Below are positions 1 through 64,000 of a stretch of DNA of 64,000 nt, piece after piece; position 1 is the stretch's first letter, and each line of letters opens with the position of its first letter. The notes below the pieces were generated by a model, which saw nothing but the letters and a program-made list of their open reading frames with translations, did not search any database and was not told the DNA's origin. The DNA comes from Silvibacterium bohemicum (GTDB lineage: Bacteria > Acidobacteriota > Terriglobia > Terriglobales > Acidobacteriaceae): positions 124,001 through 188,000 of the forward strand of contig NZ_LBHJ01000008.1 of assembly GCF_001006305.1 (NCBI RefSeq), given 5' to 3'. The position numbers and the translations under genes are program-made.

Positions 1-470
1 GAGTCGGAGCTGTACTGCGTGCGATAGCCCAGCGACTCGATAGCCCGCTGCGCCTTCTTCGCATCCCGTGGGTCGATAAGAAAATCGATATCCACCTGGT
101 GTCGTTCGCGGATATCCGCGAAGCATTCGGGAAACAGGCTGAAGCCTTTCACGCAGCCGTAGTGGGTTCCCGAAGACGCGAGCGCGGAACAGGCCTCACC
201 GAATTGGCCCAGCATGACTCGCATACGTTCCGCGTTATCGGTCAGCCGTTCTCTGAGCGCTTGCTGAACAGGAAGAGGAATGCCGCGATAGTTCTCCGTG
301 TCTGCGGTTTGTGTTTGCAACAGAGAGGCGAGCGGCAACGCGAGTCCGCTGCGATCGAGCCAGCGCAGATTCTCATCCCAAACGCGGCCTTCGATGTTTT
401 CGCAGGGAGTAAGCCGGCTCGCAGCCAGAGCTGCTACCACGGCGGATCGAAAGGAAATCGACTTGCTCAT
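1..470 (-). CDS. Uncharacterised nucleotidyltransferase family protein (partial, C-terminus beyond window)
   Basis: Minus-strand frame of about 156 codons that runs off the left edge. It starts at an ATG overlapping the stop of the upstream gene (ATGA, 467-470), so translation is probably coupled. The segment HQVDIDFLIDPRDAKKAQRA near residues 133-152, followed by a LGY stretch, matches the core of the uncharacterised nucleotidyltransferase family (PF14907-type), in which the Asp-x-Asp binds metal and nucleotide. The preceding KGFSLFPECFADIRER is the usual lead-in. Such proteins are often encoded beside HprK-like kinases in peptide- or polysaccharide-associated clusters, and that is the context here. 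The substrate is unknown. The missing C-terminus prevents a length check. Confidence 0.75.
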   Translation of the reverse strand, partial: MSKSISFRSAVVAALAASRLTPCENIEGRVWDENLRWLDRSGLALPLASLLQTQTADTENYRGIPLPVQQALRERLTDNAERMRVMLGQFGEACSALASSGTHYGCVKGFSLFPECFADIRERHQVDIDFLIDPRDAKKAQRAIESLGYRTQYSSD

Positions 471-925
471 GTCATTAAGCCCTCGCGTTGTCCGCTGTCC
501 ACCAAGGTTCCCAAGGCGTCTACCAAGGCGCGGAAGTAGAGCGTCAGGTTGGCGTCCGTGTGGGTGGGGTGTTTGCCTATGGTCACAAAGCCCGCGCCGT
601 CTCCAGTCGCCCGGTCGAAGGCAAACCACTGCGTATGTCCCACACTCACGTAGATCGAGCGTGCATCGCGAAATACTTGGCAGGTGCAGTCACCGGCGGC
701 ATCGTCGACCGATGACTCAGCGGTAATCTCCCAGCGATAAGCCTGGTCGTCGACTGATTCCTGCTTCGTAAATCCCGCATGTTCGGCCGCGCGCAAGACC
801 GATGCCGAATTTGTAGAAAGAGCGACCAAGGCGCCGGACCACGAGAAGCGTCCGCATTCCGCAAGGCGAACCCGTCGATGCATGAGATCAGTGGAAGAAG
901 CATCCCGGTCGTTTGAAGTATTCAT
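467..925 (-). CDS. Small protein resembling the N-terminal domain of the adjacent HprK-like kinase
   Basis: A 152-residue protein whose start at 925 overlaps the stop of the HprK-like gene (ATGA, 922-925) and whose stop overlaps the next start, so it is the middle member of a coupled trio. A longer in-frame extension to 1213 exists but lies wholly inside the HprK-like gene, so the ATG at 925 is preferred. There is no P-loop, signal peptide or membrane segment. By eye its order of motifs (S/T-N-A/S near the start, a WEIT strand, FRDAR, a W-FAFDRATG strand, then a helix ending ALGTLVD) parallels residues 20-128 of the neighbouring HprK-like protein (RTNAT, AAEISLT, FRGRG, FWFNLRT, ALMGVLAAAI). 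I infer a stand-alone copy of that N-terminal domain. Function unknown. Confidence 0.65.
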   Translation of the reverse strand: MNTSNDRDASSTDLMHRRVRLAECGRFSWSGALVALSTNSASVLRAAEHAGFTKQESVDDQAYRWEITAESSVDDAAGDCTCQVFRDARSIYVSVGHTQWFAFDRATGDGAGFVTIGKHPTHTDANLTLYFRALVDALGTLVDSGQREGLMT

Positions 926-1881
926 CGGTAACCTCGATTTGAAAGCGTATGATCCAGCAGCTGCGCAACCGTCGTCGGATGATCGTTGAACGAAAGCCGC
1001 AAAGTCGGTGTTGTTTTCAGCCGGCTTACAATCGCGGTCTGGCGTTCGAAGTAAGTATCGAGAGGAGGCTCGAGCGGTTCTAACTCGCCGATCAGCTGTG
1101 CGGCGGCCTGGGATCCGCAGACCGGCGTGATTGTGCAGCCGGGATCCTTTGCGCGGTCGAGCAGGACAACACAGTCGACATTGCACTTGAAGGCCCTCTG
1201 CACGCCAAAGCATCTCTCCGGATCCACTTCGTACGCAATCTCGCCATTCAGCGACTCTGCCTGCCGATACTCCGAGAGCTCGGGAAAGAACCGCACCGCA
1301 TCGGGAAGCAGCTTAACCAGCGTGGGTAGTCCCGAAGCCTCGATCGCGCCGTTGTCTGACAGGTACGTCCATTCATCGCTGAGCAGCGAATAGCCTCGCT
1401 TGGCGAGCGTGATCGTGAGTGTCGACTTGCCCGCGCCCGATCGCCCGTTGAGCAAAACTCCGCGGCCATCGCGCACCAGGCATGCGGCATGCACCGGAAC
1501 GACATCGATCGCAGCGGCCAGAACTCCCATCAACGCAGGAAAGATGTCTTTATGCCAGCGCTGGCGATCGTCGGCAAGCGCGCGGGGGAAGTGTCCCAGC
1601 ACCGAACGGGTACGCAGGTTGAACCAGAAGCGATCGCTCCTGGTGAATCGTGCAAAGGCGAAGTAGCCGCGGCCGCGAAACCATGGAGCATCCTCCAGCT
1701 GTGAATTCGGCTGGTCGTCAGCGGTCAAGCTTATCTCTGCCGCGATGTCTGAACTGCTTCCGGCTTCGATCGCAGGAAAGTACTCGCGAATACGGCGCAC
1801 CATCTCCGTCGCATTCGTGCGAAAGAGAATTGTGCGTCCTGCGAACATGGCCGGCTGCGTGAAAATTCTCAAGGTATCCAT
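922..1881 (-). CDS. HPr kinase/phosphorylase-like (HprK-related) P-loop protein
   Basis: A 319-residue protein. A Walker A loop GRSGAGKST sits at residues 146-154, preceded by PVHAACLVRDGRGVLLN and followed by LLSDEW; this order is typical of the C-terminal kinase domain of HprK relatives. The N-terminal 130 residues form a separate domain. No HPr or other PTS gene is in the window, so HPr is unlikely to be its substrate. Relatives (HprK-related kinase A types, lasso-peptide kinases) act on peptides or unidentified envelope substrates. It heads a coupled minus-strand trio with the small protein and the nucleotidyltransferase, and is transcribed divergently from the radical SAM operon, sharing a control region that contains phased TGACA repeats. 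Family assignment is firm; the role is inferred from company. Confidence 0.82.
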   Translation of the reverse strand: MDTLRIFTQPAMFAGRTILFRTNATEMVRRIREYFPAIEAGSSSDIAAEISLTADDQPNSQLEDAPWFRGRGYFAFARFTRSDRFWFNLRTRSVLGHFPRALADDRQRWHKDIFPALMGVLAAAIDVVPVHAACLVRDGRGVLLNGRSGAGKSTLTITLAKRGYSLLSDEWTYLSDNGAIEASGLPTLVKLLPDAVRFFPELSEYRQAESLNGEIAYEVDPERCFGVQRAFKCNVDCVVLLDRAKDPGCTITPVCGSQAAAQLIGELEPLEPPLDTYFERQTAIVSRLKTTPTLRLSFNDHPTTVAQLLDHTLSNRGYR

Positions 1882-1974
1882 CCGCGATTATCGCGACTGA
1901 CAACACTTTCGTCAGCCTCGTATGCACAAAGGCTATCGCTGAAATCCGCTGCTTTTTCAGCCTCCTGGCCGAAA

Positions 1975-2001
1975 TGACAAAGGAGTGACATTAGGCTGAC
2001 A
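1975..2001. promoter_or_regulatory. Three TGACA units at exact 11-bp phase in a divergent promoter
   Basis: TGACA begins at 1975, 1986 and 1997, one helical turn apart. The first two units form TGACAANNGNNTGACATT, which also occurs at 14620 and 24710. The array lies in the 173-bp space between the HprK-like gene (start at 1881) and the radical SAM operon (start at 2055). OmpR/PhoB-family regulators bind direct repeats with 11-bp spacing, and an OmpR-type regulator gene lies at 12079. Binding is inferred, not shown. The rest of this intergenic stretch shows no convincing -10/-35 pair. Confidence 0.6.
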
Positions 2002-2054
2002 CCGCCCTAGCGTGGCAATGGGAAAACAATAATTGCACACCCATGGAGCATCCG

Positions 2055-3620
2055 ATGCCTGACTCATCGCTCATCACGCAAATATCGCCGGCCCCCAGAA
2101 AGCGTCTCAGCGGAAGTTCGTCCGGGAAGAAGAAAGTTGTGCTGTTTTATCCGGCGTACGATGGCCCGCCGCTTGGCCCGCCCCTTTGCATGCTGGCGCT
2201 CGCCGCTCCGCTCCTCGACAACGGATTCGAAGTCGTGCTGATCGATGCGGCCATTGACGCCGATGCCGACGCACGTGCGGTACGTGAGTGTTCAGACGCG
2301 ATCTGCATGGGTGTTTCGGTGTTGACCGGGCCAACCATCAACGCGGCGCTGCGAGTCTCGCGTAAGGTCAAGGCCGCGCATCCGCAGCTGCCCGTCGTCT
2401 TCGGAGGATGGCATCCGACTCTCTCCAGTGAATCGACTCTGCGCAACGAATTCGTCGATGCCGTGGTTCGAGGTCCCGGTGATTGGACTTTTCTGGAGAT
2501 GGTGCAGCGCTACCAGGCGAACGAGGATCTTGACGGAGTCGATGGAGTCAGCTACCAGCGGGATGGAAAGTTCATTCATAACCCTGAGCGCAGCGTCACT
2601 CACCTGAGAGACCTGCCCGCGCCGGCCTTTCATCTTGCCGACCATGACGCCTACGAACGCGCATGCGGAAAGAGGAAGCTCACCTACGCCACCAGCGTCG
2701 GTTGCCCTTATGCGTGCAACTATTGCACCGATACTGTTTTCTATCACCGCCGCTTCAATGCTTATTCCGCTGAGCATGTGGTTGCCGAGCTCGTCGACCT
2801 GGTCACTCGCTATCGCATCGAAGAAGTCGCGTTGCTCGATTCAAACTTTCCCGTGGATGTGAAACGTGCGGTCGCGATTGCGCGCGGCATCTATGAGTCG
2901 GGCGTTCGTTTTTCGTGGACCTTCCAGGCATCGACCGATTTCCTTTCGCGCATGACCGACGAAGAGGTGCGGATCATGGGAGCGAGCGGCGTCACCTTCA
3001 TGGGCTTCGGGACAGAAACGACCTCGGAGTCGGTTTTGAAGCTGATGAACAAGCGTCATCAGCGTCTGAACGAGTTATATGAAACCGCGCGCAAGGCCGA
3101 ACTCGGCGGAATCCGCGTGAGCTTCAACCTCATCTTCGGCTACCCCGGCGAGACGGAGCAGGATCGTATCGAAACTCTGCAGACCATGAACGAGATCGCG
3201 CAGAAGCATCGCAACGTCAGCTTCTCGCCGAACATTTTCACGCCCTACCCAGGTATTCCCATCTGGCCGCAGCTGAAAGAAATGGGAGTGAAAGAGCCGG
3301 AGTCATTGGAAGAATGGGCCGGGCTTCCTCTCGGCAAAAATGTACTTCCCTGGCTCAAAGGCGCCGAGCTGAGACGGCTGGAGCGCATGCTCGACTACTT
3401 CATGGTCAACAACAATATCCGCGTCACGATGCAGCACAACCGGTTCGCAGGCAAAGTATTGAATACGATCCTTCGCGCGCCGATGAAGCAGCGCATGAAG
3501 TCGCGAGTCTTCTTCTTTCCGTGGGAGATCTGGCTGGCGCGTGCGACCGACCGGGTTGTTTCCCGCCGCTCCCTCATTACCGGAGCACCGCTACCGGCCA
3601 AGCTCAAGGAGGCTTGCTAA
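2055..3620 (+). CDS. B12-binding-type radical SAM protein 1
   Basis: A 521-residue protein. The ATG at 2055 is preferred over the one at 2043 because GGAG lies six bases upstream of it. Residues from about 30 to 160 form a Rossmann-like cobalamin-binding-type domain (VVLFYPAYDGPPLGPP, then VVFGGWHP and a VRGPGDWTF segment). The [4Fe-4S] cluster motif C-x3-C-x2-C is C217, C221, C224 in VGCPYACNYC. A GFGTETTSE segment and an IFGYPGET segment follow, as in the Elp3/NifB-like fold, and there is a basic C-terminal extension. No DxHxxG cobalamin-ligand motif is visible, which is common in this group. First gene of an eight-gene operon: its TAA overlaps the ATG of the next gene by one base, behind a strong AAGGAGG. 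The reaction is unknown; methyl transfer or carbon-skeleton chemistry are the family possibilities. Confidence 0.88.
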   Translation: MPDSSLITQISPAPRKRLSGSSSGKKKVVLFYPAYDGPPLGPPLCMLALAAPLLDNGFEVVLIDAAIDADADARAVRECSDAICMGVSVLTGPTINAALRVSRKVKAAHPQLPVVFGGWHPTLSSESTLRNEFVDAVVRGPGDWTFLEMVQRYQANEDLDGVDGVSYQRDGKFIHNPERSVTHLRDLPAPAFHLADHDAYERACGKRKLTYATSVGCPYACNYCTDTVFYHRRFNAYSAEHVVAELVDLVTRYRIEEVALLDSNFPVDVKRAVAIARGIYESGVRFSWTFQASTDFLSRMTDEEVRIMGASGVTFMGFGTETTSESVLKLMNKRHQRLNELYETARKAELGGIRVSFNLIFGYPGETEQDRIETLQTMNEIAQKHRNVSFSPNIFTPYPGIPIWPQLKEMGVKEPESLEEWAGLPLGKNVLPWLKGAELRRLERMLDYFMVNNNIRVTMQHNRFAGKVLNTILRAPMKQRMKSRVFFFPWEIWLARATDRVVSRRSLITGAPLPAKLKEAC

Positions 3621-5128
3621 TGGCAACCGTTCCCGACAAGCAAACTTCTGTCGACGTCCTGTTCACCCACTCGTACCATCTTGCCTACGACCGCAAGCAG
3701 GCGCAGAAGCAGCAGCCCTATCCTCCGCTCGGAACGCTCTATGCGGCTGCGCTGGCCCGCGAAGCCGGATTTTCCGTCGCTCTGTTCGACACCATGATCG
3801 AGGATCCCGATAACGACTTCGATCATGCACTGGAAAAATATCAGCCCAAGATCGTGGTGATCTGCGAGGACAGCTTCAACTTCCTCTCCAAGATGTGCCT
3901 CTCCCGCATGAGGGAAGTGAGCTTCGACATGCGGCGACATGCAGCGCTGCGCGGAATTCCCACGATCGTTCACGGCTCGGATTCGAGCGATCACACGCAG
4001 ACCTATCTCGACCAGGGATTTCTCGCCGTCATGCTGGGCGAGTGCGAGCAGACCATCGTTGAGTTGCTGGGCGCATACCTTCACGATGGCCAGCATGCGA
4101 ACTGGAAGATTCCCGGTCTTACCTACCTGCGCAGCACTGACGGCGCCTTCACTTCGACTGGCGCTCGCACTCCATCCAAGCAGCTTGATCTCTATCCGCT
4201 TCCGTTGCGGAGTCTGGTCGACATGGATCGCTATGCCACAATCTGGCGTATTCATCACGGCCGCGCTTCCACCAATATCGTCGCGAGCCGCGGTTGCCCG
4301 TTTCGCTGCAACTGGTGCGCAAAGCCGATTTACGGCAATAAGTTCGTGCTCCGTTCCGCCAAGTCGGTGGCGACGGAAATGTATCTGCTGAAGAACGAAT
4401 ACGGCGTCGAGCATCTGTGGTTCGCGGACGATGTATTTGCGCTCGACCGGCACTGGATACTGGAATTTGCCGAGGCCGTGGAAGCGCTCGATGCCGCCAT
4501 TCCGTTCAAGATTCAGAGCCGCGCCGATCTCATGTCGGAAGAGACTGTGGATGCGTTGCGGCGTGCCGGATGTGAAGAGATCTGGATGGGCGTCGAGTCG
4601 GGCTCGCAGAGCATCCTCGACGCCATGGACAAGGGGCTGAAGGTGAGCATCGTCCGTGGCGTTCGCGAACTTCTGCGCTCGCACGGCATCCGCGCTTCGT
4701 TCTTCCTGCAGTTCGGTTATCCCGGCGAACAGCTTGAAGAGATCGAGGAAACCATCGCTCTGGTCCGCAGCTGCCGTCCTGACGATATCGGTGTCTCCGT
4801 CTCTTATCCGCTGCCGGGCACCGGTTTCTATCAGAAGGTGCAGGATCAACTCGGAGCCAAGCAGAACTGGGTCGATAGCGAGGATCTGACGGTGATGTTT
4901 CGCGCCGCCTACACCGACAAATTTTATCTTGCGCTTCGCAATGCCCTGCATTCCGAGGTGTCGTATTACAACCTGCCGCCGAGTGCGGAGGAATCACAAC
5001 GGGTCGCCGCACTGTGGAACGAAGTCTATCGGCTGGAGAAAAGCTGCAGAAATCCCCGCTCGATGCAGCTTCCCATCTTCACGCCGAGTAAAACCGAAGA
5101 CCTGTCATTGTGCGCGTCGGGTGACTGA
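3620..5128 (+). CDS. B12-binding-type radical SAM protein 2
   Basis: A 502-residue protein. The ATG at 3620 overlaps the previous stop (TAATG) and follows AAGGAGG at 3607-3613; the longer frame from 3314 lies inside the upstream gene. An N-terminal B12-binding-type domain (QPYPPLGTLYAAALAREAGF, then LGECEQTIVELLGAY) is followed by the radical SAM core with C226, C230, C233 in RGCPFRCNWC, a WFADDVF strand, GVESGSQSILDAMDKG and a QFGYPGEQ segment. It closely resembles the next radical SAM protein in the operon: both have a MDRY-x-x-x-W-x-x-HHG lead-in before the cysteine motif, so the two look like an internal duplication. The B12 ligand motif DxHxxG is not seen. Substrate unknown. Confidence 0.88.
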   Translation: MATVPDKQTSVDVLFTHSYHLAYDRKQAQKQQPYPPLGTLYAAALAREAGFSVALFDTMIEDPDNDFDHALEKYQPKIVVICEDSFNFLSKMCLSRMREVSFDMRRHAALRGIPTIVHGSDSSDHTQTYLDQGFLAVMLGECEQTIVELLGAYLHDGQHANWKIPGLTYLRSTDGAFTSTGARTPSKQLDLYPLPLRSLVDMDRYATIWRIHHGRASTNIVASRGCPFRCNWCAKPIYGNKFVLRSAKSVATEMYLLKNEYGVEHLWFADDVFALDRHWILEFAEAVEALDAAIPFKIQSRADLMSEETVDALRRAGCEEIWMGVESGSQSILDAMDKGLKVSIVRGVRELLRSHGIRASFFLQFGYPGEQLEEIEETIALVRSCRPDDIGVSVSYPLPGTGFYQKVQDQLGAKQNWVDSEDLTVMFRAAYTDKFYLALRNALHSEVSYYNLPPSAEESQRVAALWNEVYRLEKSCRNPRSMQLPIFTPSKTEDLSLCASGD

Positions 5129-5167
5129 AACAAAGATGAGCAGTACCGGAACTGAAGGAGCCAAACG

Positions 5168-6604
5168 ATGGACCTGCTGTTAACACACGGATATTTTCTG
5201 TACGAAGATCCCAAGGAGCTTCAGATCATGAAGCCATATCCGCCGCTGGGTCTGCTCTATATCTGTTCCCATCTCAGGAACAAAGGCTTCGCCGTCGACG
5301 TTTTCGACAGCACCTTTCAGTCGCGCGCCGCGTTGCGCGAAAAATTGACGACCACGCCGCCGTCGGTGCTCGGTATCTACGCCAACCTCATGACCCGGCC
5401 CAACATCGTCTCCATCATCCAGGAGGCGAAGCAGGCGGGTTGGAGAATCATCGTTGGAGGACCCGAGCCCGGAGCCTACGTGGATGAATATCTCGATGCG
5501 GGCGCCGACCTGGTAGTGCTCGGCGAAGGCGAGATCACGCTCGAAGAGCTGCTTGGAGCATGGCGTGAGGATAAGAATGCGCCGCTCGATGGGATCGATG
5601 GAATCGCCTTCCGGTCGAATGGAATTGTCGTGCGCACTGCGCCGCGCGCCCAGATTGCGGACCTCGATGCGCAGCCCTGGCCAGCGCGAGAGGCGATCGA
5701 TATGGATCGCTATGTCGAAACCTGGCGGACTCATCATGGCAAAGGTTCCGTATCGATTATTACTGCGCGCGGATGCCCTTATCGTTGCGAATGGTGCAGC
5801 CATCAGGTCTTCGGACAGACTCATCGCCGCCGCCGTCCCGAGTTGGTTGCCGAAGAGCTTGCGTGGCTGATCGAACGCTACAAGCCCGACGCGCTTTGGA
5901 TCGCAGACGACGTCTTCACGATCAACCATGATTGGCTGGCGCGCTGGGCCGCGGAGTTGAAGCTTCGTAACATTCACATCCCGTTCGAGTGCATCTCTCG
6001 TGCGGATCGGCTGAATGAAGTTACTATTCGAACTCTCGCCGAGTTGGGATGCCAGCGCCTGTGGATTGGGTCGGAGAGCGGATCGCAGCGCATCCTCGAT
6101 TCCATGCAGCGCGGCGTGAGCGTACAGAAGGTGCGGCAATCCATCGCCCTATGCAAGGAAAACGGGATCGAGACAGGAATGTTCTTGATGTGGGGCTATG
6201 AAGACGAGCAGATGACCGACATCGAAGAGACCATCGAGCATGTGCGTCTCTCGCAGCCGGATATCTTCCTGACCACCGTCTCCTATCCCATCAAGGGAAC
6301 GCCGTATTACAAAAAAGTGGCGTCGAAAGTTATTCAAATCAAGCCTTGGGGGCAAACGTCGGACCGGGAGTTTGAAGTCGCCGGCCGCAAGCCGCGTGAG
6401 TTCTACCGTGTCGCCGATGAGTTGCTGCGCTACGAAGTCGAGTTGGCGAGGCTGCAGACAAAAACAGCGGGCCGCGAGGCAAACAGCGGCGATCCCGAGA
6501 ATGAAGTTGTTTCGCGCATGCACACGCTATCGGAATTAGTAGAAGACAGGCGGCGCACCCTCTATGCATACCCCGAGGCTGAGAGGGAATTGCAATGCAA
6601 TTAG
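5168..6604 (+). CDS. B12-binding-type radical SAM protein 3
   Basis: A 478-residue protein; the ATG at 5168 follows AAGGAG, 39 bases after the preceding gene. The B12-binding-type domain covers about residues 1-150 (MKPYPPLGLLYICSHLRNKG, GGPEPGAYVDEYLDAGAD, LGEGEITLEELLGAW). The radical SAM core carries C203, C207, C210 in RGCPYRCEWC, then WIADDVFTI, GSESGSQRILDSMQRG and MWGYEDEQ. It is a paralogue of protein 2 and aligns with it almost end to end by eye, apart from a different C-terminal tail. The stop lies 10 bp inside the next gene, so translation is probably coupled. Reaction unknown. Confidence 0.88.
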   Translation: MDLLLTHGYFLYEDPKELQIMKPYPPLGLLYICSHLRNKGFAVDVFDSTFQSRAALREKLTTTPPSVLGIYANLMTRPNIVSIIQEAKQAGWRIIVGGPEPGAYVDEYLDAGADLVVLGEGEITLEELLGAWREDKNAPLDGIDGIAFRSNGIVVRTAPRAQIADLDAQPWPAREAIDMDRYVETWRTHHGKGSVSIITARGCPYRCEWCSHQVFGQTHRRRRPELVAEELAWLIERYKPDALWIADDVFTINHDWLARWAAELKLRNIHIPFECISRADRLNEVTIRTLAELGCQRLWIGSESGSQRILDSMQRGVSVQKVRQSIALCKENGIETGMFLMWGYEDEQMTDIEETIEHVRLSQPDIFLTTVSYPIKGTPYYKKVASKVIQIKPWGQTSDREFEVAGRKPREFYRVADELLRYEVELARLQTKTAGREANSGDPENEVVSRMHTLSELVEDRRRTLYAYPEAERELQCN

Positions 6605-7425
6605 CTTGCGAAAGCGCGGAGGATTACATCTCTGCGGGCCACGCCTTCGATGGTATTGCCAAAGAATACGACGAGATCTTCACGCGCTCTCTCATCGGGA
6701 AAGCACAGCGCTCCCTCGTTCACGAGGTGCTGAAGACCTTCTTCTACCGGGGAGATCGAATCCTCGAATTGAATTGCGGCACCGGTGAGGATGCCGCGTT
6801 TTTAACCTCGCACGGTGTTTCGGTGCTGGCGTGCGATGCCTCGGAGGGAATGATCGAGGTTGCCTCGCGTCGGCTTTCCACGCGCTCCGCGCGGGTGTCG
6901 GTTTCGTTTGCCGTATGCGCCAACGAGCGCCTCGATACGCTGCAGGGCAGTCATGTCTTTGATGGCGTTCTGTCCAACTTTGGCGGATTGAACTGCACTC
7001 GCGATCTATCCGAAGTTGCCGGCGAGCTCGCACGTCTCGTCCGACCGGGCGGCCGATTGTTTCTTTGTCTCATGGGCCGCGTATGTGCCTGGGAGCAGCT
7101 CTGGTATTGCCTGAGAGGCGAGTGGAGGAAAGCCTTCCGCCGCATCGCGACCGGAGGAACGAAGGTCTCCCTCGGCGGCACGACGATCGATGTTCATTAT
7201 CCATCGGCGCGAGAGATGCGCGCCGCCTTCGCGCCTTATTTCCGGCTCGAGAGCCGCCGCGGCATCGGGGTTGCGCTTCCGCCTTCCTGGATGGAGGCTT
7301 CTTTTCACAATCGTCCGAAGTTAGTCGATCGTCTGACGGCGATCGACCGAAGACTTGGCGCACTTCCCGTGTTTCGAGGAATGGCCGACCATGTCTTATT
7401 TCAGTTTGTACGTGAGGGTGAGTGA
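6595..7425 (+). CDS. Class I SAM-dependent methyltransferase 1 of the radical SAM operon
   Basis: A 276-residue protein whose ATG at 6595 lies 10 bp upstream of the previous stop, behind GAGGGA. The glycine-rich motif I ILELNCGTGEDAAFL lies at about residues 56-70 and an acidic motif II (LACDASEGMIEVA) at about 76-88, giving a standard Rossmann SAM-binding fold. LARLVRPGGRLFLCLMGRV is the usual post-motif strand. The C-terminal part is basic and variable, as expected for the substrate-binding side. There is no signal peptide, so it acts in the cytoplasm. Substrate not predictable; the context suggests tailoring of whatever the radical SAM enzymes make. Confidence 0.85.
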   Translation: MQLACESAEDYISAGHAFDGIAKEYDEIFTRSLIGKAQRSLVHEVLKTFFYRGDRILELNCGTGEDAAFLTSHGVSVLACDASEGMIEVASRRLSTRSARVSVSFAVCANERLDTLQGSHVFDGVLSNFGGLNCTRDLSEVAGELARLVRPGGRLFLCLMGRVCAWEQLWYCLRGEWRKAFRRIATGGTKVSLGGTTIDVHYPSAREMRAAFAPYFRLESRRGIGVALPPSWMEASFHNRPKLVDRLTAIDRRLGALPVFRGMADHVLFQFVREGE

Positions 7426-8426
7426 GTTCCGTAAGTTTACATTCCGTGTCTCCTATGCTGCCAACAGTGACAAAAGGGTTATCGCTGCTGTGTCCCGCCT
7501 GCTCCAACGAGCTGAGGCCGCTCTCCGATTGCGAGGAGACCTTCAACACTGCGTGGATTCCTTGCGACTGGTGTCCCGAAGTAATTCGCAAAACCAACGG
7601 TGTGTGGAGAATGCTTTCCACGCAGCAACGTATCGATCACGCGGCTTTCCTGCGTGACTATGAAACCATCCGCCGCACCGAGGGCCGCGGTTCGGATCGG
7701 TCCGACTTCTATCTTGCCCTGCCCTTCGCCGATGTGACGGGAAGGTTCAGCGAGCAGTGGAAGATTCGGGCGCGCAGCTATCGTTTTCTCGAAGAGACCC
7801 TGCTGCCTAGCCTCGAACAGCGCCATGGAAGCCAGATGCGCGTGCTGGACATCGGCGCAGGCAATGGGTGGCTTAGCTATCGTTTGGCGCTGCGCGGCTA
7901 TCTCCCCGCTGCGGTCGATTTGTGCCGCAACGAGTGGGATGGCCTTGAAGCCGCGAAGCACTACACGTCCGCGATCCCCGGCCTGTTTCCGCGCATCGAG
8001 GCTGAGATGGATAATCTTCCCTTTGCCAATGCGCAGTTTGACGTGGCGATTTTCAACGCGTCGTTCCATTACTCGGCGGATTACAGCAAGACCTTGCGCG
8101 AGACGCTGCGCTGCCTGCGGTCCGGAGGAACAATCCTGATCGTTGACTCACCGACCTATCGCAGTGCCGCTGGAGGCGAGGCGATGCGGCGTGAGCGCCA
8201 GCGTTCGTCGGAAGCCAGGTTCGGCGTGTCGGGCGATGCGCATGCGACGCAGGACTTTCTGACGCCGGAAATCGTGGAATCGCTGTCCGGATTGGGCATT
8301 CAATGGACGCGGCACCTTGCCTCGTACGGTCTCCGCTGGAGCATGCGTCCGTTGATCGCCCGGCTGAAGCGGCGCAGAGAACCATCACAGTTTTATCTCT
8401 ATGAAGGGCGGATGCTCTCAGCATGA
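7422..8426 (+). CDS. SAM-dependent methyltransferase 2 with an N-terminal zinc-ribbon
   Basis: A 334-residue protein with a GTG start at 7422 overlapping the preceding TGA. The N-terminus carries two CxxC pairs, C24-C27 (LLCPACS) and C48-C51 (IPCDWC), spaced like a treble-clef or ribbon zinc site. The methyltransferase core follows: VLDIGAGNGWLSYRLALRG at about residues 141-159, AVDLCRNEWDGL, then an FDVAIFNASFHYSADY strand and a LRSGGTILIVDSPTY strand. This build resembles methyltransferases that carry a small zinc finger ahead of the catalytic domain. The stop overlaps the next start (ATGA). Substrate unknown. Confidence 0.85.
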   Translation: MSSVSLHSVSPMLPTVTKGLSLLCPACSNELRPLSDCEETFNTAWIPCDWCPEVIRKTNGVWRMLSTQQRIDHAAFLRDYETIRRTEGRGSDRSDFYLALPFADVTGRFSEQWKIRARSYRFLEETLLPSLEQRHGSQMRVLDIGAGNGWLSYRLALRGYLPAAVDLCRNEWDGLEAAKHYTSAIPGLFPRIEAEMDNLPFANAQFDVAIFNASFHYSADYSKTLRETLRCLRSGGTILIVDSPTYRSAAGGEAMRRERQRSSEARFGVSGDAHATQDFLTPEIVESLSGLGIQWTRHLASYGLRWSMRPLIARLKRRREPSQFYLYEGRMLSA

Positions 8427-9886
8427 TACTTCTCTATTACCCCAAGCTCACCAGCCCCAAGAATCGGCGCTTTCCTCTTTCCATCATGGCGCTTGCCGCG
8501 GTGCTCGAAGGCCGCGAGAAGTACGAAGTCGTGGATGGCAATCTCGACCCCGAGCCCGATAAGACACTGGCACGCCTGATCGAGACCAATCATGTGGAGT
8601 TGCTCGGCGTCAGCGTGATGCCGGGTCCGCAGATGGTCTCCGCGATGAACTCGTGCAAGGCGATCCGCGAAAGTTATCCAGATGTGCCTATTGTGTGGGG
8701 CGGATATTTTCCGTCGACTTATCGCGATGCGACGCTCAACGCCAACTACGTGGACTACGCGGTGCGCGGTCAGGGCGAGACTACGCTCCTGGAGTTGATC
8801 GAAGTGGTGCGCGGCCAGCGCAGTCCAGCTCAGGTGGCTGGGCTCTCTTATAAAGAAGGCCGCCAGAAGTTTCACAATCATGAGCGCGCTATGCAGGGTC
8901 CCGACGAATTTCCCTGGATACCCTATGAGCGTGTGCCGGTAGCCAGCTATCTCCGCCCGTCGTACTTCGGCAAACGCACGGGCGCGCACCAGGCCAGCAT
9001 CGGATGCCCTTTCCAATGCAGCTTCTGCGCCGTACATGAGGCCTTCGGCAGCCTGCAGAAGATGGAATCGCCAGCGCGCACCGCTGCCATCCTTCGCCAT
9101 CTCGTCGACAACTACGGAATGGATGGCGTGCAGTTCTACGACATGAACTTCTTCCTCAGCGAAAGCCACACTCGCGAGCTGATGGAAAACCTTGCGCCTC
9201 TCGGGCTGCACTGGTGGTGCGAAGGCAGGATTGATGCCATCTCCCGCTACTCCGACGAGACGCTCGAATGGATTCGCCGCGCCGGCTGCACCATGATCTT
9301 CTTCGGCGCCGAGTCAGGTTCGAACAAGACGCTGAGGGAGATGAAGAAGGGAATCACGATTGAGCAGACCATAGAAGTCGCCAAGCGGATGCGCAAGCTG
9401 GGCATCGTTCCCGAGTTCTCCTTCGTGATCGGAAACCCGCAGAATCCCGAAGAAGACACCCACGAAACCATCTCCTTCATCCGCAAGCTCAAGCGCCTGA
9501 ATCCCGTTTCCGAGATCATCGTGCAGCACTACACGCCCGTTCCCCAGCGGGGCAAGATGTATGGCGGCATCGATGGCGGCATCGTCGGCTTTCCCTCGAC
9601 TATTGAAGAATGGGCCACACCGCGCTGGTACAACTTCACCATTCGCGTCAATCCATCGATGCCATGGTTGCAGCCCAAGACCAAGAAGCTCATCGATAAC
9701 TTCGAAACAGTGGTGGCCGCACGCTGGCCAACCGTGCAAGACATCCGAGCCAGCAAAGCGAGTCGCGTCTTTCTGAAGACCATAAGCGCCTGGCGGTATA
9801 CGACCGGCTTCTACAACAATCCGAAGGAACTGACCATGGCTCAGAAATGGATTCGTCTGCGCCGGCCAAAGGTTGAGAGCATATGA
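8423..9886 (+). CDS. B12-binding-type radical SAM protein 4
   Basis: A 487-residue protein starting at an ATGA overlap with the upstream methyltransferase. The N-terminal B12-binding-type domain (MILLYYPKLTSPKNRRFPLS, then VWGGYFPSTY and VRGQGETTLLELIE) precedes the radical SAM core with C195, C199, C202 in IGCPFQCSFC. The segments FYDMNFFLSE, GAESGSNKTLREMKKG and VIGNPQNPEED complete the expected barrel. The start at the very edge of the first beta-strand and the C-terminal helical tail ending KWIRLRRPK resemble radical SAM protein 1 more than proteins 2 and 3. Substrate unknown. Confidence 0.88.
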   Translation: MILLYYPKLTSPKNRRFPLSIMALAAVLEGREKYEVVDGNLDPEPDKTLARLIETNHVELLGVSVMPGPQMVSAMNSCKAIRESYPDVPIVWGGYFPSTYRDATLNANYVDYAVRGQGETTLLELIEVVRGQRSPAQVAGLSYKEGRQKFHNHERAMQGPDEFPWIPYERVPVASYLRPSYFGKRTGAHQASIGCPFQCSFCAVHEAFGSLQKMESPARTAAILRHLVDNYGMDGVQFYDMNFFLSESHTRELMENLAPLGLHWWCEGRIDAISRYSDETLEWIRRAGCTMIFFGAESGSNKTLREMKKGITIEQTIEVAKRMRKLGIVPEFSFVIGNPQNPEEDTHETISFIRKLKRLNPVSEIIVQHYTPVPQRGKMYGGIDGGIVGFPSTIEEWATPRWYNFTIRVNPSMPWLQPKTKKLIDNFETVVAARWPTVQDIRASKASRVFLKTISAWRYTTGFYNNPKELTMAQKWIRLRRPKVESI

Positions 9887-10608
9887 CGTCCACCGCGACG
9901 CAGGGGAAGAGGGGCATCGGCGCAAAGCTCATCGATTCAGACGAGGCCTATCGCCATTGGGCGCCAACCTATGATTCCACTGCGAATCCGCTGCTTGCGC
10001 TCGAGCAGCGCATCGCCCCGCTCGCGAAGGGAATGTTCCAGGGCAAAGACGTTGTTGACTTGGGCTGTGGAACCGGCCGGTGGTTATCTCGGATAGAGGC
10101 ATGCGCTCCGCAGTCTCTGACCGGTGTCGACAGCAGCGAAGCCATGCTGCGCCAGGCGGCGCAGCGATGCCAGACAGCCACTCGCCTCAAGCAGGCAGAT
10201 TGCGCTGCGAGCGAACTTCCCGATCGCAGCGCCGATTGCATCGTTGCTTCCTTCGTTGTCTCCTACGTCACTGACCTGCAGGCTTTCGCAGGCGAGGCGG
10301 CTCGCCTGCTGCGACCCAATGGCAGCATCTTTGTTTCCGACGTCCATCCCCACGGCCGCTCTTACGGCTGGCGGCGCACCGTCAAGATCGCCGCGGAGTC
10401 CTTCGAGATTGCCACTGAGGATTACACCCTGCAACAATTGATCGCTGCGATGCGCGAGGAAGGCTTCTTGCTCACCGAGCTTATCGAACCATGCTTCGGG
10501 CCTCAGGAGCGTGAGATATTCCGCCGCGCCGGCAAATCCGCCGCCTATAACGATGTCGAAGCCAAGCCCGTAATTTATTGGGCGCACTTCACGAGCGCAT
10601 CGGAATGA
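9883..10608 (+). CDS. SAM-dependent methyltransferase 3 of the radical SAM operon
   Basis: A 241-residue protein with its ATG in a four-base overlap with the preceding stop. Motif I DVVDLGCGTGRWLSRIE lies at about residues 51-67, motif II is GVDSSEAMLRQAAQR, and a LRPNGSIFVSDVHPHGRSYGW segment follows. It belongs to the Methyltransf_11/25-like small-molecule or lipid methyltransferase type. Its stop again overlaps the start of the following amidohydrolase gene, so seven of the eight operon genes are directly joined to a neighbour by overlap. Acceptor unknown. Confidence 0.85.
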   Translation: MTSTATQGKRGIGAKLIDSDEAYRHWAPTYDSTANPLLALEQRIAPLAKGMFQGKDVVDLGCGTGRWLSRIEACAPQSLTGVDSSEAMLRQAAQRCQTATRLKQADCAASELPDRSADCIVASFVVSYVTDLQAFAGEAARLLRPNGSIFVSDVHPHGRSYGWRRTVKIAAESFEIATEDYTLQQLIAAMREEGFLLTELIEPCFGPQEREIFRRAGKSAAYNDVEAKPVIYWAHFTSASE

Positions 10609-11921
10609 TCTCTGCGGCCGCACCCCTCCGGTCCATCGCGGCAACCTCCTCGCAGAGAATTGTCCTCGCCGGTGCGCGCGTCGCCCGCTCGCCATTCAGC
10701 GCGAAACACCGCACGATCGTCGTCGCCGGGCCCTTTATCGAAAGCATCCAGATGCAATGGCTGGACCAGGCACGCTCTCATCGCGGAGACGAGGCGGTCA
10801 TCGATCTCTCCGGTTATACCGTTCTGCCCGGTCTGGTGAATGCTCACGACCACCTGGATTTTTCGATCTTTCCGCGGCTTGGCAACGGACCCTACAACAA
10901 TTGGAAAGAGTGGGCCGCCGACATCTACCATCCTGGCCGACCTCCGATCGATCAGCTGCTACGCGTACCGCGCGAAACCCGCGTCTGGTGGGGTGGCATT
11001 CGCAATCTTCTCTGCGGTGTAACGTCAGTCTCCCATCACAATCGCTATCTGCCTGAGGTCTTCGAAGACGGCTTCCCGGTGAGCGTTCCAGCCGAGTACG
11101 GATGGGCGCACTCCGTTACTGATCCTGAAGAAGTCCGCGAGAGCTACCGCCAAACTCCATCCGACTGGCCATTTCTCATTCACGTTGCCGAAGGCACGGA
11201 CGACGCGGCAGAGGAGGAGTTCGAGCAGCTGCAATCGCTACTGCCCATCGACGAGCGCGTGGTTCTGATACACGCTGTCGGACTCTCTTCCCGGCAATGG
11301 AAGACGGTTGAGCAGGGCCACGCCGGACTCGTCTGGTGCCCATCCACCAATCTCTTCCTGCTAGGCCGCACTTTGAGCGTCGAGCAGATGCGAAGACTGC
11401 CCAACGCAGCTTTGGCCACCGATTCTCCTCTGACCTCGACACGCGACCTGCTGGACGAGGTTCGTTTTGTCCACCGCGAGATGGATGCACCGGCGCCATT
11501 GCTCTATGAGCTGGTAACCACCAAGGCTGCTCGCCTGCTCCGTCTGAATTCAGGGCAAGGGGAGCTGAAACCGGGAGGCCACGCCGACCTGATCGCGACA
11601 AAAGATATGTCCGGCGATCCATCGGAGACCCTTGCCGGCATCTCATGGCGTGACATAGAGCTGGTCATGCAGGCTGGCAAGGTCATGCTCGCCTCCGCGG
11701 AGATCGCCGCACGCCTTCCGGAAGAGCTGCGCAGCGGCATGGAGCGGATCTTCGTCGACGGAACAAAGAGATTCGTTCGCGCTCCTGTGCAGAAGTTGCT
11801 GGACGAAACCCAGACTGTCTTAGGCCGGCCCCTCTCGATTACCGGCAGAAGTGTTGAGAGCGAAGGGCCATCGGATGCCATCCTTTGCCCCAGCTCCACC
11901 CCTGCCTACGCCCTTCAATAG
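10605..11921 (+). CDS. Amidohydrolase-superfamily enzyme (TRZ/ATZ-like)
   Basis: A 438-residue protein; the ATG at 10605 overlaps the preceding TGA, so the upstream extension to 10578 is dropped. After an N-terminal beta-sandwich part, LPGLVNAHDHLDF supplies the H81-x-H83 metal pair. FLIHVAEGTDD and VVLIHAVGLS supply the further histidines, and LATDSPLTS supplies the metal-binding aspartate. That is the one-metal pattern of cytosine-deaminase/chlorohydrolase-like members. GQGELKPGGHADLIA is the usual closing segment of the sandwich domain. As last gene of the radical SAM operon it could remove an amine, amide or protecting group at the end of a pathway; this is inference. No terminator is recognisable after it. 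Confidence 0.83.
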   Translation: MISAAAPLRSIAATSSQRIVLAGARVARSPFSAKHRTIVVAGPFIESIQMQWLDQARSHRGDEAVIDLSGYTVLPGLVNAHDHLDFSIFPRLGNGPYNNWKEWAADIYHPGRPPIDQLLRVPRETRVWWGGIRNLLCGVTSVSHHNRYLPEVFEDGFPVSVPAEYGWAHSVTDPEEVRESYRQTPSDWPFLIHVAEGTDDAAEEEFEQLQSLLPIDERVVLIHAVGLSSRQWKTVEQGHAGLVWCPSTNLFLLGRTLSVEQMRRLPNAALATDSPLTSTRDLLDEVRFVHREMDAPAPLLYELVTTKAARLLRLNSGQGELKPGGHADLIATKDMSGDPSETLAGISWRDIELVMQAGKVMLASAEIAARLPEELRSGMERIFVDGTKRFVRAPVQKLLDETQTVLGRPLSITGRSVESEGPSDAILCPSSTPAYALQ

Positions 11922-11961
11922 GTCCCGCAACCGTCTCGGGTGTCAGCAGATTGCAGATATT

Positions 11962-11977
11962 TGTCGCCTGTTTGTCA
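11962..11977 (-). promoter_or_regulatory. Weak, inverted copy of the 11-bp-phased repeat upstream of the response regulator
   Basis: On the plus strand TGTCG at 11962 and TGTCA at 11973 are 11 bp apart. Read on the minus strand this is TGACA-N6-CGACA, a degraded form of the element at 1975, 14620 and 24710. It lies 102 bp before the regulator gene and would fit autoregulation. The match is weaker than the other three sites. An AT-rich TATATAAG stretch just before the ATG is too close to serve as a -10 box. Confidence 0.4.
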
Positions 11978-12078
11978 TTTGCGGGCATTGCCGTTGGGAT
12001 TTTGCCCAGGGTAGGCGAAAATAGAGGTAGCGGAATGAACGCGTCTCAATTGTGTATATGTATATATAAGAGTGAAGC

Positions 12079-12756
12079 ATGATACTTGTGATTGAAGACG
12101 ATCCCGGGATTCAGAAAGTACTGCACCGCCTTTTCACCTCCGAAGGCTTTCAGGTGAAATCTGCCCACGACGGAAAAGAAGCGCACGAGGCCATGAAAGG
12201 CACCGCGCCCGAAGTCGTGATCCTGGATTTGATGCTGCCGGGCACCTCGGGCAAAGAGCTGTGCAAGGCTCTGAAGCAGGTTTTTCCCGCAGTGCCGGTG
12301 CTCGTATTGAGCGCGGTCTCCGATGTGACCGATAAGGTTCTACTCCTGGAGCTGGGTGCGGACGACTATGTGACCAAACCCTTCAGCCCGCGAGAGCTGC
12401 TGGCCCGCGTGCAGGCGGCGATTCGCCGCCAAGCCAAGCCGCAGCCCGTGAATACCTACTCGTTCGGCTCCGTCAAAGTGGATTTCGTGAAGATGGAGGC
12501 GGTCCGGGAAGGTCGAGTCGTCGCTCTCACCGCGCACGAATTTCGTCTTCTGAAGTTCATGCTGGAAAACGTCGACCGGGTTCTATCGCGCGAAGAGCTG
12601 CTGAACCATGTGTGGGGCTATAACTGCTACCCCTCGACGCGGACTGTCGACAATCAGATCCTGAAGCTGCGGCAGAAGCTCGAAACCGATCCTGCCAACC
12701 CCCAGTACATACGCACCATGCACGGCATGGGTTATAAATTCGTCGGCCAGACCTAA
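12079..12756 (+). CDS. OmpR/PhoB-family response regulator
   Basis: A 225-residue protein. The receiver domain (1-~115) has the acidic pair D7-D8, phosphoacceptor D50 in VVILDLMLPG, a VLVLSA switch strand and K102-type lysine in DDYVTKPFSP. The C-terminal winged helix (about 130-225) has the family signature segments LTAHEFRLLKFMLEN, SREELLNHVWGYN, RTVDNQILKLRQKLE and IRTMHGMGYKF. It sits 36 bp before its histidine kinase gene and between the radical SAM operon and the glycosyltransferase genes. OmpR-type winged helices bind direct repeats about 11 bp apart. Such repeats occur in three promoter regions of this locus, which makes this protein the obvious candidate binder. That link is inferred. 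Confidence 0.93.
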   Translation: MILVIEDDPGIQKVLHRLFTSEGFQVKSAHDGKEAHEAMKGTAPEVVILDLMLPGTSGKELCKALKQVFPAVPVLVLSAVSDVTDKVLLLELGADDYVTKPFSPRELLARVQAAIRRQAKPQPVNTYSFGSVKVDFVKMEAVREGRVVALTAHEFRLLKFMLENVDRVLSREELLNHVWGYNCYPSTRTVDNQILKLRQKLETDPANPQYIRTMHGMGYKFVGQT

Positions 12757-12792
12757 AAGAACCGGAGAGAGTGAGAGGAGGACCGAACAGTT

Positions 12793-14580
12793 ATGCGCAT
12801 GCGGACCATCCTCCTGCTCTCTGTGATATCCCTCACCTGTGGGATCACTTCGATGAGCCTTTTCGTGCTGCACAGCAGCCTCGAAAAGCAGATCCATAAC
12901 AACCTGGTCGCCGATCTTTCCAACTCCACTCAAACCTTCCAAAACCTTCAGCTGGAACGGCAGCAAATGCTGGATCATGAGGTCGACCTGCTGGCCGATC
13001 TGCCCAGCCTCAAGGCGCTCATGACCTCCAACGATTCGAACACCATCCAGGATGGTGGCTTCGAGTTCTGGAGGGTCAGCGGCAGCGACTTCTTTGCACT
13101 GATGGATGTTTCGGGATCGCTGGCCGCGGTTTATAGCAGCCCGGCTCTCACCGAGCGCTCCGATCTGGGGCGCCAGCTGAATCTCCTGCTGAACTCGAAA
13201 CAGCAACAGCACTATCTCTATACGAACCATCGCCTCTATCAGGTAGCGTTTCGTCCCTTGTATTTTGGATCGGACTCCGGTGGCACGTTGCTCGGCTCCG
13301 TCGTCGCGGGCTACGCGCTGGATGAGCGCATCGCGAAGCAGGTGCGTGAAGCGGCCTCCGCCGAAGTGATCTTCGTCGCCGCGGATCAGATCATCTCGAG
13401 CACGCTGGGCCCGAAATATGATGGCTCGCTGCACAAACAGGCGAGTGAGCTCTCGCAGCTGGATTCTCAAGACGATATCTGGCTGGGCAAAGAGCATTAT
13501 CTGGTGGCCTCGCTTCCCATCCCCACGCTTTCGACGTCGCCGGTGCACCTGCTGGTTCTGAAGTCCTTTGACCAGGCGAGCGGATTCGTCATGAAGCTCA
13601 ACCGCCTGCTGCTCGGTCTCGGACTGGTAGTCGTGCTGGTCAGCACGTTGCTCGCGCTCTATGTGTCGGGCACCATCACGCGTCCGCTGGATGCGCTCCT
13701 GGCCGGCGCTCGCGCCATCGGCTCCGGGAACTTCGACTACAAGTTCACCCGTGGCGGCGCCAGGGAATTGAATGAGCTGAGCGAAGCCTTCGACCAGATG
13801 CGCAATCAGCTGCGAACCTCGCAGCAGGAGCTGGTGGAGTCCGCGCGCCTCGCCATCATCGGCAGAATGGCGAGTTCCATCTCCCACGATCTTCGTCATT
13901 ACCTCTCGGCCATTTACGCGAATGCGGAGTTCCTGAGCCATCCTGCGACCCCGGCCGTCGAACGCGAAGAGCTGATGGCCGATGTCAAACTTGCCGTCCA
14001 TGGCATGACCGACGTGATCGAGTCGCTGCTCATCTTCAGCCGCACCGGCCGGTCGCTCCATCCCTCGTACGAGTCCGTCAACCTGCTCATCGAGCGCTCG
14101 GTCTCCGTCATCCGTATGCATCCGGATGCGCAGTCGGTGATCATCGTCATCGAGCCGCTTGCCCCGATCACTGCGTGGATCGACGCGAGAATGGTGGAGC
14201 GAGCTATTTGCAACCTGCTCATCAACGCAGTTCAGTCCGCATCGAAGAGCGGCTCCATGCCCGGACATCCGCAAGCCGCGGTGTGTGTGTCTCTGACTGA
14301 AACTTCGTCTGCCATCGAAATCCGCGTCGCTGACAACGGTCCCGGAGTTCCGGAGAGCATCCAGGAAACGCTGTTCGAGCCGTTTGTCAGCGAAGGAAAA
14401 AAGCGCGGTATCGGCTTGGGCCTCACCATCGCCAGCAGGGTCGCGCAGGAGCACGGAGGGGCGATTCAGCTTGAGACCTCGCGTCCGGGGCAGACGGTCT
14501 TCGTGTTTTCTCTGCCCAAGCCGGTGCTCGCCTCCCCGGAGCTTCGTGAAGAAGGCGAACCGGTCACTCTTCCGTCCTAG
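12793..14580 (+). CDS. Membrane sensor histidine kinase (HAMP, HisKA, HATPase)
   Basis: A 595-residue protein preceded by AGGAGG. Transmembrane segment 1 covers about residues 5-27. An extracytoplasmic sensor region of about 245 residues, rich in helices and without a recognisable cofactor motif, ends at transmembrane segment 2 (LLLGLGLVVVLVSTLLALYV, about 274-293). A HAMP domain follows (SGTITRPLDALLAGARAIG). The H box SISHDLRHYLSAIYANAEFL places the phosphorylated histidine at H365. The N box (AICNLLINAVQSA), G1 (VADNGPGVP) and G2 (RGIGLGLTIASR) boxes are intact. It pairs with the regulator directly upstream. The signal sensed is unknown; an envelope or osmotic cue would fit the neighbouring polysaccharide genes. 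Confidence 0.92.
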   Translation: MRMRTILLLSVISLTCGITSMSLFVLHSSLEKQIHNNLVADLSNSTQTFQNLQLERQQMLDHEVDLLADLPSLKALMTSNDSNTIQDGGFEFWRVSGSDFFALMDVSGSLAAVYSSPALTERSDLGRQLNLLLNSKQQQHYLYTNHRLYQVAFRPLYFGSDSGGTLLGSVVAGYALDERIAKQVREAASAEVIFVAADQIISSTLGPKYDGSLHKQASELSQLDSQDDIWLGKEHYLVASLPIPTLSTSPVHLLVLKSFDQASGFVMKLNRLLLGLGLVVVLVSTLLALYVSGTITRPLDALLAGARAIGSGNFDYKFTRGGARELNELSEAFDQMRNQLRTSQQELVESARLAIIGRMASSISHDLRHYLSAIYANAEFLSHPATPAVEREELMADVKLAVHGMTDVIESLLIFSRTGRSLHPSYESVNLLIERSVSVIRMHPDAQSVIIVIEPLAPITAWIDARMVERAICNLLINAVQSASKSGSMPGHPQAAVCVSLTETSSAIEIRVADNGPGVPESIQETLFEPFVSEGKKRGIGLGLTIASRVAQEHGGAIQLETSRPGQTVFVFSLPKPVLASPELREEGEPVTLPS

Positions 14581-14619
14581 CACCTGCCCATCCTCTTGTC
14601 TTTATCGATCCGTCATCTT

Positions 14620-14635
14620 TGACAAAAGCATGACA
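14620..14635 (+). promoter_or_regulatory. 11-bp-phased TGACA direct repeat upstream of the glycosyltransferase operon
   Basis: TGACA starts at 14620 and 14631, within the 18-base element TGACAANNGNNTGACATT shared with the sites at 1975 and 24710. A poorer third unit (CGACC) follows in phase at 14642. It lies about 100 bp before the probable start of the first glycosyltransferase gene, in the 158-bp gap after the sensor kinase. TTGACA at 14619 could also serve as a -35 box, but no matching -10 is evident. Confidence 0.6.
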
Positions 14636-14738
14636 TTGCATCGACCGCCATCGGACAACACCATCCCTCCCAGCCGCTACCTTAAGAATCGCGGAGCATC
14701 TTTCCATGAGGGAGAGACTCCAGGGAGATCCCGATCAG

Positions 14739-15884
14739 ATGCGAGTAGCCCTCGTTCATCATTGGTTTGTTTCGCTGGGCGGCGGAGAGCGCGTCGCCGA
14801 GGCGATGGCCGCCATGTACCCTGAGGCCGACATTTTCACCTTGGTGGCGGCCCCGGAGATGGTCCCGGAATCGCTTCGCAGCCACACCATGCACACGTCG
14901 TTTTTGAACCGTCTCCCCTTTGCCCGCAACATCTACCGGCATTTGTTGCCGTTGTATCCGATGGCAGTGGAGCAGCTCGATCTGACCGGTTATGACCTCG
15001 TCCTGACTTCGGACAGTGGACCCATGAAAGGCGTCATCCTTTCGCCCTCCGCGCTTCACGTCTGCTATTGCCACGCTCCCATGCGTTACATCTGGGACCA
15101 GTACCACGAGTACCGCAGCCATATGGGCCGCTTCGCGCGCGCATCTTTCGGATATACGGCGCATTACGTTCGGGGATGGGATCATCTCGCCGCCCAGCGT
15201 GTTACCCAGTTCGCCGCCAACTCGCACTATGTCGCCTCGCGGATCAGGCAGTATTACGGGCGCTCAAGCACGGTCATCTATCCGCCCATTGATACCGCCT
15301 CGTCCTATCTTGCCGAAACTCAGAGCGATGCGTACCTGACCGTAGGAAGGTTAGTCTCCTACAAGCGGATAGATCTTCTCATCCAGGCCTGCAATAAGCT
15401 CTCGCGGCGGTTACGAATCATCGGCACCGGGCCGGAAGAGGCGCGATTGCGTTCCATGGCTGGCAAAACCATCGAGTTCCTCGGCAATGTCGACAATGAG
15501 ACCCTGTGGAACGAGTACGCCAACTGCCGGGCCTTCCTCTTCGCCGCCAACGAAGATTTCGGAATGGCCCTGGTCGAGGCTCAGGCCTGCGGACGGCCGG
15601 TCATCGCACTTGGCAAAGGTGGCGCCCTGGAGAGTGTTGTATCCCTGGATCACGCGGCCAATCGCGGCCAATCGACCGGCATGTTCTTCGGCGAACAGAC
15701 GCCGATGGACGTTCAAAGCGCCATCCTGCGCTTCGAGATGGAAGAGCACAGGTTCAATCCTCATGTCATCCGGCAGAAGGCGCAGCGCTTCGGAGCCGAT
15801 GTCTTCCGCCGCAGCCTTGGCGATCTGATCGATGGAGCATTGCACGTCTCCAACGCGGAGCGTGAACTGCAGCTATGCCTCTGA
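14739..15884 (+). CDS. GT4-family glycosyltransferase (WbaZ-like)
   Basis: A 381-residue protein if the ATG at 14739 is used; a further in-frame ATG at 14706 would add 11 residues. The downstream start is preferred because relatives begin with MRVALVHHWFVSLGGGERV, as here. The N-terminal Rossmann domain includes CYCHAPMRYIWDQY. The C-terminal domain has VGRLVSYKRIDLLIQA, the EDFGMALVEAQACGRPVIA donor-binding segment with the E-x7-E-type pattern, and a terminal helix. The family transfers sugars, often mannose, from nucleotide sugars to lipid-linked glycans in the cytoplasm. Its end overlaps the next gene by 10 bp. Confidence 0.87.
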   Translation: MRVALVHHWFVSLGGGERVAEAMAAMYPEADIFTLVAAPEMVPESLRSHTMHTSFLNRLPFARNIYRHLLPLYPMAVEQLDLTGYDLVLTSDSGPMKGVILSPSALHVCYCHAPMRYIWDQYHEYRSHMGRFARASFGYTAHYVRGWDHLAAQRVTQFAANSHYVASRIRQYYGRSSTVIYPPIDTASSYLAETQSDAYLTVGRLVSYKRIDLLIQACNKLSRRLRIIGTGPEEARLRSMAGKTIEFLGNVDNETLWNEYANCRAFLFAANEDFGMALVEAQACGRPVIALGKGGALESVVSLDHAANRGQSTGMFFGEQTPMDVQSAILRFEMEEHRFNPHVIRQKAQRFGADVFRRSLGDLIDGALHVSNAERELQLCL

Positions 15885-16993
15885 AGCGTCGCCAGGCCGT
15901 GATCGATGCGCGATGGCTGCGCACGGGAATCGGCCGCTACATCCTCACCCTGCTTGCCAACCTGAAACAACACATCCCTGACATCGAACTCATCGGCATT
16001 ACGTTGCCGCAAAACGTGAAGACCATTGCGCCCTATTGCGACAGGGTAGTCGCCGTCGACTGCGGCATCTATTCGATCGCGGAGCAGCTGCGGTTGCCGT
16101 TTGTGAACCCCGGCGCCTCCGTATTCTGCGCGCCGCATTACAACATCCCCGTACTACGCCGCGGCCCGATGGTGGTCACGGTCCACGACCTCACGCATCT
16201 CTTCATGCCGGCCTACGCCAAGCGCCTGAGCGCCTCTGTCTATGCCAAACCGATGTTGCGAATGGCCACTGCGCGCGCCTCCCACATCGTTACTCCGTCG
16301 AACTACACCAAGGAAAAGATGGTCGAGCATCTGGGTTCGAACCCGGAGAAGATCACTGTCATTCCGGGCGTCGTGGACGATGTATTCCATCTCCAGGACA
16401 AAAGCGTCGCGACAGAAACGGTGAGACGGGAATATGGAATCGACCGGCCCTATTTTCTCTTTGTCGGATCCGCTGCGCCCCACAAAAATCTGGAGCGGTT
16501 GCTCGTTGCCTACCATCGTCTTTGCTCTCGCCGATCCGATGCACCCTTGTTGATTCTGGCGATGGCTAAGGACATTCCTTCACATCTGGGCGGTACAAAC
16601 CTACATAAGCTCATCGACCATCCCAGTATTCGCCGCATGCTCGCCATTGATGATGCGGCTTTGAGCAGTCTTTATGCAGGAGCCACGGCGACGATCGTGC
16701 CTTCTCTTGAAGAGGGCTTCGGATTGCCTGTAGCCGAATCGATGGCCTGCGGCACACCGGTGCTTTGTTCCCACCGTGCGTCGCTTCCCGAAGCCGCAGG
16801 CGACGCCGCTCTCTCCTTCGACCCAGAGTCGGAAGAAGAAATGACCGACGCCATGCTGAAGCTGATCGATTCTCCGGATATGGTGAAGGATTTAATTGAG
16901 GCCGGTTTGCAGCGCGCCGCACTCTTTACTCGCGATCGAGCCGCCAGCGCCTATGCCGAGGTGCTGGCTTCCGTGCTCGAGGTCCACGCTTAG
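15875..16993 (+). CDS. GT4-family glycosyltransferase
   Basis: A 372-residue protein starting 10 bp before the end of the previous gene. The N-terminal domain contains IDARWLRTGIGRYILTLL and a VVTVHDLTHLFMP segment typical of mannosyltransferases of the WbdB/PimB type. The C-terminal domain has FLFVGSAAPHKNLERLLVAY, then ATATIVPSLEEGFGLPVAES with the nucleotide-sugar-binding glutamates, and GTPVLCSHRASLPEAAGDAA. It is convergent with the GT2 gene, and the two stop codons interlock: TAG at 16991-16993 on this strand and TAA at 16990-16992 on the other. Donor and acceptor sugars are unknown. Confidence 0.88.
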   Translation: MPLKRRQAVIDARWLRTGIGRYILTLLANLKQHIPDIELIGITLPQNVKTIAPYCDRVVAVDCGIYSIAEQLRLPFVNPGASVFCAPHYNIPVLRRGPMVVTVHDLTHLFMPAYAKRLSASVYAKPMLRMATARASHIVTPSNYTKEKMVEHLGSNPEKITVIPGVVDDVFHLQDKSVATETVRREYGIDRPYFLFVGSAAPHKNLERLLVAYHRLCSRRSDAPLLILAMAKDIPSHLGGTNLHKLIDHPSIRRMLAIDDAALSSLYAGATATIVPSLEEGFGLPVAESMACGTPVLCSHRASLPEAAGDAALSFDPESEEEMTDAMLKLIDSPDMVKDLIEAGLQRAALFTRDRAASAYAEVLASVLEVHA

Positions 16994-17892
16994 ACCGCGG
17001 TAGAAGATCGAACGGGCTCTTCGTTTTTTAGGTTCACGTCAGAGCAATAACCCGTGATGCGTCCCATTGCACTGTTCCAGTAGAACCTTGCGTCGTGCCA
17101 CCGCAGCATGATGATTGCTTTTCCCATGCCCGAGAATGCGCGAAGGACATGGTAAAGCCATACCTGCACGCCGTAGTTGTGCTTGCGTAGCAGATATCCG
17201 AAGCCTATCCCATAAGTCAGCGCCCGGCTGCTCGGAGCTGACCGGGGATCGCTCGATGGATGCCAGGCCCAGAGCGACTTCTCGAACCATCCGGGACCGC
17301 TCGACTCAAGCACTCGCAGCGCAAGATCCGTTTCTTCACCGGATTGGAATTTCGTTCCGCTTCCCAGTCCCATCTCTTCGTCGAAGTCTCCCGCCTTGCC
17401 CAGCGCCCTGCGGCGAACGAAGAGACAAAAGGAGGGACAGGTGCGCAGCACCGACATGCGGTCGATGGGGCAGGAGTTGCGCGGCCATCTCACAGAAACT
17501 TCCGCTCCTTTTTCATCGCGCGCGCCCACACTCAGCAACGAGGTTCTGATGTGCAACCGGAACCAAGTATCGATGCGCGCCAAAAGATCGGAGGGATACC
17601 AACAGTCGTCGTCGGGAAAGCAGATCAGCTCGCCCTGCGCCTGCAGGATGCCTGCATTCCTTGCCCGCGAAAGTCCGCGTGCGGAGCGAATGCGCCGGCA
17701 GGCAACCGTGGGAGCCCACTGCTCGAGAACCGCGTCCAAACGATCGTCAGTGTTTTGATCGACGAGAATCACTTCGAAATCGCGGAAGGCCTGCGCCGCG
17801 AGCGAAGCGAGCAGTCGATGCAGCGGCTCGACGCGGTCCACGGTAGCCACAATGAGCGAAAACCGCACCGGGATAGCCTGGATATCGCTCAT
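16990..17892 (-). CDS. GT2-family glycosyltransferase
   Basis: A 300-residue protein, last gene of the minus-strand export operon; its ATG overlaps the flippase stop (ATGA). The GT-A features are visible: FSLIVATVDRVEPLHRLLAS, VILVDQNTDDR, ARGLSRARNAGI, the metal-binding DDD in CFPDDDCWY, and the SGEETDLALRVL motif of the acceptor side. There is no signal peptide, and no membrane segment beyond a weak C-terminal hydrophobic helix. The likely role is adding one sugar of the repeat unit on the cytoplasmic face. Confidence 0.88.
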   Translation of the reverse strand: MSDIQAIPVRFSLIVATVDRVEPLHRLLASLAAQAFRDFEVILVDQNTDDRLDAVLEQWAPTVACRRIRSARGLSRARNAGILQAQGELICFPDDDCWYPSDLLARIDTWFRLHIRTSLLSVGARDEKGAEVSVRWPRNSCPIDRMSVLRTCPSFCLFVRRRALGKAGDFDEEMGLGSGTKFQSGEETDLALRVLESSGPGWFEKSLWAWHPSSDPRSAPSSRALTYGIGFGYLLRKHNYGVQVWLYHVLRAFSGMGKAIIMLRWHDARFYWNSAMGRITGYCSDVNLKNEEPVRSSTAV

Positions 17893-19187
17893 GAACTCTC
17901 CCCGGACGAAAGGGAATACTCGACGCGATCCTGATGCGTATCCTCAGGTGCTCTTAGCTTCTGCATCTCGCCCGAGGCATTTCGCATCTGCCAGACAAGC
18001 GCGATGAGGAAGGGAATATACGAGAGCGGAGTCGCGTATGCTGCGCCCATCGCTCCGTATCGCGGAATCAGATAAATATTCATTAGTACATTCGAAGTCA
18101 ATGCCGTGATCGTTGCGATGAGCACCTCGCGGGAATGATCCCACGCCACCATTACGGTCATGAAAACCGAGGTTACAAAGTCCAGCGGGATGGCGAAGAG
18201 CAGCGGAGTGGCCAGGTCAGCCGACGGTGCGAAAGAAGGCCCATACATCAATGCGATCAATGGACGTCGGACCATCATCATGATCGCTGCTGCCGCGATG
18301 CCAATCCCCGCTGCTATCAGGATCGGCCGCCGCAGTGTCTTTAAGTTTCGCTCCTGCTTCGGTGTCGCCGCCAACTGCGGATATAACGCCTGCATACCGA
18401 GATAATAGAGCGCGAGCACCAGCAAAAGGATTCGGTAGGCCGCACTGTACAGGCCTGTTTGCGAACTGCTGGTGAGTCCCCCAAGCAGCAGTGTGTCTAT
18501 GGAATTGAACGCCTGATTCAACAGCAGCGCCGCACCCAGCATCAGGGTGGCTCTCTTCTCCGGAATAAAACTCAAAGCGGGGCCGTCCTGCTGCTGCGAA
18601 GGATGCGCGATGAGCTTTCGCGCCCAGCCGAACCAGAGCAGGGAATCGGCAATGACGTAGGCGATGCCGCATGCCAGTGGAATGATCAGCAGCGAGCCGT
18701 GAAAAAAATAGGCATATCCAATGGTTATGCCCATCGCGATCAGCGATACCAGTGCGCGCCACCCGGACATGAGCGAAAAACGTTGTGTGCCCCAGGCCAG
18801 CCAGTCCACAGAAAATCCGTAGCCCACACTGGCGATCGCATAAAGGCTGACCATTCGCCGGGCGTCCTGCGGCACCGGTCCCCACGCGCCATACGCGCAG
18901 CCAGCGGCTGAGAGTAAAACTGCAAGAATCATGCGCCGGTGTTGAATGAAACGCACGATCACCGGATAGCTCTTCGGATGTTGCGCCGTTAGCCGAGCGC
19001 CGGCATGGCGAAGTCCGAAGTCGGTGCCATGAGCCAGATAAAGAGATACCGTCAATGCCAGGGCATAAGCTCCCGCGGCTTTCACGCCAAAGACACGCGC
19101 GATAAACACCATCAGCAACAGATTGCAGACCCGTGCAACGCCTTCGCCCGCAGCAATGGCGAGAACCCGGGAAGAGAGACGCCTCAT
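17889..19187 (-). CDS. Polysaccharide flippase (MOP/Wzx-like)
   Basis: A 432-residue integral membrane protein with about 12 hydrophobic segments. The ATG at 19187 overlaps the stop of the ligase-like gene; the upstream extension to 19214 is discarded. The N-terminal helix ends in GVARVCNLLLMVFIARVFG and is followed by AAGAYALALTVSLYL, a pattern common to polysaccharide biosynthesis proteins of the MATE-like MOP superfamily. The predicted role is translocation of an undecaprenyl-linked repeat unit across the inner membrane, with the ligase/polymerase-like and Wzz-like proteins encoded upstream. Sequence in this family is too divergent for substrate prediction. Confidence 0.85.
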   Translation of the reverse strand: MRRLSSRVLAIAAGEGVARVCNLLLMVFIARVFGVKAAGAYALALTVSLYLAHGTDFGLRHAGARLTAQHPKSYPVIVRFIQHRRMILAVLLSAAGCAYGAWGPVPQDARRMVSLYAIASVGYGFSVDWLAWGTQRFSLMSGWRALVSLIAMGITIGYAYFFHGSLLIIPLACGIAYVIADSLLWFGWARKLIAHPSQQQDGPALSFIPEKRATLMLGAALLLNQAFNSIDTLLLGGLTSSSQTGLYSAAYRILLLVLALYYLGMQALYPQLAATPKQERNLKTLRRPILIAAGIGIAAAAIMMMVRRPLIALMYGPSFAPSADLATPLLFAIPLDFVTSVFMTVMVAWDHSREVLIATITALTSNVLMNIYLIPRYGAMGAAYATPLSYIPFLIALVWQMRNASGEMQKLRAPEDTHQDRVEYSLSSGESS

Positions 19188-20536
19188 GTCGACGGAACCT
19201 CGCCCGCAGTCCAACCGCTCGGAAGAGGTTTCTTACCTTTGCCGGCCGGCGGCAAAGGCGGCGGACTAAATGCCTTCGACACGGCAGCCTTGCCGTTCTT
19301 TGATGAAGCCAGTTGGGACGTGCAAAGCGCAGCAATGGCGAGAAATACCGCCTCCAATTTCCAATTTGCTTGAAAGCTATCGGAGATAAGCAGGCCGATA
19401 AGCATACCCAGGCCGCCCATGGCATGCAGCTTCCAAACCTGGTCGCTTAACAGCACAATGGCCAGCAGCCATACTGCAACTCCAGCGACACCCCACTCCA
19501 CCAGAAGCTCCGGTCCGGTGTACTGCATCGTGGTTTCAGCCGGAAACAATCCGGTCTCGGCGACATATTCGCCATATCGCCCGGGCCCAATTCCGAAGAG
19601 CGCAGCCGAGGGCTCACGTCGGAGTACGGAAAGGCCGTAATTCAGGTGAAAGGTTCTTTCTCCGACGCTATTGCGATAAATGTTCACGGCTGTTTGTGCA
19701 TCTGCCGCTGCCGTCAATTTGCTCTGCAAGGAGAGCACGCAGACTCCGATGAATACGACGACGGTGAAACTCAGAACGGCGCGCTTCATCCAACGAGGCC
19801 TCGTGGTAATCGACAAGACGCTAGCCGTCGCGCAGATGGCCAGCCCTACCGTTACTTGATCCGAGAGCGATGCCAAAGCACCAATCAGTGAAAATCCTGC
19901 GCCGATCAACGTTGCCTTAGTGCGAACACCAGAGCGAAGCGCCACGCAAAACAACACCCAAAGCGCCAACATCGTCAGGCCGAATGGCGGGGCTTCGATG
20001 AAGAGGCCACCCATGCGTGGAATCGGCGTGAAGTCGAACCAGATGGATTGCCGAAGAATATAAAGCCGCGAATAAGAGACCGCTCCGGCTGAAACCGGCA
20101 GCAAACCTGCGGCCATGAAATAAATGGAGAGCCCGCTCAGAATGCCGAGTACCGCCGCGACCGATGCCCACCGAAAAACCAGTGACGAGCGAAAACGCAG
20201 GAACCAGCACGAAGTGACAAACCAGATGATCATCAGGAAAAATTTCAGCGGTTCGCGCAGCGCGCCATACAGATTTTCGGGCAGGCGCAGCAGATATCCC
20301 GAAAGTGCGCAGGCTATGCAGATGAGCGCAAGCCCAGAAAGGATAGGGGCCACCTGCGGTAGCTGGCGAGAGTGCTCTGCTCTCCATGCCGGAATGAGCG
20401 CTGCAAAGGCGAGCACCCCGAAGATGAGTGTCGGATCGAGCCAGACCATCTCTTCGCGCCCGAGCAGAAGCTTGGTCGCCGGTCCCACCGGCAACGTCAG
20501 CAGCGCCAGGGCGTAAAAGAATGACGCTACCTTCAC
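19184..20536 (-). CDS. O-antigen ligase/polymerase-like membrane protein
   Basis: A 450-residue multi-pass protein. The chosen GTG at 20536 overlaps the Wzz-like stop (GTGA); the longer frame to 20719 lies inside that gene and lacks hydrophobicity. There are about ten to twelve transmembrane helices, and a large loop near residues 320-375 contains FHLNYGLSVLRREPSAALFG followed by GIGPGRYGEYV, the usual pattern of the Wzy_C/O-antigen-ligase periplasmic loop. The tail is Pro/Lys-rich. With flippase, Wzz-like and SLBB genes in the same operon, a Wzy-type polymerase is more likely than a lipid A ligase. That choice is inference. Confidence 0.8.
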   Translation of the reverse strand: MKVASFFYALALLTLPVGPATKLLLGREEMVWLDPTLIFGVLAFAALIPAWRAEHSRQLPQVAPILSGLALICIACALSGYLLRLPENLYGALREPLKFFLMIIWFVTSCWFLRFRSSLVFRWASVAAVLGILSGLSIYFMAAGLLPVSAGAVSYSRLYILRQSIWFDFTPIPRMGGLFIEAPPFGLTMLALWVLFCVALRSGVRTKATLIGAGFSLIGALASLSDQVTVGLAICATASVLSITTRPRWMKRAVLSFTVVVFIGVCVLSLQSKLTAAADAQTAVNIYRNSVGERTFHLNYGLSVLRREPSAALFGIGPGRYGEYVAETGLFPAETTMQYTGPELLVEWGVAGVAVWLLAIVLLSDQVWKLHAMGGLGMLIGLLISDSFQANWKLEAVFLAIAALCTSQLASSKNGKAAVSKAFSPPPLPPAGKGKKPLPSGWTAGEVPST

Positions 20537-21822
20537 GCACCGCCCCTGATCTGATCCCTCAAACTTCCGCGCAGCATGCTGCGCAGTGCATTCATGTGTT
20601 TCACATTGGCCGGTCGCGCGATCATTGCGTTCCACCGCGCCTTGAGCAAAACTCCACACGTGAACGCAATTGCGGAGGCCAGCATCGCCAGCATCACCAG
20701 TAGGGTTCGCGGCGGCCACGACCGCTTATCCGGAACGATCGCTGGGTCTACCACCTGGATCAGCGGCGGCGCCTGCGCCTCTTCCAAGCGTGCTGCCTCA
20801 TATTGCCTGGCCAGCATCTCGAATAAAGCTTCATGGTAGCGGAGCTCGCGTTCTGCACGGACATACTCCAGACCGGCGGTAGGGATACGGCCTATCGAAA
20901 GAAAGTAGTTGTCGTTCTCTGCGGGGGCGGTGCTCTCTGCTTTATTCAATTGACCGCGCAATGCTGCGATCTCGCCTTCCAATCCTTGCAGTGCGGAGTT
21001 TTGTTCCGTAGCGGTCTTTCGCAGCATTTCCACCTGCACTTCCTTCGCCGACATCGCTGCGCGGATCTCCGCCACCGAACGCATCGTGATCTCTGCCTGA
21101 TCCGCGAGACGAATCACGCCTGTCTTCTGCTCGAGCTTGGTGAACTCATCTTCGGCCTGTCCCAGAGCAATGCGCTCAGTTGCCAGTTGTTGCTCCAGGA
21201 AGAGTCTGCGCTGCGCACCGGTCGTTAGCGCCAGCTTCTGGTTCATATGGTAAAGCTCATCCACATAGCCATTGGCTACCGCCACCGCACGTTCGACGTT
21301 GCGGTCTTCCACCGAAATGCGGATCAACGAGCCGCGCGTGATCTCAACGCGCGTGTGATGTGCCAGGCTGAGCCGTGAATCGACCAACGTCCGTTTGTGA
21401 TAAGCCTTTTGCAGATGGAATCGCTCGATGAGGTGATCGGCCACGGTGCGGCTTGCCAGCACTCCAACGAATGTTTCCGTAGGGCTCTTCAAAACGCCGT
21501 CTCCCGCCAGTGAAGCCAGAGCGCCGATTCCACCACCACCACCACCACCGCCGGAAGTACCGCCTCCCAGTCCGCTGCTGAGCTGCCCTAACAGAGCCGA
21601 AGCGGACGTGGGCGAGTTCTGTGGAGTCATAATCAACGCCGTTGCCGTATATACCGGAGGCACCACGAGCGAAAAAACTGCGGTAAACAAGGCTACAGCC
21701 AATACACCGCCCACAATCAGCCGGCGGTGCGCCGTTAACACCACCAGCTTTTTGAGCAGCTCCGATTCTGATTGCTCTTCGGATTCTTGATTCTCGATCA
21801 TTCTCACGTCCTCAATTCGCAT
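20533..21822 (-). CDS. Wzz/GNVR-type polysaccharide co-polymerase with a poly-glycine stretch
   Basis: A 429-residue protein with membrane segments near residues 35-56 and at the C-terminus (TLLVMLAMLASAIAFTCGVL). A periplasmic coiled-coil domain lies between them, and the GNVR-type end reads QAPPLIQVVDPAIVPDKRSWPPR. The Wzz N-terminal part (ALIMTPQNSPTSASALLGQL) is followed by eight consecutive glycines encoded by a CCA/CAC trinucleotide run at 21530-21552. No cytoplasmic tyrosine-kinase domain is fused. The ATG at 21822 has GAGG five bases upstream; an ATG seven codons in is an alternative. It sits 14 bp after the SLBB exporter stop and probably sets chain length. Confidence 0.87.
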   Translation of the reverse strand: MRIEDVRMIENQESEEQSESELLKKLVVLTAHRRLIVGGVLAVALFTAVFSLVVPPVYTATALIMTPQNSPTSASALLGQLSSGLGGGTSGGGGGGGGIGALASLAGDGVLKSPTETFVGVLASRTVADHLIERFHLQKAYHKRTLVDSRLSLAHHTRVEITRGSLIRISVEDRNVERAVAVANGYVDELYHMNQKLALTTGAQRRLFLEQQLATERIALGQAEDEFTKLEQKTGVIRLADQAEITMRSVAEIRAAMSAKEVQVEMLRKTATEQNSALQGLEGEIAALRGQLNKAESTAPAENDNYFLSIGRIPTAGLEYVRAERELRYHEALFEMLARQYEAARLEEAQAPPLIQVVDPAIVPDKRSWPPRTLLVMLAMLASAIAFTCGVLLKARWNAMIARPANVKHMNALRSMLRGSLRDQIRGGA

Positions 21823-21836
21823 CTGTTCCTCGCCTG

Positions 21837-24557
21837 TTACTTGAGGACGCTGACAGCCGCAGCGCCTAATCCGAACTGAGCGAAGATCGATGACCAGTCG
21901 GTCAGACCACGCATCCAGGTGCTCTTGCTGAACTGCTCAGGAATGATCAGGGAGTCTCCGGGATTCACGTTGAAATGCTCCAGTCCGTGATCCGAGCGGG
22001 CAAGCAGCGACGTATGACTGACCACCGATCCATCGGCTCGCAGCAGGAAAGAGTGCTTCCAGTCGCCGTTCTTGGTCACGCCGCCCGAGAGCTGCAGATA
22101 GTGTTCGACGTCGCCGCGAGGAGCGAAGAGAAAGGAGTTCTGATCGTAGACCGCGCCGACAACCGAGACGCTCGCTGGCCGTGTAGGAACAACGAATACG
22201 TCTCCATCTTCAAGCGGCATGTCGGGAAGGCTGCTGATGTCGTTGCTGCCTGGCTCGAGACTCAGCACGATTCTTCCCGTGGCCTGCACCTGCCGCAGCT
22301 TGACTAGCAGCGCGCGTCGATTCTCGACGCTGACTGCGGAGACCGCTGCCTCTTGCGGCGTGATCGCATCGTTGGCGGAATTGCCTGCTTCGCGGTCGAT
22401 CTCCTTCTCCAGATCTACCGTATATTGATCGAGCATCGACTGCTGTTGCAACCGCGTCGAACGCCGCGTGAAGAAAGACCCAAAGAGGTAAGCGTCTGGG
22501 GTCAGTCCGCCGGCACGAGCCACCAGGTCGCGAAGAGTCTCTCCTGGTTCGACACTATAGATTCCGCTCGCTCCGAACTCTCCCTCCAAACGAACGAATT
22601 TCCTCTGATGCTTATCGGGTACGCGAAGATCCGCCTGCGAAAAGATCGTCACAACGTCGCCGGGTTGAAGTTCATAGTTTTCCGAGTCGTCATGATCGAG
22701 CACCACCCGGCCAAGATGAAAAGACTTCAGCACCGATCGCATGTCTGTGGGGTTGACGCGTTGAATTACCGCATAATCCCAATTGATCTCCGGTGCGATG
22801 GAGTCCACCAAGTTCTTGCGTGGAAACTCCTCCGAAGGCCGGCCCAGATCGAAGCTGATGCTTCGCCCTGTCGATGTCGATGAGCTCGGTACCTGATCCT
22901 CTGGGCTTGCCGGCATCGTACGCATCTGGCTCGGAGTAGGCGGCGTGTTCTGATTGGAAGAGCCGGTCTGACTCGCTTGGTTGGTCTTCGCAGCATCACC
23001 AGACGAAGGTGGTGGTGTTCCTGATGTCTGCGAATCCTGATTGTTGTCGCTGCTACCGGATTGCATTCCGGCGTTGTCGTTCATGTTTGAGTTGCGCGAC
23101 GAGAGTTCGATCCGATTGGCATGCGTGCGCTCATCGTCGGTCAAGGCCAGTGCATTGCGACTGTTCAGAGCGTCCCGTGTTATCAGGCTTTCCTTGCTCG
23201 GAATCAGATCGCGGATGCGCATTCCCTCGTGCCACGCATATCGTCCTGGATTTGCGACGTTGCCTCGCAGAATTACCGCATTGTCGAATTTGGGAGCAAG
23301 CTGGAACACTCGCAGTACATCCCCATCGTGCAGTGGAGTCTGCATCTGGTCCGAACTGAGCTTCAGATCGATGACATGACGCTCGCCGTCGGAATCGATA
23401 CGCTCCAGCTCCGCGCGCTGTAGCGCCGCAATCGACGTCGTACCGGCGGCCAGCTTGATCGCAGCCGATACTGTATCGCCATCGTGGATCTCATAAATCG
23501 CCGGCTGGTTCACGCTCCCTGCAACCGCGATGCGTGGGCCGGCCGGAGGAATGTAGATCACATCGCCGGGAAGTAGCGGAGCATCGTTCGACTCATCGCC
23601 TAAAGCGATCAGCTGGTAAAGGTCAAGAGTAGTTATCACTTTACCGTCGCGCCGCAATTCGATGGCGCGCAGGGAGCCGGTAGAAGAGGGTCCGCCAGAG
23701 GCAAACAGCGCATTGACCAGTGTGCTGAGCGCGCTTAGCGTGTATGAACCTGGACGATAAGCGCGGCCCACTACCAACACCTGAATCGAACGCAGCTGCC
23801 CCAGCGTCACTGAGATGTCGAACTGGCGAAATTCCTTCCCGATACGATCGGACAGGAATTGATTAAGTTCGGAAGAGTGAAGCCCCGCTACCCGGATGCT
23901 GCCGAAGTGCGGCAGGAAAATATTTCCCGAGCGGTCCACGAGCTGGCGCACATTGAACGACACGCTACCCCATGCGTGAATCATCAGCTCGTCCCCTGGT
24001 CCCACGACATAGTTCGAAGTCACAGGTCCTTTATCCAAGGGAGCGAAAGTGGAAGGGGCGTCGACAAAGAGCTGGTGTCCGTAAATAGGCAGAAGCTTGC
24101 CGACCGCACCCGCCACGAATATCTGAAACTCCGTCGGATGTTCGGCTTTCCGCTGCACTGCCGGCGCCGGTGTGCTGGCAGGCGCGAGCGCCTGAGACGG
24201 ATCTGTGCTTTGGGGAGTTGTAAATCCTGGGCCGCTCAAATCGGTATTCGTAGGAACGGGCGCGGTCTGAAAGGGAGATTGTGTAGAGTACACCCCGCCT
24301 TGTCCACTACCGGATGTGCAAGGAGACAGAAAGTCATTGCAGAATTGCTGGCTTGAGATGCTTCCGGGAAACTGCTGCGACTGCGAATTTTGTTGTTGAC
24401 CCTGCATCAGCGGGTCCTGCGCATGAGCGCGGACGTTGAATGAAAGCGTCAATGCCGCAACCATCAGCCATCTGCAGAGGCCTGAACGATAGATGGCGCG
24501 CAACGAACGACTGTCCGCGGAAGATCCGTTTTTGGTGTCAATTCTTTTGGTGATCAT
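21837..24557 (-). CDS. Outer-membrane polysaccharide export protein (Wza-like, multiple SLBB domains)
   Basis: A 906-residue protein. The ATG at 24557, with AAGGA upstream, gives a protein with a typical signal peptide (about 1-45, ending VRAHAQ); the longer frame to 24626 is rejected. A poly_export domain begins near residue 150 (VGPGDELMIHAWG) and is followed by several SLBB beta-grasp domains, recognisable from repeats such as VLVVGRAYRPGSYTLS, IAVAGSVNQPAIYEI, VILRGNVANPGRYAW and VRLEGEFGASGIYSVEPGET. A Ser/Asn/Gln-rich low-complexity linker of about 90 residues lies in the middle. Longer than Wza, it resembles the large SLBB exporters of Acidobacteriota and myxobacteria. First gene of the minus-strand export operon. 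Confidence 0.88.
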   Translation of the reverse strand: MITKRIDTKNGSSADSRSLRAIYRSGLCRWLMVAALTLSFNVRAHAQDPLMQGQQQNSQSQQFPGSISSQQFCNDFLSPCTSGSGQGGVYSTQSPFQTAPVPTNTDLSGPGFTTPQSTDPSQALAPASTPAPAVQRKAEHPTEFQIFVAGAVGKLLPIYGHQLFVDAPSTFAPLDKGPVTSNYVVGPGDELMIHAWGSVSFNVRQLVDRSGNIFLPHFGSIRVAGLHSSELNQFLSDRIGKEFRQFDISVTLGQLRSIQVLVVGRAYRPGSYTLSALSTLVNALFASGGPSSTGSLRAIELRRDGKVITTLDLYQLIALGDESNDAPLLPGDVIYIPPAGPRIAVAGSVNQPAIYEIHDGDTVSAAIKLAAGTTSIAALQRAELERIDSDGERHVIDLKLSSDQMQTPLHDGDVLRVFQLAPKFDNAVILRGNVANPGRYAWHEGMRIRDLIPSKESLITRDALNSRNALALTDDERTHANRIELSSRNSNMNDNAGMQSGSSDNNQDSQTSGTPPPSSGDAAKTNQASQTGSSNQNTPPTPSQMRTMPASPEDQVPSSSTSTGRSISFDLGRPSEEFPRKNLVDSIAPEINWDYAVIQRVNPTDMRSVLKSFHLGRVVLDHDDSENYELQPGDVVTIFSQADLRVPDKHQRKFVRLEGEFGASGIYSVEPGETLRDLVARAGGLTPDAYLFGSFFTRRSTRLQQQSMLDQYTVDLEKEIDREAGNSANDAITPQEAAVSAVSVENRRALLVKLRQVQATGRIVLSLEPGSNDISSLPDMPLEDGDVFVVPTRPASVSVVGAVYDQNSFLFAPRGDVEHYLQLSGGVTKNGDWKHSFLLRADGSVVSHTSLLARSDHGLEHFNVNPGDSLIIPEQFSKSTWMRGLTDWSSIFAQFGLGAAAVSVLK

Positions 24558-24709
24558 GATTCCTTCATCGAAACAAACGATTGAGTCGCGGCCAATCTGA
24601 AGGTGTTGAGGATTCCCTCGATGCATCGTCGCTCTCCGCGCACATGTGCGCCTTCGATGAACTGGTTATAAATCACTTTCATCGGAATAAAACGGCGGCC
24701 CGCAACCAA

Positions 24710-24725
24710 TGACAAGAGAATGACA
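24710..24725 (+). promoter_or_regulatory. 11-bp-phased TGACA direct repeat between exporter and porin operons
   Basis: TGACA starts at 24710 and 24721 within the same TGACAANNGNNTGACATT element found at 1975 and 14620. It lies about midway in the divergent gap, 153 bp from the SLBB exporter start (minus) and 160 bp from the porin start (plus), so it could serve either or both. The remainder of this 327-bp gap (24558-24884) shows no gene I can support. Confidence 0.6.
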
Positions 24726-24884
24726 TTCCGCGTGCAAGCGAAAGACAGGCGCTTCGTAGACTGGCATTGCTGCTGAATAACGCGTACCTGCGTTCGGACG
24801 ACGCAGCACATCGATTACCAGTTAGACGTTACGAACACCATCTCGATACGCGACTAAGTAGAAAACCTAAGAAATGGCGACGAC

Positions 24885-25946
24885 ATGAAGAAATGGATTT
24901 GGGCTGGATGCATGCTGCTGTGCTCATTCGCCGCAAGAGCGCAAGATGCCGATAACAAATCAACCGATACCGATAGCAAGTCGACGAGCGCCGGATATGT
25001 TCCGGTGGTTTCGGGCGGACTCGGTTACGTCTATAACGTGGTTGGCGGTGTGCCCACTCTGCTGCCGCAGATTGACCCTGTTCTTCTAGTGCCCTTCGGA
25101 AGCCATGTGCTGCTCGAAAGCAGAACTGACTTCACGGGCTTTTTCGAACGACGCAACGGAACTGGAGACTACACCGGTGAAATTTTTAAATCGGTAGAAT
25201 ACGCCCAGCTGGATTGGCTCGCCAGTTCGCATGTGACCGCTGTAGCTGGCAGATACTGGCTCCCCTTCGGCCTCTATCCTGAGCGATATCAGGCATTATG
25301 GATCGCCGTCTTCCAGGATCGACCGATCACTGGCGCAATCGGTACTCCAAACGGCTCGGGCGATGGCGGCCAGTTGCGTGGCGTCGCGGCTCAAACGGAT
25401 AAATTCACTATCGACTATGCCGCCTACTTCTCGACGCACAGCAATACCAACGAGCTACAGGCATCACGCGTGGCAGGCGGTGATGGAAGTATCTTTTTTC
25501 CGGATAAGCATATCGAGGTTGGCGGTTCGTATCAGCGTCTTCTCGAAGGACATGAGATCAACAGCGGCGCTTTGTATGCACAGTGGAAGCCGCAAGCCAT
25601 ACCGCTGGATGTAAAGACGGAATACGACCGCAGCTTCTACGGGCAGGGCTATTGGGTAGAAGGCAATTACATGCTTTCTCAATTGCCCGTAGCTAACAAT
25701 TTATTTAAAAACTTGCAGATCGGACTGCGCTCGCAGCAATTCGATCCTTTAAACGGTGGCGGCCACGGCCTGCCTACCGTAAACACGCAGCGTGTCGATA
25801 TCGCGTTGAACTACTACTTTCGCGACAACAACTGGCGCGTGATTTCAAACTACGGCCGCCAGTTCAGCTCCGGCAACGATCAAAACGTCTGGAACGTCGG
25901 TTTCACCTATCGTTTTCTATGGCCTCTTTGGCCGGGAAGGAAGTAG
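24885..25946 (+). CDS. Outer-membrane beta-barrel (porin-like) protein
   Basis: A 353-residue protein with a signal peptide (KKWIWAGCMLLCSFAARAQ). Alternating hydrophobic/polar strands and an aromatic-terminated last strand (NVWNVGFTYRFLWPLWPGRK) suggest a beta-barrel. Segments such as QLDWLASSHVTAVAGRYWLP and FKNLQIGLRSQQFD resemble phosphate-selective-porin-like barrels that use their fold to display or pass small substrates. It is the first gene of a four-gene operon with two cytochromes c and a CuA cupredoxin, so a role connected with electron flow or metal access is possible. No specific ligand can be named. Confidence 0.7.
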   Translation: MKKWIWAGCMLLCSFAARAQDADNKSTDTDSKSTSAGYVPVVSGGLGYVYNVVGGVPTLLPQIDPVLLVPFGSHVLLESRTDFTGFFERRNGTGDYTGEIFKSVEYAQLDWLASSHVTAVAGRYWLPFGLYPERYQALWIAVFQDRPITGAIGTPNGSGDGGQLRGVAAQTDKFTIDYAAYFSTHSNTNELQASRVAGGDGSIFFPDKHIEVGGSYQRLLEGHEINSGALYAQWKPQAIPLDVKTEYDRSFYGQGYWVEGNYMLSQLPVANNLFKNLQIGLRSQQFDPLNGGGHGLPTVNTQRVDIALNYYFRDNNWRVISNYGRQFSSGNDQNVWNVGFTYRFLWPLWPGRK

Positions 25947-25949
25947 CTC

Positions 25950-26261
25950 GTGGCTAAACAAAGGTTGATTTCGAAGAAGACGGTGCTCGTAGTTCTGGCA
26001 GCGGTGGGAGTATGGATCGGCGCGGCGGGTTTGCTGGCCCAGAGTCAGTCCCCGGAGGCTGCTAAGCCTGCGCCCCAAGCGGCACAGGCGAGCGACACCG
26101 ATCGCGGCGAAAAGGTCTTCGCCAACAATTGCTCGCGCTGCCACAAGCCGCCGATGACCATACCTCCGCGTATAACCGGCACGGTCGTGATGCACATGCG
26201 CGTCCGCGCACGCCTGTCCCGTGCAGATGAACAGGCGCTACTCAGATATCTTGCCCCCTAA
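25950..26261 (+). CDS. Small membrane-anchored or secreted c-type cytochrome
   Basis: A 103-residue protein with a GTG start three bases after the porin stop, behind GGAAGGAAG. An N-terminal hydrophobic segment (TVLVVLAAVGVWIGAAGLL) serves as signal or anchor. A single haem-binding motif CSRCH lies at C61-C64-H65 in FANNCSRCHKPP. The protein ends soon afterwards (RADEQALLRYLAP), giving a compact class I-like cytochrome. A methionine axial ligand is not certain: M69, M81 and M83 are candidates. It acts in the periplasm next to the CuA protein encoded downstream. Confidence 0.78.
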   Translation: MAKQRLISKKTVLVVLAAVGVWIGAAGLLAQSQSPEAAKPAPQAAQASDTDRGEKVFANNCSRCHKPPMTIPPRITGTVVMHMRVRARLSRADEQALLRYLAP

Positions 26262-26340
26262 ACAATTTTCGACGCCGGCATCATTGTCTCCCGAATGATG
26301 AAACATAAACCTCCACACAGCGCAATAAGGAGCTACGGAC

Positions 26341-26697
26341 ATGAAACACCTCTTACATCTGGGACTGGCACTTTCACTCGTCCTGGGCGGTTCGCATGCA
26401 GTCAACGCGCAGGATGCTTCTAAGCGAATCGAGATTCACGCCAAGCGCTTTTCCTTCAGCCCCGCTGAAATAACCCTAACCAAGGGACAGACCGTAACGC
26501 TTGCCCTGACGTCGGACGACGTTCCGCACAGCCTATTGGTCGAAGGCTTGCACATCAATGCAGCCATGAACAAGGGAAAGGTCACTGAAGTTCAGGTAAC
26601 CCCCGACACGGTCGGAGACTTTCACGGCAAGTGCGGAAAGTTCTGCGGCTCCGGCCACGGCTCCATGCTGTTCGTAGTTCATGTGGTAGGCAACTAA
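26341..26697 (+). CDS. Stand-alone CuA-type cupredoxin
   Basis: A 118-residue protein with a signal peptide ending near residue 23 (VNAQD) and AAGGAG upstream. The mature domain has the CuA site pattern of cytochrome oxidase subunit II: H63 in DDVPHSLL, then C98-x3-C102-x3-H106-x2-M109 in KCGKFCGSGHGSM. No transmembrane hairpin and no fused oxidase domain are present, so this is a soluble periplasmic dinuclear-copper protein, not a COX subunit. No catalytic oxidase subunit is encoded nearby. The neighbouring cytochromes c are its likely redox partners. Confidence 0.82.
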   Translation: MKHLLHLGLALSLVLGGSHAVNAQDASKRIEIHAKRFSFSPAEITLTKGQTVTLALTSDDVPHSLLVEGLHINAAMNKGKVTEVQVTPDTVGDFHGKCGKFCGSGHGSMLFVVHVVGN

Positions 26698-26698
26698 G

Positions 26699-27217
26699 AT
26701 GCGTGCTCCCCGGCGAAGCGTAATCCTGGCCATCCTCGCGATGGCCAGCGTCGCAGGATGCCGCGTCAAGACGCCTGGCCGCTTTGAGACGACCGCGGTC
26801 CAGTGGACAAAGCATCATGTCACCGTCGGCAATCGCGCCGAGCGCAACCCTCTGCCGGCAACGGCCGAGAATATCGACGACGGAAAGAAAACCTTCGGTT
26901 ACTACTGCGTGTCATGCCACGGAAGAGACGCGCAAAACACAGGTGTCCCCTTCGCTGCGCAGATTTCTCCCCCTATCCCATCGCTGGCTTCGGCTCAGGT
27001 ACAGAGCTATTCCGATGGGCAGTTGAAGTGGGTTATTGACAACGGCATTTTCCCCTCCGGAATGCCGGCCTCCAAGGGAACCTTGGGCGATGAAGAAGTC
27101 TGGAAGATGATCCTTTTCATCCGTCACCTCCCGCCTGCGGGAAGCCTGGGAGATCCAAAAGCCTATAGCGGCGACGAATACGGGTCGGACGATTCGGGTA
27201 AAAGCAAGTCGGAATGA
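26699..27217 (+). CDS. Lipoprotein c-type cytochrome
   Basis: A 172-residue protein one base after the CuA gene stop. A lipobox (AMASVAGC) places the lipidated cysteine at C21. The haem motif C70-V-S-C73-H74 sits in YYCVSCHGRDAQNTG, and GIFPSGMPA supplies a likely methionine ligand. The tail after about residue 150 is acidic and Ser/Asp-rich. It completes a porin-cytochrome-CuA-cytochrome operon and is followed at once by a strong terminator. It probably anchors electron transfer at the inner or outer membrane; direction and terminal acceptor are unknown. Confidence 0.83.
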   Translation: MRAPRRSVILAILAMASVAGCRVKTPGRFETTAVQWTKHHVTVGNRAERNPLPATAENIDDGKKTFGYYCVSCHGRDAQNTGVPFAAQISPPIPSLASAQVQSYSDGQLKWVIDNGIFPSGMPASKGTLGDEEVWKMILFIRHLPPAGSLGDPKAYSGDEYGSDDSGKSKSE

Positions 27218-27233
27218 AAGATCGCTGATAGAA

Positions 27234-27274
27234 AAAAATGCCTCGGAGCTGCGCGTGCAGTCCGAGGCATTTTT
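27234..27274 (+). terminator. Rho-independent terminator of the cytochrome operon
   Basis: A perfect 14-bp stem (AAAAATGCCTCGGA with TCCGAGGCATTTTT) has its loop tightened further by a CTGC/GCAG pairing, and the T-tract continues to 27279. The stem's A-run makes it usable from both sides. It starts 16 bases after the last cytochrome stop codon. Confidence 0.92.
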
Positions 27275-27397
27275 ATTTTGCATTGTAGGGGTCATCAAGA
27301 CCTCAAAGCGATCCACGTCATTCAGATGACCGCAACAAGGAAGAATCTCGAAGGAGCAAGATTACAGGGCCCGCAGGCGCGGCAGCGACTTGCCGCA

Positions 27398-27928
27398 TCA
27401 GAACGCGCGGGGATAATTCTCCAGCTGCTTGGACATCCATACGAAGTGAAGCAGCGATGATTGCTCGGTAGAAGGGAAACGCTCGATCAAAAATGGGGTA
27501 TAACCGCGGCCGCGGAAGAAGGACAGGATGTCGGGGTGCAGGCTGAAGACCGCTACATGAACAAAGGCACAGGAGATGTTGGCGGTAAGCCGCTCGGCAG
27601 TCTCTAGCAACTGGGTGCCGACTCCGGAGCGTCTCTGGCAGTCCGATACGGCTAGCAGCTTTAAGCGGGTCACGTCCGGACGGAGCGCGATGTGAATGCA
27701 GCCCAGGAGGGCTCCCGCGCTTTCCGCAACCAGAATGCTCCCCTCGGAGATCAGAGCTATAACTTCATGTTCGCTGTAGGCGCGCATCTCAGCGTAGAAA
27801 TCGCGGCCGCGAAAGCTTCGTTCAATCAATTCAAGAACAGAAGAGGCTTCGTCGGTTCGTGCAAGTCTTATCTGTCGCAATGGTTCCTCGGTGCAGGGAA
27901 TGCACGAAACTGCTTGATGTTGGGACAT
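27398..27928 (-). CDS. GNAT-family N-acetyltransferase
   Basis: A 176-residue protein with an ATG at 27928; a GTG five codons further upstream is possible. GNAT motif A is seen as KLLAVSDCQRRSGVGTQLLE, with the acetyl-CoA pyrophosphate-binding Q-x-x-G-x-G/A pattern. It is preceded by ILVAESAGALLGCIHIALRP and followed by a LSFFRGRGYTPF strand typical of the family's end. Substrate unknown. It stands alone, convergent with the cytochrome operon terminator. A 232-bp gap (27929-28160) separates it from the glycosyltransferase gene; I see no gene in it. Confidence 0.8.
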   Translation of the reverse strand: MSQHQAVSCIPCTEEPLRQIRLARTDEASSVLELIERSFRGRDFYAEMRAYSEHEVIALISEGSILVAESAGALLGCIHIALRPDVTRLKLLAVSDCQRRSGVGTQLLETAERLTANISCAFVHVAVFSLHPDILSFFRGRGYTPFLIERFPSTEQSSLLHFVWMSKQLENYPRAF

Positions 27929-28160
27929 TTCGATACCTGCCACATTTCTTGTCGTATGGCTCTTCGCCGCGCTGGTGTCGCGGACAAAAGTGGTCTCGAC
28001 AACATCACTGCAAGCCGAGCATAAACTTGGCCGGTCTGCTGCTTGTCAGAGAGTCTTCACGGTTTTGTTTTTTATCGTGACAGGTGAACGAACGTGCTCT
28101 CTCGGGGTCGTTTCGATCTCGTCGAATTTGCGGCCATACTAATCCGCATTTTCGGATGTC

Positions 28161-29711
28161 TCAATCGTCTTCGCGGAGCTGCCAAACCTCATCCTGATCG
28201 GGAAAGCGGTAGACGAAGCTGTAATGGTTATGCACGTAGTCTTCAAACGGACCGAGATGATTCTCCCATGGCGGAGGGGGATCGGTTGCTGACGCGATCC
28301 ATGGAGTGAGAACGATGTACTTCACCCGTTTGCTCTTTAACTGCCGAACGGAAAGATCGACAAATTCGGGTCGCGTGACCTCGCCGCTTAACAGTCCGTC
28401 GACGAACACAGGACTGCGTAACTCTAAAGGCAGATAGAGATTCAGCCATAGAGCCTGAAGAAGATAGTCGCCCGGCTTCGTATGGCTTGCAAGCCATACG
28501 AACTTATCGAATTTTTGCTTGGAAAGTGCAACCCGCCCCGCAGGTAGCTGTGTCACATACCCGTTATGCCGATATCGCAGCGCAGTCTGTCCCGTTGCGA
28601 GGCATGCGATTAGCACCCAAACGGCTCCCGCGGATCTGGAGCGAAGACGGCGATGACGAGTCATGGAATAGATCAGCAGAATCACCGCAGGCAGTGAAAT
28701 TGTATAGACTCGCGTCCAGTTGGTCCGCGCCGCAACCACCAGATAAAGGAGGCTGCCGGTCATCGCGAGCAGAAGTACCTGAGGCGTCCGCACCTTGTCA
28801 TCGCGGTCCTTCCAGCATCGCCACAACGTCAGAGGGTAGATCGCCGCAGGAAGGAAATAGAAAAAATAATGCTCGCAGAGGTCGGAAATCCGGCGCCAGG
28901 CTTCTCCGCCTGGCAAGATTCCGTTATGCCGATATGCGATATACTTGCGGGGGTAAGTAGCCTGAAAATACCATACCGTGCGCCATCCCACCTCGGCTAG
29001 AAAATGCGCGCTCAGCGCTCCCAGTACGGCCAGAAATGTTCCCACAAGGACTGCGGAAAATACCAGCGTCTTTTTTAACGGCCGGATACAGAACGCATGT
29101 TCCCAGAGCAGAGTGCATAACAACGCTGCGACGCCGGCGACACCAGCCGTTTGCGTAAAGAAAGATGCGATGCCGAAAAACGCTCCGGCAATCGCAATTC
29201 GCGCCGATGTTCGCGCCGGCAGCACCGCTTGAACGCCGCAGAGCACGGAGAGCAGGCTAAACCAATGATGGGTTGCATCGAGCAAGCGGCCATAAATGAT
29301 CACTGCAAAAATGGCGGTTGCCAGCAGCGCCGCTTCCTGGTCCATCCACCGTCGCGCAATTTTGAAACACATCCAGGCAAGCGCCGTGCCAAGCAGCAAA
29401 ACCACGGCATTCAGCACCCAGATGTGCGGACCGAAGAGGCGAAATGCTTGGAGAAAAACAAGGTCGGTGCCTGGAGGTGTGAATTGGAAAAAATCGCGAT
29501 AGATATGCTCTCCCTGGAGCATGCGCAGTGCATACTCCCAGAAGAAGGTCTGATCTCCGTCAAGGTAGATAGGAGCCCATGGAAAGCGGAACAGGCTTAG
29601 ATAAAGATAAACAGGCAGGAGGAAAGACAACAAAAAGTGCGGCCATATCCATGCGGGAATTGAGTTACGAATTTTATTTATCATTCGATACCGGCGACCC
29701 GTATACCTCAT
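28161..29711 (-). CDS. Membrane glycosyltransferase of the ArnT/PMT (GT39/83-like) type
   Basis: A 516-residue protein with about 10-12 hydrophobic helices. The first periplasmic loop carries YLDGDQTFFWEYALRMLQGE followed by HIYRDFFQFTPPGTDLVF, the usual acidic-residue loop of polyprenyl-phosphate-sugar-dependent transferases. A soluble C-terminal part of about 120 residues contains KSKRVKYIVLTP. An ATG nine codons downstream (29684) is an alternative start. Such enzymes use lipid-linked sugars at the outer face of the inner membrane. Acceptor unknown; no partner gene is adjacent. Confidence 0.78.
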   Translation of the reverse strand: MRYTGRRYRMINKIRNSIPAWIWPHFLLSFLLPVYLYLSLFRFPWAPIYLDGDQTFFWEYALRMLQGEHIYRDFFQFTPPGTDLVFLQAFRLFGPHIWVLNAVVLLLGTALAWMCFKIARRWMDQEAALLATAIFAVIIYGRLLDATHHWFSLLSVLCGVQAVLPARTSARIAIAGAFFGIASFFTQTAGVAGVAALLCTLLWEHAFCIRPLKKTLVFSAVLVGTFLAVLGALSAHFLAEVGWRTVWYFQATYPRKYIAYRHNGILPGGEAWRRISDLCEHYFFYFLPAAIYPLTLWRCWKDRDDKVRTPQVLLLAMTGSLLYLVVAARTNWTRVYTISLPAVILLIYSMTRHRRLRSRSAGAVWVLIACLATGQTALRYRHNGYVTQLPAGRVALSKQKFDKFVWLASHTKPGDYLLQALWLNLYLPLELRSPVFVDGLLSGEVTRPEFVDLSVRQLKSKRVKYIVLTPWIASATDPPPPWENHLGPFEDYVHNHYSFVYRFPDQDEVWQLREDD

Positions 29712-29887
29712 TGTCGCCGAATCCGATGCGCCGTGAGCCGATGGACACGCCCGGACTCAAAATATTCCTTTCATTCGGCTCAAGGAGAGACATTTCTCTG
29801 AAAAGTCTCTGACACTCTCGGAGGCATAATCGTTTGTCGGGCGTCTTTCTTTAATATCAATATCTAATCCTTGATGTCCGATCCTAT

Positions 29888-31273
29888 ATGAAAAGCATCG
29901 AAGAAACCGAGACCCCTCCCATCCCCGCCGCACCCATACCGCCGCCGGAACAGTTGCCGTTCTTCCAGTACCTGCGAGCTACCAGCGATAGCACGCTTGC
30001 CGGCTATCACTACGGTATGTATGAAGATTGGATTGTCAAGATTCCCCACCTGGGACCGAATCACTTCTTGATAAACGATCCCGCAGGAATTAAGCGAGTG
30101 CTGATCGACAACGCCAAAAACTATGTCAAGGGCGAGATGGAGCAGCGCGTGTCGGCCATGGGCATCGAGGACAGCGTCGTCGAAATCGCAGATGAATCCT
30201 GGCGTACACGGCGCTCCGCCATGACTCCGCTCTTCGATTACCGCAGCATTCCGCAATACGCGCCCATCATCTCCGATGCCTGTCAACGGATGCTGAGGAC
30301 CTGGCATAGCTTGCCTCGCGGCGAGTCCATCGAGATCTCCGCGACCATGCTGCGGCTTACTTCGCAGGTCATCGCACAAATTCTCTTCGCCTCCGAGTAC
30401 GAAGGGATTGCAGAGGCGATGCAAACCATCTCGCATCGCTATCGTTCGGAGCCGATGATCGATCTGGTCGACTTCATCCCCGTTCTCAATCGTCTGCGCC
30501 GCTTGTATCGGAGACGCCAGGGCCGGCGAATGTTCAACCACATGGCCTCCGCGATCGATCAAGCCATTGCAGTTCGAAGTCGCACCCGCAAAGCAGAAGA
30601 CGGTGCCAAGGTCGATTCGCTGCTTACCTTGAATGACCCCAAGACCGGCAGCCCGATGACCCCGGAAGAGCTGCGCTCCTACGTCATCACCATCTTTACG
30701 GCGGGACACGAGACCGTCGCCCAGGCCCTTGCCTGGACTCTGTATCTGCTCTCGCAACATCCCGAACAGGAATCGAAGCTGCATCGGGAAGTGGACACCG
30801 TGCTTGCGGGTCGCGCTCCGGATTTCACCGATCTCGAAAGGCTGCCGTACACCCGCATGGTCATCGAAGAGGCTCTGCGTCTCTATCCGCCTTTTCACAT
30901 GCTGGCGTGGAGGGAAGCGCTCGCCGACGATGAAGTGTGCGGGCAGTCGATTCCCAAGGGCGCGACCATATCCGTCGTGCCGTGGATTCTGCATCGCCAT
31001 CGTAAGCTGTGGGACGACCCTGAACGCTTCGACCCGGAGCGCTTTCACCCCTCGCAGTCAGCATCGCGGCCTCGCCTCGCATATCTTCCCTTTGGTGTCG
31101 GCCCCCGCGTATGTATCGGCGCCAGCTTTGCGATGACCCAGACAACGATGATCTTGGCGACCATTGCGCAGCACTATCGTTTGCGCCTCGTTCCGGGCCA
31201 CAAAGTCGAGCCGCAGGGGCGGCTCATCCTCCGCGCGAAATATGGATTGCCCATGATTCCCGAGCCGCGATAA
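29888..31273 (+). CDS. Cytochrome P450
   Basis: A 461-residue protein without a membrane anchor. The I-helix oxygen-activating motif is TAGHETVAQ, the K-helix ExxR lies in VIEEALRLYPP, the PERF motif is in FDPERFHPS, and the haem loop FGVGPRVCIGA places the thiolate ligand at C409. Overall build and length match bacterial CYP102/CYP110-like monooxygenases that act on fatty or terpenoid substrates. No ferredoxin or reductase gene is adjacent, so electron partners must be encoded elsewhere. It is convergent with the aldehyde dehydrogenase gene 18 bp downstream. The 176-bp upstream gap contains AGAGAC/GTCTCT arms but no clear promoter. Confidence 0.93.
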   Translation: MKSIEETETPPIPAAPIPPPEQLPFFQYLRATSDSTLAGYHYGMYEDWIVKIPHLGPNHFLINDPAGIKRVLIDNAKNYVKGEMEQRVSAMGIEDSVVEIADESWRTRRSAMTPLFDYRSIPQYAPIISDACQRMLRTWHSLPRGESIEISATMLRLTSQVIAQILFASEYEGIAEAMQTISHRYRSEPMIDLVDFIPVLNRLRRLYRRRQGRRMFNHMASAIDQAIAVRSRTRKAEDGAKVDSLLTLNDPKTGSPMTPEELRSYVITIFTAGHETVAQALAWTLYLLSQHPEQESKLHREVDTVLAGRAPDFTDLERLPYTRMVIEEALRLYPPFHMLAWREALADDEVCGQSIPKGATISVVPWILHRHRKLWDDPERFDPERFHPSQSASRPRLAYLPFGVGPRVCIGASFAMTQTTMILATIAQHYRLRLVPGHKVEPQGRLILRAKYGLPMIPEPR

Positions 31274-31291
31274 CGTATCGAGCTAAGGTGC

Positions 31292-32692
31292 TCAACTGCG
31301 ATCGAACCAGACCGTCTGCGCGTTCGTGAATTCCCGGATGCCGAAATACGACAGCTCGCGTCCGTAGCCGCTCTTTTTGACTCCGCCGATAGGCACGCGA
31401 GGATCGGACGCCGATGTGCCATTGATGAACAGGCCGCCCGTATCGATGCGTCGCGCCAGTCGCCGCGCCAGATCCTTGTTGCCGGTCCAAAGCGCGCCAT
31501 TCAGTCCGAACTCGCTGTCATTCGCAAGCCGCACCGCATCTTCGGTATCGTTCGCGACGATAAGCGAGGCGACCGGACCAAAGACCTCCTCGCGAAACAC
31601 CGTCATCGCCGGTGTAACTCCCGCCATCACCGTGGGAGCAAAATAGTTCCCCGGACCATCGAGCTTCTTGCCGCCGAGCAGCAGCTTCGCACCCTCGGCA
31701 ATGCTCTTGTCCACCTGCGACGCCAGCTCGTCGCGCAGATCGAAGCGCGCCATGGGACCGATGTAGGTGGCTTCATTGATGGGATCGCCAACGATCAGTT
31801 TGGCTGCCTCATCCACGAAGTGGCGCGTGAACTCCTCGGCAATCGGTTTCTCCAAAATGATGCGTTTGGCGGCGATGCAGATCTGGCCGTTATTTTGGAA
31901 GCGCCCCACGATCGCAGCCTGAACCGCTCGTTCGAGATCCGCATCCGCCAATACGATGAATGGATCGGATCCTCCCAACTCAAGCACCGATTTCTTCAGT
32001 GCTGCCCCCGCCTGCGCGGCAATCGCCGAGCCTGCTCGAACGCTTCCTGTCACGCAGACCGCTGCCACGCGGGGATCGGCAATCACCTTCGACACGCCAT
32101 CGGTGGTCAGATTGAGGATGCTGAATACGCCCTCCGGAACGCCGGCCTCGCGCCATGCTTCCGCCAGCAGGTAAGCGCATCCCATCACGTTCGGAGCCGG
32201 CTTGAGCAGATAAGCATTGCCGGCAAGCACGATTCCCGCCGCGCCGCGCATCGCCTGCCAGTAAGGAAAATTCCACGGCATCACGCCGAGCACCGGCCCA
32301 ATCGGCAGGTAGGAGATATAAGCCTGATCGCCGATGCTGGTCTTCTCATCGGCCAGGATCGCTTCGCCATTTTCCGCGCACCAGTCGCACAACGTGGCGC
32401 ATTTCTCTACCTCGGCGCGCGACTGGACGATGGGTTTTCCCATCTCGCGCGTGGCCATCGAAGCCATGCGGTCAAGGTTCCGGCGCAAAACACCTGCCAT
32501 GCGGCGCAGCACATCGATGCGCTGGGTTATCGGCTCCGCGGCCCAAAGGCGATATCCGGCATGAGCCTGCGCCAGCGAGCGATCCCATACGCGTTCACGC
32601 TGAAACTCATACCGCGCGAATTCTTCGCCGGTTGCGGGATTGATCGAAACCGCCGACTCTGCGGTCACATTAGCAATAGCTGGCAATGGCAT
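31292..32692 (-). CDS. NAD(P)-dependent aldehyde dehydrogenase (succinate-semialdehyde type)
   Basis: A 466-residue protein. Start uncertain: the ATG at 32692 has GGAGG only one base away, and the TTG two codons later is better spaced; an ATG at 32731 is also in frame. The cofactor segment MPWNFPYWQAM, the Glu motif VLELGGSDPF, the catalytic cysteine in NNGQICIAAKR and a C-terminal GGVKKSGYGREL segment are intact. The NNGQICIA form and overall length resemble the YneI/Sad group that oxidises succinate semialdehyde. It lies in the same orientation as the transporter and quinoprotein genes upstream, which may supply aldehydes; this is inference. Confidence 0.9.
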   Translation of the reverse strand: MPLPAIANVTAESAVSINPATGEEFARYEFQRERVWDRSLAQAHAGYRLWAAEPITQRIDVLRRMAGVLRRNLDRMASMATREMGKPIVQSRAEVEKCATLCDWCAENGEAILADEKTSIGDQAYISYLPIGPVLGVMPWNFPYWQAMRGAAGIVLAGNAYLLKPAPNVMGCAYLLAEAWREAGVPEGVFSILNLTTDGVSKVIADPRVAAVCVTGSVRAGSAIAAQAGAALKKSVLELGGSDPFIVLADADLERAVQAAIVGRFQNNGQICIAAKRIILEKPIAEEFTRHFVDEAAKLIVGDPINEATYIGPMARFDLRDELASQVDKSIAEGAKLLLGGKKLDGPGNYFAPTVMAGVTPAMTVFREEVFGPVASLIVANDTEDAVRLANDSEFGLNGALWTGNKDLARRLARRIDTGGLFINGTSASDPRVPIGGVKKSGYGRELSYFGIREFTNAQTVWFDRS

Positions 32693-32782
32693 ACCTCCGG
32701 GAGGACATCCCCTCTGCTGTGAGATGTCCATCCTACCGAAGGCGTCAATTTCAAGTACACCCCGTTGCCTGCGGCCCGAGCT

Positions 32783-34030
32783 TTAGTTCACCGTCGAAGG
32801 CATGGCCTCGGCCGCCGCTTCAGCATCCAATCCCGGCTTCTCCCGTTCGGAGAAGGTTACAAGGAACAGCAGCAATACGGCGGCCGAACAGACAGCGGGG
32901 AAGAGCCAGATGGCCCGCCACTGATAGCTCGTCACTCCTGCGATGGTGGAGCTGTAGTGCTGCACCACCGCGCCCGAAAGCCACGAGCCCACGAACATAC
33001 CCACTCCGTAGGTGATGAACGTGATGAGCCCCTGCGCCGCGGCGCGCAGAGCAGCCGTCGCCTTGCGGTCGATGTAGATCTGTCCCGTGACAAAGAAAAA
33101 GTCGTAGCAGATGCCATGCAGAAGAATCCCTGCCCAGAACATCCACATGCCCGGACCATTGTTGCCGTACGCAAAGAAGACGTAACGCAACACCCAGGCC
33201 AGCATGCCTGCGACCAGCATGTACTTCACTCCGAGACGGCGGAAGAACCACGGGATAAGCAGCATGCAGAAGAGTTCCGACATCTGTCCGCCCGTCATCT
33301 TGCCCGCGGCATTCACCACGCCCTGTTGATTCAAAAAGAGGTTGGTGAAGGCGTAATAAAACTGCAGCGGAATGCAGATAAGGAACGATGCGAGCGCGAA
33401 GATCGCGACCGAGCGGCCGGATAGAAGCTGAAAAGCCTCTTTCGGAAAGATGGATTTGAGAGACAGCCCCTCCGCGCGTTCCAGCGGCGGAGTATGCGGC
33501 AGAGTCAGGCTGTAGATCGCCATCAGCAGCGAGCAGGCCGCGGCAATACGCATCGGCTGGGCGGTCGCTTCGATCTTGAGGCTGCCGATCAGCATCCCTG
33601 CCGCGATCCATCCCAGCGTGCCCATCACACGGATCGGACCGAACTGCGTCTGCGGATCGCGCATCTGGCGAAAGGCCAGCGAATTGGTCAACGCCAGAGT
33701 AGGCATGAAGCAGCAGCAATAGAGAAGAACCAGCCAGTAGAACGAAGCGAAGCTCGATTGCCGCGAGGCAAAAAAAAGCAAAACCGCGCCAAGCAGATGC
33801 AGCGCTGCCAAAACCCGCTGCGTGGCAAAGAGCCGGTCGGCAATAAGGCCGACAAAGAAAGGCGAAACGATCGCTCCAATCGCCGTTGCGCCGGCCGCCA
33901 GTCCCACCTGCTCACCACTGAAGTGGAGCGTCTGAGCCAGCCAGGTTCCCAACGTTACATACCAACCGCCCCAGATAAAATATTCCAGGAGCATCATCAA
34001 GCTCAGGCGAACACTCATTTGTTTCTTCAT
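32783..34030 (-). CDS. MFS transporter, nucleoside:H+ symporter (NupG/XapB) type
   Basis: A 415-residue protein. The ATG at 34030 has GGGGA just upstream; the in-frame extension to 34147 overlaps the next gene and is not hydrophobic. Twelve transmembrane helices are apparent. The opening MMLLEYFIWGGWYVTLGTWL and the segments TNSLAFRQMRDPQTQFGPIR and VMGTLGWIAAG are characteristic of the Nuc_H_symport family. GQIYIDRKATAALRAAAQGL lies in the second half. It probably imports a nucleoside or, as in many Acidobacteriota and Bacteroidetes relatives, a sugar-like substrate. Located 55 bp after the quinoprotein gene on the same strand. Confidence 0.87.
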   Translation of the reverse strand: MKKQMSVRLSLMMLLEYFIWGGWYVTLGTWLAQTLHFSGEQVGLAAGATAIGAIVSPFFVGLIADRLFATQRVLAALHLLGAVLLFFASRQSSFASFYWLVLLYCCCFMPTLALTNSLAFRQMRDPQTQFGPIRVMGTLGWIAAGMLIGSLKIEATAQPMRIAAACSLLMAIYSLTLPHTPPLERAEGLSLKSIFPKEAFQLLSGRSVAIFALASFLICIPLQFYYAFTNLFLNQQGVVNAAGKMTGGQMSELFCMLLIPWFFRRLGVKYMLVAGMLAWVLRYVFFAYGNNGPGMWMFWAGILLHGICYDFFFVTGQIYIDRKATAALRAAAQGLITFITYGVGMFVGSWLSGAVVQHYSSTIAGVTSYQWRAIWLFPAVCSAAVLLLFLVTFSEREKPGLDAEAAAEAMPSTVN

Positions 34031-34085
34031 CAAGTCCCCAAAACAATTCCTGCCAGGCTTTATTCCCGCGGCTGCTTTCTGTTTG

Positions 34086-36239
34086 TTAGTGAAGCGAAAA
34101 CGCAACGTACGCTGCGCCCTGCGGGCCTTTAGGATCGCGTAGCCCACTCGTTGCGATGACCACGTATTGCTTGCTATCCACCATATAGGTCGCCGGCGTC
34201 GCCACTCCAGAGTAGGGAAGTTCCGCTTCCCATAGCAGCGTGCCGCTCTCGCTGTTATATGCGCGTATCTTCCGATCGTAGATGGTTGCGCCGATGAACA
34301 GCACGCCGCTCGCAGTCAGAACAGGGCCGCCGTAATTCTCTGAGCCGGTATCGGCCATGCCCTTGGCCGCAAGCGCGGGATATTGCCCAAAGGGAATCTT
34401 CCAAAGATATCTGCCGGTGTTCAGGTCGATGGCGTTCAGCGTTCCCCATGGTGGAGCAATCGCAGGATAGCCATCAGGGTCGAGCAACTTCCGGTAGCCG
34501 GTGAAGCGATACCGGGCCGCGCCCTCCGCCGTCACTGAGCGAGAAGCGACTTCTTTCTCGTCTGCACTTGGTTGCTCCGGTCCTGCATGCAGAAAGCGCA
34601 GCAGGTCGAGCAGCTGCGCATCATTGAGATCGGTAAACGACGGCATCCGTCCCCGGCCTTCGCGGAGAACCTTGAGAATATCCGCATCGCTAAGCCGTTT
34701 ATCGATATTTGTCAACTCTGGAAAGGCTGGTGGAGAGCCCTCGCGATCGTCGCCATGGCACAGCGAGCAGTCGCGATTGTAAATATCCTCGCCTGCATTG
34801 CCGCTTTGCACATTGGGAGTGAGCCCGCCCGTCCATGCCACGTCGTTCGAGTTCACATAGATCACGCCTGATCGTGGATCGATTGCCGGTCCGCCCCACT
34901 CCCCGCCGCCATCGAAGCCGGGAAAGATCACCGTCTGTTTGTCGGCTGCAAAGGGAATGAACTGCCCATTGCTGCGAAGCTTTTTAAACTGCGCCAATGC
35001 CCACGCATGCGCCTCCGGCGTGCGCTGCGTCAACATATCCGCGGTGAGCCGCTGGCGCGCATAGGGAGCAGGCGCAGCCGGAATCGGCTGCGTCTCCGAT
35101 GCCACCTCTCCCGGAACATCGCTCGCCGGAAACGGCCGCTCTTCAATGGGGAAGAGCGGTGTACCGGTCACGCGGTCGAAGAGATAGACATAGCCGAGCT
35201 TGCTGGTCTGCGCAACCGCATCGATGCGACGGCCATTGCGTGTTACCGTCACCAATGCCGGAGGTGAAGGGAAGTCGCGATCCCAGATGTCGTGATGCAC
35301 CCCCTGAAAATGCCAGAGCAGCTTGCCGGTCTTCGCCTCCAGTGCGAGCAGCGTGTCGGCATAAAGATCGTTGCCAACGCGATCCGCGCCGTAGAAGTCC
35401 GATACCGCAGAGCCCGTCGGCACATACACGATGCCGCGCTTCTCGTCGAGCGCCATCCCCGCCCAGTTATTGGCTGCGCCCGTTGTCTTCCACGCATCCT
35501 TCGGCCAGCTCTCGTATCCCGGCTCGCCGGGATGCGGAATGGTGTGAAACGACCAGCGCAGCTTACCGGTGCGCACGTCGTAGGCGCGAATATCTCCCCG
35601 CGCCGCCGGCCGCGTCTCAGGCTCGCGAAAGCCGGTGATAATGAGGTCGCGATAGAGAACGCCGGGCGTCGTCATCACCGCGAAGGTCTTCGATGAGTCG
35701 GCCTCGCTCAGGTTCTTGCGCAGATCGATGGAGCCATTCTCTCCGAAGGTGAGGATAGGCTTGCCGGTCTCGGGATCGAGCGCATACAGATGATCCATCA
35801 CGCTCGCCAGCAGCCGGCTCTCCTTGCCGTCGGTCCAATAGCACATGCCGCGATCCGGCTGCTCGCCCTTCACGCCCGAGTCGAAGGTCCAGAGGATTTT
35901 TCCCGTCGTCGCATCGAGCGCGATGACTTTTTCCGACGGAGAATAGACGAACATCCTGCGCCCAACGATCAGAGGATTGGTCTGCAGTCCGCCGCGCTCG
36001 CCGGTGTCGAAGCTCCACGCTACTTTGAGCCTGCGGACATTGTTGCGGTCGATCTGGGTCAGCGGCGAGTAGTGGTCGCCGTTGGCCTGTCCGTTATAGG
36101 CGGTCCAACCCACGTTCTTCTGGTCTGTATTTTTTTTGGCGGGGCCTGCATAAGCCGGCGATACAGCCGTCATGCACGCGATTGCCGTCCCGGCGATAGC
36201 TAGCGCCGTCGCTGCGTACTGTGTCCCAATTCGATCCAT
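34086..36239 (-). CDS. PQQ-dependent dehydrogenase with inserted cytochrome c domain
   Basis: A 717-residue protein. The ATG at 36239 begins a signal peptide ending at about residue 30 (SPAYAG); the longer frame is not needed. Beta-propeller repeats contain the tryptophan-docking motifs typical of quinoproteins, for example ALDATTGKILWTFDSG, AYDVRTGKLRWSFHT and ALEAKTGKLLWHFQG. A single haem motif CSLCH lies in a cytochrome c domain inserted before the last blades (YNRDCSLCHGDDREGS with GRMPSF as likely Met ligand). ENYGGPVLTASGVLFIGAT follows, as in glucose or quinate dehydrogenase relatives. It acts in the periplasm and hands electrons to its own haem. The sugar or alcohol substrate is unknown. 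Confidence 0.88.
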   Translation of the reverse strand: MDRIGTQYAATALAIAGTAIACMTAVSPAYAGPAKKNTDQKNVGWTAYNGQANGDHYSPLTQIDRNNVRRLKVAWSFDTGERGGLQTNPLIVGRRMFVYSPSEKVIALDATTGKILWTFDSGVKGEQPDRGMCYWTDGKESRLLASVMDHLYALDPETGKPILTFGENGSIDLRKNLSEADSSKTFAVMTTPGVLYRDLIITGFREPETRPAARGDIRAYDVRTGKLRWSFHTIPHPGEPGYESWPKDAWKTTGAANNWAGMALDEKRGIVYVPTGSAVSDFYGADRVGNDLYADTLLALEAKTGKLLWHFQGVHHDIWDRDFPSPPALVTVTRNGRRIDAVAQTSKLGYVYLFDRVTGTPLFPIEERPFPASDVPGEVASETQPIPAAPAPYARQRLTADMLTQRTPEAHAWALAQFKKLRSNGQFIPFAADKQTVIFPGFDGGGEWGGPAIDPRSGVIYVNSNDVAWTGGLTPNVQSGNAGEDIYNRDCSLCHGDDREGSPPAFPELTNIDKRLSDADILKVLREGRGRMPSFTDLNDAQLLDLLRFLHAGPEQPSADEKEVASRSVTAEGAARYRFTGYRKLLDPDGYPAIAPPWGTLNAIDLNTGRYLWKIPFGQYPALAAKGMADTGSENYGGPVLTASGVLFIGATIYDRKIRAYNSESGTLLWEAELPYSGVATPATYMVDSKQYVVIATSGLRDPKGPQGAAYVAFSLH

Positions 36240-36529
36240 GCTCGGCAATGTTCTCCCCAGCGGCGAGCGTAGAAGAAAGCGACCGACTTTGTGTCCGCAT
36301 TGCAATTGGCCGATTTTCTCGCGTCCCAATCTTACCCGAGAGGCAAATGGCACGGCCCATCCCCATGCAGAAGACTGGAGCCGATCCTCTAATGTGCCGC
36401 GCGTCGTCGCCGATACAGAGAACATGCGGAGCAACAACAGACGCTGTGCTCGCGGAGCCTGCTCCCGAAGCAGCTTCCGCGCACGGCGCTAACTGTGCTG
36501 TAAATGACGCAATCATTCCGGAGGGCAGC

Positions 36530-36913
36530 TTGCTCAATGTTCTTCTTATCGACGATTCCATGGTGATTCGGAAGATGCTGCGCCGAGTGCTCGGCGAATG
36601 CAGCATCGATATCACCCAGATATTCGAAGCCGGCGATGGGAGTCAGGCGCTCAAAGCCATGGAGGCCAATCAGGTTCAGCTCGTCCTCTGCGATGTCAAC
36701 ATGCCGGTGATGAGCGGCCTCGAGTTTCTGGAGGCAGTGCAGCAGCGCACCGAATGGAGCGGCATTCCGATCATCATGGTCACCACTGAGGGCGGAATGG
36801 AAAACGTAGTCAAAGCCGTGCAGCTCGGCGCGAAAGGCTACATTCACAAACCCTTTACTACTGACGAGGTGAAGCAGAAGCTCGTCCAGTGCCTGAACAC
36901 CGCCGCCGCCTGA
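36530..36913 (+). CDS. cheY: CheY-type single-domain response regulator
   Basis: A 127-residue protein. The TTG at 36530 is chosen because GGAGG lies five bases upstream and the result has normal CheY length; the longer reading frame from 36221 covers the divergent promoter. The acidic pair D8-D9 (LLIDDSMVIRKML), the phosphoacceptor Asp in LVLCDVNMPVMSG, the switch Thr in IIMVTTEGG and the Lys in YIHKPF are all present. First gene of the chemosensory operon, 34 bp before cheX. The 290-bp gap to the divergent quinoprotein (36240-36529) must hold both promoters; none is clear by eye. Confidence 0.9.
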   Translation: MLNVLLIDDSMVIRKMLRRVLGECSIDITQIFEAGDGSQALKAMEANQVQLVLCDVNMPVMSGLEFLEAVQQRTEWSGIPIIMVTTEGGMENVVKAVQLGAKGYIHKPFTTDEVKQKLVQCLNTAAA

Positions 36914-36947
36914 ACATCCCTGGGCCCTGACGGTCGCAAAGGAAAAA

Positions 36948-37505
36948 ATGAGCGTTCAAGAGATCGATATCTTCGGCATCAAGAAGCTGGCTGCCGAGAC
37001 AGTAAGCGGGCTGATTCCTCACGCCTTTCTCACCATGGCCAATGTGGAGGCCGTGGTCGGAGAAGATAAGCGCGACGAGCGCAAGGATGCCGCCCGCAGC
37101 GCGGGTCGCAGTGTCGCCGGGGTCATCGGCTGGGTAGGCGCGCTGAGCGGAACCGGCATCCTCGAGTGCTCGCCGGAGTTCGCCTGCACCCTGGCCAATC
37201 TGATGCTCGGCACCGAGGCCACCACCCTCACCGAAGACGCGCTCGACGCCGTTGCCGAGATGACTAACATCGTCTTCGGAGGCATGAAGACGCAGCTCGA
37301 AAAACACTTCGGCGCCATGGCTCTCAGCATTCCCACCATCATCTACGGCACCGACGTCGAGATGCGCACCTCGGGCGAGCTGATCACCGTGCTGCCCATC
37401 GAAATCGGCGACCAGCTGCTGCGCGTCAAACTCTACATGAACAGCCTGGAGGAAAAGCGCGGCGCGCTGGGCCAGTTCTGGACCATCTCCTGCGCCGGCC
37501 GCTAG
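36948..37505 (+). CDS. cheX: CheX-like CheY-P phosphatase (first copy)
   Basis: A 185-residue protein. The CheC/CheX active-site signature E-x2-N appears in VAEMTNIVFGGMKTQLE, where the Glu and Asn act on phospho-CheY. Upstream GWVGALSGTGILECSPEFAC and downstream LSIPTIIYGTDVEM fit the CheX fold. Only one E-x2-N helix is seen, as in CheX, not two as in CheC. Another CheX-like gene closes the operon at 45469. It probably resets the CheY encoded directly upstream. Confidence 0.8.
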   Translation: MSVQEIDIFGIKKLAAETVSGLIPHAFLTMANVEAVVGEDKRDERKDAARSAGRSVAGVIGWVGALSGTGILECSPEFACTLANLMLGTEATTLTEDALDAVAEMTNIVFGGMKTQLEKHFGAMALSIPTIIYGTDVEMRTSGELITVLPIEIGDQLLRVKLYMNSLEEKRGALGQFWTISCAGR

Positions 37506-37817
37506 CCTTCTAAGCCATCGCTTCTTGCCGCCAATTTGGTTGAGAAGCTGTTTCAAAACGCGACGCCGTCTCAAAATCGTACAAATCCCGCCTCATCATT
37601 CTTGCAATCTCCGAAACGAAAGTTCTCAAGTGTGCCAATTCTGCGCCGATGAGAGCAGAAGACGCAGCAAATAGCCTAAGTGGCCTGAAGAAGGTTCACG
37701 CGTAAAAACGCAGCCGTCTCTTGTTCACCCCCGGCTGCCCGCGTGCACGCGCACTGCTGTCGCGGAATTTTCCGGTCGTCGATTTTCCAGTTACAGACTT
37801 GAGAGAAGAGTTGGAAC
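37506..37817. other. Intergenic stretch between cheX and cheA; no gene recognised
   Basis: 312 bp without a supportable gene. The sequence contains runs of A and T and no stem-loop with a T-tract, so it is not an obvious terminator. It may hold an internal promoter for cheA. The cheA start has only a weak ribosome-binding site (GAGAAGAG about eleven bases upstream). Confidence 0.5.
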
Positions 37818-40553
37818 ATGGTGCAAGACGAAGACGTTCGCGAATTTCTCATCGAGAGCAACGAGAACCTTGCCAATCTCGATCGCCAATTGGTGGAGCT
37901 CGAAGAGCGTCCCGAAGATGCCTCCCTCATAGCCGAGGTCTTTCGCACCGTCCATACCATCAAGGGCACTTCAGGCTTCTTCGGCTTCGACAAGCTGGGC
38001 GCGATCACCCACGTCGCCGAAAACATTTTGAGCCAGCTGCGCGAGCGCCAGCGCGCGCTCACCCCCCAGGTGGCCTCGCTCATCCTCGAAACCGTCGATG
38101 CGGTCAAGGTCATCCTCACCAACATCGAGGCCACCGGCAACGAAGGAGACAATGCCTATCCCGATCTCTGTCTCCGCCTGGAGGCGGTCTATCGCGGCGA
38201 GAGTGGTGCAGCGCAGAGGGTGGTCGAAGCCGCGGACGCAATCGCGATTGTGGCTCCCCTTTCCGATGCTCCGATACCACCGATGGCAGCTGTCCAACTG
38301 CCGTCAGAACCGCTCCCTGAGAAGTCGGCCAAGGAGGAGTCGGCCAAGGCCGCCGCGCCTTCTTTTATCGCTTCGGACAGCAAGCCCCGCAGTGAAGACA
38401 GCGCCGCGCCATCGTCCAACCTGGCCGACTCCACCATCCGCGTCGATGTCCAGCTGCTGGATAAGCTGATGAACCTGGTCGGCGAGCTGGTGCTGGCGCG
38501 CAATCAGCTGCTCCAGGATGTCTCGACCGAGGCCTCTCACCTCAGCGGGGCTTCGCAGCGCCTGAATCTCATCACCAGCGAGCTGCAGGAGGGCGTCATG
38601 AAGATGCGCATGCAGCCCATCGGCGTGGTTTGGAACAAGCTGCCGCGTGTGGTGCGCGACCTCGCGGCGGAGTGTGGCAAAAAGATTCAGCTGGAGATGG
38701 AGGGCGCGGAGACAGAGCTGGACAAGACCATCATCGAGGCCATCAAAGATCCGCTTACGCACATCGTCCGCAACTCCTGCGATCATGGCATCGAGCTGCC
38801 CGAGCTGCGCCTGCAGAGGGGCAAGCATGCCGCCGGAAAGATTCTGCTGCGCGCCTTTCACGAGGGCGGCCACGTCAATATCGAGATCTCCGACGACGGA
38901 GGCGGCATCGACGCTCAGCGGGTCAAGGCCAAAGCTCTGGAGAAAGGCCTGCTGCGCCCCGAGCAGCTGAATCAGATCTCCGATCGCGAGGCCACGCAGC
39001 TTATCTTTCAGCCCGGCTTTTCCACCTCGGCGAAGGTCACCAACATCTCCGGCCGCGGCGTAGGCATGGACGTGGTCAAGACCAACGTAGAGAAGATCGG
39101 CGGCAGCGTCGACATCTACAACAACCCGCGCGCCGGTACTACCGTCCGCATCAAGATTCCCCTCACCCTGGCCATCATTCCCGGCCTGGTGGTCACCGTC
39201 GAAGGCAGCGTGACCGGCGGCGGCGACCTGAGCTGCAGGCAGCGCTTCGTGATCCCCCAGGCCAATCTGCTCGAGCTGGTCCGCATCGAGGGCGAAGCCA
39301 AGTTGACCCAGGTGCAGGATATACACGGCACTCCGGTCTACCAGCATCGCGGCAAGCTGCTGCCGCTGGCCGACCTCAACCGAGTCCTGGGCATGACCCG
39401 CCCGCCCGGCGCGCGCGAGGTCATGAACATTGTCGTGTTGCAGATGGACGACCGCCAGCTCGGCCTGGTCGTCGACCACATCAGCGACACCCAGGAGATC
39501 GTGGTCAAGCCGCTGAGCAAAGAGCTGAAGGGCTTGAACTGCTACGTCGGCGCCACCATCATGGGCGACGGCAAGGTGGCGCTCATCCTCGACGTGGCGG
39601 GGATTGCCCGGCTGGCGGGCATCGGGCCGCGCGCCCGCGAGACCTCGTCAGCAGCGGCAGAGAGCATGGAGCGTGCTCAGGCCTCGACGCAGCGTCTGCT
39701 GCTCTTCAGCGCCGGCCGTCACGGCCGTCTGGCCGCGCCGCTGGCCCTGGTCTCGCGCCTCGAGGAGTTTCCGGCTTCGCGCGTGGAGTATGCCGCGGGA
39801 CGCCCGGCCTTACACTATCGCGGGCGCATCCTGCCGCTGGTGCATCTCGAAAGCGCGTTGAACGGCTCGGAAAGCGCGAGCTTCGCTGAGGGGGGATCGG
39901 TGCTGGTCATCGTCTTCAGTGATGGAGTGCGCAGCCTGGGGCTGGTCGTCGATCGGATTCTCGATATCACCGAAGGGGCCATCACTGTCTCCCGGGCCAG
40001 CTCCACGCCCGGCCTGCTGGGCTCGGCGCTGGTAGCCGACGCGCTGACCGACTTCGTCGATCTCCATGCGCTGGTAAAGCTATGCGGCGACGACTGGCTG
40101 GAGGCCCCGCCAAAGTCCGGGAAGGTCGCGCCATCGGTCCTGCTGGTCGAGCCGGCGCTGATGGCTCGCGAGATGCTGCGCAGCTACCTCGAGATCTCCG
40201 GCTACCGCGTCTTCGAATCCACCGGCGTGCCCGATGCCATTACCCGCCTGCTGCGCGGCGGCATCGATGCGGTGGTCACAGCGCTCGATCTCGAAGAAGA
40301 AGATGGATGGGAGCTGCTCGAAGCCATACGCGGCAACGACCTCCTCAAGGGACTGCCCGTCATCGGGCTCTCGAATCATGACAACCATCCCCACCGGCAC
40401 GGCGATCTGCGCTTCGAGAGGATCGAAAGCGTGGCCGATCGCGAGGGGCTGCTGCAATCGATCGACTCGCTGCTGCGCCAGATCGATGCGGATCGCGAGC
40501 CCGACGTGGAATATCAGCCGGATCGGGAACCGGTCTTCCTGGGGCACAGATAA
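37818..40553 (+). CDS. cheA: Hybrid CheA histidine kinase with extra CheW-like domain and degenerate receiver
   Basis: A 911-residue protein. The Hpt domain has H46 in RTVHTIKGTSGFF. An Ala/Pro/Ser-rich linker follows, then the dimerisation helices (LLDKLMNLVGELVLARNQLL) and the HATPase domain with the N box HIVRNSCDHGIE, ISDDGGGID and FSTSAKVTNISGRGVGMD. A CheW-like regulatory domain covers about 455-600. A second CheW-like domain (about 625-755, RLLLFSAGRHGRLAAPLALV) is unusual. A C-terminal receiver-like domain (about 770-890) lacks key residues: VLLVEPALM stands where an acidic pair is expected, and VVTALDLEEEDG puts Ala at the position usually held by the phosphoacceptor Asp. Kinase activity is expected; the receiver is probably not phosphorylated. 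Confidence 0.93.
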   Translation: MVQDEDVREFLIESNENLANLDRQLVELEERPEDASLIAEVFRTVHTIKGTSGFFGFDKLGAITHVAENILSQLRERQRALTPQVASLILETVDAVKVILTNIEATGNEGDNAYPDLCLRLEAVYRGESGAAQRVVEAADAIAIVAPLSDAPIPPMAAVQLPSEPLPEKSAKEESAKAAAPSFIASDSKPRSEDSAAPSSNLADSTIRVDVQLLDKLMNLVGELVLARNQLLQDVSTEASHLSGASQRLNLITSELQEGVMKMRMQPIGVVWNKLPRVVRDLAAECGKKIQLEMEGAETELDKTIIEAIKDPLTHIVRNSCDHGIELPELRLQRGKHAAGKILLRAFHEGGHVNIEISDDGGGIDAQRVKAKALEKGLLRPEQLNQISDREATQLIFQPGFSTSAKVTNISGRGVGMDVVKTNVEKIGGSVDIYNNPRAGTTVRIKIPLTLAIIPGLVVTVEGSVTGGGDLSCRQRFVIPQANLLELVRIEGEAKLTQVQDIHGTPVYQHRGKLLPLADLNRVLGMTRPPGAREVMNIVVLQMDDRQLGLVVDHISDTQEIVVKPLSKELKGLNCYVGATIMGDGKVALILDVAGIARLAGIGPRARETSSAAAESMERAQASTQRLLLFSAGRHGRLAAPLALVSRLEEFPASRVEYAAGRPALHYRGRILPLVHLESALNGSESASFAEGGSVLVIVFSDGVRSLGLVVDRILDITEGAITVSRASSTPGLLGSALVADALTDFVDLHALVKLCGDDWLEAPPKSGKVAPSVLLVEPALMAREMLRSYLEISGYRVFESTGVPDAITRLLRGGIDAVVTALDLEEEDGWELLEAIRGNDLLKGLPVIGLSNHDNHPHRHGDLRFERIESVADREGLLQSIDSLLRQIDADREPDVEYQPDREPVFLGHR

Positions 40554-40621
40554 GAGAAGAAAAACGGAAACACAAAACGGATAACACAGGACTGAGACCA
40601 GAGAGAGGGCAGGGAAAGACG

Positions 40622-41080
40622 ATGATCGAAGCCGGCGATCCGGGCAGGTCGATGACCAGGCAATATGCCACCTTCCACGTAGGCGAACTCTTCCTCGGCA
40701 TCGAGGTTGAGAAGGTGCAGGAGGTCATGCGCCACCAGGAGATGACCGACATCCCTCTGGCCCCGCCCGCCATCCGCGGACTCATCAACCTGCGCGGCCA
40801 GATCGTGGTAGCGGTCGACACCCGGCGCAGTCTGGGCCTGCCCTCGTCCGAATCCGAGGTGCTGGCTCGCAATATCATCATCCGCTCCGACGACGGCGGC
40901 GTCAGCCTGCTGGTCGACGATATCGGCGACGTCCTCGACGTTCCCCTGAAGGCCTTTGCGCCGGTCCCGGAGAACATGCCGGCCGCGCGCCGCGAGCTGA
41001 TCGAGGGTGTCTACAACCTGAACGACCGGCTGCTGCTGGTGCTCGATACCAAGCGGCTGCTGGCCAGCGCCTCGAGCTGA
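40622..41080 (+). CDS. cheW: CheW coupling protein
   Basis: A 152-residue single-domain CheW. ATFHVGELFLGIEVEKVQEV, the PPAIRGLINLRGQIVVAVD segment (the conserved G-x-x-N-x-R-G contact to receptor and kinase) and SLLVDDIGDVLDV are all present. Preceded by a purine-rich GAGAGGGCAGGGAAAGACG leader and 68 bp after cheA. Links the soluble receptor encoded next to CheA. Confidence 0.93.
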   Translation: MIEAGDPGRSMTRQYATFHVGELFLGIEVEKVQEVMRHQEMTDIPLAPPAIRGLINLRGQIVVAVDTRRSLGLPSSESEVLARNIIIRSDDGGVSLLVDDIGDVLDVPLKAFAPVPENMPAARRELIEGVYNLNDRLLLVLDTKRLLASASS

Positions 41081-41186
41081 GGCGCACAACCGGCATCACA
41101 GATTAAAAACCACGAAATTTCAACCTGAGAATTTTTAACCGCAGAAAGTGTAAGACCAAATTTAGAAGACGGCACAAAGGAGAGTC

Positions 41187-42869
41187 ATGAGCAAGGCAAT
41201 CGCACCAGCAAATCTCTCGGTAAGGGTCAACGCTCTCGCCCCGTTGCCACGCAATAGCAGGTACAGCGACTCCTCCGGCCTGGCCGCCATGGTCGCTGCC
41301 CTCAACCGCGTCCAGGCGGTGATTGAGTTCGCACTCGACGGCACCATCCTTACCGCCAACGAAAACTTCCTTACCGTGATGGGCTATACGCTCGACGAGA
41401 TACGCGGCCGCCACCACAGCATGTTTGTCGACGACGCCACGCGCTCGAGCTCGCAGTATCGCGAATTCTGGCTGACGCTCAACCGCGGCGAATTTAACGC
41501 CGGCGAATACAAGCGCGTCGGCAGAGACGGTAGGGAGGTCTGGATTCAGGCCTCCTACAACCCCATCCTCGATCACAGCGGCAAGCCCGTGAAAGTGGTG
41601 AAGTTCGCGACCGACATCACCGCCGCCAAGCTGCAAAATGCCAACCATGCCGGGCAGATCCAGGCCATCCACAAATCGCAGGCGGTGATCGAATTTGCGA
41701 TGGATGGCACCATCCTCGCCGCCAACGAGAACTTCCTCGGCGCCATGGGCTACGCGCTGGCCGAGATTCAGGGCCGCCACCACAGCATGTTCGCCGATCC
41801 CGCCCTGGCCGCGAGCGCCGCTTATCGCGATTTTTGGGCCGCGCTCAATCGCGGCGAATACCAGGCAGGGGAGTACAAACGGCTGGGCAAGGGCGGACGG
41901 GAGGTCTGGATCCAGGCCTCCTACAACCCCATCCTCGATCTCAATGGCAAGCCCATGAAGGTGGTCAAGTTCGCCACTGACATCACCGCGCAGGTGCGCA
42001 TGCGGCAGGAGATTGCCGACGCCATGGAACGGGACAAGCGAACCGCTGCCGAACTCGAAAAGAAGGTGGAGAGCCTGCAGGAGACGGCGGTTGCTCTTGC
42101 CGCATCTTCCGAAGAGCTCTCCGCCATCAGCCAGCAGCTCACCTCGAGCGCCGCCGAGACCGCCGAGCAGGCCAGCATCGCCTCGCGGGGCAGCGAGCAG
42201 GTCTCGGCCAACGTAGGCGTGGTTGCCGCCGGTTCCGAAGAGATGCTGGTCTCCATCCGCGAGATCTCGAAGAGCGCCACCGAGGCTTCGCGCGTCGCCA
42301 AATCGGCGGTGGCCCTCGCCGACTCCACCAATCACACCATCGGCAAGCTCGGAGCCTCGAGCGTCGAAATCGGCAAAGTTATCAAGGTCATCACCTCGAT
42401 CGCCCAGCAGACCAATCTGCTGGCCCTCAACGCCACCATCGAAGCCGCGCGCGCCGGCGAAGCAGGCAAAGGCTTCGCTGTAGTTGCCAACGAGGTCAAG
42501 GAGCTGGCCAAGGAGACGGCCCGCGCCACCGAGGAGATCGGCCACAAGATCGACGCCATCCAGAGCGATACCCAGGCCGCGGTCACTGCCATCGGCCAGG
42601 TGGGCGAGGTCATCAACCAGGTGAACGATATCTCGAACACCATCGCCTCCGCCGTCGAAGAGCAGACCGCGACCACCAATGAGATCGGCAGAAACGTCAC
42701 CGAGGCGGCGCGCGGCACCAGCGAAATCGCGCAGAGCATCTCGCGCGTTGCTGAAACCGCTGCCCACACCACGGCCAGCTCCAAGGAGACGCAGGTCGCG
42801 GCCCGCTCCCTGACCGAGATGGCCGCGCAGCTGCGCACCCTGATCGCCACCTTCGCGCCCCAGGCCTGA
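41187..42869 (+). CDS. Soluble methyl-accepting chemotaxis protein with duplicated PAS domains
   Basis: A 560-residue protein without any transmembrane segment. Two PAS domains (about 45-150 and 167-275) are near copies: both contain IEFA-DGTIL-ANENFL, GRHHSMF, GEYKR and [15 protein letters not shown], also repeated at DNA level. A coiled-coil signalling domain follows with the conserved hairpin tip [20 protein letters not shown] and [14 protein letters not shown]. The tip fits the class that binds CheW/CheA. No HAMP domain and no C-terminal CheR-tethering pentapeptide are seen. Similar BdlA/Aer-like receptors sense redox or energy through a PAS-bound cofactor; that role here is inferred. Ribosome-binding site AAAGGAG. 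Confidence 0.92.
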
Positions 42870-42948
42870 ACTCGGGCTTGATCCGGACTGCCTAGCCAGG
42901 CTTTGCATGTTGGTCCACACTTCGCACGCTTCGAGGAGGGAAGTCACG

Positions 42949-43323
42949 ATGAAGAGGGCGCTGGTGGCGGACGACTCACGGGCCATCCGCGGCATCCTGT
43001 CGCGGATTCTGGTGCGCGCCGGCTTCGATGTCGTCGAGGCCGAGAACGGACGCGACGGCATCGCGCTCATGCGCCGCGATCCGCGCGCCTTCTCGCTGAT
43101 CTGCGCCGATTGGAACATGCCGGAGATGAACGGTCTCGAATTCGTTCAGGCCCTGCGCGCCGACCACCGTTTTCAAAACACGCCGGTCATGATGATCACC
43201 AGCGAAACCCACCGGCAGCGGATGGAAGCTGCGCTCGAGGCAGGTGTCAGCGAGTATGTGACCAAGCCTTTCACCGAAGCGGCCATCCTGGAAAAGCTGG
43301 AAATCCTGCACATCGCGGACTGA
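42949..43323 (+). CDS. cheY: CheY-type response regulator (second copy)
   Basis: A 124-residue protein. The ATG at 42949 is chosen because GAGGAGGG lies eight bases upstream, giving the standard MKRALVADDSRAIRG start; the frame opens 14 codons earlier. The acidic pair, the phosphoacceptor Asp in LICADWNMPEMNG, the switch Thr in MMITSETH and the Lys in YVTKPFTE are intact. It differs from the first CheY of the operon, so the two may address different outputs. Four bases separate it from cheB. Confidence 0.92.
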   Translation: MKRALVADDSRAIRGILSRILVRAGFDVVEAENGRDGIALMRRDPRAFSLICADWNMPEMNGLEFVQALRADHRFQNTPVMMITSETHRQRMEAALEAGVSEYVTKPFTEAAILEKLEILHIAD

Positions 43324-43327
43324 CGCC

Positions 43328-44533
43328 ATGACCCCCGAGAGCACAGCGGCCCATCCCATCGCCGGCATCCTCAGCATCCCCGGTATTCCCGGCGTGGACC
43401 GCAGGATACGCGTCCTGATCGTCGACGACTCCGTAGTCATCCGCCGCATGATCGCCCGCGTGCTCGAAGAGGATGCCGGGATCGAAGTAGTGGGAACCGC
43501 GGCCAACGGTGTGCTTGCCCTGCAGAAGGTCGACGAGCTCAGTCCCGACATTCTCACCCTGGATATCGAGATGCCGGAGATGGACGGTCTCGAGACGCTT
43601 TCCCGTCTCCACCAGCGCCATCCCGGCATCCGCGTCATCATGTTCAGCACGCTCACCGAGCGGGGAGCGCGAGCCACCATCGACTCTTTGCTGCGCGGCG
43701 CAAGCGAGTATGTCACCAAGCCGGTAAATACCGGCTCGGCCGAAGAGGCCATTGCGCATCTGCGCGAGGTGCTGCTGCCTAAACTCAAGCAGTTCTTCAC
43801 GCCCAAGGCGAAGACGCCGCCCCCGATTGCCGCCATACCCGCCCGCGCGGCAATCGCGCCCCCAACCCATTCCCCAACCCTTACCCCGAGCTTTTCCCCG
43901 ACCTCTTCCCTGATTCTTCCCGCCCGGCCGGCTGCGCGCCGCACCCGGCCCTACCGCATCCTCGCCATCGGCGTGTCGACCGGAGGACCGACCGCGCTGG
44001 GTGAGGTCATGCCCGAGATCCCCGCCGATTTCCCTCTCCCCATCGTGATCGTCCAGCACATGCCCCCACTCTTTACCCAGGTGCTGGCCGAGCGGCTCAA
44101 CGGCAAGTGCCGCATCCGCGTGGTCGAGGCCGGCCACGGTATGCCTCTCGAGCCGGGAACCGCCTACATTGCGCCGGGAAACTTCCACATGCGCTTTGCG
44201 ACGCGCGGAACGCAGACCTTGATCGCCCTCGATCAGGGGCCCATGGAGAACTCCTGTCGCCCCGCCGTTGACGTGATGCTGCGTTCCGCCGCCGAGATCT
44301 TTCAGGGCGATGTGCTGGTGGCCATCCTCACCGGCATGGGCAGGGATGGCACGCTCGGAGCCGAGCTGGTAAAAAACCTCGGCGGCTCTGTCATCGCCCA
44401 GGATCACGATTCGAGCGTGGTCTGGGGCATGCCCGGCGCCGTGGTCGAAGCCGGTCTCGCGGACATGGTCGTCAGCCTCAAATCCATGGGGCAATGCCTT
44501 CTAAGGCAGGTCAGGCAGGTCGCAAACGCATGA
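43328..44533 (+). CDS. cheB: CheB protein-glutamate methylesterase
   Basis: A 401-residue protein. The receiver domain has D79 in LTLDIEMPEMDG and the lysine in YVTKPV. A Pro/Ala/Thr-rich linker of about 50 residues, longer than usual, leads to the esterase domain with catalytic S217 in GVSTGGPT, H244 in VQHMPP and D340 in GMGRDG. It removes methyl groups from the receptor glutamates and so sets adaptation. Its stop overlaps the cheR start (ATGA, 44530-44533). Confidence 0.93.
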   Translation: MTPESTAAHPIAGILSIPGIPGVDRRIRVLIVDDSVVIRRMIARVLEEDAGIEVVGTAANGVLALQKVDELSPDILTLDIEMPEMDGLETLSRLHQRHPGIRVIMFSTLTERGARATIDSLLRGASEYVTKPVNTGSAEEAIAHLREVLLPKLKQFFTPKAKTPPPIAAIPARAAIAPPTHSPTLTPSFSPTSSLILPARPAARRTRPYRILAIGVSTGGPTALGEVMPEIPADFPLPIVIVQHMPPLFTQVLAERLNGKCRIRVVEAGHGMPLEPGTAYIAPGNFHMRFATRGTQTLIALDQGPMENSCRPAVDVMLRSAAEIFQGDVLVAILTGMGRDGTLGAELVKNLGGSVIAQDHDSSVVWGMPGAVVEAGLADMVVSLKSMGQCLLRQVRQVANA

Positions 44534-45408
44534 TAGAAACCTCGAAAGCCTTCGCCGAGACCAAGCCCGCGCCCCCTCGTTCCGTCATTACCGACGACAA
44601 CTACAGCTTTCTTCAGAAGCATGTCTACAACGCCTCGGGCATCGTTCTCGACGCCTCCAAGCTTTATCTGATCGAGTCGCGCCTCACTCCCATCGTTCGC
44701 ATCGAACGGCTGCAGTCGCTCAACGAGCTCTGTCAGCAGGTACGGCAGAACTCCTCCTCGCTTCTCGCCCGGCGCGTGGTCGAGGCCATGACCACCAACG
44801 AGACCCTCTTCTTTCGCGACCTCGCCATCTTTGACGCGCTGCGCAAAACCGTCATCCCCCGCATCCTGCAGGCCAAGGCCGCCGGACGCAAGCTTTCCAT
44901 CTGGTCCGCCGCCGCATCGACCGGGCAGGAGGCCTTCAGCCTGGGCATGATGCTGAACGAGATGGGCATCCGCCCCGGCGAAGTCGAGATCCTGGCGACC
45001 GACCTCTCCGAGCAGGTGCTGGAGCGCGCCCGCAAAGGGAGGTTCCTGCAGATCGAGGTCAATCGCGGCCTGCCCTCCAGCTATCTTCTGAAATACTTCC
45101 GCCAGAACGGGCTGGAGTGGGAGATCGACGCCTCGATCCGCAACATGGTCTCCTTCCGCTCCATGGATCTGCGCCAGAGCATGCGCGGCATGGGCCCCTT
45201 CGATATCGTCCTGTGCCGGAATGTCCTGATCTATTTCGATGTCGACACCAAGAAAGCCATTCTCGACCAGATCCGCGGCGCGCTCGCACCTGGAGGAACC
45301 CTGGTTCTGGGCTGCGCCGAGACCATCATCAACCTGCATGACGGCTTCGCGACCGAGACCATCGGCGGAGCAATCGTCTATTTTTCCAAGAATTCATCCG
45401 GAATTTGA
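44530..45408 (+). CDS. cheR: CheR receptor methyltransferase
   Basis: A 292-residue protein from the ATG at 44530 in an ATGA overlap with cheB; the in-frame ATG at 44494 would add 12 residues. The N-terminal helical domain (YSFLQKHVYNASGIVLDASK, RRVVEAMTTNETLFFRD) precedes the SAM-binding domain (LSIWSAAASTGQEAFSLGMM, ILATDLSEQVLERARKG, FDIVLCRNVLIYFD). It methylates glutamates of the soluble receptor. Its stop codon TGA lies inside the first unit of a 12-bp tandem repeat. Without a tethering pentapeptide on the receptor, action is probably direct. Confidence 0.94.
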   Translation: MIETSKAFAETKPAPPRSVITDDNYSFLQKHVYNASGIVLDASKLYLIESRLTPIVRIERLQSLNELCQQVRQNSSSLLARRVVEAMTTNETLFFRDLAIFDALRKTVIPRILQAKAAGRKLSIWSAAASTGQEAFSLGMMLNEMGIRPGEVEILATDLSEQVLERARKGRFLQIEVNRGLPSSYLLKYFRQNGLEWEIDASIRNMVSFRSMDLRQSMRGMGPFDIVLCRNVLIYFDVDTKKAILDQIRGALAPGGTLVLGCAETIINLHDGFATETIGGAIVYFSKNSSGI

Positions 45409-45444
45409 TCCAGAGTTTGATCCGGAATTTGATCCAGAATTGAT
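45398..45444 (+). repeat. Four tandem 12-bp units at the cheR stop codon
   Basis: The unit CC(A/G)GA(A/G)TTTGAT is repeated at 45398, 45410, 45422 and 45434 (the last one base shorter), with alternating CCGG and CCAG starts. In the cheR frame the first unit supplies the TGA stop and later units repeat TGA. In another frame the repeat would read Glu-Phe-Asp-Pro. It fills most of the 60-bp space before the last cheX. Confidence 0.85.
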
Positions 45445-45468
45445 TCACGAAAGGCGGGAACTGATCCG

Positions 45469-45927
45469 ATGTCCATCTTCGATGTCTATCGCGAGGAGCA
45501 GATCACCGTCGCCCAGCAGACCATCTATCAGATGACCGACAGCTTCATGCTGCCCGTCGAAGAGAGGTGGCAATCGCGCGAGGGAAACGTGCGCAGCGAG
45601 ATCCGCTTCGCCCACCAGTGGCAGGGTGTCTTTCTGCTGGAATGCACGCGGCCCTTTGCCGTGTCGTTGGCCAGCCTCATGCTCTCCACGAATCGATCCG
45701 ACCTATCCGAGTCCGACCTCACCGATGTCATGGGCGAGGTGCTGAACACCATCGCCGGCAATCTCAAATGCCTCCTGCCCGCGGACACCGAGTTATCGAT
45801 CCCAGTAACCACCATCCTGCCGCAAAACCCCCACCGCACCCGTTCGGAACCATACAAAGAGCACAGCAAGATCGTCCTCGAAAGCGAGCTAGGTCAGCTC
45901 AAGCTCTCGCTGATGCACTGCAACTGA
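45469..45927 (+). CDS. cheX: CheX-like CheY-P phosphatase (second copy)
   Basis: A 152-residue protein and last gene of the chemosensory operon. The segment TDVMGEVLNTIAGNLKCLLP contains the E-x2-N phosphatase signature. MLSTNRSDLSESDL before it and DTELSIPVTTILPQN after it follow the CheX fold order. It is shorter and clearly divergent from the first CheX of the operon. Together with two CheY proteins this suggests two phosphatase-regulator pairs; pairing is not deducible from sequence. The 144 bp after it hold no recognisable terminator. Confidence 0.75.
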   Translation: MSIFDVYREEQITVAQQTIYQMTDSFMLPVEERWQSREGNVRSEIRFAHQWQGVFLLECTRPFAVSLASLMLSTNRSDLSESDLTDVMGEVLNTIAGNLKCLLPADTELSIPVTTILPQNPHRTRSEPYKEHSKIVLESELGQLKLSLMHCN

Positions 45928-46071
45928 CCTCTGGCATGCTCGGCCTAATAGGGAAAACGCGGCACTGCGAGTTGCCCGATCTGCAAATCAAGCCGCAATC
46001 TAGCCAACTGCATGATGTTATGGCTAACTGGGTCGATTACTCTTAATGCTCTGCCGTCACTCAGTGAACCT

Positions 46072-49000
46072 TCACTGCACGACTAAGGTGATCGTCGAGG
46101 TGTGAGTGATCATCGTGTTTCCCGATGTAACTGTGGCAGCAACTGTGAAGGTCGTGGTTCCAGCGGGTGTTCCTGCATTCGCTGGTGGAGCGGGGATGGT
46201 GCTGCTGCTGCCGCAACCAGTGAATGATAGCGCCACAGCACAGAAGAGCAGCAGAAGCCGCGTAAGGTTTCTCCTCCGGAGAGGGAAGCCGAAAAGCAGC
46301 AGAGCGGCAATCGAGCATCTGGCGATAAAGGGAAAGCTGCCAAAGCTCGCTTGAGCGACTGTTGTCGATTGGGTCGAGACTGTGAGAGCCACGCCTCCGG
46401 ATTGACTTGAGGCCACGCTCAAAGTCGAGGGACTGAAGGTGCATGCTGCCTTTGAGGGCAATCCGCTGCACTGGAAGGTAAGGTTCCCTGCGAGCGTAGC
46501 GTTTGCTGCGACTGTCATCTGAACATTGGCTGATTGTCCGGGAGAGACGGTTACGCTTGAGGGATTTGTCTTCAGCGTAAAGTCGGGCGGCACTGCGTTG
46601 ACAGAAATCGAGATAGTGGGAGAAGTGTTCGAATAGAAGTGAGAGTCTCCACTATAGACGGCCTTGATGGTGTGGCCACCAACCGCCAACTGAGTGGTGA
46701 TGAAGGTGAATCCCGAGACCGAACCGCTGCTGAGTACCGTTGAGCCGTCGTAAAGAGTGATGGTTCCTGTAGGAGCGGGCTGGTTCTGCAGCGTGGCTTG
46801 AAGCGGCACGTTCAATATTAGGTTTTGGCCAGCTGTTAATGTCGTCGAATTAGGTACGACGCTGAGGCTTGTTCCACCCTCATTCATGTAAAAGGTGGTA
46901 GCGCCGTGGGAACCGTCGCTGATGATGACACTGATGGTATTGTCTCCAAGAAAGCTGCCGGTCAGGACAGGACCAAAAAGCTCTGGTGCAAAGTTTGCGA
47001 TTGGAGCCGCAAATGAACCGCCGCCGGTTCCGAGGGCAACCGAAAGACCAGAGTAGCCGGTGAAAATGAGATCCGGAACGCCGTCATTATTGACATCGGC
47101 ATAAGTTCCGGCGAGAGCCCCACCGACGGAGCTGAGTAACACGGGCGCAGCAAAAGTCCCGTCTCCGTTCCCTGCGTACAGGAGTATCCCTGAATCTGCA
47201 TCTATTTCGGAGCCATCGAAGAGTGTAAGGTCGGGCTTCCCATCCTGATTGTAATCGTCAGTCCGAAGCGAGACCCCCTGTTGTGAATCAGTGAAAAGCG
47301 TGACCGGCGCTCCAAAGGTGCCGTCTCCATTTCCGGGCAGCAAGCTGACACTGGGATTCACTATTGATGAGCTTCCCGGTGGTAAGCCTTCATCCTCGGC
47401 CACCATGTCCAGTGGTTTTCCAGGTCCGTGATACGGCGCCAGCGCAAGCTCCGAGAGCGACTCCCCGTAAGGTGTAAAGGTGGCGGTCTTAAAGGTTCCA
47501 TCGCCATTCCCGAGCGCCACTAGGTAACCCGAGGGTACTGTGTTAGGGATTCCGCATCGGAAATCACCTGGATAGGCGATGAGCAAATCGAGTTTGCCAT
47601 CTCTGTTCACATCGGCAACGGCCACATTGAGAATTACGCAACTGGGAGTCACACTGAGAGGCACGTTCACTGGAGTTGCAAACGTTCCGTCGCCATTTGA
47701 GAGCGCGACCGCGACGTTGTTGTTTCCTGCCAGAATAAGGTCCTGCTTTCCATCTCCGTTAAAGTCGCCCAAAACTGGAAAGAGCCAAAAGGTGTAATAC
47801 GTTGCCACCGACGGCAGAGCGTTCAGGTAGTTGAATCCTTCCTTTCCGTTCGGCGATCCGCTCAGGACCATTCCGTTACCCAAACCGATAACCCAGTTAG
47901 TTCCGTTTCCGGCGATATCGCCAGCGACCTGTATATCTATGTCCGGAGGATTGAGTATCGGTGTTGTCGTAGAAAACAGCACCGGAGTAGCGCGGAATGT
48001 TCCGTCGCCGTTACCTGGGGCGACCTCAACGTCCCCATTCTCGCTATTCTGGGCTGCGAGATCGATCTTGCCATCGCCGTTGAAATCGGCAATCGTCATT
48101 TGGCCGTCGCCCGAAACTACAGCTCCGGTAACCCCTCCGAAGGTTCCGTCGCCATTGCCAAGAAAGGACGTCACTCCAGCGGCACCGCCCAGGACAAGGT
48201 CCAACTTGCCATCGCCGTTCAGATCTGCGATCTGAACGGAAGGAAATGTATAGTCCTGCAAAAGGTAAGTGGGGGTCTGAAATGTCCCATCACCGTTACC
48301 ATTCGCCACATAAATGCCGGAAGAATTACTTAACACGATGTCTGGAATGGACGAGCCGGCGACGAGATTTGCAAGGGTTAGACTACTGAAGGGGAAGACC
48401 GCAGCACTTCCTGCAAAGGAGATTGTGCCGGCCGCTGCAGGCGGTTGAAAAGTGCCGTCTCCATTACCTAACAGCACATCGACATAGAGGGGATTGCCGA
48501 AGGTCCAGGGCGGATTGCCCTGGACACAGTCTCTTACCAGCAGCAGATCCAGCTTGCCATCCTGATTTACATCCGCCAGTGTGGCGATTGAACCGGTTTC
48601 CAAAGTGGACAGTATGGGCACCGTGTAAGTCGAAGTCTTTTGTGCCGGAAAGTTGCCCGTGCCGTCGTTCAAAAAGGTTTCTACCAGGATAGTGGTTTGC
48701 GACGTGTTCGTCGAAATGAAGGATTGCACGGACACCAGATCCACTCCTCCACTCGCCGTCGTTTTTCCTTGGGCCACCGACCCATTGCGCGTTGCCGCTG
48801 GAGAGGAATTCAGGTTCTGTAGTGTGATGTATGTTGTGGTCGGAAAAGTGCCATCTTGGTGGTTGAGAAGCACAGCGACCTCAAACGAGGACGTTGGAAC
48901 CACAAGATCCGTGTAGCCGTCACCATTCAGGTCGACTGCATAGGCAGAGTTGTAGGCATCTATTCCTGCACCAGGATCGCCCCCCGTCGCCGGACTGATC

Positions 49001-49425
49001 TGGCTAACGATCGGATCACCAAATCCGCCGGCCCCATTGTTGAGCAATACAGCGATGCCTCCCAGAAACGTAACGCTGACCAAATCCGGTTTGCCATCAT
49101 GATTGAAATCTCCATTGAGCAAAGCGACAGGCCCTGCCTCATAGGGATCGAAAATAGTTTGATAAAACGGTGCGGCGTAGAAGCCAGCGAAGGCGGGAGT
49201 AGGAGACGCAACAGCAGCCACGGAGCTATTCTCCCCGTTCGGTGCGGCTTTTGCGCGAGACGATGGCGATGAGTTCGAGAATCGTGCGGCCATAGCTCGC
49301 GACCGTGCAATGACGGATGGGTTTTCAACTGATCCAGAGGGCGCGACGGATGGTATCGTCTGCGCGACGGCGAGCGAAGGGAAGAGAGCTGCCAGGCAAA
49401 GCAGACGCAAAACAACTGAACCCAT
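46072..49425 (-). CDS. Secreted FG-GAP/VCBS-repeat protein with Ig-like domain and Acidobacteriota-type C-terminal tail
   Basis: A 1117-residue protein with a signal peptide (LLCLAALFPSLAVAQ). At least nine calcium-loop repeats of form D-x-N-x-D-G-x-x-D-L are visible (DFNHDGKPDL, DLNGDGYTDL, DVNQDGKLDL, DFNGDGKIDL and others), giving one or two integrin-like beta-propellers. An Ig-like 3-type domain follows near residues 870-960 (GTITLYDGSTVLSSGSVSG), then a second beta domain (VSPGQSANVQMTVAANATLA). Near the end, two hydrophobic stretches flank PLRRRNL, then SFTGCGSSS and a Thr/Val-rich strand pair (TPAGTTTFTVAAT). This tail recurs in many Terriglobia surface proteins, so cell-surface anchoring is likely. 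Ligand unknown; probably adhesion or carbohydrate contact. Confidence 0.85.
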   Translation of the reverse strand: MGSVVLRLLCLAALFPSLAVAQTIPSVAPSGSVENPSVIARSRAMAARFSNSSPSSRAKAAPNGENSSVAAVASPTPAFAGFYAAPFYQTIFDPYEAGPVALLNGDFNHDGKPDLVSVTFLGGIAVLLNNGAGGFGDPIVSQISPATGGDPGAGIDAYNSAYAVDLNGDGYTDLVVPTSSFEVAVLLNHQDGTFPTTTYITLQNLNSSPAATRNGSVAQGKTTASGGVDLVSVQSFISTNTSQTTILVETFLNDGTGNFPAQKTSTYTVPILSTLETGSIATLADVNQDGKLDLLLVRDCVQGNPPWTFGNPLYVDVLLGNGDGTFQPPAAAGTISFAGSAAVFPFSSLTLANLVAGSSIPDIVLSNSSGIYVANGNGDGTFQTPTYLLQDYTFPSVQIADLNGDGKLDLVLGGAAGVTSFLGNGDGTFGGVTGAVVSGDGQMTIADFNGDGKIDLAAQNSENGDVEVAPGNGDGTFRATPVLFSTTTPILNPPDIDIQVAGDIAGNGTNWVIGLGNGMVLSGSPNGKEGFNYLNALPSVATYYTFWLFPVLGDFNGDGKQDLILAGNNNVAVALSNGDGTFATPVNVPLSVTPSCVILNVAVADVNRDGKLDLLIAYPGDFRCGIPNTVPSGYLVALGNGDGTFKTATFTPYGESLSELALAPYHGPGKPLDMVAEDEGLPPGSSSIVNPSVSLLPGNGDGTFGAPVTLFTDSQQGVSLRTDDYNQDGKPDLTLFDGSEIDADSGILLYAGNGDGTFAAPVLLSSVGGALAGTYADVNNDGVPDLIFTGYSGLSVALGTGGGSFAAPIANFAPELFGPVLTGSFLGDNTISVIISDGSHGATTFYMNEGGTSLSVVPNSTTLTAGQNLILNVPLQATLQNQPAPTGTITLYDGSTVLSSGSVSGFTFITTQLAVGGHTIKAVYSGDSHFYSNTSPTISISVNAVPPDFTLKTNPSSVTVSPGQSANVQMTVAANATLAGNLTFQCSGLPSKAACTFSPSTLSVASSQSGGVALTVSTQSTTVAQASFGSFPFIARCSIAALLLFGFPLRRRNLTRLLLLFCAVALSFTGCGSSSTIPAPPANAGTPAGTTTFTVAATVTSGNTMITHTSTITLVVQ

Positions 49426-49814
49426 AAATCCGCGAAGCGGCCTTTCGTAAAAGACAACAGAAATGAAGATCTCTTTGAGGGTTAGAGATAGTTATTTGGA
49501 ATGCTTGTGTTAGCTGGCGAGAGCGTACATGTCTTCTCTTACGGTGTCAATGAGGAGCGATGAACAACCGTGCCGATGATGAAGAGACAGGCATGCATCA
49601 AATTGCAAGAGCACAAATGGTGGGGACAGGGATGAGTATCCTTTATCAAGGGTGATACAGGGTCAAAGCATTGACTGAGGTATAAATAGCAGTCCCGGAA
49701 TACTTATAATCTCGGGTTACTTTGGATTCGGCGGCATGGCTCGGCCAATGTCCTTAAGTTATGCCACGAATATTGCCAACCTTAGATGACGTTCCAACCG
49801 GCCCTGCAGAGTCT
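49426..49814. other. Intergenic stretch with no recognised gene
   Basis: 389 bp between the FG-GAP protein start and the deacetylase stop, both minus-strand. Small inverted repeats are seen (GACTG/CAGTC around 49670 and CCCG/CGGG around 49695-49715), together with an AT-rich TATAAT at about 49706, but no convincing promoter pair, riboswitch or small gene. The left part should contain the FG-GAP promoter. Confidence 0.5.
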
Positions 49815-50693
49815 CTAGCGAACCCTCAACATCTCCCCGAAATGAATCAGCTCCACCTTGGGAAGACTTGCTGCAAGCCGCGGCACGGTCTCCAGCAGCG
49901 CAGCATGTTCGATGGCCCGCGACTCCCGCAGCCGGGTTGCGACCGCATCCAACTCGCGATCGTAATAGGCGGGATGGCATACCAGCTCCCATGTGCCCTC
50001 GGGCATCGCCGTGAGCAGCCGCTCGAGAGTGGCGGCGTCGAGCGTTCCCGTGGCCAGCACGCCCAGCGCGCCGTCGGTCGTCGCGAGTCCTGCCGCCCGG
50101 ACTCGTTCCATGAAATACCGCCGCCGTGTGCGAAGAAGCTGGACCTCCATTCGCCGGGTCAGGGGCGCGTGGGGAGTCGCCGCTACCGACCACTGCGGCT
50201 CGAAGGGATTGCGGATCGCACCTACGCCGCATATCTGCGCCGCTCGCAGCAGCGGCCGAAGCACCCGCGCGAACATGTGTGTGTGCTTGTGAGTGTCGAG
50301 GTGGGTTACGCGAACTCCCGCCGCCTGCAGGGTGCGGATCTGGGCGATCGCCTCCAGCTCGATTTCGGCCTCCGGAATGCTCCCGCGCAGCAGATCGATG
50401 AGGAACGAGCCCAGAGTCGGCCGAAAGTTCCCGGAAGACAACGCCAGCTCCGGAATCTCCGACAGGGGACTGGCCGGTGCGCCGTCCACCAGCACAACAT
50501 GGCAGCCGACGCCCAGCGGTAATTTTGCCGCATGCGACTGGCCGGCGCTCCCGGCGGCCGCGGCGGTGAAATGGCGCGCCGTCGCCATCAGGGTTGCCGA
50601 GGTCAGGGCTCCCGCGCGATTCAGCTCCATGATGGATTGGTTGACGCCCGGGGTAAGGCCGAAGTCGTCAGCATTGAGGATGAGCCGGGGCAC
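49815..50693 (-). CDS. ChbG/HpnK-family carbohydrate deacetylase
   Basis: A 292-residue cytoplasmic protein. The YdjC-type metal site is visible: LILNADDFGLTPGVN at the start, VTHLDTHKHTHMF in the middle, and WELVCHPAYYDRE near the end. The family removes acetyl groups from chitooligosaccharides (ChbG) or from acetylated hopanoid side chains (HpnK). No other hopanoid or chitobiose gene lies in the window, so which applies cannot be decided. It starts with MPRLILNADDFG right at the first strand, as expected. Confidence 0.85.
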   Translation of the reverse strand: MPRLILNADDFGLTPGVNQSIMELNRAGALTSATLMATARHFTAAAAGSAGQSHAAKLPLGVGCHVVLVDGAPASPLSEIPELALSSGNFRPTLGSFLIDLLRGSIPEAEIELEAIAQIRTLQAAGVRVTHLDTHKHTHMFARVLRPLLRAAQICGVGAIRNPFEPQWSVAATPHAPLTRRMEVQLLRTRRRYFMERVRAAGLATTDGALGVLATGTLDAATLERLLTAMPEGTWELVCHPAYYDRELDAVATRLRESRAIEHAALLETVPRLAASLPKVELIHFGEMLRVR

Positions 50694-50880
50694 GTCTCCT
50701 TAGTCTATCAATCGCATTCCGTATGTCTTGAGTGAGGCAGACTCTCCCGAATTATGGATTTCAAAATAAAGCTTTTTTTGCGCTAACACTGTCGGGGGAT
50801 GTGTTTCTGTCGATTGCATCCCGTACACTGCTCCTTGTCGAATTGGGCTGCGTAGTGAAGGAAAGGAAGCAAGTCAGGCC

Positions 50881-51138
50881 ATGGGTCAGTGGGATTTCCT
50901 GTTGCGTCTGGTTTTAATCTGGGTGATCGCCAATCTGGCGCTGCTCACCTATCTCATCTTCCAATATCTGATCCGGGGTATGAGGGGATCGGATGACTAC
51001 CCAGCGACCTTTCGGCGCCGGACAGGCAACAGCGCCAACCCTGCTCGCATCCTCATGATCGATAAGTCACCGCACTTTCGATCAGCTCCTGCTTCTTTAA
51101 AAGCCAAGGAATGGAAGGTTACTGATAAGATCAGGTGA
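50881..51138 (+). CDS. Small single-pass membrane protein, function unknown
   Basis: An 85-residue reading frame with one strong transmembrane helix (LLRLVLIWVIANLALLTYLI, about residues 7-26) followed by a basic, polar tail. The ATG is preceded by the purine-rich GGAAAGGAAGC, a plausible ribosome-binding site with rather long spacing. No family is recognised. It stands alone between the deacetylase and tRNA-Val. Coding status is supported mainly by the hydrophobic segment and could be wrong. The 187 bp before it show no other feature. Confidence 0.45.
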   Translation: MGQWDFLLRLVLIWVIANLALLTYLIFQYLIRGMRGSDDYPATFRRRTGNSANPARILMIDKSPHFRSAPASLKAKEWKVTDKIR

Positions 51139-51208
51139 AACGCGTCCTCCCGAATCGATGCGGATAGCAAAGCATCGAACACAGCGGTGGATCGGATCGA
51201 AAGAAGCC

Positions 51209-51285
51209 GGGCGGTTAGCTCAGTTGGTTAGAGCATCTCGTTTACACCGAGAGGGTCGGGGGTTCGAGTCCCTCACTGCCCACCA
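51209..51285 (+). tRNA. tRNA-Val (anticodon TAC)
   Basis: A full cloverleaf of 77 bases with encoded CCA: acceptor GGGCGGT pairs with ACTGCCC, the D arm has AGCTCAGTTGGTTAGAGC, the anticodon stem-loop has TCTCG-TTTACAC-CGAGA giving anticodon TAC, and the T arm is GGGGGTTCGAGTCCCTC. The discriminator base is A. The gene stands alone. Confidence 0.97.
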
Positions 51286-51455
51286 TTGAAAGGGTTTCTG
51301 TGTTTCTTTCGATCTTGGTTTTTCGTAGGGCCAATGCCTTGCGGCTAGTCCTCCGGGGCAGCCTGGAAGGCTCGGCCTTTCCAGCTCCTGCGAATCCAAA
51401 ATAAATCTTTGCGTCAAGTTATCGAAGCATACTGCCGATAATTCCGTAGCTCTCT

Positions 51456-53939
51456 ATGCAAAATGCGCTTCTTGACATCCTGATCCTCGGCTTGCTGGTC
51501 CTGGTCTTCGGATCGATCTACCGTACGCGCCCGTCCGCCCGGCTGCGCTACTGGATCATCGGATGGGTTTTCATCCTGCTGCATTTCGCAATGATTCTGA
51601 CCAATCCGGTCAGTAATTTCTGGAACGAATTCGATTCGGTGGTTCTGCTGGCTGGCTTGTCGTTGGGAGGCGTGGCCTTCCTGCTCGCTGCAACGCGCGC
51701 CCGTCTGGGACCGAAGAAGGGTGCCGAGGTCGTGGCCCTGCTCGGCGGACCGTCTCTGCTTTACATCGTCCTTACCCAGTTCGGGATGCAGAACCGGCTG
51801 CTGCTCAATGGCCTCATTCTCGCGCAGGCAGCCTGCACTCTCGTGGCCACGCAAAGACTCTGGCGGCGCCATCGTATTGTGGTTCGCGTAACTACCGCCT
51901 GCGTGGTGGCATGCACCCTATGGGCATCCTTCGAGATCTTCCAGGGCGACGCACCGCTGGCGATCTATGCGGTTTTCACACAGATCTACGCCATGAATGC
52001 GGTGCTCTACTGGCAGGATTTCCGGCGTTCGTCGATGGGCGTAGTGACGGCCATCGGAGGATTGATCGCCTGGGCCGCCGTCTTCCCCTGCGCGTTGACT
52101 TTAGCGGCTCTCGCTCCTCACCTGCATTACTCCAGCGAGATATGGAATCTCCCAAAATATTTCGTCGAGTTCGGAATGATCCTCACCCTGATGGAAGACG
52201 AAATCATCGTTACCAGTCTTCAGCGGGAAGAGTACCGGCTCCTCTTCGACAACAATCCCCATCCCATGTGGATCTTCGATGAGAACACGCTGCAGTTTCT
52301 CAAGGTGAACGAAGCCGCCATCGCGCAGTATGGATACGCAGTCGAAGATTTCAGCCGCATGACCCTGCGCGATTTGCGTCCTCCCGAAGAAGCGACCCAG
52401 CTGGAGCGCGATCTCCAGGAAGCGCCCGCGATGTCGCTTACCTCCGGGCCTTGGACCCACATCAAGCGGGACGGCTCTTCGATTCAGGTCGAAGTCGCCT
52501 CGCACAAGATTCAATTCGACGGTCACCGGGCACGTTTCGCCCTGGTGCAGGATATTACCGAACGCCAGCAGCTGCACGATCGCCTGGTGCACCAGGCGAA
52601 TCACGATACGCTCACGGGCCTGCCCAACCGCCTGCTGCTCAAGGACCGCATGGAGCGCACCCTCTCCACGGCGGAGCGCAATGGCGAAAAAGCTGCCGTC
52701 ATCTGCCTCGACCTCGATCGCTTCAAGCAGATCAACGATCGCTTCGGTCACCACGTCGGCGATATGTGCCTCAAGCACCTCGCAGACCTGCTTTCGCAGC
52801 GCCTGCGCGCGACTGATACCGTCGCCCGTTCCGGCGGCGAAGAATTCACTGTGCTGCTCGGTGGCCTGGTGGCGGCTGAAGATGCGGCCATGGTGGCCCA
52901 GAATCTCATCCAGGGTCTGCGGCAGCCCTTCGACGTCGACGGCTACAATCTCGAGCTGTCTGCCAGCCTGGGTATCGCCATTTATCCCGATGACGGCGCC
53001 GAAGCCCAGTCGCTATGGAAAGCCGCCGACGTCGCTATGTATCGCGCCAAGAATTCCGGAGGCAATCAGTACGTCTTCGTCTCCAATGAGATTTCTTCCG
53101 CTGCTTCCGAGCAGAGCGAGATCGAAGCGCACATGCGTGCCGCATTCAAAGATGGTGGGTTCGAAGTCTATTACCAGCCGCAGTACTCCATGAATGGATA
53201 CCTCTGCGGCTTCGAAGCTCTTCTGCGGCTTCGCCATCCCTCCATGGGGCTGATCGGTCCCGATCGCTTCATTCCCATCGCGGAGGAGTGCGGGCTGATC
53301 GTACGGATAGGCAACTGGGTCATCGAAGAGGTCTTCCGCCAGGCTGCCGAATGGAAGCGTCAGGGTCTGCCGGCCATCCGCATCGCTCTGAATGTATCTC
53401 CGCTCCAGTTGATGAGAGCCGATTTCTCCGTCCGCGTCCGCGACGCCCTGTCGGCGTATCGGATGGACCCCGAGATGCTCGAAATCGAAATCACCGAGAC
53501 CACGGTAATGCACAATCTCGAAGAGGTCGCGAAGCAGATGCTCGATCTCGCCGCGGTCGGCGTGCGTTTCTCAGTGGACGATTTTGGCACCGGCTATTCC
53601 TCGCTGCGCCATCTTCACCAGCTGCCCATCACCACCTTGAAAATCGATCAGTCGTTCGTGCAGAACATCTGCGAAGACTCCAGCACGCGCGAGATCGTGC
53701 AGGCCATCCTCTCGCTGGCCCACAGCCTGGGCATGCAGGTGATCGCTGAAGGCGTCGAACGCGAAGATCAGGTTGAACTGCTGCGCAGCATGAACTGCGA
53801 TCAGCTGCAGGGCTTTTTGTGGGGACGTCCGCAGCCTGCCGATCGCGTTCCCGCGCTGATGAGCGCACAAGTCAGAAAGTTTTCCGCCGAGGGCGCTTTC
53901 AACCGTGGCGTAGCCGCTCCGCAGCCTCACCTCTGCTGA
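51456..53939 (+). CDS. Membrane GGDEF-EAL protein with PAS domain (c-di-GMP turnover)
   Basis: An 827-residue protein. The N-terminal 235 residues form about seven transmembrane helices. A PAS domain (about 250-365, LLFDNNPHPMWIFDENTLQF with GYAVEDFSRMT) is followed by GGDEF (about 375-540) with an intact active loop SGGEEF and DLDRFKQIND, and by EAL (about 560-815) with FEALLRLRHP, LNVSPLQL, EIEITETTVM, VDDFGTGYSSL and GVEREDQ. Both output domains keep their catalytic residues, so it could make and break c-di-GMP. The usual RxxD inhibitory site is not evident ahead of the active loop. The signal is unknown. Single gene, 171 bp after tRNA-Val. Confidence 0.92.
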   Translation: MQNALLDILILGLLVLVFGSIYRTRPSARLRYWIIGWVFILLHFAMILTNPVSNFWNEFDSVVLLAGLSLGGVAFLLAATRARLGPKKGAEVVALLGGPSLLYIVLTQFGMQNRLLLNGLILAQAACTLVATQRLWRRHRIVVRVTTACVVACTLWASFEIFQGDAPLAIYAVFTQIYAMNAVLYWQDFRRSSMGVVTAIGGLIAWAAVFPCALTLAALAPHLHYSSEIWNLPKYFVEFGMILTLMEDEIIVTSLQREEYRLLFDNNPHPMWIFDENTLQFLKVNEAAIAQYGYAVEDFSRMTLRDLRPPEEATQLERDLQEAPAMSLTSGPWTHIKRDGSSIQVEVASHKIQFDGHRARFALVQDITERQQLHDRLVHQANHDTLTGLPNRLLLKDRMERTLSTAERNGEKAAVICLDLDRFKQINDRFGHHVGDMCLKHLADLLSQRLRATDTVARSGGEEFTVLLGGLVAAEDAAMVAQNLIQGLRQPFDVDGYNLELSASLGIAIYPDDGAEAQSLWKAADVAMYRAKNSGGNQYVFVSNEISSAASEQSEIEAHMRAAFKDGGFEVYYQPQYSMNGYLCGFEALLRLRHPSMGLIGPDRFIPIAEECGLIVRIGNWVIEEVFRQAAEWKRQGLPAIRIALNVSPLQLMRADFSVRVRDALSAYRMDPEMLEIEITETTVMHNLEEVAKQMLDLAAVGVRFSVDDFGTGYSSLRHLHQLPITTLKIDQSFVQNICEDSSTREIVQAILSLAHSLGMQVIAEGVEREDQVELLRSMNCDQLQGFLWGRPQPADRVPALMSAQVRKFSAEGAFNRGVAAPQPHLC

Positions 53940-54079
53940 GTCCGTTTCCCGCCTGCCCCGTCTCCATCACCGGATTCACTCATCTATAATCGCGAGGTTG
54001 GCCCGTGTTCGCCCGAAATCTTCTGGGTTCGAGCGAGCGTCGTTTCTCCCCTGTAACAAAAAACGCGGAGGCTAGAACC

Positions 54080-57000
54080 TTGCAGTTGTCCCTCATCCGA
54101 TTTGCTTCCTGGCGGCGCTTCGTCGCTGCGCTCTGCTGCTCCACCTGCCTGGTCGCTGCTGCTCAAAGAGGCGATTCGCCGCAGGATCTTATTAAGAAAC
54201 TGCCTGCCGATACGCAGAAGGTCATCGAACAGCTGGGCGACCTGAACAATCTCCCCTCTGGCGATTGGCGATACCACGCCGGCGACGTGCCGCACGGCGA
54301 AGCGACCGATCTCGACGATTCCGCGTGGACTCTGGTCAAGCCCGGCTCCCAAGGCCCGAACGAAGCGGTCTGGTACCGCCAATGGGTCACCGTTCCCGAG
54401 AAGCTCCATGGCTATGACCTCACCGGAACACGCATCTGGTTCCAGTTTCGCGCCAACGCCAATGGCCCCGTACCGCAGATCGTGTACTTCAATGGCCGCC
54501 GCGTGGCTCTCGGCGACGATCTCGAACCGATCGTTCTCTTCGACTCCGCCAAGCCCGGCGAGCGCGTCCTGGTTGCTGTGAAGCTGCTGGCCACCGTAGA
54601 CAAAAAACGCTTCGCCGGCGTTCCCATGAAGATCGACTTCGCCGAATCCCGCCCCAACCCCGAGGACGAGCGCAAAGAGATCCTATCCGCAGCATTCCTT
54701 CTGCCCAGTCTTTCGAAGAATGTATCCGGCGACGAAGCGACGCTCACCAAGGCCGTCTCGCAAGTCGACACCGACGCTCTCCACTCTGGCGATCAGAAAA
54801 AGTTCGATGCCTCGCTTCGCGCCGCGCAAGCTACGCTCGAGCAGCTGCGGCCGCTCCTGCAGCAGGCTACACTGCACCTGACCGGCAACTCTCACATCGA
54901 CGTCGCCTGGCTCTGGCCCTGGACCGAAACCGTCGATGCCGTGAAACGCACCTTCGGCACCGCACTGCAGCTGATGAACGAGTATCCCGACTACACCTAT
55001 ACGCAGTCGGCCGCGCAGTACAACGAGTGGATCGCCGAGAAATATCCGGCGATGAACGAGCAGATCAAGCAGCGCATCAAGGAAGGCCGCTGGGAGATCG
55101 TTGGCGGCATGTGGCTTGAGCCCGATCTCAATATGCCCGACGGGGAATCGACTGCCCGTTCGCTGCTCATCGGCAAGCGCTGGTTTCAGAAAGAGTACGG
55201 CGTCGATGTCCGCATCGGCTGGAACCCCGACTCCTTCGGCTACAACTGGCAGCTCCCGCAGATCTACAAGAAGTCCGGCGTCGATTACTTCGTTACTCAG
55301 AAGATGACCTGGAACGACATCAATCAGCTGCCCTTGAAACTCTTCTGGTGGCAGTCGCCGGATGGCAGCAAGGTCCTCACCTACTTTCCCCACGACTACG
55401 CGAATGACAACCTCGATCCCGTACGCCTCTCCGCCGATCTCCGAGTCGCGCGTGAGCGTGCTCCCGGCCTGAACGAGATGATGGACCTCTACGGCATCGG
55501 CGACCACGGCGGCGGACCGACACGCGCCATCCTCGACGAAGGCGTGCATTGGATGAACGGCGACAAGGTCGTTCCGAAGATGCAATTCGGCACTGCAGCG
55601 AGTTTCTTCGCGAATATAGAACCGCAGATCGCGCCCAGCTCGCCCACCTGGAACTACGACAGCATAGCCAAGGGCTACCACCCGCCCGAAGCTGTAGCTG
55701 GTCAGGTATCCATTCCTACCTGGAACACCGAGCTCTATCTCGAATACCATCGCGGAGTCTTCACTACGCAGGCTGCGCACAAGCGCAACATGCGCGAGAG
55801 CTCCGAATGGGCTTTGAATGCCGAGAAGTATGCCTCGCTGGCATGGCTCGATGGCGATCAGTATCCGGGCAGCGAGTTGACTGAAGATTGGAAGAAGATC
55901 ACCTTCAATCAGTTCCATGATCTCGCCGCTGGATCGGGCATCGGCATCATCTATAAGGACGCGCAGCGCGATTACGATCAGGTGCGCTGGTCGACCGACG
56001 CTATCTCCGCCAAGGCCCTCGGCACTGTCTCCGCACGCGTGAACACCAAGGTCGCAGCCGGTGTGCCGGTGTTGGTCTTCAACCCGCTGGCCTGGGAACG
56101 CTCTGGCCTAGTGACCGTTGATGTGCAATTGCCCGAACCAACGTCGGAGGTCTCAGTCCTCGACGCCGAAAATCATGTGCTCCCGTCCGAAATTCTCTCC
56201 AAAGACAGTGCCACGCATCAGTTCAAGCTGCTGGTGAAGGCCGATCGTCTGCCTTCCATCGGTTACTCGGTCCTGCATGTCGTTCCTGGAAAGAAGCCCT
56301 TCAACAGCGATCTCAGCGTGCATGGTCTGACGCTTGAAAACGCTGCCATTCGCGTCACCGTCGACAAGTCTACCGGCTGCATCACCAGCCTCTTCGACAA
56401 GAAGTCCAACTTCGAGTCGCTGGCCTCCGGCGCCTGCGGCGACGAGCTGCAGCTCTTCAAGGACACGCCCAAAGACTACGACGCGTGGAACATCGATCCC
56501 GGCACTCTCGACCAACCTCCGGTGAAACTCGACTCCGCGGATTCGGTTGAAGTCACCGAGCAGGGACCGCTGCGCGCCATCATCCGCGTCACCAAACATA
56601 ACCAGGCATCGAAGTTCGTGCAGGAGATCGTGCTCTACGCGGGCGACGATCAAGTCGTCATCAACAACGACATCGACTGGCACGAAGAGCACAAGCTGCT
56701 GAAAGCGGCCTTCCCTCTGGCTGCTTCCAGCGCCAAGGCAACGTATGAAATTCCTTACGGATCCATCGAGCGCCCCACCACCCGCAACAACAGCTGGGAG
56801 CAGGCACAGTTCGAAGTTCCCGCGCTGCGCTGGGCGGACCTCGGCGACGGCCAGCACGGCGTCAGCCTGATCAACGAGTCGAAGTATGGATACGACGCGC
56901 GCGACAACGTGCTGCGTCTCTCCCTGCTGCGTTCGCCCACCTGGCCCGACCCGGTAGCTGACCGCGGCCGTCAGCAGTTCTCCTTCGCCCTCTATCCCCA

Positions 57001-57385
57001 TGCCGGAGATTGGAAGCAGGCCATGACCGTGCGTCACGGCTTCGCCTTCAATTACCAGCTCAAAGCGATGCAGGTCGAGGCCCACGACGGAGCTATGCCG
57101 GCTCGCCACTCCTTCGTCACCGCCGAACCCGAGAACGTCGTCCTGACCGCAATCAAAAAAGCTGAAGACGACAACGGCCTGGTCTTTCACCTCTACGAGT
57201 GGGCAGGGAAGCCGGGCGAGATCAAGCTCCAAGTCCCGCCCGGAGCCCAGAGCGCCATAGAAACCAACTTACTCGAACAGCCGCAAGGGCAGCCTCTGCA
57301 AGTAGAAGGCAACGCCGTAAGCCTTCCGGTGAAGCCATACGAAATCGTAGCCGTGAAAGTGGCATATTCCGGCAACAACCAATAA
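54080..57385 (+). CDS. Exported GH38 alpha-mannosidase
   Basis: A 1101-residue protein. The TTG at 54080 is preferred: CGGAGG lies eight bases upstream and a signal peptide follows directly (FVAALCCSTCLVAAAQRG). The longer frame opens at 54005. After an N-terminal beta domain, the GH38 catalytic domain runs from about residue 265 with LTGNSHIDVAWLWPW (zinc-binding H-x-D), EPDLNMPDGES, and nucleophile D384 in WNPDSFGYNWQLPQIYKK. The large C-terminal beta-sandwich domains are present (LENAAIRVTVDKSTGCI). Relatives trim alpha-mannosides from glycans. Secretion suggests foraging on plant or fungal polymers or processing of its own exopolysaccharide. Strong terminator downstream. Confidence 0.92.
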   Translation: MQLSLIRFASWRRFVAALCCSTCLVAAAQRGDSPQDLIKKLPADTQKVIEQLGDLNNLPSGDWRYHAGDVPHGEATDLDDSAWTLVKPGSQGPNEAVWYRQWVTVPEKLHGYDLTGTRIWFQFRANANGPVPQIVYFNGRRVALGDDLEPIVLFDSAKPGERVLVAVKLLATVDKKRFAGVPMKIDFAESRPNPEDERKEILSAAFLLPSLSKNVSGDEATLTKAVSQVDTDALHSGDQKKFDASLRAAQATLEQLRPLLQQATLHLTGNSHIDVAWLWPWTETVDAVKRTFGTALQLMNEYPDYTYTQSAAQYNEWIAEKYPAMNEQIKQRIKEGRWEIVGGMWLEPDLNMPDGESTARSLLIGKRWFQKEYGVDVRIGWNPDSFGYNWQLPQIYKKSGVDYFVTQKMTWNDINQLPLKLFWWQSPDGSKVLTYFPHDYANDNLDPVRLSADLRVARERAPGLNEMMDLYGIGDHGGGPTRAILDEGVHWMNGDKVVPKMQFGTAASFFANIEPQIAPSSPTWNYDSIAKGYHPPEAVAGQVSIPTWNTELYLEYHRGVFTTQAAHKRNMRESSEWALNAEKYASLAWLDGDQYPGSELTEDWKKITFNQFHDLAAGSGIGIIYKDAQRDYDQVRWSTDAISAKALGTVSARVNTKVAAGVPVLVFNPLAWERSGLVTVDVQLPEPTSEVSVLDAENHVLPSEILSKDSATHQFKLLVKADRLPSIGYSVLHVVPGKKPFNSDLSVHGLTLENAAIRVTVDKSTGCITSLFDKKSNFESLASGACGDELQLFKDTPKDYDAWNIDPGTLDQPPVKLDSADSVEVTEQGPLRAIIRVTKHNQASKFVQEIVLYAGDDQVVINNDIDWHEEHKLLKAAFPLAASSAKATYEIPYGSIERPTTRNNSWEQAQFEVPALRWADLGDGQHGVSLINESKYGYDARDNVLRLSLLRSPTWPDPVADRGRQQFSFALYPHAGDWKQAMTVRHGFAFNYQLKAMQVEAHDGAMPARHSFVTAEPENVVLTAIKKAEDDNGLVFHLYEWAGKPGEIKLQVPPGAQSAIETNLLEQPQGQPLQVEGNAVSLPVKPYEIVAVKVAYSGNNQ

Positions 57386-57420
57386 CCATCACCTCAAACA
57401 CAAGTAGCATCGCTCTAAAA

Positions 57421-57456
57421 CAAACGAGCGCGGAGAATTTTCTCCGCGCTCGTTTG
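57421..57456 (+). terminator. Rho-independent terminator after the alpha-mannosidase gene
   Basis: Perfect 17-bp inverted repeat (arms 57421-57437 and 57440-57456) with a two-base gap, an A-run before and TTTT after, so it can act in both directions. It begins 36 bases after the stop codon. Confidence 0.92.
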
Positions 57457-57512
57457 TTTTAGGCAATACTCAACCGAACAATATGAGGTTCGAAAACAAA
57501 AGGAGAGAGCCC

Positions 57513-57598
57513 GTCACTCTGACGACCAAAGGGAGGAAGCATCTCAGCGCGGTTTACGCAACAGCAGCGCTGAGATTCTTCACTACGTTCAGAATGAC
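57513..57598 (+). repeat. Dispersed imperfect palindrome, family A (copy 1)
   Basis: Outer arms GTCACTCTGA (57513) and TCAGAATGAC (57589), and a perfect inner 10-bp stem ATCTCAGCGC/GCGCTGAGAT (57541-57550 and 57567-57576). The block GACGACCAAAGGGAGGAAG also occurs, inverted, in the copy near the right end of the window. REP-like intergenic repeat of unknown function. Confidence 0.8.
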
Positions 57599-57614
57599 GA
57601 CCTTTAAAACAAAT

Positions 57615-57650
57615 CGGGTGCCCCACATCTCGCTTCTGAGATGTGGGATT
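57615..57650 (+). repeat. Dispersed palindrome, family B (copy 1)
   Basis: CGGGTGCCCCACATCTCGC, then TTCTGAGATGTGGGATT. The arms CCCACATCTC and GAGATGTGGG pair perfectly around a short loop. The same design recurs at 57718, 57794 (variant) and 63961. Confidence 0.8.
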
Positions 57651-57717
57651 TCAAACGTCGCTATTCCAAACACCAGAACAAGAGCCGAAGGCGATCGCCT
57701 GGACGGCCAGTCCTGCT

Positions 57718-57748
57718 CCGCATCTCGCTTTTGAGATGTGGGATTACA
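57718..57748 (+). repeat. Dispersed palindrome, family B (partial copy 2)
   Basis: Retains CGCATCTCGC, TTTTGAGATG and TGGGATTACA, but the GGGTGCCCCA left end is missing, so this is a truncated member of the family. It lies 68 bp after copy 1. Confidence 0.7.
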
Positions 57749-57793
57749 TGACCCGCGAAGAGAGTCAAACACCCAACCGACAATTCCCTTAAT

Positions 57794-57833
57794 CCGGGTG
57801 CCCCATCCTTCGTGTTGTTTGCGAAGGGTGGGA
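57794..57833 (+). repeat. Dispersed palindrome, family B variant (copy 3)
   Basis: CCGGGTGCCCCATCCTTCG, then a loop, then GCGAAGGGTGGGA. It shares the GGGTGCCCCA head but has a different stem (CCATCCTTCG with CGAAGGGTGG). It ends 16 bp before the stop of the cyclophilin gene. Confidence 0.7.
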
Positions 57834-57848
57834 GACCACGAACGACAG

Positions 57849-58379
57849 CTAAGCAACCCGCTCAATCACCAAAGACTCGATCACCACCGGCTTACTCGGC
57901 TTGTCCTGTCCGCCGCGCGCTACTTTGGAGATCTTCTCGACGATGTTCTGTCCCTCGACCACTTCGCCGAAGATGGTGTGCTTGCCGGTCAGCCAATCCG
58001 TTGCGGCCACGGTGATGAAGAACTGCGATCCATTCGTGTTCGGACCGGAATTCGCCATGGCCAGCTTGCCTGGCACGTTGAACTTGTGCGGAGAGCCCTT
58101 GGTCTCGTCTTCGAAGCGATAGCCGGGGCCGCCGAAGCCGGTTCCGGCCGGGTCGCCGCCCTGAATCATAAAGTCGGGAATCACGCGGTGAAAGATGCTG
58201 CCGTCATAAAGCTTGTTCTTGCTCTTCTCGTTCGAGACGGGGTGAGTCCACTCGCGGCTGCCTTCGGCAAGCTCGACAAAGTTGGCCACGGTTTTGGGCG
58301 CTTCCTTCTCGAAGAGAACGGTGACGATCTGCCCTTCGCTGGTGTTGAATACGGCATAGGTTCCGGGTTTACGGGACAT
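57849..58379 (-). CDS. Cyclophilin-type peptidyl-prolyl isomerase (cytoplasmic)
   Basis: A 176-residue protein. The ATG at 58379 follows GGAG; the frame extends upstream without need. Cyclophilin motifs are complete: FHRVIPDFMIQGGDP, RFEDE, GKLAMANSGPNTNGSQFFIT and HTIFGEVVEGQNIVEKI. No signal peptide is seen (MSRKPGTYAVFNTSEGQ), so it acts in the cytoplasm, catalysing cis-trans proline isomerisation. It follows an exported paralogue by 76 bp on the same strand. Confidence 0.93.
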   Translation of the reverse strand: MSRKPGTYAVFNTSEGQIVTVLFEKEAPKTVANFVELAEGSREWTHPVSNEKSKNKLYDGSIFHRVIPDFMIQGGDPAGTGFGGPGYRFEDETKGSPHKFNVPGKLAMANSGPNTNGSQFFITVAATDWLTGKHTIFGEVVEGQNIVEKISKVARGGQDKPSKPVVIESLVIERVA

Positions 58380-58455
58380 AATGAACTCCTTCAGTTTTTT
58401 GGGACCAGCCGGCAGCGCGCCCGCCGGTCCTCGGTTGCATCGACAGTCGATGGGG

Positions 58456-59208
58456 TTAGGATTGCGGTTTGGCCGCTGCTGCCGGAGAAGCCGCCGGGCT
58501 ATCGGATGGCGGCATCGGCTGGCCCTCGCGGACGATAATGACCTTTTTAAGGATGACCGGATCCACAGGCTTGTCGTTGCCGTCGCGTTGCACGCGCGCA
58601 ATCGACTGCACCATCAGAACGCTGTGCTCGTCGCACTGTCCGAAGATGGTGTGCTTCTGGTTCAGGTACTCGGTAGGAACTTCGGTGATGAAGAACTGAG
58701 AACCATTGGTGTTGGGTCCGGAATTGGCCATGGCCAGCCGCCCCGGAACATCGAAGTTGAGATCGGCGTCGAACTCATCCTTGAAGAAATATCCGGGATC
58801 GCCGGTGCCGTCGCCGATCGGGTCGCCGCCCTGAATCATGAACTCGGGAATCACGCGATGAAACGTGGTCCCGTTGTATAGCGGCTTGCCGTGCATCTTC
58901 TGCTTGGTTTTAGGGTCGGTCCAGTCCTTGGTGCCTTCGGCCAGCCCGATGAAGTTCGCCACCGTCTCCGGAGCCTCCTTCGCGAAGAGCTTGCAGGTCA
59001 GCTGTCCCATCGATGTTTCGAAGACTACCGTCGGTCCCGTAGGCTGCGGGCTGATATGAGCCTGCGTCCCCGGCGAGTCGGGCAGATCCTGCGATGCCGG
59101 CGCGGCGGGCGTCGCCGGAGTAGATGGAGTAGGAGTAGACTGCTGCGAATAGGCGAAAACGCTGGAGGTCAAAACTAGAAAAGAAGCGATTCGAACGGAA
59201 GTTCTCAT
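58456..59208 (-). CDS. Cyclophilin-type peptidyl-prolyl isomerase (exported)
   Basis: A 250-residue protein with a signal peptide (IASFLVLTSSVFAYSQQ), then a Pro/Thr/Ala-rich spacer of about 40 residues, then a cyclophilin domain with FHRVIPEFMIQGGDP, GRLAMANSGPNTNGSQFFIT and HTIFGQCDEHSVLMVQSI. A Pro/Ala-rich tail follows. The ATG at 59208 is used; a TTG four codons upstream is in frame. Predicted periplasmic foldase, paired with the cytoplasmic copy downstream. Confidence 0.92.
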   Translation of the reverse strand: MRTSVRIASFLVLTSSVFAYSQQSTPTPSTPATPAAPASQDLPDSPGTQAHISPQPTGPTVVFETSMGQLTCKLFAKEAPETVANFIGLAEGTKDWTDPKTKQKMHGKPLYNGTTFHRVIPEFMIQGGDPIGDGTGDPGYFFKDEFDADLNFDVPGRLAMANSGPNTNGSQFFITEVPTEYLNQKHTIFGQCDEHSVLMVQSIARVQRDGNDKPVDPVILKKVIIVREGQPMPPSDSPAASPAAAAKPQS

Positions 59209-59418
59209 GCAGATTCCCAAGAATTCAGACTACATGATGCTCGAAAAAGAGGGAAACCAGCCCGGCGCTCCTGTGCATTGATCGGCTGCATGGCGGATGG
59301 TCAAATTCTGAGCTCACCGACGCATCCTTCCGTCGCCTTTTTGCGTACTTATTGTGAGTGCCAACCGCATCCCTTCATCGACCGGAGATCGTGGATACCC
59401 GGTGAGCTATTAACCCAG

Positions 59419-59595
59419 TAATTACGACTGGACGTAGGTAACCTAAGCAGATGATTACGTCCGGCGAGATAACTTATTGAAACTATTGGGCCTCCATCGA
59501 GGTAACCGGAAATCAAAACGGAAGTAATTATCTAGGCTTAATTGGGGATATCAGTAGTAAGTTACCGAAAATTGAGATGTCAGCCGGTATATAAG
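59419..59595. promoter_or_regulatory. Repeat-rich AT-rich control region upstream of the Wzz-like/BY-kinase-like pair
   Basis: The 482-bp gap 59209-59690 has no gene. Its right half contains ATTACGACTGG at 59421 and ATTACGTCCGG at 59454 (33 bp apart), a perfect GGACGTA/TACGTCC inverted repeat (59430-59436 and 59456-59462), and GGTAACC at 59437 and 59501 with GTTACC at 59561. A TATATAAG at 59588 could be a -10 element. The clustering suggests transcription-factor binding; no known consensus is recognised. Confidence 0.4.
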
Positions 59596-59690
59596 CAAGC
59601 ATGCGCGGGGAAATTTGAAGAGCCCGCGTGATTTGGCGTGCCGGTTGGGAGCCGTCGTCGGGCCTGCTCCTGTCCCCTCAGTCGGAGCTT

Positions 59691-61055
59691 ATGCAGATAG
59701 AGTCGATCATCTACCGGATTGCCGTGATGCCCACCCGCCACTACCTGGCGGCCGGGGCCATGGCTGCCGCGCTCGGCTTCGGGGCGTGGTTCGGAGTGCG
59801 GCATATGCCCGCGGAATACCTGGGATCCGCGCTGCTCTCTTATCAGAGCCCAGGCCAGTTTCTGGCTGATAGCGCAACCTCAGAGTCTGACGTTCCTACC
59901 GCCCGCATTGCCGGCTCGATCCTGACTCCCACCGTGTTGGCCAAGCTCGCCGACCAGACGCATTTCACCACCGATGCCACTCCCTCCAGCCGGCACAGTA
60001 ATGCCGGCGATGCACGTCTCGATGCCTTCCGCTCGCATATCGATGTAGAACAGTCCGGTCCTGGTCTGTTGCGGGTGACCTATCGCGGCAACGATCCTCA
60101 GCAGGTGACCGCCTCTGCGAATGCCCTGGCCGCTGCCATCGCCGCCTGGGTTCCCAAGCCGGTTGCCGGTCCTCAAGTTTCGCCGCAGCCACCGGCGAGC
60201 CCAGTCCCATCCGCGCCCCAGCACTTGGTAGCCGCGGCGGCGCCTGTCGCGGGCGTAGCCGCCACAACTCCCGCGCCCATTGCGCCCAAGTCGGCCACCG
60301 GCGCTTCGCAGCCCGCGCAGAACGCTGCGCAACTAGAGCATCGCGCCGCCGCGCTGCAGGAAGATCTTGCCACCCTCGAGCTTCAGCGTCAGGAAATCGA
60401 CAGCCGCCTGCAATCTCTCGCTGCTGAGCAGAAGCACCCGAAACGGTCAGCCTCCAACACAGCCGCTGGCAGCGATGACGCCGCCGCAGGTCGTTCGAGG
60501 CTCAAGGCCGTCGCTAAAGAGGTGACTTCGCTGCGCATCCTGCGCTCCTCGCTGGTGGAGCAGCTGCAAGATGGAAAGCAGCGCTTCGAGGTGTTAAAAG
60601 CACAAGCACTCGGAACTGGCCCCTCCTCCAATCAGCCTTCTATTCAAGCCAGCGCTGCACCAGCTGCGGCTGCGGCTCCCGCTCCAATCAACACTGCGGC
60701 CCGCCAATCTCAAAGTGCGACCGCGACCGTTCCCGCTGCCGTCTCTCAGCAGGATACGCCAGCCATCGCCGATCCTCTAAAAGAAGAGGACGCCAGAGAG
60801 CAGAGAAGCTGGCAAGGCGCCTTCACCGTGCTCTCCTGGAGCGACAAATCGTACGCACTCGAAGACGATCGCAACCAGATATTGCAAATAGGCGGGATCG
60901 TGACCGCTATCCTCTTTCCGGTTATCTATCTTGTACTCGTTGCCTGGCGATTTCGTCCGGTTTCCAACGCTGCCTCCTTGCGCCGTGTTCTTCCCCGCGG
61001 CATGAAGTATTACGGGTCCGTATCCGGCACCCCTATTTCGGAGAAAACGTCATGA
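59691..61055 (+). CDS. Wzz-like inner-membrane polysaccharide chain-length protein
   Basis: A 454-residue protein from the ATG at 59691; a GTG at 59628 would add 21 residues. An N-terminal membrane segment (YLAAGAMAAALGFGAWFG) is followed by a Wzz-type region (SALLSYQSPGQFLADSATSE, IDVEQSGPGLLRVTYRGNDP). An Ala/Pro-rich insert, coiled-coil stretches (LEHRAAALQEDLATLELQRQ), a second Ala/Pro-rich stretch and a C-terminal membrane helix (GGIVTAILFPVIYLVLVAW) come next. It overlaps the BY-kinase-like gene by four bases (ATGA), the standard pairing in Wzx/Wzy systems. The low-complexity inserts are unusual for Wzz. Confidence 0.75.
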   Translation: MQIESIIYRIAVMPTRHYLAAGAMAAALGFGAWFGVRHMPAEYLGSALLSYQSPGQFLADSATSESDVPTARIAGSILTPTVLAKLADQTHFTTDATPSSRHSNAGDARLDAFRSHIDVEQSGPGLLRVTYRGNDPQQVTASANALAAAIAAWVPKPVAGPQVSPQPPASPVPSAPQHLVAAAAPVAGVAATTPAPIAPKSATGASQPAQNAAQLEHRAAALQEDLATLELQRQEIDSRLQSLAAEQKHPKRSASNTAAGSDDAAAGRSRLKAVAKEVTSLRILRSSLVEQLQDGKQRFEVLKAQALGTGPSSNQPSIQASAAPAAAAAPAPINTAARQSQSATATVPAAVSQQDTPAIADPLKEEDAREQRSWQGAFTVLSWSDKSYALEDDRNQILQIGGIVTAILFPVIYLVLVAWRFRPVSNAASLRRVLPRGMKYYGSVSGTPISEKTS

Positions 61056-61900
61056 CCACTCCTGCAATTTTTATGGACGGCAAGCTGCAAATGGGAATGC
61101 AAATTCGCGGAGGACCTTGGAAGACCGTTCCCCTGGCCACGCGCGACGTCAATCCGGCTCTCGTCTTCGCCAATGAGCATCAGTTAGCGCGAGCGGCGAG
61201 CTACCAAAGACTCGCCGACAAAATTGTCGACGACGACGAGTGGAACGTCACGCGGCACGTCTTCGTGACCAGTCCCAACAACAAAGATGGGAAGACCAGC
61301 ACCGCATTCAATCTGGCCTGGGCGCTGAGCACGCGCGCCAAGCCCATCCTGTTTGTCGAATTGAACTTTCACAAGCCGCAACTGCGCAGCATGTTGGGAA
61401 ATCCCCGCGTACGCTACGGCATCGACTCCGTGCTGCGTGGCATCGCATCGGGCAAAGAGAGCGTCTTCTCGCTGGTGAACGACGACCTGCACGTCTGCGC
61501 CATGCGCGACCCGTTGAAGAAATCGGAGCTGAAGCGATTCCTGCCCGCCTTCGACCTCTTCCTGGCATGGGCGAAGAAGGAATATCAATGGATCGTCTTC
61601 GATTGCCCGCCCGTGCTCTCCGGCTCCTGGAATGCCTGGTTCGATAAGAACGCCAGCTCGGTTCTGCTCGTAGCCCGCTCCGAGCGGACCCCGGCGGTGA
61701 ATGTGCAGCGCGCTTCGGTGCGGCTGGGCAAGCGGCTCAAAGGCGTAGTTCTCAACGGTGCAAGCCCGGTCACTCCGATGGCTCCGCCACCCACCGAGCA
61801 GGCCGTTGCGCCAACTGAAACTGCAGCTCAGATCCCAGCTCCGAACGCGCCCCGGATTTCGTCTCAAGCAGAGGTCGAAGAACCAGTAACGGTCGGCTAG
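61052..61900 (+). CDS. BY-kinase-like (CpsD/Wzc-cytoplasmic) ATPase, probably not a tyrosine kinase
   Basis: A 282-residue cytoplasmic protein. The P-loop region reads TSPNNKDGKTSTAFNLAWAL (73-92), with the GKT core. Walker A' is LFVELNF, with E103 where BY-kinases have Asp. Walker B is WIVFDCPPVL. The C-terminus is Pro/Ala-rich and lacks the tyrosine cluster used for autophosphorylation. It therefore keeps the ParA/MinD-like ATP-binding fold but probably not the kinase function. It likely works with the Wzz-like protein encoded upstream in a second polysaccharide export pair. Confidence 0.78.
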   Translation: MTTPAIFMDGKLQMGMQIRGGPWKTVPLATRDVNPALVFANEHQLARAASYQRLADKIVDDDEWNVTRHVFVTSPNNKDGKTSTAFNLAWALSTRAKPILFVELNFHKPQLRSMLGNPRVRYGIDSVLRGIASGKESVFSLVNDDLHVCAMRDPLKKSELKRFLPAFDLFLAWAKKEYQWIVFDCPPVLSGSWNAWFDKNASSVLLVARSERTPAVNVQRASVRLGKRLKGVVLNGASPVTPMAPPPTEQAVAPTETAAQIPAPNAPRISSQAEVEEPVTVG

Positions 61901-61969
61901 AACATTTGTTTCAGGTAGGGTACGGCCTTCAGCACGTACATCCAGAGAGGCCCCGGAGGGAAAACCTCT

Positions 61970-62473
61970 TTAAGCCGGAACCATCCTGCTGTCCCCACTC
62001 CGTGCCAAGAGCTTGAAGAGAGCCATCACCACCAGCTGCATCAGCAGCGCGCCGCACATGTCCAGAGCCACATCGTAAGGAGAGCTCGTTCGTCCCGGAA
62101 CAAAGCTCTGGTGAAACTCGTCGGCGGATGCCACGAACAGCGTGCAAACCAGCGCCAGCGAAATCGCCCTCCGCAGAATGGATCTCGCTCCGCTCCGTTC
62201 CCGTGACAGCGAGTAGCGCCATCCATAAAAGAACGAGAGACTCACCAGGCCATACCCCACGAAATGCCCGGTCTTGCGAATGTAGTGATGAACCACGTCC
62301 CAACGCTCCGGGCTGATGGGCCCGAAGAGGTGAATCCAGATAGGCAGTAGCCAGCGGCTGGTGTGGCCGGCTCCCATCGTCGCCGTAGACTCGCCGGCTA
62401 TCACTGCAACGGCGAACGCCGCCGGCAGCCAATGGAGGACAAGCGCGACCTTACTCGATCCGGAAAATCCCAT
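61970..62473 (-). CDS. VanZ-like membrane protein
   Basis: A 167-residue protein with four or five hydrophobic segments. The VanZ signature is seen as HHYIRKTGHFVGYGLVSLSF and DEFHQSFVPGRTSSPYDVALD. The ATG at 62473 is used; a TTG two codons upstream is also in frame. VanZ-like proteins confer mild teicoplanin tolerance in enterococci, but in Acidobacteriota they are common next to exopolysaccharide genes, as here. Function unknown. No ribosome-binding site stands out. Confidence 0.8.
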   Translation of the reverse strand: MGFSGSSKVALVLHWLPAAFAVAVIAGESTATMGAGHTSRWLLPIWIHLFGPISPERWDVVHHYIRKTGHFVGYGLVSLSFFYGWRYSLSRERSGARSILRRAISLALVCTLFVASADEFHQSFVPGRTSSPYDVALDMCGALLMQLVVMALFKLLARSGDSRMVPA

Positions 62474-62504
62474 GTTCAAAGTATAGCGGGAGGGCTGTCT
62501 CCCT

Positions 62505-63740
62505 CTATTTCCCGCTCTGCATCTCGCGGCTGACGCGCTCCACGTCGCGCATCACGCGCAACAGGTTCCCGCCCAGAATCTTGCGGCAATCCTCAGCCGA
62601 GTAACCGCGCTCGAGGAGAGCCGCGGTAATCTTGGGCAGATCTGCCGGCGAGTCCAGCCCCTGCGGCACCTGTCCGTACACGCCGTCAAAGTCCGAGCCT
62701 AACCCCACATGATCTACGCCTGCGACCTTCGCGATGTGGTCGATGTGATCGATCAGCAGGCTGAACGGCGGCCGCGGAATGCGGTCCGCATAAGAACGCT
62801 GCAGCCTTTCGAGATCGCCGACGGCTACCTGCTTGCCCTCACGCGCGTATTTGGCCTTGAAATCTGCAATCGCCTGCTTCACCTCAGCCTCCTGCGCCGA
62901 GGCTGCCTCGCGATAGGCTGCCGAAAGAAAGCCGGAGTAGTAATTCACCTGCACCACGCCGCCGTTTTTCGCCACCGCGTGCAGCATCTCGTCCGTCATG
63001 TTGCGGGGAGCGTCATTGAGGGCGCGCGCCGCAGAGTGCGAGGCGATGACAGGAGCTTTGCTTGTCTTGATTGCCGCCCAGAAGGTGTCGTCGGCCACAT
63101 GCGAGATATCCACCATCATGCCCAGCCGGTTCATCTCCAGCACGACCTCTTTTCCAAACGGCGTCAACCCATCGGGATTGTGCGGCGCACCCGGCTTGCC
63201 TATATCGCCAGAAGAATTCGCCCAATCCAGAGAGTTCGACCAGGTCAGCGTCATGTAGCGCACGCCGAGGCGATAGTAGTCGCGCAGCAAGCCAAGCGAG
63301 TTCTCGATGGAGTGTCCGCCCTCGATGCCCATCAACGCCGCCAGCTTATGATCGCGATGCGCCTTCTCGATATCGTCGGCGGTGAACGCCATTTCCATCT
63401 TGTCGGGATGCTCCGCTGCCGCCTGATACACGCTGTCGATCAGCTCCAGCGTCCGTCGCGCCTCATGGTCCTTGTAAAGCTCGGGCTGAACCCAGATCGA
63501 GAAAAACTCCGCGCCCAGGTTGCCCTTCTTCGCTGACTCAAAGTTCAACTGCCCGCCATTGAGCGGATCGGCAAGGTCGTAATTTTCATCCAGCATCCGC
63601 TGCGGAGTATCGGCATGCGTATCGATCACAATCGCAGAGTTATGAATAGCTTCAGCAGTCTTAGGATTCACGGGAGCATTCCTGGTTTGCGCGGTGAGGG
63701 AAAGGGAAGTCGCAATGAGGATGGCGGCAAGCTTTTTCAT
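62505..63740 (-). CDS. Exported M19 (renal-type) dipeptidase
   Basis: A 411-residue protein with a signal peptide (KKLAAILIATSLSLTAQ). The ATG at 63740 is used; a GTG three codons upstream is possible. Metal ligands are visible: IDTHADTPQ (H-x-D), MGIEGGHSIE (bridging Glu), VDISHVADDTFW and VIASHSAARAL, and GLGSDFDGV. The family hydrolyses dipeptides, including D-amino-acid-containing ones, using two zinc ions in the periplasm or outside. Single gene, convergent neighbours absent. Confidence 0.92.
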   Translation of the reverse strand: MKKLAAILIATSLSLTAQTRNAPVNPKTAEAIHNSAIVIDTHADTPQRMLDENYDLADPLNGGQLNFESAKKGNLGAEFFSIWVQPELYKDHEARRTLELIDSVYQAAAEHPDKMEMAFTADDIEKAHRDHKLAALMGIEGGHSIENSLGLLRDYYRLGVRYMTLTWSNSLDWANSSGDIGKPGAPHNPDGLTPFGKEVVLEMNRLGMMVDISHVADDTFWAAIKTSKAPVIASHSAARALNDAPRNMTDEMLHAVAKNGGVVQVNYYSGFLSAAYREAASAQEAEVKQAIADFKAKYAREGKQVAVGDLERLQRSYADRIPRPPFSLLIDHIDHIAKVAGVDHVGLGSDFDGVYGQVPQGLDSPADLPKITAALLERGYSAEDCRKILGGNLLRVMRDVERVSREMQSGK

Positions 63741-63840
63741 GGGTGCCACCGATGATAAGCAAAGATCGGAGCGAAGACGAGAACTTGATCTACTTCACAA
63801 GCGTAGTCGCGTTGGATCGCGTCATTCCGAACCCATCTCC

Positions 63841-63931
63841 GTCATTCTGAGGAGCGAAGCCACGAAGAACTCAGCGCCGTGCGCGTTCATACGTTGTCGA
63901 GATTCTTCCTCCCTTTGGTCGTCAGGATGAC
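63841..63931 (-). repeat. Dispersed imperfect palindrome, family A (copy 2)
   Basis: Outer arms GTCATTCTGA (63841) and TCAGGATGAC (63922-63931). The block CTTCCTCCCTTTGGTCGTC is the reverse complement of that in the copy at 57513, so the two copies lie in opposite orientation. It fills much of the gap between the dipeptidase start and the window end. Confidence 0.78.
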
Positions 63932-63960
63932 GGTTCCAAAAGAAGGAGCGAAAACAAATC

Positions 63961-64000
63961 CGGGTGCCCCACGTCTCGCACTTGAGACGTGGGATTACAA
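63961..64000 (+). repeat. Dispersed palindrome, family B (copy 4, at window edge)
   Basis: CGGGTGCCCCACGTCTCGC, then ACTTGAGACGTGGGATTACA, same layout as copy 1 with compensating changes in both arms (CCCACGTCTC pairs with GAGACGTGGG). It runs to the last base of the window. Confidence 0.8.

Follow-up and report, generated by a model that had tools for sequence, protein, structure and literature searches.

A conserved Acidobacteriota operon of B12-type radical SAM enzymes, methyltransferases and an amidohydrolase: a possible pathway to a remodelled nitrogen heterocycle

What is made by an operon in which several B12-type radical SAM proteins are encoded together with a set of methyltransferases and a single amidohydrolase? 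The question is raised by a stretch of 64,000 nucleotides from Silvibacterium bohemicum (hereafter, the window), in which eight same-strand open reading frames (ORFs) were found at positions 2055–11921. The ORFs and their Pfam assignments agree with the original prediction of an eight-gene operon encoding four B12-type radical SAM proteins (A, B, C and F), three methyltransferases (D, E and G) and one amidohydrolase (H). These genes, and three neighbours on the opposite strand, are arranged as follows.

1..470, − strand: 5′ part of a nucleotidyltransferase gene (NTP_transf_5), the remainder of which lies beyond the window, in stretch L057
467..925, − strand: 152-aa partner protein, family not assigned
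922..1881, − strand: HprK-like protein with an intact P-loop, divergent partner
2055..3620, + strand: A, B12-binding radical SAM protein; start at ATG 2055, with ATG 2043 also possible
3620..5128, + strand: B, radical SAM protein with a B12-binding domain just under cut-off; retained in a short sister operon
5168..6604, + strand: C, B12-binding radical SAM protein; tree sister of B
6595..7425, + strand: D, SAM-dependent methyltransferase (Pfam, motif)
7422..8426, + strand: E, SAM-dependent methyltransferase (Pfam, motif); cysteine-rich N-terminus by eye
8423..9886, + strand: F, B12-binding radical SAM protein; marker of the long operon
9883..10608, + strand: G, SAM-dependent methyltransferase; fused to H in 24/36 relatives
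10605..11921, + strand: H, amidohydrolase with a ring-deaminase fold (Pfam, motifs, structure model); ATG 10605 is the most likely start

Six of the seven junctions overlap (A/B, C/D, D/E, E/F, F/G and G/H), the sole exception being B/C, with a gap of 39 bases. The overlaps that had been described are thus present, but not the count of seven joined genes, as all eight touch a neighbour. Pfam assigns Radical_SAM and B12-binding domains to A, B, C and F, with A, C and F over the B12-binding cut-off and B (31.0 bits) just under it (32.1); methyltransferase domains are found in D, E and G, and Amidohydro_1 in H. The CxxxCxxC motif is located in all four radical SAM proteins at the positions originally given (A 217, B 226, C 203 and F 195, with A counted from start 2055 and B from start 3620), and the SAM glycine motif is likewise present in each of the three methyltransferases (ILELNCGTG in D, VLDIGAGNG in E and VVDLGCGTG in G). 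From these domains and motifs, A, B, C and F are predicted to use cobalamin.

Searching genome contigs with F yielded 36 loci, 60–79% identical and all titled Acidobacteriota, from genera including Edaphobacter, Granulicella, Terriglobus, Silvibacterium and Paracidobacterium. The operon genes counted in these loci all lie on the strand of F, and, with genes missing through incomplete contigs scored as absent, are distributed as F 36, C 34, D 34, G 33, B 30, H 30, E 28, A′ 27, I 27 and A 19. B, C, D, E, G and H are all present with F in 24 of the 36 loci (20 of the 23 that are full-length), and the order B-C-D-E-F is kept in 26. Such conservation of the gene set is far beyond chance; together with the gene order shared across Acidobacteriota, it supports the original proposal of a dedicated pathway.

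The usual operon is longer than that of the window, with an extra radical SAM gene upstream (A′, 35–42% identical to A), a radical SAM/SPASM gene downstream (I), and, in the loci with the fusion, G and H in one ORF of at least 600 aa. The operon in the window, from which A′ and I are absent, is a reduced form of this longer operon; a 49% identical homologue of I is located on another contig, 9–10 kb from a further B12-binding radical SAM gene. The original prediction was incomplete both on this extent (A′, I and the G–H fusion) and on the chemistry. More widely, 32 of 396 genomes of the phylum match a profile of F at E 1e-75 or better, 16 of them outside the family of the window genome, and 13 loci from other families carry F 13, D 10, C 9, B 7, I 6, E 6, A′ 5, G 4 and H 3; the 36 contig-scan loci and the searched genomes overlap and are not independent samples. 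Matches in a plasmid collection were set aside: the 12 listed of 139 records for F and the 12 listed of 108 for C are 23–28% identical, the annotated regions in S. meliloti and Calothrix carry other gene sets, and the region in S. sojae is unannotated.

F is present in 21 of the 150 genomes of the family, and C in those 21 and no others. When 94 radical SAM proteins were placed in a tree, the sequences of B, of C and of F each came out monophyletic (support 0.998–1.0), with B and C as neighbours; A and A′ are not cleanly separated into clades of their own once distant loci are included. Comparison of the distance matrices for B, C, D and F gives correlations of 0.73–0.92, values matched in none of 2000 permutations each, and for I, with fewer loci (9–10), r is 0.61–0.82 (0–1 of 2000 permutations). 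The locus of one genome of the window's family (G447) groups with loci of other families in the B, C and F trees, which suggests transfer as a block. The operon has apparently been inherited, and at least once moved as a block, among Acidobacteriota.

A shorter sister operon informs on the likely chemistry. There are 17 genomes of the family with an HprK-like gene and no F, of which 15 were examined (all except G093 and G434); eight carry the short operon, in each case on one strand and in the order nucleotidyltransferase, D, GTP cyclohydrolase II, B, E, H and UDP-glycosyltransferase, and it was not found in the stretches examined of the other seven (G027, G195, G271, G358, G474, G505 and G535). 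A GT87 gene is present in five of the eight short-operon stretches, and an HprK-like gene on the opposite strand in seven; for the eighth, the HprK-like gene lies just outside, in the overlapping stretch L110. The cyclohydrolase of the short operon passes the GTP cyclohydrolase II model TIGR00505 (226.2 vs 205.85), as does that beside the long-form locus L035 (210.4); a cyclohydrolase also adjoins the long operon in L037, making two of the 36 loci, and in G146 (L118). The short-form cyclohydrolase is matched at E 1e-50 or better in 149 of the 150 genomes of the family, mostly with a second, housekeeping enzyme at 50–60% identity (57% for that of the window genome); the copy in the short operon is an extra one.

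In midpoint-rooted trees, the B, E and H sequences of the short form fall within the long form, beside Edaphobacter-like loci, the exact node of attachment being weakly supported (0.0–0.87); the short-form D is a separate clade (support 1.0). We read the short form as a putative shortened descendant of the long pathway, to which GTP cyclohydrolase II would have been added; the opposite direction, with the long form derived from the short, may also apply.

The amidohydrolase H is retained in both forms. Residues H81, H83, H193, E196, H223 and D273, which we take to be the metal ligands and catalytic residues of deaminase-type amidohydrolases, are invariant in all 16 aligned H proteins. The best structural neighbours of an AlphaFold2 model of H (pLDDT 86.9) are adenosine/MTA/SAH deaminases (Z 33.8–35.1); the top matches are 4f0s (Z 35.1), 4gbd (34.9) and TM0936 (34.6), with rmsd values of 2.8–2.9 over 347–360 residues, and the top five structures are adenosine deaminase homologues and TM0936 (Z 34.1–35.1). 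Triazine and isocytosine deaminases follow at Z 31–32 (atrazine chlorohydrolase 32.1, isocytosine deaminase 31.8), and the best PDB matches to a profile of H are 4dyk and 4gbd, with atrazine chlorohydrolase third. These structure and profile matches place the modelled H in the ring-deaminase/chlorohydrolase type by fold. On this model, H could be either a tailoring enzyme acting on a pathway intermediate or a scavenger of by-products (5′-deoxyadenosine, SAH).

The gene set probably builds one heavily modified small molecule. Our preferred reading, to which we would give a little less than an even chance, is of a dedicated operon that methylates and remodels a nitrogen heterocycle, probably derived from GTP, deaminated by H and perhaps glycosylated. 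The original prediction had allowed for a small molecule, a lipid or a glycan decoration; we keep the heavily modified small molecule as the probable product and disfavour a lipid, since the GTP cyclohydrolase II encoded in the short sister operon suggests a heterocycle made from GTP instead. For the long form, including that of the window, the case for a GTP origin is weaker, since a cyclohydrolase is absent from the window operon, from 34 of the 36 long-form loci and from the 13 long-form loci of other families.

The substrate, order of steps and product proposed are as follows. GTP would be opened by GTP cyclohydrolase II, encoded within the operon in the short form and supplied by the housekeeping enzyme in the window genome. 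H would then deaminate the resulting isocytosine-like pyrimidine, removing a ring amino group, with D and E methylating the pyrimidine and the radical SAM enzyme B methylating at unreactive carbons. In the long form, C, F, A and G may remodel the intermediate further, A′ and the SPASM protein I joining in successive methylation or rearrangement in the fuller versions, and the GT87 or UDP-glycosyltransferase partners may then attach a sugar to the product. Counting against a GTP-derived heterocycle are the occurrence of H in only three of the 13 loci of other families, the separate clade of the short-form D, the weak attachment support, and the fact that H is equally well placed to remove 5′-deoxyadenosine or SAH. 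The short operon suggests a specific candidate substrate that lends itself to testing, along with a small enzyme set (the cyclohydrolase, D, B, E and H) that could be reconstituted.

The main rival, which we consider somewhat unlikely, is that H acts solely on the inhibitory by-products 5′-deoxyadenosine and SAH, in which case it would not constrain the substrate of the pathway. Radical SAM enzymes are inhibited by 5′-deoxyadenosine (PMC6079011), H is fused to the methyltransferase G in two-thirds of loci (24/36), and its structural and profile neighbours include the MTA/SAH deaminases 4f0s/4f0r, 4gbd with methylthio-coformycin, and TM0936. However, H is retained in the short operon, beside GTP cyclohydrolase II and with a sole radical SAM gene; the atrazine and isocytosine deaminases are only about 3 Z units lower; and H scores 36.4 with the curated NCBIfam model for 5′-deoxyadenosine deaminase, which has a cut-off of 522.

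It is also conceivable, though unlikely, that the pathway makes or decorates an envelope sugar or lipid (exopolysaccharide or lipid-linked glycan), with the radical SAM enzymes methylating or deoxygenating sugars or chains. A GT87 membrane glycosyltransferase with a beta-propeller tail is found in 17 of 21 genomes with F and in 7 of 129 without; the window has exopolysaccharide genes beside the operon, at 14.7–24.6 kb (a GT4 pair, GT2, flippase, Wzz and export protein), while two GT9-like genes and an O-ligase-like gene (by eye) occur in L048 and L052; and the nearest solved radical SAM chain of both F and C is AprD4, the apramycin enzyme. An envelope-linked product, as originally suggested, is plausible from its neighbours only, that is, from the recurrent GT87, HprK-like and nucleotidyltransferase genes and the adjoining exopolysaccharide genes, but polysaccharide genes adjoin a minority of loci (Wzz 3/36), and it is hard to see what part GTP cyclohydrolase II and a ring deaminase would play in a pathway of this kind. 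Modification of a ribosomal peptide with its precursor encoded elsewhere appears very improbable. In its favour, A and B reach 117–119 bits with ApyD, a radical SAM protein that modifies peptides (cut-off 750), a SPASM domain is found in I, and the HprK-like protein shows weak similarity (25 bits) to ScmC, which belongs to a radical SAM cassette. Against this, among 1195 small ORFs (20–110 aa, within 1.5 kb of core genes in 49 loci, ORFs mostly inside known genes excluded and distant or unlinked precursors outside the range), none was matched in more than two other loci, in line with the lack of a precursor gene noted originally, and the 152-aa neighbour has no confident fold match.

For the 152-aa protein, the best fold-search matches are at Foldseek E 0.076 (chance level) and VIA Z 5.3; its structural matches include HprK and PEPCK chains at Z 4.0–4.5, and no peptide-cluster recognition domain is among those listed, which excludes nothing. 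By eye, the protein resembles the N-terminal part of the HprK-like protein. The latter is encoded by all 21 genomes that have F and by 17 of the 129 that lack it (Fisher 1.3e-15, uncorrected for kinship, using a profile that mixes two subtypes and partial sequences, with F genomes tending to be larger), and its gene lies within 20 kb of F in 16 of the 21; it scores 46.5 bits with HprK-related kinase A (TIGR04352), below the cut-off of 200. Some of the 36 loci also have, nearby, genes for a CuA-like cupredoxin (10 loci), a nucleotidyltransferase (9), either of two cytochromes c (8 and 5 loci), either of two porin-like proteins, labelled by eye (6 and 5 loci), and a two-component pair (6). HprK and cytochrome genes were rejected as an intrinsic part of the operon, as G027, G195, G474 and G505 lack F and C genome-wide; in the stretches examined, these four have genes for HprK2, CuA-like, cytochrome and porin proteins but none of the operon genes, and G536 has the same genes at one place and the short operon elsewhere. 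Since the cytochrome, cupredoxin, porin and HprK genes occur without operon genes, we regard them as a module of their own, frequently located near the operon.

Were the product indeed a GTP-derived heterocycle, a more specific and distinctly speculative version, which we regard as improbable, is that it belongs to a new class of secreted or membrane-held redox cofactor. This would have a flavin- or pteridine-like ring on which the B12 radical SAM enzymes methylate several carbons; the HprK-like and nucleotidyltransferase partners might phosphorylate or nucleotidylate it, GT87 or the UDP-glycosyltransferase would glycosylate it, and as an electron carrier it would be served by the recurring CuA-like cupredoxin, cytochrome c and porin genes.

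The pathway is a genuine, conserved one, in which the enzyme families are known and their combination and probable substrate are new. Since no core gene of polyketide, non-ribosomal or peptide-precursor type is recognised in it, the operon may be overlooked by rule-based genome mining. In agreement with the original statement that no described pathway was recognised, no listed NCBIfam model (best 25 per protein) reaches its curated cut-off for any of the eight proteins, and a literature search of titles and abstracts, with most subscription journals outside its range, returned neither a description of the operon nor any such multi-radical-SAM operon in Acidobacteriota. To our knowledge, operons that bring together four or five B12-type radical SAM enzymes are few.

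The radical SAM proteins resemble the B12-binding enzymes BchE, HpnJ, ApyD, AprD4 and PhpK in domain order, CxxxCxxC motif and B12-binding domain, but differ from those families in that four to five B12-type members occur per operon, and all scores with BchE, HpnJ, HpnR, ladderane, AprD4, ApyD and PhpK models are below cut-offs (at best C with BchE, 152.1 vs 481.35). The hopanoid/ladderane proteins HpnJ, HpnR and TIGR04072 are likewise B12-binding radical SAM proteins, with scores here of 59.7–116 bits against cut-offs of 360–650. H shares its fold and metal-ligand pattern with the MTA/SAH/5′-deoxyadenosine deaminases, a group which we take to be COG0402-type, but is only 16–20% identical to them, is below the curated cut-off and is fused to G in most H-bearing relatives. 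The B12-binding radical SAM subgroup has been described as a largely untapped reservoir of chemistry (PMC8992657). GTP cyclohydrolase II initiates the riboflavin, toxoflavin and pseudoiodinine pathways, the pseudoiodinine operon encoding a cyclohydrolase, two methyltransferases, a WD-40 protein and a RibD deaminase (PMC9911603). The window operon differs from these in having no cyclohydrolase, and the short operon differs from that for pseudoiodinine, for which the accessible part of PMC9911603 names no radical SAM gene, in having a radical SAM enzyme and an amidohydrolase-type deaminase; in its cyclohydrolase, methyltransferases and deaminase, the short operon is like the GTP cyclohydrolase II pathways.

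The cassette conserved in two genomes that lack a homologue of F, the radical SAM gene marking the long operon, is independent of the radical SAM operon.

L109:911-11712, cassette, F-negative genome G027
L111:1163-11923, cassette, F-negative genome G195

It encodes a two-component system, two porin-like proteins, a cupredoxin, a nucleotidyltransferase, an HprK-like kinase, a cytochrome c, a CuA-like protein and a small cytochrome c. The short sister operon was located on eight stretches from F-negative genomes (L130, L131, L132, L138, L139, L140 and the two below), and a PhyH-family gene lies near it in seven of these.

L128:660-8654, short sister operon
L129:5845-16749, short sister operon

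It has a single radical SAM gene, alongside genes for GTP cyclohydrolase II, an amidohydrolase, a UDP-glycosyltransferase and two methyltransferases.

Close to a long-form operon in genome G146 are genes for two mutually related proteins of ~420 aa, neither with a Pfam match, a flavin-reductase-like protein, an ABC exporter and a PhyH-family protein.

L119:223-8025, genes near the long-form operon

Two further genes lie at the left end of the window or just outside it.

467-925 of the window, (-), 152-aa protein, with the HprK-like gene on one side and the nucleotidyltransferase gene on the other
L057:12941-15175, (-), GT87 membrane glycosyltransferase, a short way to the left of the window

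Fold comparison of the 152-aa protein gave no confident match, and its relative at L028:748-1227 matched no Pfam family; by eye, the N-terminal part of the HprK-like protein resembles it. The glycosyltransferase carries a C-terminal WD40/TolB-like propeller, and a 27% homologue adjoins an A'-like gene (A' being an extra gene of fuller long operons) on L060, from another family.

On contig C13 of the window genome, another B12-binding radical SAM gene lies within ~10 kb of a homologue of the SPASM gene I, which is missing from the window operon.

L093:1843-2907, I homologue (49%)
L092:11233-12837, further B12-binding radical SAM gene
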